Source: a bacterium
GTDB lineage: Bacteria; SZUA-79; Acidulodesulfobacterales; Acidulodesulfobacteraceae
Direction: 5' to 3'
Length of the DNA stretch: 34,154 bases
Assembly: GCA_021795355.1 (NCBI GenBank)
Contig: JAJYPL010000014.1
Location: 1-34,154, forward strand
Shown: positions 1 through 34,154 of the stretch, in pieces
Numbering within the stretch: the stretch's first letter is position 1
How the letters are laid out: each line of letters opens with the position of its first letter
Program-made: the position numbers and the translations under genes
Notes under the pieces: model-generated
Databases searched by the model: none
Told to the model about the DNA's origin: nothing
What the model saw: the letters and a program-made list of their open reading frames with translations, nothing else

Positions 1-18
1 TGTGAAGTAGTGGATTTA

Positions 19-94
19 GGGCCTATAGCTCAGCTGGTAGAGCGGCCGGCTCATAACCGGTTGGTCCCTGGTTCGAACCCGGGTGGGCCCACCA
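19..94 (+). tRNA. tRNA-Met (anticodon CAU)
   Basis: The cloverleaf folds completely by eye. The acceptor stem is 19-25 with 84-90, the D stem 28-31 with 40-43, the anticodon stem 45-49 with 57-61, and the T stem 67-71 with 79-83. The anticodon loop at 50-56 reads CTCATAA, giving CAU. The CCA tail (92-94) is encoded. The first acceptor pair is G-C, so this is not the initiator type. It is either elongator Met or the Ile2 tRNA that is modified to lysidine; sequence alone does not separate these. The next gene starts only 8 nt after the CCA. Confidence 0.95.
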
Positions 95-102
95 TTTTAA
101 AA

Positions 103-1215
103 ATGTCATTATTTATAAAAGATGTAACAGATAAATTAGAAAACCTGATACCGCCCGATTTGCAAGAAGATTGGGACAATTCGGGTTATCAGGTAAAATT
201 ATCAAATTCGCCGGTAACAGGCATAGTAACATCGTTAGACCTCTCTAAAAAGTCCTTAGATTTATCGCTTAAAACCAATTCTAACCTTATATTAATTCAT
301 CATCCGCTCTTTTTCCATCCGCTGCGGTTTATAGACTTAAACTCGCCGTCCGGCAGATTTTCCGAAGTTCTAATAAATAATAAAATCTGCGTTTATGCTA
401 TGCATACCAATTTCGATTCCTCCGTATATTCTATGAGCCGTTATATTCTGAATAAGCTGTCGGCAAAGGAAATTATGCCCCTTGTATCCGGAAAAAGAAA
501 TCTCTATAAATTATCGGTTTTTATACCCAAAGGCTACGTAAGAGCGGTTAGGGGAGTTCTTTTTAAATACGGAAATCCAAAAATAGGAAACTATGAAAAT
601 TGCTCTTTCGAGACTAAAGGTAAAGGCTCCTTTAAACCTTTATCCGGCTCAGACCCGTTTATAGGAGAATCCGGAAAGACTTCTTTTGTCGACGAATCTA
701 AAGTAGAAATATTGATAAAAGAAAGATTTATAAAGCAGGCGGTAGAAGAAATGAAGAAGGTCCATCCTTACGAAGAGGCCGCTTTCGATATTTTTCCGTT
801 ATACGATTTCGGAGGAAAAGAAACGGGAACGGGTGCAGCCGGTAATTTAGAAAACGCGGCGACGCTGGGTAAAATTTTGGAAAATATTCGGAATATTTTT
901 TCGCCTGTTTTTATAAATTACTGCGGCAGACTAAATAAAAAAATAAAAAAAATCGCCGCAGTATCCGGAAGCGGATTTTCTTTTATAGACAATGCTATAA
1001 AAGCGGGCTGCGATCTTCTAATATCTTCCGAATTAAAACACAGTACGGCAATCAGGGCAAATATGAGCGGAATATCCTTGATTGAAATGTCCCATTTCGA
1101 TACCGAAAAATATTTTACCGAAATAACGAAAGATATAATAGCAAAAGAGTTTGATTCCAATATTCCGGTTTTTGAAAATAACGGCGAAAACAGCCCTATT
1201 AATAAATTTAAATAA
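103..1215 (+). CDS. NIF3-family dinuclear metal-centre protein (YbgI/YqfO-like)
   Basis: This 370-residue protein matches the NIF3/YbgI family, often annotated as GTP cyclohydrolase I type 2 homologue; its physiological reaction is not settled. Visible metal-site motifs are LILIHHPLFF (H66, H67), the HTNFDS segment, and the C-terminal ELKHS and EMSHFDTEKY stretches. The middle third (about residues 130-245, with a VHPYEEAAFDIF motif) is the inserted PII/CutA-like domain of the long YqfO subtype, which explains the length over the ~250-residue short form. I chose ATG at 103 because the reading frame upstream runs through the tRNA and because the MSLFIKDVTDKLE start fits the family. There is no Shine-Dalgarno. 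The next gene begins 24 nt downstream, so the two are probably co-transcribed. Confidence 0.9.
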   Translation: MSLFIKDVTDKLENLIPPDLQEDWDNSGYQVKLSNSPVTGIVTSLDLSKKSLDLSLKTNSNLILIHHPLFFHPLRFIDLNSPSGRFSEVLINNKICVYAMHTNFDSSVYSMSRYILNKLSAKEIMPLVSGKRNLYKLSVFIPKGYVRAVRGVLFKYGNPKIGNYENCSFETKGKGSFKPLSGSDPFIGESGKTSFVDESKVEILIKERFIKQAVEEMKKVHPYEEAAFDIFPLYDFGGKETGTGAAGNLENAATLGKILENIRNIFSPVFINYCGRLNKKIKKIAAVSGSGFSFIDNAIKAGCDLLISSELKHSTAIRANMSGISLIEMSHFDTEKYFTEITKDIIAKEFDSNIPVFENNGENSPINKFK

Positions 1216-1239
1216 TATATAAACATAAGGAGGATAACT

Positions 1240-2022
1240 TTGAACGAACAGATTTCTTTTATAGTGGATATTCAGAATATTGATTTGGAACTGTTAAAGT
1301 TTGAGGAATCGCTTAAGAAAATTAATAATGAAATTGAAGAGCTGCGTAGCGGGATTAATTTAAAAAAATCGGAGCATGAAAAATTAAATGAAGATTTGAC
1401 GGAATTAAATAAAAAAATATCCGTAACCGAGGTGGAAATTCAAACTTTCGATGACAAGCTTAATAAAATGAAAGATACGCAAAAACTTATAAAAACCAAT
1501 AAAGAATATAATGCTCTTCAAAAATCGATAAAAGACACCGAAGCTTTAAAAAAGAAAGCCGAAGGCGAATTAATTATGCTGGCGGAAAATCAGGCGGCTT
1601 TGAACGATAAGATTAATTTAATTCAAAAAGAGTCCGAAGACATCTATGTTAGTTTATCTTCAAAAGATGTCGAACTAAAAAATAAAGAGAAAGAATTCCA
1701 GTTATCAAAAGAAGATTTTTTGAGCAGAAGAGAGACTGCAAAAAGTAAAATCAAAAAAAACTACTTAGACATATACGAAACTATAAAAATAAGAAAAGGA
1801 TTTCCGGCTATTACTCCCGTACTGCAGTCCGGAGCCTGTACCGGATGTTACAGAATGCTGCCGCCTCAGCAGTTTAACGAGCTTATATCCGAAAATGTTT
1901 TCATGCAGTGCCCAATCTGTTCGAGGATTCTTTACATTGAAAACGTTACACGGGAAACCGTTGCGGAAGTATCTCCTTCTTCCCAAAAAACATCTAAAAA
2001 AACTAGCAAAACAAGAGTATGA
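1240..2022 (+). CDS. Coiled-coil protein with C-terminal C4 zinc ribbon (DUF164 family)
   Basis: This 260-residue protein belongs to the DUF164/CdsZ-like zinc-ribbon family, thought to bind nucleic acid; no reaction is established. Residues about 15-180 are a charged, heptad-like coiled coil rich in E, K and L. The C-terminus carries a four-cysteine ribbon, C200-x2-C203 and C224-x2-C227 (CTGC and CPIC). It starts at TTG with a full AGGAGG Shine-Dalgarno at 1228-1233. It sits between a NIF3 gene and RNase H, a neighbourhood seen for this family in many bacteria. Its stop overlaps the next start as ATGA, implying translational coupling with RNase H. Confidence 0.85.
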   Translation: MNEQISFIVDIQNIDLELLKFEESLKKINNEIEELRSGINLKKSEHEKLNEDLTELNKKISVTEVEIQTFDDKLNKMKDTQKLIKTNKEYNALQKSIKDTEALKKKAEGELIMLAENQAALNDKINLIQKESEDIYVSLSSKDVELKNKEKEFQLSKEDFLSRRETAKSKIKKNYLDIYETIKIRKGFPAITPVLQSGACTGCYRMLPPQQFNELISENVFMQCPICSRILYIENVTRETVAEVSPSSQKTSKKTSKTRV

Positions 2023-2471
2023 ATTTAACGGTTTACACCGACGGAGCGTCACGCGGAAATCCCGGAAAATCCGGAGCCGGAATTTTCATTATAGACGAAG
2101 ATAATAAAAAAACTATTTCGTTGAAGCAGTATCTCGGTATTTTAACGAATAACGAAGCGGAATACAGAGCGCTTATTATAGCCTTGGAATACCTTGCCGA
2201 ATTTACAAATACGTCCGGAATATTCAATATTAATTTTTTATCCGATTCGCAACTTTTAGTAAATCAATTAAACGGGGTTTATTCGGTAAAAAGTCCAAAT
2301 ATCTTACCTCTTTACGATAAAGCAAAAAAAATAATCGCAAATTTAAATGCCGCTTACTCATTTAAGCATATCCCGAGAACGCTTAATTTTAAAGCCGATA
2401 AGTTAGCAAATTCGGCTATAGATTATAATATAGAAAAGTTAGATATTGACGAACAAACATCAAGCTGTTAA
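2019..2471 (+). CDS. rnhA: Ribonuclease H (RNase HI-type fold)
   Basis: This 150-residue enzyme would cleave the RNA strand of RNA-DNA hybrids such as R-loops and primer remnants. Four acidic positions of the RNase H fold are visible: D8 in YTDGASRGNPG, E48 in NNEAEYR, D76 in FLSDSQ and D127 in FKADKLAN. The last motif (xADxLAN, without the His-loop of the E. coli enzyme) is typical of the shorter YpdQ/archaeal-like type-1 RNases H. The gene overlaps the zinc-ribbon gene by 4 nt. Its 3' end contains the promoter for RNase P RNA (2446-2474). Confidence 0.85.
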   Translation: MNLTVYTDGASRGNPGKSGAGIFIIDEDNKKTISLKQYLGILTNNEAEYRALIIALEYLAEFTNTSGIFNINFLSDSQLLVNQLNGVYSVKSPNILPLYDKAKKIIANLNAAYSFKHIPRTLNFKADKLANSAIDYNIEKLDIDEQTSSC

Positions 2472-2474
2472 AAT
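2446..2474 (+). promoter_or_regulatory. Sigma-70 promoter of rnpB, inside the 3' end of rnhA
   Basis: TTGACG (2446-2451) and TAAAAT (2469-2474) are separated by exactly 17 nt, with a TGn extension before the -10. A start 7-8 nt after the -10 would fall at about 2481-2482, which is where the P1 helix of RNase P RNA begins. The promoter and RNA boundary therefore support each other. Confidence 0.75.
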
Positions 2475-2481
2475 GATTTGT

Positions 2482-2826
2482 CGGTCGTAAGCAAAAGCGG
2501 TCGGTCGCAAAAAACTTTTTTGTTTTTTGAGGAAAGTCCGGGCTCCAAAGAGCGTAACGCCGTTTTAAACCGGTGAAGGCAACTTTAAGGAAAGCGCAAC
2601 AGAAAATATACCGCCTCTTAATTGCCGAAACGGTAAAGAGGTAAGGGTGAAATAGCGAGGTAAGAGCTCACTTGGACATTATGCAAATAATGTTTATGGC
2701 AAGCCCCGTTAGGAGCAAGAACAAATAGGAAGATCAAGGCTGCTCGCCTTGCATGGTCTTCGGGTTGTTCGCATAGAGAAATGACCGGCATATACAGAAC
2801 CCGGCTTACGATTTTGCTTACGGCCG
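2482..2826 (+). ncRNA. rnpB: RNase P RNA, bacterial type A
   Basis: This is the catalytic RNA that matures tRNA 5' ends. Conserved regions are all present in order: GAGGAAAGTCCGGGCTCC near 2529, GGTGAAATAGCGAGGTAAGAG near 2645, the CCCCGTTAGGAGCAAG-type segment near 2703, and ACAGAACCCGGCTTAC at 2794-2809. The ends are set by a P1 helix pairing 2482-2496 with 2812-2826, 15 bp with a single G-U. That is longer than the usual 8-11 bp P1. lepA starts only 25 nt downstream and no terminator is visible between them. Confidence 0.92.
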
Positions 2827-2851
2827 CAACCTTATAAAAATTATAAATCGT

Positions 2852-4657
2852 ATGGACATAAAAAAAATAAGAAATTTTTCAATAATAGCCCATATCGACC
2901 ATGGAAAGTCTACGCTTGCGGACAGGTTTTTAGATTTTACCGGCGCAATTACCGAAAGAGAAAAAGTTTCGCAGTTTTTAGACAACATGGAACTTGAGCG
3001 CGAAAGAGGCATTACGATAAAAGCCCAGACCGTAAGACTTAAATATAATTACGGCGGAATCGAGTACGCTCTTAACTTGATCGACACTCCTGGACACGTT
3101 GATTTTTCGTATGAAGTATCGAAGTCTTTAGCGGCTTGCGAAGGGGCTCTTTTGGTAGTCGATGCAACGCAGGGAGTTGAAGCTCAGACCCTTGCCAATG
3201 TTTACATAGCTTCCGATATGAATTTAACCGTAGTTCCGGTAATAAATAAAATAGACCTGCCGAGCGCAGACCCTGAAAAAACCAAGCAGGAAATCGAAGA
3301 AGTAGTCGGTTTGGATGCCGGCGATGCAATTTTGGCAAGCGCCAAGGAAGGCATAGGAATTAAAGAGATATTGGAATCGGTTATAGATAAAATTCCTCAC
3401 CCAAGCGGCGATCCGAACGCACCGCTAAAGGCGCTTATTTTCGATTCTTGGTTTGATTCATATCAGGGCGTTATAGCTCTTATAAGAATATTTGACGGAA
3501 CAGTGGTTCCTGGCGATACCATACTGCTTATGCATTCCGGAATCTCATATGAAGTTCAAAAAGTAGGCGTTTACAGCCCGTTTATGAAAGAACTTAATGC
3601 TTTAAGCGCCGGAGAAGTAGGATTTATAATCGCCAATATAAAAGATTCGGGAAGGTTCAAAATCGGCGATACCATTACCCATAAAAATAATCCCACCAAA
3701 GAACCTCTTCCCGACTTTAAAGAACCGAAACCCATGGTTTTTGCCGGTATCTATCCTATAGATTCCGACGACTATCCCGAGCTTAAGGACTCAATAGAAA
3801 AATTGAAATTAAACGATCCGTCTTTTTCATTCGAGCCGGAAAATTCGCTTGCGTTAGGCTTCGGTTTTAGATGCGGGTTTCTTGGGCTTTTACATATGGA
3901 AATCATAGTAGAAAGACTTGAGCGGGAATACGGTTTAAGCCTCATATCTACGTCGCCTACCGTTCTTTATAATATAATAACGATGAAAGGAGAAGTTAAG
4001 ACCGCTCTTAATCCAATGAAATTTCCGCCTTCCGAAGATATTTCAATGCAGGAGGTAGAACATATAGAGGAACCTTTTATTAAGGCAAATATTTATGTTC
4101 CTTCCGAATATCTCGGGAAAATAATTAACCTTTGCGTAGAAAAAAGAGGAAGGCAGATAGAATTAAAATATATTACGAAAACCAGAGTTCAGTTAGTTTA
4201 TGAATTGCCGCTGTCCGAAATAGTTCTCGATTTTTACGACCAGCTTAAATCTCTTTCTAAAGGGTATGCTTCTTTCGATTACGAATTCAGCGGATACAGG
4301 CCAGCCGATATGATAAAACTTGAGATATTGGTAAATAAAGACCCGATAGATGCCTTATCGGTTATAGTACACAGGGACAAAGCCTACGCAAGAGGCAGAA
4401 ACATAGTAGAAAAACTTAGGACTTTAATACCGAGGCAGATGTTTGAAGTAGTCCTTCAGGCGCAAATAGGTTCTAAAATTATAGCAAGGGAAGAGATAAA
4501 GGCTTTACGCAAGAACGTTCTCGCTAAATGTTACGGCGGCGATATTACCAGAAAGAGAAAGCTTTTAGAGAAACAGAAAGAAGGCAAGAAAAAAATGAAA
4601 AATATCGGTTCCGTCGAAATTCCGCAGGAGGCGTTCCTGTCGATATTGAAAGTTTAA
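2852..4657 (+). CDS. lepA: Elongation factor 4 (LepA), back-translocating GTPase
   Basis: This 601-residue protein is full length for LepA/EF4, a ribosome-binding translational GTPase of the cytoplasm and inner-membrane face. The G domain shows [13 protein letters not shown] (P-loop), GITIKAQT (switch I), [12 protein letters not shown] (G3) and NKIDLP (G4). The [14 protein letters not shown] segment marks the domain III/V region. The C-terminal lysine-rich tail, including the [13 protein letters not shown] motif, is the LepA-specific CTD that distinguishes it from EF-G. No Shine-Dalgarno precedes the ATG. It is followed by a REP-like palindrome and then lepB, the classical lepA-lepB order, although lepB has its own promoter. 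Confidence 0.97.
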
Positions 4658-4667
4658 TCAATTTGTG

Positions 4668-4713
4668 ACGGGGACAGAATTAAATTATGTCCCCGTATCT
4701 ATACTGTCCCCGT
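4668..4713. repeat. REP-like palindrome with GGGGACAGAATT core
   Basis: Positions 4668-4681 and 4683-4696 form an inverted repeat (ACGGGGACAGAATT against AATTATGTCCCCGT, one mismatch). A partial third copy of the CTGTCCCCGT arm follows at about 4704-4713. A related palindrome with an AGGGACAGAATT core sits at 21,122-21,150, so this is a dispersed family. GGGGACAGAATT...CTGTCCCC palindromes are commonly mobilised by IS200-like REP-associated transposases; no such transposase lies in this window. Confidence 0.65.
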
Positions 4714-4720
4714 AAAGGAT

Positions 4721-4749
4721 TAGACATTATTAAAAAAAACTGGTATAAT
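4721..4749 (+). promoter_or_regulatory. Sigma-70 promoter upstream of lepB-pyr cluster
   Basis: TAGACA (4721-4726), a 17-nt spacer and a perfect TATAAT (4744-4749) with an extended TGG before it. Transcription would start near 4756, giving a leader of about 18 nt without a Shine-Dalgarno before lepB at 4774. Because the following genes are tightly packed, it may drive lepB through the pyrimidine genes. Confidence 0.75.
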
Positions 4750-4773
4750 TTATGAAATTAAAATATTTTTTTT

Positions 4774-5427
4774 ATGAGCGATAAAGGACATACATTATGG
4801 GATTATTTTAAAGCTATAATAATAGCGATAATTATAGCTTTATTATTTAGAACTTTCGTCGTTCAGGCTTTTAAAATACCTTCGGGTTCGATGGAACCTA
4901 CCCTTATACCGGGGGACCATATTTTGGTCGATAAGTTTATATACGGAATCCGTATTCCTTTTACCGAAGATACAATTTCCGTTTCGCATCCTAAGACCGG
5001 TCAGGTAATAGTATTTAAATTTCCTTATGCAAGAAAATACAATCTTCATGCCGGCATAGATTTTATTAAAAGAGTAGTAGGTACGCCCGGCGATAAGATT
5101 CAAATAATAAACAACAAAGTTTATATTAATAATCGTCTTTATAATTGCAAATACGCTAAATGGGCATCCGGCAAGATTTTACCCGCTTACGATTCGCCGA
5201 GAGATAACTACGGACCGGTTACCGTTCCAAAGAACGAACTTTTTGTTATGGGAGATAACAGGGATAACAGTTTCGATTCGAGATACTGGGGTTTTGTTCC
5301 GTATAAAGACGTAATAGGTCAGGCTTTTATTATATATTTTTCGTGGAATCCTAAAAATCATTTCGATATTTACTGGCATCGTTTTTTTAAAACAGTTCCG
5401 GAATGTCCTATTAAAAATTTAGGGTGA
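4774..5427 (+). CDS. lepB: Signal peptidase I
   Basis: This 217-residue membrane peptidase removes signal peptides from exported pre-proteins at the outer face of the inner membrane. One N-terminal transmembrane segment (about residues 13-32) precedes the catalytic domain. The Ser-Lys dyad is visible as S39 in IPSGSMEPTL and K99 in FIKRVVGTPGD. The family boxes GDNRDNSFDSRYWGF and IPGDHILVDK are also present. The length is that of the compact single-span type. The stop overlaps the possible GTG start of pyrR. Confidence 0.96.
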   Translation: MSDKGHTLWDYFKAIIIAIIIALLFRTFVVQAFKIPSGSMEPTLIPGDHILVDKFIYGIRIPFTEDTISVSHPKTGQVIVFKFPYARKYNLHAGIDFIKRVVGTPGDKIQIINNKVYINNRLYNCKYAKWASGKILPAYDSPRDNYGPVTVPKNELFVMGDNRDNSFDSRYWGFVPYKDVIGQAFIIYFSWNPKNHFDIYWHRFFKTVPECPIKNLG

Positions 5428-5432
5428 GTTTA

Positions 5433-5960
5433 ATGTCTAAAAATGGAGTTATAGTCTTTGACGATAAAGAAACAGGCTTAATTCTTAATGATTTTATAAA
5501 TAAAATAATAGGTTCAGATTTAGATTTTAGCAATGCCGGAATAATAGGCATCAAAAACGGCGGAATCGTTTTGGCCGATTTGATAAAAAAAGCCGTCTTA
5601 GACAGGTTCGGTATAGACTGTAAAATCGGTTATATAGATATGACGCTTTATCGGGACGACCCGTTTGCCGTTAAAAAATCGGGCGATTCCACGGATATTA
5701 ATTTTGATATAAACGATAAAGAAATTTTACTCGTCGACGACGTAATAAGCAGCGGAAGAACCGTCAGGGCTTCTATAGACGAAATATTCGATTTCGGAAG
5801 GCCGGCTAAGATTAAACTTGCGGTTTTTATCGATAAAGAAGGAAGAGAATTGCCCATTTGCCCTGATTTTATAGGCAGGAAAATAAAAGCGGAAAAAAAT
5901 GAAATAATTAACGTAAATATTACAAGTATAAGCGATAAAAAATTTGTCGAAAAAATATGA
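5433..5960 (+). CDS. pyrR: PyrR bifunctional pyr regulator / uracil phosphoribosyltransferase
   Basis: This protein belongs to the PyrR phosphoribosyltransferase family, which binds pyr mRNA in response to UMP and can convert uracil and PRPP to UMP. The PRPP loop is EILLVDDVISSGRT. The C-terminal block ELPICPDFIGRKI matches the PyrR signature. I preferred ATG at 5433, with GGTGA of a Shine-Dalgarno at 5423-5427, over the in-frame GTG at 5424, which has no ribosome site. The gene heads pyrB and pyrC and overlaps pyrB as ATGA. I could not find a convincing PyrR binding loop plus terminator in this cluster, so it could act on a distant target or serve mainly as a salvage enzyme. It is more divergent than typical Bacillus-like PyrR. 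Confidence 0.85.
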   Translation: MSKNGVIVFDDKETGLILNDFINKIIGSDLDFSNAGIIGIKNGGIVLADLIKKAVLDRFGIDCKIGYIDMTLYRDDPFAVKKSGDSTDINFDINDKEILLVDDVISSGRTVRASIDEIFDFGRPAKIKLAVFIDKEGRELPICPDFIGRKIKAEKNEIINVNITSISDKKFVEKI

Positions 5961-6895
5961 GCTTTCAAAAAAAAGACCTCATTTCTATTAAAGACCTGTC
6001 GGCATCCGATATTAATTATTTTGTCGAAACCGCAAAAGAATTTAAAAAAATTTCCCTAAAAGACATAAAGAAAGTTCCGACGCTAAGGGGAAAAACCGTA
6101 GTAAATATTTTTTACGAACCGTCCACCAGGACAAGGACGTCTTTTGAGATAGCGCAAAAAAGATTAAGCGCTGATTCTTTAAGCATTGCAATTTCGCAGA
6201 GTTCCGTCGTGAAAGGGGAAAGCCTTAAAGATACTCTGCTTAATCTTGAAGCGATGAAACCCGATGCCTTTGTTATAAGGCATTCCGAATCCGGAGCGGC
6301 GCATTTTATATCTAAGATTACAAAAGCTTCCGTTGTAAATGCCGGAGACGGCATAAACGAACATCCCACCCAGTGTCTTTTGGATATTATGACGGTTGCG
6401 GAAGCAAAAAAAGATTTTAAGTCTCTTAAAGTGGCTATAATCGGAGATATTTATCACTCAAGAGTCGCAAGGTCTGATATTTACGGATTTTCAAAGTTAG
6501 GCGCCGAAATTTATCTTTATGCTCCGCATTCTCTTTTGCCGAGGATTACGGAATACGGCGGCGGCAAAGTATTTATTGCAAAAAGCATGGAAGAAGCGGT
6601 TAAAAATGCCGATGTTATAATAATGTTGAGAATACAGAAAGAAAGAGCAAGTTATTATTTTATACCGTCAATAGAAGAATACAGAAATTTTTTCAGGTTG
6701 ACGCCTGAGCTTTTGTCGAAGGCCGATAAAAAAGTTATGGTGCTTCATCCCGGACCGGTAAACAGAGACGTGGAAATTTCCGGCAGCATAATAAACGAAA
6801 ATAAGACCCATATATTTAAACAGGTTGAAAACGGCGTTGCCGTTAGAATGGCATGTCTTTATATTTTAATAGGATATCAGAAACTTAATGGATAA
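5957..6895 (+). CDS. pyrB: Aspartate carbamoyltransferase, catalytic chain
   Basis: This 312-residue enzyme condenses carbamoyl phosphate with aspartate, the first committed step of UMP synthesis. The carbamoyl-phosphate site FYEPSTRTRTSFE, the HPTQCLLDI motif and the C-terminal LHPGPVNRDVEI are all intact. The length matches the PyrB catalytic chain, and no PyrI regulatory subunit lies nearby, so it probably works with a dihydroorotase-linked or simple trimeric assembly. It overlaps pyrR by 4 nt and pyrC by 8 nt, indicating one operon. Confidence 0.96.
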   Translation: MSFQKKDLISIKDLSASDINYFVETAKEFKKISLKDIKKVPTLRGKTVVNIFYEPSTRTRTSFEIAQKRLSADSLSIAISQSSVVKGESLKDTLLNLEAMKPDAFVIRHSESGAAHFISKITKASVVNAGDGINEHPTQCLLDIMTVAEAKKDFKSLKVAIIGDIYHSRVARSDIYGFSKLGAEIYLYAPHSLLPRITEYGGGKVFIAKSMEEAVKNADVIIMLRIQKERASYYFIPSIEEYRNFFRLTPELLSKADKKVMVLHPGPVNRDVEISGSIINENKTHIFKQVENGVAVRMACLYILIGYQKLNG

Positions 6896-8174
6896 ACTTT
6901 TAATAAAAAACGGCATAGTTATCGACCCTTTGACTAAAACGGAAGTCAAAAGAGACGTCTATATAGAAAACGGAATAATAAAAGATTTGCCGGCTAAAAA
7001 GCCGACAGGCGCTAAGGACGGAGTTAAAATCGTATCTGCCGACGGATTAATAGTTTTTCCCGGCTTAATAGATATGCACGTTCATTTAAGGGAGCCGGGT
7101 TACGAATACAAAGAAACTATAAAATCGGGAATGAAGGCGGCAATATCCGGAGGATTTGCCTCTATATGCTGTATGCCGAACACTAACCCTGCAAACGATT
7201 CGGAAGAGGTGACCCGTTTTTTAATAGAGAAGGCAAAAAATTTAGATTTAATAAATTTATTTCCTATAGGCGCTATTTCTAAGGGGCTTAAAGGCGCTTC
7301 CCTTGCCGATATAGGAAAACTTAAAGAAGCCGGAGCGGTAGCGCTTAGCGACGACGGCAACCCGGTAGAAGATTCGGCTCTTATGGGCAGGGCGTTATTA
7401 TATGCCGATACTTTTAATTTACCCGTTATATCGCACAGCGAAGATATAAAATTGCGCGGCAAAGGCGTAATAAACGAAGGTGCTGTGTCGGAGCGCCTTG
7501 GAGTTATAGGTATGCCGAGCATTGCCGAAGATATAGGCACCGCAAGAGACGTTATTCTTGCCGGATATTACGGCGTAAAACTTCACGTTGCACATGTTTC
7601 TACGGCTGGTTCCGTAAACATTATAAAACAGGCAAAAAAAACAGGGGCAAAAGTTACTTGCGAAACCTGTCCCCATTATTTTTCTCTTACCGAAGAATCT
7701 TTGCTTGATTATAATACTAACGCAAAAATGAATCCTCCTTTAAGGACTGAAATGGATAAAAGAGCCGTAATAGAAGCCATACAGGACGGAACTATAGACG
7801 TAATAGCCACTGATCATGCTCCTCACGCTAAAGATGAAAAGGACGATACTTTGGATGCCGCTCCTTTCGGAATTATAGGTTTAGAAACTTCATTGCCGCT
7901 AACGTTAAGGCTTTTTCACGATAAGAAAATTTCGTTAATAAGAATTGCGGAGCTTATGTCTTTAAATCCGGCGAAAATTTTAAATATTAGCGGAAGGGGT
8001 TCCGTTTCCAACGGTTATATAGGAGATATTACGGTAGTCGATTTAAATAAAAAGTGGCAGTTTACCGAAAGAGGAATTAAATCTTTAAGTAAAAATTCCC
8101 CTTTTATAGGAGAAAAATTTAAAGGCAAATCCTCCTTCGTTATAGCAGGCGGTAAAATTTTAAAAGAAAATTAA
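6888..8174 (+). CDS. pyrC: Dihydroorotase (class I, zinc amidohydrolase)
   Basis: This 428-residue enzyme cyclises carbamoyl-aspartate to dihydroorotate. Metal-binding motifs of the long amidohydrolase class are present: DMHVHLREPG near residues 63-72, VISHSED, HVAHVSTAGS, ETCPHYF and ATDHAPH. All catalytic positions appear intact, so this is an active PyrC rather than the inactive PyrX type seen beside some PyrB proteins. It starts within the end of pyrB. A 25-nt gap separates it from carA. Confidence 0.95.
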   Translation: MDKLLIKNGIVIDPLTKTEVKRDVYIENGIIKDLPAKKPTGAKDGVKIVSADGLIVFPGLIDMHVHLREPGYEYKETIKSGMKAAISGGFASICCMPNTNPANDSEEVTRFLIEKAKNLDLINLFPIGAISKGLKGASLADIGKLKEAGAVALSDDGNPVEDSALMGRALLYADTFNLPVISHSEDIKLRGKGVINEGAVSERLGVIGMPSIAEDIGTARDVILAGYYGVKLHVAHVSTAGSVNIIKQAKKTGAKVTCETCPHYFSLTEESLLDYNTNAKMNPPLRTEMDKRAVIEAIQDGTIDVIATDHAPHAKDEKDDTLDAAPFGIIGLETSLPLTLRLFHDKKISLIRIAELMSLNPAKILNISGRGSVSNGYIGDITVVDLNKKWQFTERGIKSLSKNSPFIGEKFKGKSSFVIAGGKILKEN

Positions 8175-8199
8175 ATAAAAATATTAATTAATTTAAAAT

Positions 8200-9297
8200 A
8201 TGGATAGTTTTAAAAAAGAAAGAGCCGTATTGATGTTTGAAAACGGGGATTTTTACGAAGGATTTTACGAAGGGAAGCCTTTAGAATCCGGCGGGGAAGC
8301 CGTCTTTAATACCGCTATGAACGGCTATCAGGAACTGGTTACAGACCCGTCTTATAACGGACAGGTCGTAGTTATGACTTATCCTATGATAGGCAATTAC
8401 GGAATAAACGAGTTTGATTTTGAATCCGATAAAGTATGGATTTCAGGTTTGGTAACAAAAAATTACGTTAATCGCTATTCGCATTACGGCGCGGTTAAAA
8501 GTTTATCCGAATTTATAAATTCATACGGTTATCCCGTTATATCGGGAATAGACACGAGGCATTTGACTATTTCTATAAGAGACGGAGGGCAGTCGAACTT
8601 ATATATAGCTCCGAAAGAAGCGGGCATCGATTATATTAAAAAGAAATTAAGTTCTTTGCCTAAAATGGAGGGTTTAAATTTAGTCTCAAACGTTTCATGT
8701 AAAAAGGCTTACGAAAATAAAACGGACTTTCCCGAATTCAGGGTTACGGTTATCGATTACGGAGTTAAACTTAATACGGTTAGATGTTTAAACGATATAA
8801 AAGCCGACGTTACTGTCGTACCCCACAATTTTTCTAAAAAAGAGATATTAAATACCGAGCCTGACGGAGTTCTTCTGTCGAACGGTCCGGGCGATCCTCA
8901 GACTATGTTTGAAGAGGCTGAAACAATCAAGAGCCTTTTAGGCGAAAAGCCTATTTTTGGAATATGCCTCGGACATCAGCTTTTATCGAGAGCTTTAGGT
9001 TTTAAAACTTATAAGTTGAAATTTGGACATCACGGAATAAATCAGCCCGTTAAAAATTTAAAAAACGGCAAAGTAGAAATTACTTCCCAGAATCATGGTT
9101 TTTGCGTAGATTTTCAAGGTAAATCGGCCGATAAGGATACCGTTTTGACGCATATAAATTTGAACGACAATACCGTAGAAGGCATTAAGAACGAAAAATT
9201 AAAGGCGTTTTCCGTTCAATATCATCCGGAAAGTTCTCCCGGGCCGAGAGATTCTCGGTATCTGTTTTCCGAATTTAAAGCAATATGTTTAAGATAA
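8200..9297 (+). CDS. carA: Carbamoyl-phosphate synthase, small (glutaminase) subunit
   Basis: This 365-residue subunit hydrolyses glutamine and passes ammonia to CarB for carbamoyl-phosphate synthesis. The N-terminal CarA domain (VFNTAMNGYQELVTDPSY) precedes a class I amidotransferase domain. The glutaminase triad is visible as the cysteine near residue 256 in FGICLGHQ and the H and E of QYHPESSPG. There is no Shine-Dalgarno before the ATG; the leader is AT-rich. The radical SAM gene starts inside its last codons. Confidence 0.96.
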   Translation: MDSFKKERAVLMFENGDFYEGFYEGKPLESGGEAVFNTAMNGYQELVTDPSYNGQVVVMTYPMIGNYGINEFDFESDKVWISGLVTKNYVNRYSHYGAVKSLSEFINSYGYPVISGIDTRHLTISIRDGGQSNLYIAPKEAGIDYIKKKLSSLPKMEGLNLVSNVSCKKAYENKTDFPEFRVTVIDYGVKLNTVRCLNDIKADVTVVPHNFSKKEILNTEPDGVLLSNGPGDPQTMFEEAETIKSLLGEKPIFGICLGHQLLSRALGFKTYKLKFGHHGINQPVKNLKNGKVEITSQNHGFCVDFQGKSADKDTVLTHINLNDNTVEGIKNEKLKAFSVQYHPESSPGPRDSRYLFSEFKAICLR

Positions 9298-10268
9298 GAG
9301 ATAGTTTTAATTCGTTTGAGCCTTCGTTTCTTGATATTTCTAACGCAGATTTTATCGCAAAAATCGATGCGCTTTACGATTTAGCCGAAAATTGCAGATT
9401 ATGTCCGAGACGATGCGGAGCGAAAAGGTTAAAAGGCGAAAAAGGTTTGTGCGGCGGAGAAGATAAACTTAAAATAGCCAGCATAAATCTGCATCTTGGG
9501 GAAGAACCGCCGATATCCGGAAAAACCGGCTCCGGAACGGTATTTTTTAGCGGCTGTCCGTTAAAATGCAAATTTTGCCAGAATTATCCTATAAGCAGAT
9601 ACGGAGTAGGAGCATATTGCGATACGGCTGAATTTGCGGAAAAAATGGTTAAATTGCAGGAAAAAGGGGCTAATAATATTAATCTTGTAACGTCTGCCCA
9701 TTATATGCCTTTTGTCGCCGAGTCGATTTTTTTGGCTAAAAAAATAGGGCTTAAGATACCGATAGTTTATAACAGTTCAGGCTATGAAGACGAAAGCCTG
9801 CTGGGTTTGTTGGACAGCATAATAGATATATATCTTCCGGACATTAAATATGCCGACGACGGATATGCTTTAAAATATTCCGGCATATCTAATTACGTAG
9901 AAATAAACAGAAAGGCTTTAAAAATAATGTATGACCAGGTTAAAGAGTTAAGAATAAATAAAAAAAACGGCATTGGCGTGTCGGGACTTCTCGTAAGGCA
10001 TCTTGTTTTGCCTAATGGGATAAGCGGTTACGGCGATTCTTTTAAATTTATAGCCGAAAAGCTTAGTATAGATGTTCCGGTAAGTATTATGAGCCAGTAT
10101 TTTCCGGCTTATAAAGCCAAGTACGACGATACTATATCGATGCCGATTACTAAAGAAGAATATTCGGCCGCGGTCGAATCGTTAATCGGCAATAATTTGA
10201 CGGGTTTTTTTCAAAACGATAAATATTTCGACGAAGATTTAGCCGACATGAGTTATTGCGAGCGTTAG
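9285..10268 (+). CDS. PflX-like radical SAM protein (PFL-activase homologue)
   Basis: This 327-residue radical SAM protein is of the PflX type (uncharacterised Fe-S homologue of pyruvate formate-lyase activating enzyme). The cluster motif is C91-x3-C95-x2-C98 in FSGCPLKCKFCQNYP. A second cysteine set, C37, C40, C44 and C56 (NCRLCPRRCG...GLCGG), is typical of this subgroup and may hold another cluster or a zinc. The target protein is unknown and no glycyl-radical enzyme is in the window. It overlaps the 3' end of carA by 13 nt and lies between carA and carB, so it is co-expressed with pyrimidine genes. The start at 9285 is the only good one before the cysteines. Confidence 0.85.
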   Translation: MFKIRDSFNSFEPSFLDISNADFIAKIDALYDLAENCRLCPRRCGAKRLKGEKGLCGGEDKLKIASINLHLGEEPPISGKTGSGTVFFSGCPLKCKFCQNYPISRYGVGAYCDTAEFAEKMVKLQEKGANNINLVTSAHYMPFVAESIFLAKKIGLKIPIVYNSSGYEDESLLGLLDSIIDIYLPDIKYADDGYALKYSGISNYVEINRKALKIMYDQVKELRINKKNGIGVSGLLVRHLVLPNGISGYGDSFKFIAEKLSIDVPVSIMSQYFPAYKAKYDDTISMPITKEEYSAAVESLIGNNLTGFFQNDKYFDEDLADMSYCER

Positions 10269-10389
10269 CGGACGGAGTCCGGCGAAGCTCGCCAATCCCG
10301 CATTAAAAGTAAACGGGTCTTCGATTAATAATAGATTAAATATAAAAATATATAAATGTTAGCTGTATAAAACTTAAAAAAATAATTAT

Positions 10390-13300
10390 ATGCCTAAAAG
10401 AACTGATATTAAAAGAATTTTGATAATAGGTTCGGGACCTATAGTAATAGGGCAGGCCGCCGAGTTTGACTATTCCGGTACGCAGGGCGCTAAAGCTCTT
10501 ACCGAGGAAGGATACGAAGTAATATTGGTAAATTCAAATCCGGCAACAATAATGACCGATCCCGACAACGCTTATAAAACTTATATAGAGCCGCTCACTA
10601 AGGATTTTGTAGAAAAAATTATAGAGAAAGAAAGACCCGACAGCATATTGCCCACGCTTGGAGGACAGACTGCGCTCAATATAACCCTGGAACTTTTTGA
10701 TGCCGGAGTCATACAAAAATACGGATTAAATATCTTGGGCGCAAATATAGATGCTATTAATAAAGCTGAAGACAGGGAATATTTTAAGAAAAGTATGGAA
10801 AAAATAGGAGTGCCTGTTTTACAGGGCGGTTTTGCCAGGAATATGGACGAAGCGTATGAAGTTCAAAAAACCATAGGATTTCCCGTCATTATAAGGCCTT
10901 CTTTTACTCTAGGCGGAAGCGGCGGCGGAATAGCCTATAACATATATGAATTTGGAGAAATAGCCGCAAACGGTTTGAATTTAAGCCCGATAAGCGAAAT
11001 ACTGATAGAAAAATCCGTAATAGGATTTAAAGAAGTAGAGCTTGAAGTAATGACCGATAAAAATAAGAATACTATTATAATATGCTCTATAGAAAATCTC
11101 GACCCTATGGGAATTCATACCGGAGATTCTATAACTATTGCACCGGTTCAAACTTTGAGCGACGGCGATCTTCAGAAAATCAGGGATTATTCATTGAAGA
11201 TAATGAGTGAAATAGGCGTGGAAACCGGCGGCTCAAATATCCAGTTTGCTTTAGACCCCGATTCGGAAGATGTTTACGTAATAGAAATGAATCCAAGGGT
11301 ATCGAGAAGTTCAAGCCTTGCCTCTAAGGCCACAGGTTTTGCGATAGCAAAAATTGCGGCGAAACTTGCCGTCGGATATACGTTAGACGAAATTACCAAC
11401 GATATAACTAAAAAAACGCTTGCGTGTTTTGAGCCTTCTATAGACTATGTAGTAACTAAAATACCGCGTTTTACCTTTGAAAAATTTCCTCAAACCGACA
11501 GTACCTTGACCACTCATATGAAATCTGTAGGCGAAGTAATGGCTATAGGAAGAACGTTTGCAGAATCCCTGCAAAAAGCGGCAAGGTCTTTAGAAAACGG
11601 GTATTACGGCATAGAATCGCTCTACGGTTTAGATCTTTCTTACGATTTAATAAGCGAAAAACATGATATGGAAACCGTTAAAGAAGAAATTAAATCTTTC
11701 ATAAAAAATAACGATTTTAGAAGGCTTTTTTTAATAGCGGACGCCTTCAGGGCAGGCTTCCATGCTAAAGAAATTAATGAATTTTCTAAAATAGATATGT
11801 GGTTTCTTACTCAGATCGAATCGATTATAGAACATGAAAGAAAGCTGTTTTTTGCCGAAGAACCTTTAAAAGACTTGAACTTGCTTAAAGAATCAAAGGA
11901 GATGGGTTTTTCAAATAGGATTATAGCTAAATTAATTGCAAGAAAACAAGACGGAAATCATATTTTGCCCGAAGAATATTTAAAAAAGGACCCTAAGGCT
12001 ATTTTAACGATTGAAGAAACCGAAAACGCCGTTTACGGAGTGTTAAAAGATGCGGGCATAAAAAGAGTCTTTAAAAAGGTCGATACCTGCGCGGCGGAAT
12101 TTGAAGCCGCTACGCCTTATATGTATTCTTCATTCGATACTTTTAACGAAATAGAACCTGTTAATAACGATAAGGTAGTTATTCTGGGCAGCGGCCCAAA
12201 CAGAATAGGACAGGGCATAGAATTCGACTACTGCTGCGTTCACTGCTCTCTTGCGCTAAAGGAGAAAAAGTTTTCCTCTATAATGCTTAACTGTAATCCC
12301 GAAACGGTTTCTACCGATTACGATACTTCATCGAGGCTTTATTTTGAGCCTTTAACTTTTGAAGATGCCGAAGCGGTATGCAATGCCGAAAACAATCCTC
12401 CGGTTATACTTCAGTTCGGAGGGCAGACGCCTCTTAAATTAGCAAAGAAATTTGATTCGCAAGGCATAAAAATTCTTGGGACGCCTTATAAATATATAGA
12501 TATAGCGGAAGACAGGGAAAAATTTAAAAATATAATAAATAAATTAAATTTATTACAGCCGGAAAGTTCTATGGCATTCAGCGGCGAAGAGATATTCGAC
12601 AAAGCAATATCTATAGGTTTTCCCGTTCTTCTGAGGCCGTCTTACGTTCTCGGCGGAAGAGCTATGGAGGTTATTTACGGAGAGGAAGGACTTTCAGAAT
12701 ATATAAAAAAGATATTTAAACAGGATATTTCTTTCCCGATACTTATAGACAAATTTTTAGAAGACGCTATAGAAATAGACGTTGATGCTTTAAGCGACGG
12801 AGAATCGGTTTATATAGCGGGAATAATGGAACACATAGAAGAAGCGGGAGTTCATTCCGGAGACAGCGCTTGTTCGCTCCCGTCTTTTTCTTTAGATAAT
12901 AAATCTATTGAAAAAATTAAAGATATTACCGAAATCATATGCAGGGAATTTCACGTAATTGGGCTTATCAATATTCAGTTTGCGGTAAAAAACGAAAAGG
13001 TATACATTATAGAGGTAAACCCGAGGGCATCGAGAACTGTTCCGTTTATAGGCAAAGCGACCGGAGTACAGATAGCAAAATTAGCCACCAGAATTATGCT
13101 CGGAGAAAAACTTAAAAGTTTTAATCTGGGCAGGTCTTTCGATATTAATTATTACTGCGTAAAGGAAGCCGTATTTCCTTTTTCTAAATTTTCTAACGTC
13201 GATCCTATGCTTGGCCCCGAAATGAGATCGACGGGAGAAGTTATGGGAATAGATTCAAGTTTCGGAATGGCTTATGCAAAGTCGCAGATAGCCGCAGGTC

Positions 13301-13716
13301 AAAACCTGCCTCTTGCCGGTAACGTTCTTATCAGTGTAAAAGACGAAGACAAAAAATATTTAAAAGAACTGGGCAGATCTTTAACAGAAGCGGGGCTTAA
13401 TATACTTGCGACGAAAGGAACATCCGAATATTTAGACGGAATAGGCATTAAAAACGTAAAAATAAACAAAGTGAAAGAAGGGCGTCCCCATATCATAGAC
13501 GCGCTTAAAAATAAGGAAATATCAATGATAATCAATACGCCGCGGGGACAAAAATCTTTAGAAGATTCTTATGCTATAAGAAGGAGCGCAATAGAGTTTT
13601 CCCTGCCTTATTATACGACTATAAGGGGGGCGGAAGCTGCATGCATGGCTATTAAAGCCCTTAAGGAAAATAACATCGCCGTTAAAGCTTTGCAGGATTA
13701 CTATAAAGGTATATAA
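10390..13716 (+). CDS. carB: Carbamoyl-phosphate synthase, large subunit
   Basis: This 1108-residue subunit makes carbamoyl phosphate from bicarbonate, ammonia and two ATP. The two homologous halves both show the family opening ([20 protein letters not shown] and [19 protein letters not shown]). Both have ATP-grasp motifs ([12 protein letters not shown] and [13 protein letters not shown]), and both metal-site blocks occur ([18 protein letters not shown] and [18 protein letters not shown]). The last ~140 residues form the MGS-like allosteric domain ([12 protein letters not shown]...). It is about 30 residues longer than the E. coli enzyme. A 121-nt gap separates it from the preceding radical SAM gene. 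Confidence 0.97.
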
Positions 13717-13750
13717 ATAAATATTAAAATTTATCCGGGAGGTGATAATT

Positions 13751-14236
13751 TTGGCAGCCAACGAAAAAGCCTTTTATATAACTAAAGAGGGGCATGAAAA
13801 TTTAGTTAAAGAACTGAAAAGACTCAAATCCGTGGAAAGACCCGCGAATATAAAAGCTATAGAAGAGGCAAGGGCGCACGGAGATCTTTCAGAAAATGCG
13901 GAATATCAATATGCTAAAGACAAACAGGGTTTTATAAACGGCAAGATTATGGAGCTTGAAGATCGGATTGCAAGGGCTCAGGTTATCGACGTATCTAAAA
14001 TATGCGAAGAAAAGATAGTATTCGGCGCTACCGTTACTTTGCTCGACCTAAATACGGACAAGGAAGTAGCGTATAAGATAGTGGGAGATGCCGAGTCCAA
14101 TATTAAAGAAGGCAAGATTTCTATCAGCTCGCCTATCGCTAAAGCTTTAATAGGCAAATGCACCGGCGACGAAGCAAAAATTAACGTTCCTAACGGCGTT
14201 AAAGAGTTTGAAATAATTGACATTAAATACATATAG
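13751..14236 (+). CDS. greA: Transcription elongation factor GreA
   Basis: This 161-residue factor rescues backtracked RNA polymerase by stimulating transcript cleavage. The N-terminal coiled coil carries the acidic tip residues in EEARAHGDLSENAEY, which are required for cleavage. The C-terminal domain ends ISSPIAKALIGKCTGDEAKINVPNG, characteristic of GreA. I start it at TTG 13,751 because a GGGAGGTGA Shine-Dalgarno lies at 13,738-13,745. The earlier GTG at 13,742 would fall within that ribosome site. It follows carB by 34 nt. Confidence 0.95.
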   Translation: MAANEKAFYITKEGHENLVKELKRLKSVERPANIKAIEEARAHGDLSENAEYQYAKDKQGFINGKIMELEDRIARAQVIDVSKICEEKIVFGATVTLLDLNTDKEVAYKIVGDAESNIKEGKISISSPIAKALIGKCTGDEAKINVPNGVKEFEIIDIKYI

Positions 14237-14324
14237 ATGTATAATATTAATAGAATAAGCTTTAAATCGCCGCATTTTAAACATGCCGGCTAAAGCAAAA
14301 AAAAATAAATAAAAGGGAGGATAT

Positions 14325-14555
14325 ATGGCATTAGATAAAGCTGAAGTATCAAAGGTAATAGACGAAATAAGGCCTTCGCTGCAGTATGACGGAGGAGACG
14401 TCGAGTTAGTGACTATACATGACGACGGAACCGTCGATGTAAGACTTAAAGGAGCATGCGCTCACTGTATGGGTTCGATAATGACCCTGAAAGGCGGAAT
14501 TGAACGCCTTCTTAAAGAACGCATTCCTGGAGTTAAAGAAGTTAACGCAGTTTAA
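14325..14555 (+). CDS. NifU C-terminal-domain Fe-S scaffold protein
   Basis: This 76-residue protein is a stand-alone Nfu domain that can assemble and deliver iron-sulfur clusters. The motif C45-AH-C48 in GACAHCMGSIMTL is the cluster ligand pair, and LQYDGGDVELV is the typical beginning. The length equals the isolated domain. A GGGAGG Shine-Dalgarno sits 5 nt upstream. It is the last gene of the rightward block and is followed by a strong terminator. It could serve the clusters of the nearby radical SAM protein, but that is only suggested by proximity. Confidence 0.9.
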   Translation: MALDKAEVSKVIDEIRPSLQYDGGDVELVTIHDDGTVDVRLKGACAHCMGSIMTLKGGIERLLKERIPGVKEVNAV

Positions 14556-14592
14556 ATATATCCGACGGATAATATTAATATAAAGTTTTGTT

Positions 14593-14618
14593 AAAAACCC
14601 GCCATTTGGCGGGTTTTT
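14593..14618. terminator. Bidirectional rho-independent terminator
   Basis: AAAAACCCGCCA (14,593-14,604) pairs perfectly with TGGCGGGTTTTT (14,607-14,618). The A and T runs on either side make it usable in both directions. It lies between the convergent NifU-type gene and alanine racemase and should end both transcripts. Confidence 0.9.
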
Positions 14619-14623
14619 AAATT

Positions 14624-15793
14624 TCAAACGTAAATTTTTTTGTTGGATTTTCCAAGATTAAGGCATATTTCATAAGGAATAGTGTCGGATAGAGAGGCTA
14701 TTTCGTCTATTTTAATTTCGTTTAAACCGTCTTTGCCCGTGATTATAACTTCGTCGCCTGCTTTAACGTTTTTGATTTCCGAAACATCCACTACGGTCAT
14801 ATTCATCGTGACAATACCTATTATAGGCGCAAAACAGCCGTTTATTAAAAACCTTCCTTTGTTAGATAGCAGTCTTGGTATGCCGTTGTCGTAACCCGCG
14901 GAAACTATTCCTATAGTCATATCGCGGCCAGCCCTGAAAGTATTATTGTAGGATACGTAACTGCCTTTTTTGATATTTTTAATTTGTAAAATTTTAGATT
15001 TCAAAGTCATTAACTGTTCAAGTTTAAATTCAGAGCCTGTTTCCGTATGATTTATACGGTTTATATTATTATTTATACCGTATTTAATTTCTTTATTTGG
15101 ATTGAATCCGTAAAGTGAAATTCCCGGTCTGACCGCATTTGAGCAGTCGTCTAACAAACTGCCGTTTAAGATAGAGGAACTGGCGCTGATGTGTATATAT
15201 TGCGGAGTTATTTTATATTTTTCCATAGCCGAAAATATTTTTTTAAAATTATTTATTTGATAATCGGTGTATTCTAAGTCGTTTCCGGAAGATAAATGGC
15301 TGAACAAGCCTTCGACGCGGAAATATTTCTTATTGCCGTTAATAATGCGCGCAGCCTCTTCCGTCTCCGTTTCGCCCAGTCCAAGCCTGCTCATTCCCGA
15401 ATCGAATTTTAAATGCAAATTTAAAGTTTTATTTATTTTGGAAGATTTTATTTTATCTAATAATTCTTTTAGATAATCCAAGCTATATACGCCTATACTT
15501 AGATTCAAAGCGCTTGCCGCCTCTAAATTTTCCAAATTAATTCCTTTCAGCATAAGAAGCTTTGCGTCCGGTATTTTTTTTAAAATATTTTCTGCTTCTT
15601 CAATTCCTATAATTCCAAAAAAATCTATTCCGTTTTCGAAAAGGGTTTCGGCTACGGGTAAAAGCCCGTGTCCGTATGCATCGGATTTAATGACGGCAAT
15701 AATCTTTTTATCCTTTGAAGATATCCGGTTTTTAAGGAAGTTAAGATTATTTATGAGGTTATTAAGATTTATATATAAATAGGTATCTTCCAT
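14624..15793 (-). CDS. alr: Alanine racemase (PLP)
   Basis: This 389-residue enzyme interconverts L- and D-alanine for peptidoglycan. The PLP lysine is K36 in AVIKSDAYGHG and the opposing catalytic tyrosine is Y282 in VSYNNTF. The NAVRPGISLYG block is also intact. The usual GRVCMDQ motif is replaced by GIVTMNM, a variation in the C-terminal domain that keeps Met. There is no Shine-Dalgarno at the ATG. It is a single-gene leftward unit sharing a 152-nt divergent intergenic region with tldD. Confidence 0.93.
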   Translation of the reverse strand: MEDTYLYINLNNLINNLNFLKNRISSKDKKIIAVIKSDAYGHGLLPVAETLFENGIDFFGIIGIEEAENILKKIPDAKLLMLKGINLENLEAASALNLSIGVYSLDYLKELLDKIKSSKINKTLNLHLKFDSGMSRLGLGETETEEAARIINGNKKYFRVEGLFSHLSSGNDLEYTDYQINNFKKIFSAMEKYKITPQYIHISASSSILNGSLLDDCSNAVRPGISLYGFNPNKEIKYGINNNINRINHTETGSEFKLEQLMTLKSKILQIKNIKKGSYVSYNNTFRAGRDMTIGIVSAGYDNGIPRLLSNKGRFLINGCFAPIIGIVTMNMTVVDVSEIKNVKAGDEVIITGKDGLNEIKIDEIASLSDTIPYEICLNLGKSNKKIYV

Positions 15794-15877
15794 AGATTTA
15801 TTTTAAGTAAAATTTTGTCTAAAGTCAATTTTATACGTTTATACGTTATTTAAATGCCGTTTTTTTTACGTTTTTCC

Positions 15878-15906
15878 TTGTCGGGCAAGGTTTTTTCTGT
15901 TATTAT
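15878..15906 (+). promoter_or_regulatory. Likely sigma-70 promoter of tldD
   Basis: TTGTCG (15,878-15,883), a 17-nt spacer and TATTAT (15,901-15,906) lie 40 nt before the tldD start. A small CCTTG/CAAGG hairpin followed by six T residues overlaps the spacer; it would lie upstream of the start site and so is not part of the tldD mRNA. Confidence 0.55.
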
Positions 15907-15945
15907 ATATGTATAAAAATATATTTTAGCAGGGGAAAAAATAAA

Positions 15946-17373
15946 ATGAATTTAGAAGATATTAATTTTAAAGCCGTTATAGACAATGCGCGCATAGGCG
16001 CCGACGACTTCATAGACGTCTTTATAGAAAATAAAGTTTCAACAGTTTTATCCAATGAAAGCAAAAGGCTTGAAAAAGCAATAAAAGGTTTGATTCTGGG
16101 CGCGGGTATAAGGTTAATATCCAATAAAAAAACCTATTACGCATATACGAATAATATCGAAGAATCGAACTTATTGAATATTGCCTCCCGGTTAAAAAAA
16201 GCGGCTTTAAGCGATATAAAAAATAATGAAGGAAACGCAAGGAGTAAAGATTCGGGCAATTTAGTTTTAAATTTTAACGAAAAAAAGCCGAAAGTAGATT
16301 TTAATATAATAAAAGACGTTACCGAGGTTTCTATAGACGAAAAGTTGAATAAAATATCTCCGGTAGTGGATTACTCATGGAATTACGATAAAAAAGTCGT
16401 ACAAGCCAATATTACCTATTCCGATTATAAGCAGGACGTCTTAATAGTTAATTCTGAAGGCGATTTAGTTAAAGACTGCAGGGAAAATTTAGCTTTTTTA
16501 GTCAATATAGTGGTTTCGGACGGTAATAAAACCGAGGTCGGTTATGAATCTGCAGGCGGATTTACCGGTTTTGAATTTTTTGACGCTAACGATCCTCAGT
16601 TTATAGCAAAAAAAGCTTTAGACAGAGCCTTGTCGCAGCTTTCAGCTCCTTTTGCCCCTTCCGGTTCTATGACGGTAGTATTATCCAGCGAAGCCGGCGG
16701 AACCATGATACATGAGGCAATAGGTCACGGTTTGGAAGCGGATATCGCAGGAAACGGTTTAAGCGTATATTCGGACAAAATAGGCGAACAGGTAGCGTCA
16801 AATCTTATAACCGTAATAGACGATTCTTCGTTGGTCGGCAAAAGAGGTTTTTACAGATTTGACGACGAAGGGACTTATTCCAGAAAGAATATTCTAGTTC
16901 AAGACGGAGTTTTAAAAAAATATATGTCGGACAGATTGTCTTACGTTAAATACGGTTGCGAATTAACGGGCAACGGAAGAAGGCAGTCTTACGAACATAT
17001 TCCGATAGTCAGGATGTCTAATACAATGATTGCGCCCGGTAAAACTAATCCTGAAGATATTATAAAGAGCGTAGAGAACGGGCTATTCGTTAAAAAAATG
17101 GGAGGCGGACAGGTTAATACCGTTACCGGAGATTTCGTATTCGACGTTATGGAGGGGTATATTATTAAAAAAGGCATAGTCCAGGAAGCCGTCAGCGGCG
17201 CAACTCTGATAGGCAACGGTCCCGATATACTAAAAAATATAGATATGGTGGGAAACGACTTGGGATTCGGCATAGGAACATGCGGTAAGGACGGTCAGGG
17301 CGCTCCCGTAGCAGATGCTCAACCTACGTTAAGAATTCCGTCTATTATAGTCGGCGGGAAGAATTCAAAATAA
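15946..17373 (+). CDS. tldD: TldD-family metalloprotease
   Basis: This 475-residue protein is TldD, the zinc-bearing half of the TldD/TldE protease that degrades unfolded peptides and matures some peptide natural products and CcdA antitoxin. The HExxxH motif is H256-E257-AIG-H261 in MIHEAIGHGLEAD. A C-terminal cysteine in GTCGKDGQGAPVAD provides the further ligand position. No tldE/pmbA partner is adjacent in this window, so the partner would be elsewhere. An AGGGG Shine-Dalgarno precedes the ATG. The PBP gene follows after 15 nt. Confidence 0.94.
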   Translation: MNLEDINFKAVIDNARIGADDFIDVFIENKVSTVLSNESKRLEKAIKGLILGAGIRLISNKKTYYAYTNNIEESNLLNIASRLKKAALSDIKNNEGNARSKDSGNLVLNFNEKKPKVDFNIIKDVTEVSIDEKLNKISPVVDYSWNYDKKVVQANITYSDYKQDVLIVNSEGDLVKDCRENLAFLVNIVVSDGNKTEVGYESAGGFTGFEFFDANDPQFIAKKALDRALSQLSAPFAPSGSMTVVLSSEAGGTMIHEAIGHGLEADIAGNGLSVYSDKIGEQVASNLITVIDDSSLVGKRGFYRFDDEGTYSRKNILVQDGVLKKYMSDRLSYVKYGCELTGNGRRQSYEHIPIVRMSNTMIAPGKTNPEDIIKSVENGLFVKKMGGGQVNTVTGDFVFDVMEGYIIKKGIVQEAVSGATLIGNGPDILKNIDMVGNDLGFGIGTCGKDGQGAPVADAQPTLRIPSIIVGGKNSK

Positions 17374-17388
17374 ATAAAGCAATAAGGG

Positions 17389-18750
17389 ATGGAAAGAATA
17401 AAAGACTGGAAATCATACCAGAAGACGCTTAATAAAAGAAAAAATAAGAAAAATAGGTTTGTTTATTTTGTTAAGTATATAGTGCTGTTGGCTCTTGTAG
17501 GCGCTTTTTTATACGGTTTCGTTAAGTTCTATTATTACGGCAGGCATTTTTTCTTATCAAAGAATAAACCCGTGCTTGGAACGGGCATAAGACCTATAAA
17601 ATTTATTAAGGCTTCCGCCGTTTTAAAAAAACGGAGATTTAACGGTTTTAGTTCCGGCAACGTAAATTCCCTCAAATCTCTTAAGCGGTATTTTAGGTAT
17701 CATAATCCGGTTTTCAAAACGATTAAAAACGGCCGATACATTCAAAAAATCGGCAATTATACCGTAGTATACACCTTAGATCCGTCCGTTCAGGAAGAAG
17801 CCGAAAAAGTATTTAAGGAATATGCAGTGCCGTACGGAGTGCTTGCGGCCGTGAATCCAGAAACGGGCGCCGTATTGGGTTTTGCTTCTTATGCTTATAA
17901 TAAAAAGAAATCAGCCGAGATTTCGCCGCTCATAGCATACCCCCCCGGTTCAATCGCTAAAATAATTACGGCTACTGCGGCTATCGAATCCAAAGGTTTT
18001 TATCCGGGATTAAATATCTGTTTTAACGGCACGCTTTACGGAACCGATAAAACAAACTGGGAGCAAAATATAGGAACCGGTTCTAACGATATATCTTTTA
18101 AAGAGGCGTTTGCTAAATCATGCGACGTAGCTTTCGGAAAAATTGCCGGATATTATGTAGGGAGAAAACTGTTGTCCCGTTATTTCGATAAATTTAATTT
18201 CAACAAAAAAATACCTTTTATATTAAATTTACAGGAAAGTAAGGCATATATACCGAGAAAATTTTACCAGTTGGAACTTACCGGCGCCGGTTTTGAAAAT
18301 GTTAAGATAACGCCGATTCAGGCGGCAATGATTGCGGGTACGGCGATAAACGGAGGTAGATTAATAGAACCTTATATAATAAAGGAAATCATGTCGGCAG
18401 CGGGCAAAATTATTTATAAACACAAAGGTATTAAAGTCATAGGCTATCCCGTTACCGCAAAAACCGCATATGTGTTAAAGCAGATGATGATAGCAACGGT
18501 AACTCACGGGATAGCGCACTCCGATTTCTATAGCTATAACGGCAGTTATATGCTTCCCGGCGTTGTTACCGGAGGAAAAACCGGAACTATATCCGGAAAT
18601 AATCCTGCCGGTCTATACCAGTGGTTTGCCGGTTTCGGCGAAGCCAATAAAAAGAAGATTGCATTATCGGCTTTAGTAGTGGAAAAACCGGTCTGGAGAA
18701 TAGAAGGCGGAGGCGTTTCCGAAAAAACCCTCTTAGCTTATTTTTTCTGA
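17389..18750 (+). CDS. Membrane-anchored penicillin-binding transpeptidase
   Basis: This 453-residue protein has one N-terminal transmembrane anchor (about residues 25-47) after a very basic cytoplasmic tail, then a periplasmic transpeptidase domain. The active-site triad is S188-IA-K191 in PPGSIAK, S244-C-D246 in the SxN position, and K397-T-G in GGKTGTISG. It is shorter than FtsI or PBP2 and lacks most of the N-terminal pedestal, resembling the small PbpA/PenA-like group. D-D-transpeptidation of peptidoglycan is the expected role. The SxN box reads SCD, which occurs in some class B enzymes. It lies 15 nt after tldD and is probably co-transcribed with it. Confidence 0.85.
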   Translation: MERIKDWKSYQKTLNKRKNKKNRFVYFVKYIVLLALVGAFLYGFVKFYYYGRHFFLSKNKPVLGTGIRPIKFIKASAVLKKRRFNGFSSGNVNSLKSLKRYFRYHNPVFKTIKNGRYIQKIGNYTVVYTLDPSVQEEAEKVFKEYAVPYGVLAAVNPETGAVLGFASYAYNKKKSAEISPLIAYPPGSIAKIITATAAIESKGFYPGLNICFNGTLYGTDKTNWEQNIGTGSNDISFKEAFAKSCDVAFGKIAGYYVGRKLLSRYFDKFNFNKKIPFILNLQESKAYIPRKFYQLELTGAGFENVKITPIQAAMIAGTAINGGRLIEPYIIKEIMSAAGKIIYKHKGIKVIGYPVTAKTAYVLKQMMIATVTHGIAHSDFYSYNGSYMLPGVVTGGKTGTISGNNPAGLYQWFAGFGEANKKKIALSALVVEKPVWRIEGGGVSEKTLLAYFF

Positions 18751-18836
18751 TATAATATTTATGACGATTTTGACTATTGCTCGCAACGACGCATAGTCGG
18801 CAATATATAATAATAAAAATAATAGCGGAGGCAGTC

Positions 18837-19244
18837 ATGGCTAAATTTTTCCCGTTTGAATATTTTGAACCGGTTTTCGATCATTCGGTCTGCAACATGA
18901 AAAGGATACGGAGAGAGCTCAGGCTTGCGGAAGATTTAACGGCTATAGATTATGTGTCTATCGTGATTTTAAATATAAAAAAATACAACGGCGATTTTGT
19001 AAAAACATTAAGCGGCGTATTGAGAGACTCCGACGTAGTATCCGTTAAAAACGATTTTGTTTACCTTTTTCTACCCGGAACCGATTTTGAAGGTTCGATG
19101 AATATAATCGGGGATTTTAAAGAATTCTACGAAGATGCTTTTGATTATATTATTTCCTCGACCCTTTTAAAAGATTTAAAAAACGTTGCGGATGTTTTAT
19201 CCGAAATAAACAGACTTGCATTAGATAAAGGCTGGATATTATAA
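18837..19244 (+). CDS. Small protein resembling a minimal, degenerate GGDEF-like fold
   Basis: This 135-residue soluble protein is not recognised with certainty. Its middle part (VSIVILNIKKY... LSGVLRDSDVVSVKNDFVYLFLPGTDFEGSMNIIGDF) follows the order of a diguanylate-cyclase core: a hydrophobic strand ending in a polar turn, an R-x-SD-VV segment, then a strand reading FVYLFLPGTD. The GGDEF loop itself is replaced by KNDFV and the N-terminal half of the domain is missing, so no cyclase activity is expected. A GCGGAGGC Shine-Dalgarno at 18,824-18,831 fixes the ATG; the frame is open further upstream without a ribosome site. It follows the PBP gene by 86 nt. Confidence 0.55.
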   Translation: MAKFFPFEYFEPVFDHSVCNMKRIRRELRLAEDLTAIDYVSIVILNIKKYNGDFVKTLSGVLRDSDVVSVKNDFVYLFLPGTDFEGSMNIIGDFKEFYEDAFDYIISSTLLKDLKNVADVLSEINRLALDKGWIL

Positions 19245-19249
19245 AATAT

Positions 19250-19326
19250 TGTAACGCAATCGTAACAAAAATTTAACGCAATCGTAACATATTTGTCATA
19301 ATCCTGAAACAATTTCTTTTTATAAT
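19250..19326 (+). promoter_or_regulatory. Six-fold 11-bp-phased Pho-box-like array with -10 box, upstream of comM
   Basis: Seven-base half-sites begin at 19,250, 19,261, 19,272, 19,283, 19,294 and 19,305, an exact 11-nt period. They read TGTAACG, CGTAACA, TTTAACG, CGTAACA, TGTCATA and TGAAACA, separated by AT-rich 4-mers. PhoB-family activators bind such 7+4 tandem repeats on one helical face. A TATAAT -10 lies at 19,321-19,326, 9 nt after the last half-site, with no independent -35, the usual geometry of a PhoB-activated promoter. Assignment to PhoB rather than another OmpR-family regulator is inference. Confidence 0.7.
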
Positions 19327-19380
19327 AAATAAGAAGAGTTTTTAATAATTATTTATTCAATAAAAAGAGGTTTTTGGATT

Positions 19381-21009
19381 ATGATAATAGCCTTAAACAG
19401 CGCGACTTTCATCGGGATAGAAGCCGTTCCCGTGAACGTAGAGGTTTTTATATCGGGCGGCATACCGGGCATTATGATAGTAGGGTTGCCTGATGTTTCC
19501 ACTAAAGAGGCAAAGGACAGAGTAAGAGCCGCGATAAAAAATTCCGGCTTTGAATATCCGGTAAAAAAAATAACTATAAACCTTGCTCCCGCCGATATAA
19601 GAAAAGAAGGTCCGATATTCGATCTGCCTCTTGCCGTCGGTATTTTAATTTCCGCAGGACTCCTGAAATGCGCATTAAATCTTAACGACTATATAATAGC
19701 CGGAGAACTGTCTTTAAACGGAAAAATAAAAAAGATTAACGGTATAATCGCCCTTGGAATACTCGCTAAAAAAATAAATAAAAAGTTAATTATTCCTTAT
19801 GAAAATATAAGTGCGGCAAAATTTCTCGGAGTCGATTTTGCGGCGTTCGGCAGTTTAAAAGAATTATGTATGTTTATTTCGGGAGAAACGGCTTATTTTG
19901 AAAGAGAAGAAAAAGAATCGCAGGTTTATTTCAATAATAAGATAAATATAAATTACGAAAATAATGATGAAAATATTTACTTTAAAAATATTATCCAAAA
20001 CGCAAACGCAGTTAAAAAAGAGCGGAGGCAGTATGTCGATTTTTCGGAAATCAAGGGGCAGGAACTTGCTAAAAGAGCCGTTTTAACCGCAGTAGCCGGG
20101 CATCACAACATATTAATGGTCGGATCTCCAGGGAGCGGAAAAACTATGCTTGCGCACAGCATAGAGGGAATACAGCCGGATTTATCGCTTGAGGAATCGT
20201 TGGAGACGTCAAATATATACAGTTTTTCAAATAAAAATAAAAAAAACGGCGGCGAGGAAATCGGGCTTATATTAAGAAGACCTTTTATTGCGGTGCATCA
20301 CACGGTATCCCTTGCGGGATTAATAGGCGGAGGCGGCGGTTTAAACCCTCTGCCGGGCGATATAAGTCTTGCGCATAACGGAGTTCTTTTTATAGACGAA
20401 TTTTCCGAACTTAACAGAAAAACCATAGACGGTTTAAGACAGCCTATGGAAGATAAATATATTAATTTATCGAGGAGCCGTTTTTCTATAATTATGCCCA
20501 GCAATTTTATGCTTGTCGCCGCAATGAATCCCTGTCCTTGCGGTTATTACGGCGACGCAAAGCATGAGTGTAAATGTTCAAGCGCCGAAATTTATAAATT
20601 TTATACCAAAATATCGGGTCCTATTCTCGACAGATTCGACATATTTATAGAGGTTTATCCTGCGGATTTAGACGAATTAACGGTTAAAGCCGATATTCCC
20701 GATTCCGCCGATATTAAAAAATTAGTCGAAAAAACCAGAAATATTCAACTGAGCAGATATAAAAATACCGGTATCAGGTTTAATTCGTCGGTAAAAAGCG
20801 CAGATATAGAAAAGTATTTTAACGCAACGAATGAAGCTCTTAATCTTGCTCAAAACGCCGTAAAAAGATTAAATATTTCGTCGAGAGGCTACTATAGAAT
20901 ATTGCGCGTTTCGAGGACTATAGCCGACCTCGACATGAAAGAAGAAATAGATGCGGATTCCGTATTGGAAGCCTTAAATTACAGAAATACAAAACTTATA
21001 AAAGCGTAA
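19381..21009 (+). CDS. comM: YifB/ComM-family AAA+ ATPase (Mg-chelatase-like)
   Basis: This 542-residue protein is the YifB/ComM family; ComM is a hexameric helicase that promotes branch migration during natural transformation. The N-terminal ChlI-like fold (about residues 1-170, with GLPDVSTKEAKDRVRAA) is followed by the AAA+ module. Walker A is GSPGSGKT near residue 247, Walker B is LFIDEF, and the sensor region is AAMNPCPCGYYGD. The four-cysteine stretch CPCGYYGDAKHECKC is typical. It is slightly longer than the ~505-residue norm because of a loop near residues 175-220. An AAGAGG ribosome site precedes the ATG. It follows the phased Pho-box-like promoter. Confidence 0.92.
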   Translation: MIIALNSATFIGIEAVPVNVEVFISGGIPGIMIVGLPDVSTKEAKDRVRAAIKNSGFEYPVKKITINLAPADIRKEGPIFDLPLAVGILISAGLLKCALNLNDYIIAGELSLNGKIKKINGIIALGILAKKINKKLIIPYENISAAKFLGVDFAAFGSLKELCMFISGETAYFEREEKESQVYFNNKININYENNDENIYFKNIIQNANAVKKERRQYVDFSEIKGQELAKRAVLTAVAGHHNILMVGSPGSGKTMLAHSIEGIQPDLSLEESLETSNIYSFSNKNKKNGGEEIGLILRRPFIAVHHTVSLAGLIGGGGGLNPLPGDISLAHNGVLFIDEFSELNRKTIDGLRQPMEDKYINLSRSRFSIIMPSNFMLVAAMNPCPCGYYGDAKHECKCSSAEIYKFYTKISGPILDRFDIFIEVYPADLDELTVKADIPDSADIKKLVEKTRNIQLSRYKNTGIRFNSSVKSADIEKYFNATNEALNLAQNAVKRLNISSRGYYRILRVSRTIADLDMKEEIDADSVLEALNYRNTKLIKA

Positions 21010-21072
21010 AAGATTATCCAAATTACGATTTAGAAATTTTGATATTTTTTATATATATGCCCAAAATTGCCG

Positions 21073-21207
21073 ATGGAAAAAGTGCCGGATTAATTTTCCG
21101 CAAGCAGCTTCTTTTATAGATACAGGGACAGAATTCAATTCTATCCCTGTAACAAATTGTATAGACTTTTTCGTATGCGGAAAGTAAAATCCGGCACCTT
21201 TTCCTAT
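21073..21207. repeat. Nested inverted-repeat element (REP/MITE-like)
   Basis: An outer imperfect inverted repeat pairs 21,073-21,102 with 21,176-21,207; both arms contain GTGCCGGAT and TTTCCGCA. Centred within it is a second palindrome at 21,122-21,150 (ACAGGGACAGAATT against AATTCTATCCCTGT, one mismatch) of the same family as the element at 4668. The whole is about 135 bp, encodes nothing, and lies between convergent genes. It could be a non-autonomous mobile element or could form a transcription-terminating cruciform or hairpin. Confidence 0.7.
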
Positions 21208-21231
21208 ACGAAAGAGCGCTAAAAAGTCGGT

Positions 21232-21714
21232 TTAATCGAAAATAAATATAGTTTTAGGGTCGGATTCGTATCTGATTTCGTCCACAGGTTCTTTTTTATT
21301 TTTTCCGGCGAATAATTTATTAGCCGCATTAATAACAAGGCCGTTTTTGCCGCCTACGTTTTTATATGCGTGAACTACGCCCGGAGGCACTATAAGCGCT
21401 GAAGGCTTATTTTCTCCGAGAAACAGTATCATTTTATTCATATATGTAGGGGAATCTTTTCTGTTGTCCCACAATATAATTTTAAAATCCGAAGGGCCTA
21501 TAAAGCAAAAATAGTCGGTTTGATATACGTGTTCGTGAGGTCCTCTTTGCACTCCCGGCATTGTTAAAGATATGTAAGACATCTGCGGAAAAACGGATTC
21601 GTCTAATTCGTCGCTCCTGTAAAGTTCCGCAAGCCATCCCCTTTCGTCTATATATTTTTCGATTCTTTTAACCGCTACGTCCTTAATTACCGCTAGTTTT
21701 AATGTAACGTCCAT
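21232..21714 (-). CDS. RmlC-like cupin (dTDP-4-dehydrorhamnose 3,5-epimerase family)
   Basis: This 160-residue protein matches the dTDP-sugar 3,5-epimerase (RmlC) cupin family, acting on nucleotide sugars for surface polysaccharide. The sugar-site histidines are in RGPHEH (H60, H62), and PPGVVHAYKNV is the second conserved block. Its opening, DERGWLAELYRSDEL, fits family members. No rhamnose-pathway neighbours (RmlA, B, D) are present, so its exact substrate is uncertain. It is a stand-alone leftward gene without a Shine-Dalgarno, divergent from the barrel protein gene. Confidence 0.75.
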   Translation of the reverse strand: MDVTLKLAVIKDVAVKRIEKYIDERGWLAELYRSDELDESVFPQMSYISLTMPGVQRGPHEHVYQTDYFCFIGPSDFKIILWDNRKDSPTYMNKMILFLGENKPSALIVPPGVVHAYKNVGGKNGLVINAANKLFAGKNKKEPVDEIRYESDPKTIFIFD

Positions 21715-21815
21715 ATTATTTAACGCTTTATTTTTAATCTTTTTGAGATAAAATTAAAATAGTACGATGCAAAATATTTTTATAATTATCTTATAAAAGT
21801 TTACGGTTTAAATCA

Positions 21816-24131
21816 ATGAAAAACTTTATGAAAGTTTTAACGTTAAGCTCGGCGATAGCCGTTTTTTGTTTATTATGCTGCTCTAACGGCGCATCTGCAG
21901 GAGCGATGAATATTAAAGGTTTATTATGCGGCGGCAAATCCTCTAAGCAGACCGTTAAAATAAATGCCGTTTTTAATCCGAAAACCGAAACTATATCCGG
22001 CAGTGAAATAATTAATTATATCCGGTATAATTTTAAAAAAAAATATGAAGAAAGAAACCGTAAAATAAAAACTTATGTTGAAATAAAAAAATTAGGCGAT
22101 AAATATAAAAATTTCAGAGACATATATATAAAAATTTATCGCAGTTTTTATATTATGCTTTATCCAAACTTTTTTTATAAAAAACCCAAGAATATAAAAG
22201 ATTATGATTTTCATCAGCTTTACCCTTACGATTTTAACAAAGGATATATAAACATAAAAAGTTTATCTTATAATTCGGCAATACATAAATTATATAAATC
22301 TTATAATGTTAAAATTATTTTCAAGACGAAAATTCCCCAGGCGTTCGGCAACTTCGGACATTTTAAAAAAGAAACGGCGGTGAATGCGCCGTTTTATCCG
22401 TATATTTCAGCGGGCAAAAAATTTAACCCCCAAACCGATATTAATTTTAAAATTAATCTTAAAATAAAAGCCGGATATGAAGCGTTTTTTAACGGAAAAA
22501 TTTATAAAAAATATCTTTTTATTCGTAAGAGAACAAATTTTATTTCTTTAATATTCGCAAAAAAATTTAAAATAAGCAGGACGTCTAACAGAAAAACAGG
22601 TTTATCTATAAATTTTTTTCAGCCTTATCCGTATAATTTATACGGGTCAAATAAAAAAATTAACAAGGCGGCATTTCTGTTGGATAAATACAATATGTTG
22701 AAATTAAAAAAAATAAATATAGTTTACGTTCATTTGAGGCGGAGTTTATGGTTAAAGCCGCCTTTATATTCAAAAACTATTTTAATAAGCACGAGGTTCG
22801 GCAATACTTTCCCGAGTTTTTATATATATCAAAAATTAAATATTATAAAAGGATTAATATATTTAAACACGGTTAACTATAAAACATTTATAAACGGAAT
22901 AAGCATTGACGGCGGCAATTCTAAGTACTGCCTGTATTCGCAAAAATTAAAAAAACATACCGCTTTAGAATTCAGAAAATTTTTGAAAAAATACATAAAA
23001 AGCAATCCGAATATAAAAAATATCGTTAAAAATTTTAATTTTATTCAGGGCGTAAATACGGTTATAAATTATCCGATATTTCCTTTATCTTATATATATT
23101 TTACCGATTTTCCGCGCACTCACGGGCTTAAAAACGGAGTATATTATTATAATAACGATTTAAATCTTATAAGCATTGAAAAGATTAAAGAAAAAATTTT
23201 AAGTCAAAAGAAAAACGACTATTATAAATTTTTCCTAAGCGGTACAGGCGGCGATATAAGCCCTGACAGCGGACGTTCCGAAGGCTATCTAAATTTTACC
23301 CTGACGAAAAAACACGGTTATAGAAACGGTATTTTATTTAATATATTTAAAATATATTACGGAAGAGGTATAAGTATAGGTTTTTCGCATCAGCTTGGAA
23401 ATTTTTTTCCTGTTGCCCAGACATACAGGCAGTCGATTTTCGGTTCGGTAAATTTTATGCAGATAAGTCCTTCCGCATCCGGCGATTCGATAATTTATCA
23501 AAATACTAAAAGACTATCGGAATTTACAGTCGGTTACGGCTATAATTCGGTCGATTATAATATTAATCCGCAGTACGGTTCATCGTTTAACTTTACTTAT
23601 AATATAGCCAATTCAAATATATTTTCGCCTTTTTCTTTCAGCCAGTTTATGCTGCAGTATGTAAGAAATTTTAAAATAGATGCGGACGACATAATATCGG
23701 TAAGAGGAATAGGCGTTTTTGCGGACGGAAACGTTCCCGAAGCGCTTGATTATTATTTTGGAGGCATTAACGGCATTATGGGGATACCGGCAAGCGAGCC
23801 TTTCGTCGGAAACGATACCGTAATTGCCGAAACCGATTACGGAAGAAATATTTACCGCGGATTAAACCTAAATTTACTATACAATCTTTTAGATATAACC
23901 GCCGTGACAGGCGACGTAATAGGCGGCGCAGGCAAACTGGGCAATACCGTTCCGGCGGTTATTCATGACGGCGGTATTTACGGTTTCGCGGGATTCGGTT
24001 TGCACTTCAAAACCTACTTTTTCGGGATATATCCGGAAATGTTTAGTTTTTATGCCGCAAAATCATTCGGCAACGGAGTCGGCTCCGAATACGGCGTCAG
24101 ATATTATTTCGGATTGAACCAGCCGTTTTAA
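21816..24131 (+). CDS. Exported M1-peptidase-like scaffold fused to outer-membrane beta-barrel
   Basis: This 771-residue protein starts with a signal peptide (hydrophobic 6-21, likely cut at ASA-GA near residue 28). Residues about 40-240 resemble the N-terminal beta-sandwich of M1 aminopeptidases: VFNPKTETISGSEIINY, then YIMLYPNFF, then FNKGYINIKSL, then AFGNFGHF. About 240-470 loosely follow the M1 catalytic region but contain no HExxH motif. From about 478 to the C-terminal F771, alternating strands and the terminal aromatic (FGLNQPF) indicate a BamA/D15-type outer-membrane barrel, including GGINGIMGIPASE. Family membership of the N-terminal part is my reading of motif order. The gene is very rich in K, N, Y and I. 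I know of no described function. Confidence 0.55.
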   Translation: MKNFMKVLTLSSAIAVFCLLCCSNGASAGAMNIKGLLCGGKSSKQTVKINAVFNPKTETISGSEIINYIRYNFKKKYEERNRKIKTYVEIKKLGDKYKNFRDIYIKIYRSFYIMLYPNFFYKKPKNIKDYDFHQLYPYDFNKGYINIKSLSYNSAIHKLYKSYNVKIIFKTKIPQAFGNFGHFKKETAVNAPFYPYISAGKKFNPQTDINFKINLKIKAGYEAFFNGKIYKKYLFIRKRTNFISLIFAKKFKISRTSNRKTGLSINFFQPYPYNLYGSNKKINKAAFLLDKYNMLKLKKINIVYVHLRRSLWLKPPLYSKTILISTRFGNTFPSFYIYQKLNIIKGLIYLNTVNYKTFINGISIDGGNSKYCLYSQKLKKHTALEFRKFLKKYIKSNPNIKNIVKNFNFIQGVNTVINYPIFPLSYIYFTDFPRTHGLKNGVYYYNNDLNLISIEKIKEKILSQKKNDYYKFFLSGTGGDISPDSGRSEGYLNFTLTKKHGYRNGILFNIFKIYYGRGISIGFSHQLGNFFPVAQTYRQSIFGSVNFMQISPSASGDSIIYQNTKRLSEFTVGYGYNSVDYNINPQYGSSFNFTYNIANSNIFSPFSFSQFMLQYVRNFKIDADDIISVRGIGVFADGNVPEALDYYFGGINGIMGIPASEPFVGNDTVIAETDYGRNIYRGLNLNLLYNLLDITAVTGDVIGGAGKLGNTVPAVIHDGGIYGFAGFGLHFKTYFFGIYPEMFSFYAAKSFGNGVGSEYGVRYYFGLNQPF

Positions 24132-24243
24132 TTAAGCTGTTTTTGTTGTATAATGCTATGATAATTTCGGAATTTAGAACTAAATGAGTATATAAAATCA
24201 TATAAATAAATGTTTAAATGTTTAAGTACAAAGGAGGCATAAA

Positions 24244-24846
24244 TTGGACTTAATAGAAGCCGTTAAAACAAGAAAAAGCATAAGGAAATTCGAACCGGAA
24301 GACGTGGATTTAAATCTGATAAAAAAAATTATCGAAATTTCTATAAATTCGCCGAGCGGGGGAAACGCTCAAAACTGGTTTACATATATAATAAAAAACA
24401 AAGATATTCTTAATAAAATGAGAAGCGAAGTAGAAATCGCATACAAAAACGTAACCGGCAAAGACGCGCCCGGCGTATATGCATTTTTTAACGAAGCGCC
24501 GGTCGTGCTTGCGGTCATGGAGAAGCCGTACGCCGGCAGTCTTGATAAAATACTTGAAAATAACGATAAAAATAAAGACAGGAATTTCGCCAGAAAATTT
24601 ATAGTAAATCCAGGACTTCAGGGCGTATCGAGCTTTATATCCCACATCCTGCTCGTAGCTCACAACGAAGGGCTCGGGGCATGCTGGATGACGGGGCCTT
24701 TAATTGCCAAACCTGAAATAGAAAACATGCTCGGCATTAAAAGCCCCGATAATCTCGTAGCATTGATTCCGGTAGGAAAACCGGTCGAAAGACAGTCTAA
24801 ATCGTCAAGGACGAGCGTCGAAGAAATTATTGAGGTTATACTATAG
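24244..24846 (+). CDS. Nitroreductase-family flavoprotein
   Basis: This 200-residue protein is an FMN-dependent nitroreductase-family oxidoreductase. The opening MDLIEAVKTRKSIRKFEPEDV contains the RxSxRxF phosphate-binding motif. SPSGGNAQNW contacts the flavin, and the HNEGLGACWMTGP block lies near the C-terminus. The physiological substrate is not predictable. It starts at TTG with a strong AAAGGAGGC Shine-Dalgarno (24,229-24,238). It stands alone between the barrel gene and a convergent transporter. Confidence 0.9.
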   Translation: MDLIEAVKTRKSIRKFEPEDVDLNLIKKIIEISINSPSGGNAQNWFTYIIKNKDILNKMRSEVEIAYKNVTGKDAPGVYAFFNEAPVVLAVMEKPYAGSLDKILENNDKNKDRNFARKFIVNPGLQGVSSFISHILLVAHNEGLGACWMTGPLIAKPEIENMLGIKSPDNLVALIPVGKPVERQSKSSRTSVEEIIEVIL

Positions 24847-24875
24847 AATAAAGGATAGACTTTATGTACATTTAA

Positions 24876-26054
24876 TTAAATTGGACATTCTTTAGATTCG
24901 TCCGGCAAGCCCGTTTCCGCCGACAGGCACGGCGCTTTAAACAGGTATCCGTGCCACATGCCGTGAAGCGTTTTTGAAGTGACGATAGTCCAGAATGTCG
25001 CAAGCATAATGACGAAAACGGCTCCTGCTATTCTGAAAAACCCGATACCTGTAATATTATAAAGTATAATTGTCGAGGCTGTATAAACACCAAGCGGGAA
25101 GGTAAATCCCCACCAGCCCATATTAAAAGGCAGGCCCTCCTTTACATATCTTATCGTTAATAATATCGCCATCATAAGCCACCAGAATCCGAATCCCCAT
25201 ATAACCAACCCGCCTATGGGTCCGAATGCGTAAGCGGTCTTTGCATAAATTAAAAGTTTAGTTCCTGTAAATGCTCTCGGAGCGTCGTTTCCCAAAAGAA
25301 GAAGTCCCATGCTTCCCGTGCCTATAGGTCCAAGGGTCAACCATGTAGAAACCGCCATATCTCTGTGAGGCAATTTATGCCAAGCAAGACGCAAAAACAG
25401 TATAACAAGTATTCCGAAAGCTAACGGAACCGAAAATGCCCAGAGGGCATAACCTATTACTATAACGTTTCTTGCCAATGCCGGAGACAGGTGCTGCGCA
25501 AGAAAACCAGCTGAAGCAGCGGCAACTTCTGCCGGAACTATTGGCAGCAGCCATACTGCGGTCATATCTTCTATGCTGTGGGCATGGTGCGTAAACATAT
25601 AGAAAGGGACCATAAGTCCAACCACAAAACATATAAGGACGTCTATCCACCATAAATACATTGCAAAATTAACCATTTTCGGAGCGGCGAAATTTAAAAA
25701 ACCGTTAATAATAGTAACTAATCCCATAGGAATAGCCCCTAAAAACATAGACTGAACCGGATGACTGAATAGCTTTATTGCGGAATTAAAATAAAACGCA
25801 AATCTGCTTATAAATAAAATGCTAAAGATTATAAAAAGAAAAATATTTATTATCCATAAAGTTTTAGCCGCAATTAATAATCCCGCAACATGATATGGAA
25901 AAGCCGCCAGCATAAGAGACAATATTCCGGTACCCATATTCATAGTAAACCAGTTAGGGGTGAATTGTTTTATGAGGTCGCTCGGCTTGTTCATCTGTTT
26001 CAACGGGCGTAAATTACTGACAAACGAGCCGTTTTTTTTCTTATCTCTTTTCAT
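24876..26054 (-). CDS. TDT-family transporter (TehA/Mae1/Ssu1-like)
   Basis: This 392-residue inner-membrane protein has about ten hydrophobic segments. It belongs to the tellurite-resistance/dicarboxylate (TDT) family, with the opening FTPNWFTMNMGTGILSLML characteristic of this group. Members export sulfite (Ssu1), malate (Mae1) or conduct anions (TehA, SLAC1); the substrate here cannot be read from sequence. The HHAHSIEDMTAVWLLPIVP and LTLGPIGTGSMGLLLLGND stretches resemble the sulfite-efflux branch. The start has no Shine-Dalgarno. It is the last core gene before the accessory island. Confidence 0.85.
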   Translation of the reverse strand: MKRDKKKNGSFVSNLRPLKQMNKPSDLIKQFTPNWFTMNMGTGILSLMLAAFPYHVAGLLIAAKTLWIINIFLFIIFSILFISRFAFYFNSAIKLFSHPVQSMFLGAIPMGLVTIINGFLNFAAPKMVNFAMYLWWIDVLICFVVGLMVPFYMFTHHAHSIEDMTAVWLLPIVPAEVAAASAGFLAQHLSPALARNVIVIGYALWAFSVPLAFGILVILFLRLAWHKLPHRDMAVSTWLTLGPIGTGSMGLLLLGNDAPRAFTGTKLLIYAKTAYAFGPIGGLVIWGFGFWWLMMAILLTIRYVKEGLPFNMGWWGFTFPLGVYTASTIILYNITGIGFFRIAGAVFVIMLATFWTIVTSKTLHGMWHGYLFKAPCLSAETGLPDESKECPI

Positions 26055-26455
26055 AGATTTTAAATGAATTAAATGTTAAAATAAGTTATATTGTTTAATT
26101 ATTAAATCAATAAAATATAACGCTTTTTTATTTTTATAAAAACATATATTGAAGCGTTAATTTAAGATATCATTTTTTTTTACGTTATGTCAAGAAAATT
26201 TTAAAATATAATTACGTTATATTTTAAAATAAATTATATGGACTGCGGTTGGATTTTATAAAGCGGAAACAAATGGAACTAAATTAAAGTAAGTTGATTA
26301 AAGGGGAAGAAAAACTAACCTTGCAGGAAAGGATTGCGATAGAACAAAAATACTGCTAAGATATTCAAGAGATAAAAGTCGGGGAAAATACATCGAGACC
26401 GTTTTAAAATTTCATGTTAGTCTTGTCCGATATAATCTAACCAATCTTAATACAA
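26055..26455. other. Non-coding AT-rich DNA with perfect 14-bp inverted repeat
   Basis: No intact gene is visible. A perfect 14-bp inverted repeat (ATTTTAAAATATAA at 26,198-26,211 against 26,217-26,230, 5-nt loop) and a shorter AACGCTT/AAGCGTT pair (26,119-26,125 with 26,152-26,158) stand out. Either could be an operator or a weak terminator. A possible transposase scrap lies in the right third (26,294-26,407). Confidence 0.5.
26294..26407 (+). pseudogene. Possible fragment of an IS30-type transposase N-terminus
   Basis: One frame reads KLTLQERIAIEQKYC, a stop, then DIQEIKVGENTSRPF and another stop. This resembles the IS30-family opening (xLTLxERxxIExxL followed by an HTH with an EI...STI pattern). 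The resemblance is short and the frame is broken, so the call is tentative. Confidence 0.25.
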
Positions 26456-26540
26456 TGGTGCGTCCAGCAGGATGAGCGCAAACGGCATGCGTTTGCATGC
26501 TGGACTACGTCCGAACCTGCGACCCACAGCTTAGAATGCT
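26456..26540 (-). other. Interrupted 3' fragment of tRNA-Arg(UCU), candidate attachment-site remnant
   Basis: Positions 26,456-26,473 and 26,512-26,540 match the copy at 27,633-27,683 from the CCA end through the anticodon loop. Between them, in the T loop, about 38 nt have replaced one base. The insert builds a hairpin: GTCCAGCA (26,462-26,469) pairs with TGCTGGAC (26,498-26,505), and GCAAACG (26,478-26,484) pairs with CGTTTGC (26,490-26,496). Past the anticodon loop the sequence diverges. It cannot be a functional tRNA. Confidence 0.75.
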
Positions 26541-26683
26541 AATTAAATCAAATTAACAAATCTAATAATAACAAGCAATGACAGACAGACGCTTACTTTT
26601 CACACTTCTATATTTTACCTTAAATTATCCTATATTATGCCTTTTTTTAGAAAAAACTTTACCGAAACTTTACCGCAAAAAAA

Positions 26684-26923
26684 TTATTTCGATAACGCTT
26701 TATAAAATTCCTTTTTCGATATTCCTGCTTGTCTTGCCGTATAAGAAATCAAATCCTGACTAAAAGGAGATTTAGGATAATCGACCGTTACTTTATAAAA
26801 TTTATCGGTTTCCTTTACCCATTGCTCGTGGGAAGTTCCTTTTTTATCTCTAAGGATAAATCCAAGATTCTTTAATATCTGGGTTACTTCTTTATATGTT
26901 AGCGGCGGGTATTCCTTGCTCAT
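26684..26923 (-). CDS. HicA-family toxin (first module)
   Basis: This 79-residue protein is a HicA-like mRNA interferase with a double-stranded-RNA-binding-like fold. The catalytic histidine is H32 in GTSHEQWV, and the C-terminal KVTVDYPKSPFSQDLISY with QAGISKKEFYKAL fits this HicA subgroup. It follows hicB by 3 nt, antitoxin first, and is presumably driven by the promoter at 27,272-27,300. A degenerate tRNA-Arg fragment lies about 140 nt beyond its stop. Confidence 0.8.
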   Translation of the reverse strand: MSKEYPPLTYKEVTQILKNLGFILRDKKGTSHEQWVKETDKFYKVTVDYPKSPFSQDLISYTARQAGISKKEFYKALSK

Positions 26924-26926
26924 CTA

Positions 26927-27238
26927 TTAACAAGGCGATATTGCGGGGTTGCATAATTTGATAAGGGAATAATGTCCTCGTTCTTTTTTAAATCTGCTTA
27001 AAAAGGCGATATAGTAATATTTTATATATTCGGATAAACCGGCTTTTCTATTTAAGAGCTGTTCTTTATGTTTATAATCCACTGTTAAGGCTTCATTGAC
27101 ATAATCGGCTATAACAGCATTTAATTTATTTGCTACCTCATCGTAGCTATTGCCCTGAACGGCAAGGGTGAGGTCTACGCAAAAACCCGAATATAAATTA
27201 CCTTCTTTTTTAATGTATCCTCTAAATTTATTTTTCAT
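26927..27238 (-). CDS. HicB-like antitoxin (first module)
   Basis: This 103-residue protein carries the partial RNase-H-like HicB core (GNLYSGFCVDLTLAVQGNSYDEVANKLNAVIADYV). Paired upstream of hicA, it should neutralise the toxin by direct binding. The C-terminal half (about residues 65-103) does not show an evident ribbon-helix-helix or HTH domain, so whether it autoregulates is unclear. A GGGGAT ribosome site precedes the ATG. Confidence 0.7.
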   Translation of the reverse strand: MKNKFRGYIKKEGNLYSGFCVDLTLAVQGNSYDEVANKLNAVIADYVNEALTVDYKHKEQLLNRKAGLSEYIKYYYIAFLSRFKKERGHYSLIKLCNPAISPC

Positions 27239-27632
27239 TTTATCCCCGGATATTTTTATTACTTAATCTAATTTATATAACAAATTATTATGATAGTCAA
27301 ATTTTTTTTACTGTCCGCCGGGCGGACACTTCAAACCCTTTAAAATCCCTATAATCGATTTTAAGGCGTTTGATTTTCGGTTAATTCGGAATTTAAACGT
27401 CCGGCTATAACTGCGGCTTTTTTATTCATATCTCGATACCGTAACGTTTTATACTGTCTAATTTATTCCAGTCAATTAGGGGGCTAATACAACATTATTA
27501 TTTTTCTTTTTGTAAATTGAAGCCATTTTTCACCTCATATGGTAGTAAATAGGTAGGAAAATTTTTACATTTTAATTCATATTAACGTCAAGAGAAAAAA
27601 TAGCAGAACCGCTCATTTACTGCGGTTTTAAA
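27239..27632. other. Intergenic spacer between hicB (first) and tRNA-Arg fragment
   Basis: Apart from the first hicB promoter I see no gene. A perfect 7-bp hairpin, GTCCGCC/GGCGGAC with a 1-nt centre (27,313-27,327), is GC-rich against an AT-rich background. It lacks a T tract in the proper position on either strand, so it is not a standard terminator. Confidence 0.45.
27272..27300 (-). promoter_or_regulatory. Sigma-70 promoter of first hicBA module
   Basis: Read on the minus strand, TTGACT (27,300-27,295) and TATAAA (27,277-27,272) are 17 nt apart. A transcript would begin about 25 nt before the hicB ATG. Confidence 0.7.
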
Positions 27633-27683
27633 TGGTGCGTCCAGCAGGATTCGAACCTGCGACCCACAGCTTAGAAGGCTGTT
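27633..27683 (-). other. 3' half of tRNA-Arg(UCU), candidate att site
   Basis: On the minus strand this 51-bp piece contains an intact anticodon arm (stem ACAGC/GCTGT, loop CTTCTAA, anticodon UCU), variable loop, T arm with TTCGAAT, the 3' acceptor strand and encoded CCA. The D arm and 5' acceptor are absent and replaced by AT-rich sequence containing an ATAAGTTA/TAACTTAT inverted repeat. tRNA 3' halves duplicated like this are the standard scar of tyrosine-recombinase integration into tRNA genes. The full tRNA-Arg gene is not in this window. Confidence 0.85.
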
Positions 27684-27760
27684 ACCTTAATTAATAAGTT
27701 AATGAAATTACTAACTTATCAGATATATATTTTTATTATGTGCGCTAAAATGTGATTATT

Positions 27761-27991
27761 TTATAACAGATTTTGAAACTCGTTTGTTTCTAATCCCATA
27801 TCTTTGATTATTCCTGAGAGCGTTTTCGGTTTTATAATTTTTCCTGAATGGATAGGAATTACTATCCGCCTTTTATCTGAATCGCGGTAATAAATGGCGT
27901 GGCTCCCTGATTTCCTGTCGAACTGAAAGTCTAATTTAACAGCTGCCTTTATTATATCCTTAGAAGTAATGCGAGGTAATTTGGGGCTCAA
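27761..27991 (-). CDS. hicA: HicA-family toxin (second module)
   Basis: This 76-residue protein is a typical HicA mRNA interferase. The catalytic histidine is H31 in KSGSHAIYY, followed by RRIVIPIHSGKIIKPKTLSGIIKDMGL, the standard HicA C-terminus. Its ATG overlaps the end of hicB as ATGA, so the two are translationally coupled. The tRNA-Arg fragment lies 77 nt beyond its stop. Confidence 0.93.
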   Translation of the reverse strand: MSPKLPRITSKDIIKAAVKLDFQFDRKSGSHAIYYRDSDKRRIVIPIHSGKIIKPKTLSGIIKDMGLETNEFQNLL

Positions 27992-28212
27992 ACCGCTACC
28001 CTCATAGATTTAATAGCAATGTCTTCAATTGGGATTTCTTCTTTGTGCATCTTTAAGCTTTCGATATAAAGCTTAATCGCGTCTTTTATATTTTCTGAGG
28101 CTTCATCGTAGGTGTCCCCGTATGTATGACATCCCGGAAGAGCCGGACAAAACGCATGAAATCCGCCGTCTTCTTCTCTTTCTAAAATAACCGTATAATT
28201 GTATTCTTTCAT
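27988..28212 (-). CDS. hicB: HicB-family antitoxin (second module)
   Basis: This 74-residue antitoxin shows the HicB core (YTVILEREEDGGFHAFCPALPGCHTYGDTYDEA) with the conserved PALPGC motif. It is the short form with only the toxin-binding domain and no obvious DNA-binding tail, as in the many ~70-residue HicB proteins. Placed upstream of hicA and behind its own promoter, it should hold HicA inactive. Confidence 0.93.
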   Translation of the reverse strand: MKEYNYTVILEREEDGGFHAFCPALPGCHTYGDTYDEASENIKDAIKLYIESLKMHKEEIPIEDIAIKSMRVAV

Positions 28213-28277
28213 GTTGTTTTAAAACCTATAATTTTTAATTATTAAGAACCGCATTAATGCTTCATTTTATATAATTG

Positions 28278-28306
28278 ATTTTATCTCTTATAAAATACTA
28301 TGTCAA
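28278..28306 (-). promoter_or_regulatory. Sigma-70 promoter of second hicBA module
   Basis: Read on the minus strand, a perfect TTGACA (28,306-28,301) and TAAAAT (28,283-28,278) are 17 nt apart. The predicted start lies about 60 nt before the hicB ATG. Confidence 0.75.
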
Positions 28307-28345
28307 TAAAACTTATAAATAATAACTATTAGGATTTTTTTAGAT

Positions 28346-29266
28346 CTATTCATTAATCCACTTGCTCATTAATAGCGATTCGATATCCATATCGTTTATC
28401 GGGTTTCCCTTGACGATCATAATAACGACCCCGATAATTTTAAAATCGGAGTTATCGTCTATAGAAAATGTCCTTGTATCTATATCGTTGTATGTTTCAT
28501 CGGTAACCGCCCTGTTGTTGATATCCCATTCAGGTTCAATATAAAAGCCGTTATCAAAGGGATTGTCCGCAATAAAAAACACGATGTCTTTTGGATTATT
28601 CTTATCTGTTTTATTATTGACCTTACTTTTAATATTAAACCTCGTATAATAGCGAATTTTTTTCATTCTTCTTACAAAATTTTCTTTGCCGTTGGATATA
28701 ACGACGATACTGGAATCCGCAAAATACATACTTGCCAGCAAATCATCCGGCATTAAGGTTTGTTTAAGGTGCTTAATAATCAAAAAATCGCCCTCTTTAA
28801 TAGTGGGTTCCATCGAGGGATCAGGCATTTTATAGGCATATATACCATTAATTTTGCTTATTACTACGGCCATTCTGCCAGGAACGAACACAAACTGTCC
28901 TTCGCTATTTTCTTTTAATTTCAATAGGTCTTCCTTATCGGTAATTAATTTATCCGATAAAGGTATCGGGTTAAACCGATTTTCGATTAAGTTAGAAGAT
29001 TTTTCTTCAAATTCTTTATTTTGTTTTTCGACTATTTTCTTTAATTCTTTTATATAATCGGGAAAATCTAAGGCATTAGAAATTTTTTCTATAATTTTGG
29101 ATGTCGGTTTTTTTCGGAATGTTTCGAGTTCCGTAACCGATACTCTAGAAAGTCCGGCTTTTTTCGCTAATTCCGCCTGCGTAAGGTTTTGTTCTATTCT
29201 TAAATTTTTTAATTTTTCGATTAGCTTGACTTCAAAGATGTTTAATCTGGGCTTTTTCTTGTGCAA
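28346..29266 (-). CDS. XRE-family regulator with S24/LexA-like C-terminal domain (CI-like)
   Basis: This 306-residue protein combines an N-terminal Cro/CI helix-turn-helix (about residues 15-69, NLTQAELAKKAGLSRVSVTEL) with a LexA/S24-like domain. The serine of the peptidase fold is S151 in PDPSMEPTIKEGDFLIIK and a lysine around 202-203 in VRRMKK is the likely partner. This is the layout of phage and ICE repressors that self-cleave under DNA damage, but I see no clear Ala-Gly cleavage site. It is transcribed divergently from the excisionase-like gene across a 168-nt region and probably controls it and the recombinase. Confidence 0.85.
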   Translation of the reverse strand: MHKKKPRLNIFEVKLIEKLKNLRIEQNLTQAELAKKAGLSRVSVTELETFRKKPTSKIIEKISNALDFPDYIKELKKIVEKQNKEFEEKSSNLIENRFNPIPLSDKLITDKEDLLKLKENSEGQFVFVPGRMAVVISKINGIYAYKMPDPSMEPTIKEGDFLIIKHLKQTLMPDDLLASMYFADSSIVVISNGKENFVRRMKKIRYYTRFNIKSKVNNKTDKNNPKDIVFFIADNPFDNGFYIEPEWDINNRAVTDETYNDIDTRTFSIDDNSDFKIIGVVIMIVKGNPINDMDIESLLMSKWINE

Positions 29267-29372
29267 TTTATACCCCCTTACGTTAAATTTTTATATTATA
29301 CAATTTCAAAAAAGCATCGCCTTTGAATACTTTAATATATCCTACATAAATTTACAATGATAAATAAATAAT

Positions 29373-29400
29373 TTGACTTTATAAAAATAAACTATATAAT
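29373..29400 (+). promoter_or_regulatory. Sigma-70 promoter of the excisionase-like gene
   Basis: TTGACT (29,373-29,378), a 16-nt spacer and a perfect TATAAT (29,395-29,400). It lies between the CI-like regulator and the HTH gene, the natural place for repressor control. Confidence 0.7.
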
Positions 29401-29434
29401 ATAATTATAACAACATTTGTTTACAAAGTAAAAT

Positions 29435-29695
29435 ATGGAAAATAAAAATATAAAATCTGAAACTCGGAACGTATTATTGGACGTCAGTCAGGCAGCCGAA
29501 TATTTGAACGTTAATAAAATGACTATAAGGCGGCTTGTAAACGATAGAGAAATAACATTTTATAGGGTCAAGTCTAAAATTTTAATAAAGACGTCGGATA
29601 TAGAACAATATCTTGAGAATAATAAAGTTGAAGGATTTTATAACGCTATAAAGAAAGTAAATATTAAAAACAATAAAGGAATTATTAATATATAA
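29435..29695 (+). CDS. Excisionase-like helix-turn-helix protein (HTH_17 type)
   Basis: This 86-residue protein has a winged-helix excisionase/MerR-like domain at about residues 13-62 (LLDVSQAAEYLNVNKMTIRRLVNDREI, then YRVKSKILIKTSDIEQYLE). Such proteins act as recombination directionality factors or as small regulators. The position opposite a CI-like repressor and upstream of a tyrosine recombinase supports the excisionase reading. The start has no Shine-Dalgarno. Confidence 0.8.
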   Translation: MENKNIKSETRNVLLDVSQAAEYLNVNKMTIRRLVNDREITFYRVKSKILIKTSDIEQYLENNKVEGFYNAIKKVNIKNNKGIINI

Positions 29696-29921
29696 AAGTT
29701 TACTGCAGATAATCCCGTTCGCTCATTCAAAAGCGAAAATATTCAATATTGGTGATTCTATTGCTATGCAGGGTAGAAAAAAAGTCATCCGGAAGAACGT
29801 TGCGTCAATGGAAGAGCAGGCCACTTACTGATAACACACCGCAATTTTATTTCGTCTTGATAATACATAAACAATTGCAAGCGTCAGTCTAAAAGTAGTT
29901 CTTCTAAACCAATGAAAAATT

Positions 29922-29945
29922 AAAGCCGATAAATTCGGTTTTTTT
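29922..29945 (+). terminator. Probable rho-independent terminator
   Basis: AAAGCCGA (29,922-29,929) pairs with TCGGTTTT (29,935-29,942, one G-U) around a 5-nt loop, followed by further T residues. It would end the transcript of the excisionase-like gene about 230 nt after its stop. Confidence 0.55.
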
Positions 29946-30022
29946 AAGTAAGTTTAATGAAAGTCCGCAATTTTAAAATCGCAGTCCGCATTGGTACTGT
30001 TGATTTTTCAATAGACTTTCAA

Positions 30023-30059
30023 GCGGCTTTCTCTATGTTAAACACATAGAAAAAGCCGC
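30023..30059. repeat. Long hairpin (16-bp stem)
   Basis: 30,023-30,038 pairs with 30,044-30,059 (GCGGCTTT and TCTATGT arms) with one C/A mismatch and a 5-nt TAAAC loop. No T tract follows, so it is not a plain terminator. It sits in the middle of the structured non-coding region. Confidence 0.75.
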
Positions 30060-30245
30060 AAAATCGTGAATAATTTCGTTAGTTGCGCCTAAATGGCGGT
30101 ATTAACGGACACGAACACAATATATAAGTTCCGAAGTTATATGGATTTGCCTTCCGTCGCGTATTGCGAAAACGGGTTTAGTATTTAAAACCGGTAGCGG
30201 TGTATTCGGAACGCATAAAAAGACTGACAAATATTAGAGGTAAAT

Positions 30246-30548
30246 ATGGGAAAATTATTGGATTTTTACAAACAGCACCGTAGGTTATTCTTGGCGCAAA
30301 AGCACCAGAATACGTCAAAAACCCAAAAATTCAGGGACATGGCGGCTATTAAATTCTTTTTATTTTGCGAATCTCAAAACATACTCCACACGGACGGAAT
30401 CCGCAAGAAACAAATAGTAAAAGATTTCTTTGACACAGAAGAAATGTTGAATAAATCAAACGAAACCCGCCGAAAATATTTTTTGGTAATTAGAGAAATT
30501 TACCTGCGGTTCTTTAAAATAAATATCGGAAGCGAGGTTTTAAAATGA
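30246..30548 (+). CDS. Small helical protein preceding recombinase, possible separate core-binding domain
   Basis: This 100-residue protein is basic and all-helical by appearance (KLLDFYKQHRRLFLAQKHQ, TSKTQKFRDMAAIKFFLF, NKSNETRRKYFLVIREIYL). The pattern resembles the SAM-like core-binding domain that usually forms the N-terminus of tyrosine recombinases. Its stop overlaps the recombinase start as ATGA, so it is translationally coupled. An AGAGG ribosome site precedes the ATG. The role is inference; it could also be an accessory DNA-binding factor. Confidence 0.5.
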   Translation: MGKLLDFYKQHRRLFLAQKHQNTSKTQKFRDMAAIKFFLFCESQNILHTDGIRKKQIVKDFFDTEEMLNKSNETRRKYFLVIREIYLRFFKINIGSEVLK

Positions 30549-31543
30549 GCGGTAAGGCTATGAGCATAAAAAACGAATCTAAAATATCTTTTTTATCAAA
30601 AGAAATATCGGAATTTATCAAGCGTGGTTCTTCTACCGCCGAAAAACTTTTTACTACTTTAAAAGAAATTAAATCTCAAACCGGCATTAAAACCTTAAAA
30701 GATATGGATCAGTCCCAGATTAACAATATGATTACAGGATTAAAAAATAACGTCTCATCGGGAACTATGTCTTTATCTAACGCCAATTCTTATATCTCAA
30801 GTCTTAATAATATCGTTAGGTATATAGGCAGAGACGATTTGCACGTTATTAAAGCATCTGACTTCGGATTATCTCGAAATATATCCGAAAAAGACGGAAT
30901 CAATAAAGAAAATACGAGAGAAACCGCCTACGCATTTAAAACTTGGCTTAACGAAAAATACGCAAAAACAAACGATTTACGCTATGCGGCGATAAAGCAT
31001 GCAGTCAGTATTCAATCGGTTAATTTAAGATTAAGGGAAAGCCTCCAAATTAAACTACTAAATAAAGACTTATACGAAAATATTTTAAAGGTATCGGCAA
31101 AAGGCGACGGTTCCAAAAACAGCCGCGAAAGACAAATTAAGTTAAATCCCGAACAAAAAGCGGTGCTTTTGGAAGCAAGAGCATTTTTAAAAGAAAATCA
31201 TCTTAAAAATCTCAATATAGGCACTATAAAGCAGGGACGAAATTTTGCGAACAATACGTTAAAATCTTTTCGCACAGAAACTAACCTGTATTTTCACTAT
31301 CACGGCGAAAGGCACTGGACAGCGCATGAGGCTTATAAGGAAGCGTGGAAGCTAAAGAGGTATAGTAATATCGAGTGCAGGGCAAGGACGGGAGATAGTA
31401 AATCTGAGTGGCTCGGCGGCATATCGGAAACGACCGGGCTGTCCAAATCGGAATTTCAAAGAATGGATAAAGAAATCCGGCAGGAAATATCGCGAAACCT
31501 CGGACATGAAAGGATTGAAATAACAAATAGGTATTTGGGGTAA
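30545..31543 (+). CDS. Tyrosine recombinase (integrase)
   Basis: This 332-residue protein is a tyrosine site-specific recombinase. Catalytic positions are readable: R162 in LRLRES (the first Arg), a beta-hairpin lysine near K186, H253-GE-R256 in YHGERHWTAHEAY, H321 in LGHERIEIT and nucleophile Y330 in NRYLG. The spacing between the HxxR box and the LGH box is about 60 residues, longer than the ~25 usual, with extra material at about 262-310; this resembles the Integrase_1-type family. The tyrosine lies two residues from the C-terminus. It is the middle gene of an overlapping three-gene operon and the best candidate for integration at the tRNA-Arg fragments. Confidence 0.8.
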   Translation: MSGKAMSIKNESKISFLSKEISEFIKRGSSTAEKLFTTLKEIKSQTGIKTLKDMDQSQINNMITGLKNNVSSGTMSLSNANSYISSLNNIVRYIGRDDLHVIKASDFGLSRNISEKDGINKENTRETAYAFKTWLNEKYAKTNDLRYAAIKHAVSIQSVNLRLRESLQIKLLNKDLYENILKVSAKGDGSKNSRERQIKLNPEQKAVLLEARAFLKENHLKNLNIGTIKQGRNFANNTLKSFRTETNLYFHYHGERHWTAHEAYKEAWKLKRYSNIECRARTGDSKSEWLGGISETTGLSKSEFQRMDKEIRQEISRNLGHERIEITNRYLG

Positions 31544-31947
31544 TGAAATTGAAAAATCAATCAAATAATATTGACCCGTTCAGGATAAGAGTTAGCAGAG
31601 AAATTTTAAAAACAGAAGCTACCAAAAAGTTTATCGAAAAACAGATTAGGAATCTGTTATATGGTTCCGTCAAGGTCTTAAAGCGAAATCCAGGACATGT
31701 TTCTTTAGCCGAAGTGGAAATAATGCCGTCTGAAAGATTAGCCAACGAAATTTCTAAATACTGCCGCGAAAGAATAATATTTAAGCAAAGAGATGAAGCC
31801 CAAGTTTTCTATGACGATTATGAAAAGTCAAGAGAAGAAGAAATAGCAAAGGAGCGAAGAAGGTTAAAGAGAAAAGCAAAAAGAAAAAGGAAAAGAATTT
31901 TAAAAACGATATATCGGGGCTTTGCCCCGAACCCCACTTCTTTTTGA
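31543..31947 (+). CDS. Hypothetical basic protein, recombinase-operon third gene
   Basis: This 134-residue protein is not recognised. A mixed N-terminal part (RIRVSREILKTEATKKFIEK, EVEIMPSERLANEISKYC) leads into a highly charged helix whose end is strongly basic (KERRRLKRKAKRKRKR), suggesting nucleic-acid binding. The start overlaps the recombinase stop as TAATG. The last residues, RGFAPNPTSF, are encoded by a double-hairpin repeat (31,915-31,960), so the natural C-terminus may have been replaced. Confidence 0.6.
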   Translation: MKLKNQSNNIDPFRIRVSREILKTEATKKFIEKQIRNLLYGSVKVLKRNPGHVSLAEVEIMPSERLANEISKYCRERIIFKQRDEAQVFYDDYEKSREEEIAKERRRLKRKAKRKRKRILKTIYRGFAPNPTSF

Positions 31948-31960
31948 TGTCAAAAAGAAG
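31915..31960. repeat. Double-hairpin repeat at end of recombinase operon
   Basis: CGGGGC/GCCCCG with a TTT loop (31,915-31,929) is followed by CTTCTTTTTG/CAAAAAGAAG with an ATGT loop (31,937-31,960); both stems are perfect. The stop codon of the preceding gene lies inside the second hairpin. Tandem hairpins of this GGGGCTTTGCCCC plus CTTCTTTTT type recur in other bacterial genomes in my recollection; no second copy is in this window. It probably also works as a transcription end. Confidence 0.65.
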
Positions 31961-31978
31961 CAAAAACCAGTTGGGTAT

Positions 31979-32157
31979 TGAAAAGCTATAAAAATAAATA
32001 TTTTAGGCGCGCTCGTTGGCGCGCAGGTGTATCCTGATAGATACCGAAAAACTAAAAACGATTGATGCAGAAACGGTTTTAAATAAAATTGGACTTTTTT
32101 AAAGTTTTATAGTGTAATATGATATAAAAGATATATAAACAAAAAATAAAAAAATAC
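31979..32157. other. Intergenic sequence before TPS gene
   Basis: No gene is evident. A GCGCGC/GCGCGC hairpin with a 6-nt loop at 32,007-32,024 is the only clear structure; the rest is AT-rich sequence leading to the promoter. Confidence 0.4.
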
Positions 32158-32186
32158 TTGACATACGATTTTTTATTAATTAATAT
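32158..32186 (+). promoter_or_regulatory. Sigma-70 promoter of the TPS-domain gene
   Basis: A perfect TTGACA (32,158-32,163), 17-nt spacer and TAATAT (32,181-32,186). The expected leader is about 95 nt and ends in a GAGAGG ribosome site before the ATG at 32,288. Confidence 0.8.
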
Positions 32187-32287
32187 ATCTTTATAAATTA
32201 ATAAATTAAAGGCAATAACGTTTCTGTTCTTTTTTGCGTTTTTTAGCTTTAGTTTCGTTAAGCAAGTAAAAAATCGAGAGGTATTTT

Positions 32288-34036
32288 ATGTTTTTCGATT
32301 TTCTTAACCGCTTATATCCGTCTTTTATTAATCTTTTGCGTAGAAAGATTAAATCCTACGGCGCAAGTTTTATGCCGACCATATTTACAAAACTTCTTTT
32401 TGTTATTTTCGTAGCAGTTCTGCTTATCTCCATTACCGGTTCCGTCTTTGCCTCTCCCGTTCTTCCCACGGGAGGCTCCTTTGCCGCAGGAAGCGGCACC
32501 ATAAATCAGTCCGGCTCTTCTATGACTATAAACCAGAATACCTCTAAAGGCATAATAAACTGGAACGGCTTTTCCATAGGTCAGGGAGGCTCGGTCTTCT
32601 TTAATAACGGCAGCGGAGCAACTCTTAACAGGGTAACCGGCGCTTCCATTTCTTCCATAGCCGGTCTTCTTAAGTCAACAGGTTCTCTTTACCTAATTAA
32701 CCCCAACGGCATAGTGATAACCTCCACGGGCTCCGTTATAACCGGAGGGGATTTTATAGCTTCAACCCTTAACGAATCCAACTCCGACTTTTTAAACAAC
32801 ATAATATCCCTATCCGGCTCTCAAGGCTCCGTTACTAACCAAGGCTCTATAACTTCTTCAGGCTCCGCCATATTAGTAGGCACTATGGTGACTAACTCCG
32901 GAAGCATTAATTCTTCCTCGGATACCGCTTTGGCTTCCACCACTAATTTAGTATTTATACCCGATAACGGTCTTTCCGGCATTTTAATATCTCCGTCTTC
33001 CGTAAAGGGTAACGTAACGAACTCCGGCATAATTAAAGCCGCCTCCGTTTATCTTTCTTCCACGGACGGAGACGTTTACGCCCTTGCCGGCAATAACGGA
33101 GGACTCATAGAGGCAACCGGCACCAAAACAATAAACGGGCAGGTCTGGCTTACCGCCCCTAAAGGATCTGTCACGGTATCTTCTCCGGTTAAGTCTTCTT
33201 CCGACATATTCATAGACGGAACACAAGGCACTAATCTAACATCAACTTCTAATCTATATTCAAACGGAGGAGATATAAAGGTAGGTTTATTTCCCTCCCT
33301 TCCCGAATCTTTAGTTACCTCCCTTTCAACCGGAGCTTCCATTACTGACCCTTTAGGCTCCGTAGAGACTTCCGGAGACACTCTTAATATGGGAGACATT
33401 ACCGTCAATGCCCAAAACTGGTTATTAGACCCTACGGATTTTACGATAGATTCGAGCAATAACGGAACGATAGACACGGCGTTAGGTTCGGGGAACGTTA
33501 CCATAACTACCTCTGCTTCAGGTTCTCCAACCGTTACGGGAACTACCGCAACTTCCGGCTCATATAACTCAGGAACCGGAGACATAAACGTAGATGCCCC
33601 GCTGTCTTGGTCTTCCGGCAGCGCCCTTATACTTGCCGCGTATAATAATATGAACGTAAACTCCACCATAACGGCATCCGGCCCGGGAGAACTTGTTCTG
33701 GACTATGGTAACTATTACGAAACAAATAGCGCAATTCCAGGCACCTCCCTGAATATAACGGGAAGCTTAGATTTTACGCAAATGTCCACTACCGGAAACC
33801 CTACCGGAGCCGTTTTTATAAACGGGATAACTCAGGAACTGGTTGTATTAGGTATGTTTTCGAACGGGGTCATTTACCCTTCGCACGGATGGACATTAAT
33901 GCCTCACCCATTGCCTTGGTATGAAATGGTTCTTGATATTTACTATCCAACAGTTGCACCGCCAAATAATAATCCAACGAATATACAGCCTGCTCCATCC
34001 ATACCCGCTACTAATCCGAGGACATCTTATGTGTAA
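32288..34036 (+). CDS. Two-partner-secretion (filamentous haemagglutinin N-domain) exoprotein
   Basis: This 582-residue protein has an extended signal peptide: a ~35-residue basic/aromatic N-region, a hydrophobic stretch at about 36-52 and cleavage after VFA55. A TPS domain follows, with GIINWNGFSIGQGGSVFF and the hallmark NPNG at 138-141, then serine/threonine/glycine-rich beta-helix repeats. QNWLLDPTDFTI near residue 377 marks a second block typical of large TpsA adhesins. It would be exported by a TpsB pore, which is not in this window. The length is modest for TpsA (often >1,000), and the stop lies 12 nt before an IS-like end, so truncation is possible. Codon use (TCC, ACC, GGC) is richer in C than in neighbours. 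Confidence 0.85.
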   Translation: MFFDFLNRLYPSFINLLRRKIKSYGASFMPTIFTKLLFVIFVAVLLISITGSVFASPVLPTGGSFAAGSGTINQSGSSMTINQNTSKGIINWNGFSIGQGGSVFFNNGSGATLNRVTGASISSIAGLLKSTGSLYLINPNGIVITSTGSVITGGDFIASTLNESNSDFLNNIISLSGSQGSVTNQGSITSSGSAILVGTMVTNSGSINSSSDTALASTTNLVFIPDNGLSGILISPSSVKGNVTNSGIIKAASVYLSSTDGDVYALAGNNGGLIEATGTKTINGQVWLTAPKGSVTVSSPVKSSSDIFIDGTQGTNLTSTSNLYSNGGDIKVGLFPSLPESLVTSLSTGASITDPLGSVETSGDTLNMGDITVNAQNWLLDPTDFTIDSSNNGTIDTALGSGNVTITTSASGSPTVTGTTATSGSYNSGTGDINVDAPLSWSSGSALILAAYNNMNVNSTITASGPGELVLDYGNYYETNSAIPGTSLNITGSLDFTQMSTTGNPTGAVFINGITQELVVLGMFSNGVIYPSHGWTLMPHPLPWYEMVLDIYYPTVAPPNNNPTNIQPAPSIPATNPRTSYV

Positions 34037-34047
34037 ATCGTAAAATA

Positions 34048-34154
34048 GAATTGACCCCTTTCGTCATTTAAAATTGACCCCCTCTTTAAAGCTAAATTAA
34101 TTTATAATCTTCTTCTGTAGAATTAATCATAACCAACAGAAGGAGGCACTAAAG
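34048..34154. mobile_element. Probable left end of an insertion sequence (partial)
   Basis: Two direct copies of AATTGACCCC, at about 34,049-34,058 and 34,072-34,081, lie just after the TPS gene. They resemble the repeated terminal transposase-binding sites of some insertion sequences. A TTCTGT/ACAGAA pair and an AGGAGG Shine-Dalgarno (34,141-34,146) follow at the window edge, suggesting that a gene, probably the transposase, starts just outside. Confidence 0.5.

Follow-up and report, generated by a model that had tools for sequence, protein, structure and literature searches.

The locus described here raises the question of what an apparent binding site for the phosphate-starvation regulator PhoB is doing in front of comM, the gene of a recombination helicase. 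It lies in the window, by which we mean the whole stretch of 34,154 nucleotides that was analyzed, from a genome of the Acidulodesulfobacteraceae (hereafter, the host family). An earlier note on the same DNA, made from the letters alone, had described a row of six PhoB-type half-sites and suggested that phosphate starvation may switch on transformation through comM. Is the array a Pho box of this lineage and, if so, does it speak of competence?

Layout of the comM promoter

E. coli-type Pho boxes, the sites of PhoB, are made of CTGTCAT repeats in a 7+4 arrangement. Direct reading of the sequence in front of comM bears out the earlier description in every respect: six 7-nt half-sites succeed each other in steps of exactly 11 nt, 36 of their 42 letters fit the consensus YGTAACA, and TATAAT is found 9 nt further on (Table 1). 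No independent -35 element accompanies it, since the best TTGACA-like hexamer 15-19 nt 5' of TATAAT mismatches at 4 of 6 positions. Two features by which a Pho box is recognized are found here, namely direct 7-nt repeats 4 nt apart, present in six units where at least two are expected, and an array located just 5' of the -10 element, replacing the -35. The TCATAAT sequence, formed by half-site 5 with the next two bases, is kept in all 17 aligned promoters of genera g1 and g5.

The downstream gene had also been named correctly as YifB/ComM: its product scores 522.1 bits against TIGR00368 (cut-off 362.4), as a full-length YifB-family AAA+ ATPase, and matches the ComM structure 8rxd with an E-value of 4.3e-100, no other solved structure reaching E 1e-10. 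The next ORF of at least 80 aa (21232-21714) lies on the opposite strand, and comM is apparently monocistronic. Near the contig end (28346-34036), repressor-, integrase- and haemagglutinin-like ORFs, recognized by eye from the ORF list, suggest an integrated element.

Table 1. Features of the comM promoter region, in window coordinates
Feature	Position	Strand	Remarks
Pho-box array	19250..19311	+	six direct 7-nt half-sites, 11-nt phase; room for three PhoB dimers; 44.5 bits (phosphate-gene-only matrix)
Half-site 1 TGTAACG	19250..19256	+	6/7 vs YGTAACA; decayed in several relatives
Half-site 2 CGTAACA	19261..19267	+	7/7 vs YGTAACA
Half-site 3 TTTAACG	19272..19278	+	5/7 vs YGTAACA
Half-site 4 CGTAACA	19283..19289	+	7/7 vs YGTAACA
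Half-site 5 TGTCATA	19294..19300	+	5/7 vs YGTAACA
Half-site 6 TGAAACA	19305..19311	+	6/7 vs YGTAACA; closest to promoter
-10 element TATAAT	19321..19326	+	9 nt 3' of half-site 6; without -35
RBS-like AAGAGG	19365..19370	+	putative, read from sequence
comM (YifB/ComM family AAA+ ATPase)	19381..21009	+	ATG start; TIGR00368; PDB 8rxd

The array was scored with an 11-column matrix, built from 54 units located in front of phosphate genes in five genomes, comM being excluded. Its 44.5 bits compare with a mean of -11.1 (sd 5.8, maximum 18.0) in 3000 dinucleotide shuffles of positions 19241-19380, and with 3.5 bits for the runner-up among the regions upstream of 31 ORFs in the window. These 31 regions provide an unbiased background; a larger set of 301 upstream regions is biased, because most of those loci were picked as motif carriers. 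A scan of the host genome for three consecutive half-sites, with at most 3 mismatches, gave 25 matches, three of which correspond to the comM array, and none for the reversed control pattern; in four relatives, the motif and the reversed control gave 31 and 1, 15 and 0, 21 and 2, and 16 and 0 matches, respectively. A pattern combining the array tail with the -10 element was noisy at 3 mismatches (192 matches vs 117 for the control in five genomes, among the matches listed), and the loci used are those with 0-1 mismatch, 23 among the matches listed, including one without an array (L318) and two scoring only 15-16 bits (L298, L313). The DNA is AT-rich and the six half-sites are imperfect, as would be expected of a fortuitous run of AT-rich repeats, but shuffles, reversed-pattern controls and conservation (see below) all contradict this explanation, whose probability we regard as negligible; it is in fact already refuted, because the array is conserved.

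Phosphate genes and the PhoB-like regulator

The 25 matches in the host genome correspond to 12 places. These are located in front of comM, a chad-ppx-ppk operon, a symporter-like gene (two places), ssb, a secretin-T2SSE-T2SSF operon, a type IV secretion (T4SS) operon and four small or unclassified ORFs (C4, C14:12970, C21 and C33), the last place being on C37. The C37:7611 match is probably due to chance, and was rejected as a regulon site; the farther of the two symporter arrays, about 350 nt upstream of the gene, is less certain. The product of the symporter-like gene is an MFS transporter; phosphate:H+ symporter is the NCBIfam model it fits best, at 319.6 bits, below the cut-off of 610.3.

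The earlier note had proposed to look for the motif at the Pst and Pho genes of the genome, and phosphate genes do share it. In the host genome, which is 66% complete, they are the symporter-like gene and chad-ppx-ppk, while pst was not found there; in each of the four relatives examined, pst genes lie behind arrays. Curated cut-offs were passed by PstS (L104), PstC (L104 and L108) and PhoU (L130), and the pst genes of L115 and L125 were recognized by eye. Further array-bearing genes in at least one of the four relatives, many of them named by eye, include the symporter, chad/ppx, a phospholipase/acid-phosphatase-like gene, exbB/exbD/tonB-like genes with TonB receptors, ssb, T4SS and pilus genes. 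No nuclease was recognized among the array-bearing genes examined in the relatives, an inspection that involved no dedicated nuclease search. A -10-like hexamer with at most one mismatch follows the array after 8-12 nt in 11 of 13 phosphate promoters, all except L116 and L117. Phosphate promoters contain 4-5 units, comM-class promoters of the same set 5-7, most of the latter with a final unit pair of the TCATAAT type.

Context thus supports the identification of the comM array as the Pho box of this lineage, and with it the PhoB-type assignment of the earlier note. The arrays resemble the E. coli-type Pho box in the 7-nt direct half-sites, the 11-nt phase and the lack of a -35 element, as well as in being common to pst, symporter-like and ppk genes; they differ from it in the half-site, (T/C)(G/T)TAA(C/T)A in the host lineage, in the AT-rich spacers and in the six units found at comM.

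A candidate for the protein reading the arrays is readily found. In each of five genomes, the PhoB model clearly singles out one regulator, which scores 246-251 bits vs 156 for the next best, the equivalog cut-off of 296.2 not being reached. PhoB is the best NCBIfam model for the regulators of the two genomes scanned, and the DNA-binding domain matches that of E. coli PhoB (chain 1gxp) with an E-value of 1.2e-23. In G000, the host genome, the regulator gene maps at C20:15847-16548, and in G019, a 97% complete relative, at C2:274002-274691; no kinase gene was seen adjoining it in either genome. G019 carries arrays at pst, ssb and comM, and its single protein with an OmpR/PhoB-type effector domain (Trans_reg_C) is the PhoB-like one, so that one regulator most simply serves both promoter classes. 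This same observation, together with the fact that one matrix fits both classes, argues against the reading of comM-type six-unit arrays by a second OmpR-type regulator, for example one with an ArsS-like kinase near chad-ppx-ppk. Such a regulator might be suspected from the 5-7 units of non-phosphate promoters, vs 4-5 at phosphate genes, and from an ArsS-like/OmpR pair whose contig also carries four array-bearing places; we consider it very improbable. The pair itself, an ArsS-like sensor kinase and an OmpR-type regulator, maps at G000:C14:3502-5290 (L027 3-1791, minus strand), near the array-bearing polyphosphate operon; no second OmpR-type regulator is found in G019.

Conservation of the array at comM and at other DNA-handling genes

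comM was found in 26 of the 30 host-family genomes; it was not found in G012, G020 and G024, and is represented by a fragment in G017. The upstream region is readable in all 26 genomes and for a second copy in G005, and all of these 27 promoters carry the array. Two of the 27, L144 and L134, were assigned to G011 and G005 by their contig coordinates. Conservation in orthologous promoters, on which the earlier interpretation had been made to depend, is thus observed, though weakly in genus g2, where the array is reduced to 3-4 units scoring 11.3-15.8 bits, within the shuffle range of the host-genome promoter (maximum 18.0). The spacing between array and -10 element is the same in genus g2 as elsewhere, in seven of seven closely related genomes. 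A hexamer with at most one mismatch to TATAAT lies 9 nt after the array in 25 of 25 comM promoters, and in a set of 13 loci drawn largely from the same genomes. Outside the host family, none of the four comM upstream regions fetched contains the array. Over 17 aligned g1/g5 promoters, array and -10 element have an information content of 1.3-2.0 bits per column vs 0.71-0.76 in the flanks; within the array, half-site columns are not clearly above the spacers (1.51 vs 1.38 bits), other phases giving larger contrasts.

Among other DNA-handling genes, ssb has an array as well: of 30 loci, 24 offer 220 nt of upstream sequence, the other 6 having too little of it, and 16 of the 24 score above 20 bits. 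The eight loci not above this value are paralogues or distant copies (L183, L184, L192, L193 and L194) and those of genus g2 (L189-L191). The geometry differs from that of comM, because the ssb array abuts a TTGCCA hexamer and has no TATAAT 9 nt further on. At ssb (L165-L168) and at some recA genes (L197, L208 and L221), arrays merge at their end into a -35-like hexamer, TTGCCA or TTGATA, unlike at comM, and PhoB may act in another way at these promoters. recA itself was rejected as a general member of the regulon: only 6 of 26 readable loci are above 20 bits (4 of 30 being unreadable), two more score 18.5 and 19.6, and the host genome scores -20.6.

The secretin-T2SSE-T2SSF operon, encoding an MSHA-like pilus, has the array in G000, G014 and G003. 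The T4SS operon lies at about 100.5-116 kb of G000:C20 (L029, L233), with counterparts in G019 (L328) and G016 (L329). Its VirB4/TraC-like protein matches in 27 of 30 genomes; orthologues with at least 64% identity are counted in 26, in all six genera, because the G009 match is only 50% identical, and all 19 high-quality genomes have a match. Gene order is nearly the same in the three genera examined, two genes not being seen in G016. The VirB4/TraC-like protein contains P-loop_TraG (PF19044, 107.2 bits, above cut-off), TraC being its best NCBIfam model (209.6 bits, below the cut-off of 567). The coupling protein is represented by PF02534 in G019 and by TraG-D_C in G000, both above cut-offs; the cluster has both the VirB4-type ATPase and the coupling protein expected of a conjugative T4SS. 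TrbI, TrbL and transglycosylase domains are also found. A MoxR-like ATPase is encoded inside the operon. Of the 30 T4SS loci, one lacks the N-terminus and five have too little sequence. Among the 21 readable orthologous loci, 14 have an array above 20 bits, 6 score 10-20 bits, a value not significant alone over 1500 nt, and one scores 1.1; most arrays are followed at 9 nt by a TATAAA-like -10 element. The upstream regions of three paralogous secretion systems score at most -1.6.

Sign of regulation, competence and DNA exchange

PhoB probably activates comM as part of a Pho regulon enlarged by DNA-handling genes. The sequences themselves show the motif, its geometry, its occurrence at phosphate genes, its conservation and the gene contents; binding of PhoB, activation at low phosphate and the role of ComM are what we infer from them. 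When phosphate is short, phosphorylated PhoB would bind the six direct repeats head to tail, in up to three dimers, would stand in for the missing -35 element and would recruit sigma-70 RNA polymerase to the TATAAT downstream, thus raising comM transcription. The gene would in this way join phosphate uptake and polyphosphate genes, ssb, the MSHA-like pilus operon, the fixed T4SS and several small proteins in one enlarged regulon. As the host family gave no match for ComEC, the most likely role of ComM is in homologous recombination and DNA maintenance, or in recombining DNA that the T4SS transports, and not in classical transformation.

Promoters devoid of a -35 element usually require an activator. 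The opposite sign, with PhoB repressing comM in low phosphate, is improbable. Geometry alone leaves the sign unproven, and Pho regulators are reported as activators or repressors in passages of a paper which also describes the Pho box as 7+4 repeats, bound head to tail by a PhoB that contacts sigma-70 (PMC4415409); but the array occupies the place of the absent -35 and, in 25 host-family promoters, stops 9 nt short of the -10 element.

The suggestion of the earlier note, that phosphate starvation may switch on transformation, did not hold up. comM would in that case act as a late competence gene, in natural transformation or in the uptake of DNA for its phosphorus, in line with the presence of the box at comM, ssb and the pilus/secretin operon, and of dprA in 29 of 30 host-family genomes. 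However, ComEC, described in a passage of PMC12455585 as required by all competent bacteria, was not found (PF03772) in any of the 30 genomes, 19 of them of high quality, whereas the same search was positive in 10 of 14 control genomes. Nor is there an array at any of the 29 dprA loci located by tblastn: within 300 nt of the gene (163 nt only for L240), none exceeds -6.5 bits, and the best score over all upstream sequence on hand, up to 1275 nt, is 2.3 bits. The array is sparse at recA, as reported above, and the secretin scores best with MSHA MshL (162.3 bits, below the cut-off of 250.2), the competence secretin models ranking lower. With ComEC not found, dprA without array and recA only sparsely provided with it, comM regulation should not be read as competence; natural transformation was rejected, being as a reading of this promoter highly unlikely.

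The box-bearing DNA genes might instead serve a T4SS-based exchange of DNA under phosphate starvation, be it uptake, release or cell-to-cell transfer, the transferred DNA being protected and recombined by SSB and ComM. The spread of the VirB4/TraC-like orthologue over all genera, the near-constant gene order, the coupling-protein, TrbL and TrbI domains and the array in front of the operon argue for this possibility. On the other side, a scan of every cluster gene, in G000 or in G019, for relaxase domains, another component expected of a conjugative system, gave none at E 0.01 or better, and the cargo is putative: the system could as well move proteins or kill neighbors. We regard such exchange as possible but doubtful. 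Slightly more doubtful still is the wider proposal that the host family has swapped ComEC-type transformation for a fixed chromosomal T4SS moving DNA, and has put T4SS, pili, SSB and ComM under the PhoB regulon, with phosphate limitation leading to DNA exchange or scavenging.

Pho regulons are known to extend past phosphate uptake. A precedent for PhoB acting on DNA-handling genes is provided by Desulfovibrio vulgaris, where, according to passages of PMC3333781, the targets of PhoB (DVU1083) include DNA polymerase and gyrase genes besides pst and phoU. The box reported there, (c/t)GT(n)AC, is similar, and DNA replication genes are among the targets; in contrast to the present case, the DNA genes named in these passages are those of DNA polymerase and gyrase; comM, ssb and a T4SS are not mentioned, and pili are assigned to a separate regulator, DVU2114 (PMC3333781). 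In Agrobacterium, virulence genes are expressed more strongly at low phosphate, and attachment is increased by PhoR/PhoB, as stated in passages of PMC4018554; low phosphate is thus tied to virulence genes there, as the array is found at the T4SS here, but the virulence response is credited to VirA/VirG, while in the host family the array lies directly 5' of the T4SS operon. Cold shock in Moraxella induces comM, dprA and comEA along with pst and phoBR, no box linking them being mentioned in the passages concerned (PMC3699543), and in those of PMC10322971 comM and PhoB occur in separate contexts. Finally, the gene product shares family TIGR00368 (8rxd match, E 4.3e-100) with the ComM branch-migration helicase of transformable Gram-negatives, as presented in passages of PMC11612176, but is encoded here behind a Pho box, in a family that gave no match for ComEC.

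The earlier note knew of no description of comM as a Pho-regulon gene, and none was found in the open-licence PMC literature, where no paper was recognized as placing transformation, DNA repair or ComM under Pho control. Pho boxes and ComM are both already known; comM as a family-wide Pho target, along with ssb and a fixed T4SS and with ComEC undetected, was not found in that literature. An environmental switch on comM alone does not amount to competence. A family-wide Pho box at a recombination helicase, accompanied by ssb and a fixed T4SS in genomes with no detectable ComEC, would rather link phosphate starvation to DNA handling, in a way that is directly testable.

Some other arrays are found in unexpected positions or in front of uncharacterized genes. 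A strong array found in two genera is oriented antisense to a methionine-synthase-like gene, recognized by eye, and points into its 3' end (L106 6480-6519, minus strand; L123 1011-1050, plus strand). Three recurring array-bearing proteins, putative members of the regulon, have no Pfam match in the copy scanned: one of about 465 aa (L096 1101-2498, the copy scanned, L314 and L321), one of about 100 aa (L030 4528-4821, scanned, L095 934-1263 and L107 1132-1419) and one of about 76 aa (L031 200-430, scanned, and L099 124-357). Coiled-coil-like proteins encoded behind the arrays of L026, L102, L103, L129 and L299 have in common a stretch resembling SPEKYFD(S/A)RFD(G/A)QEKLF.
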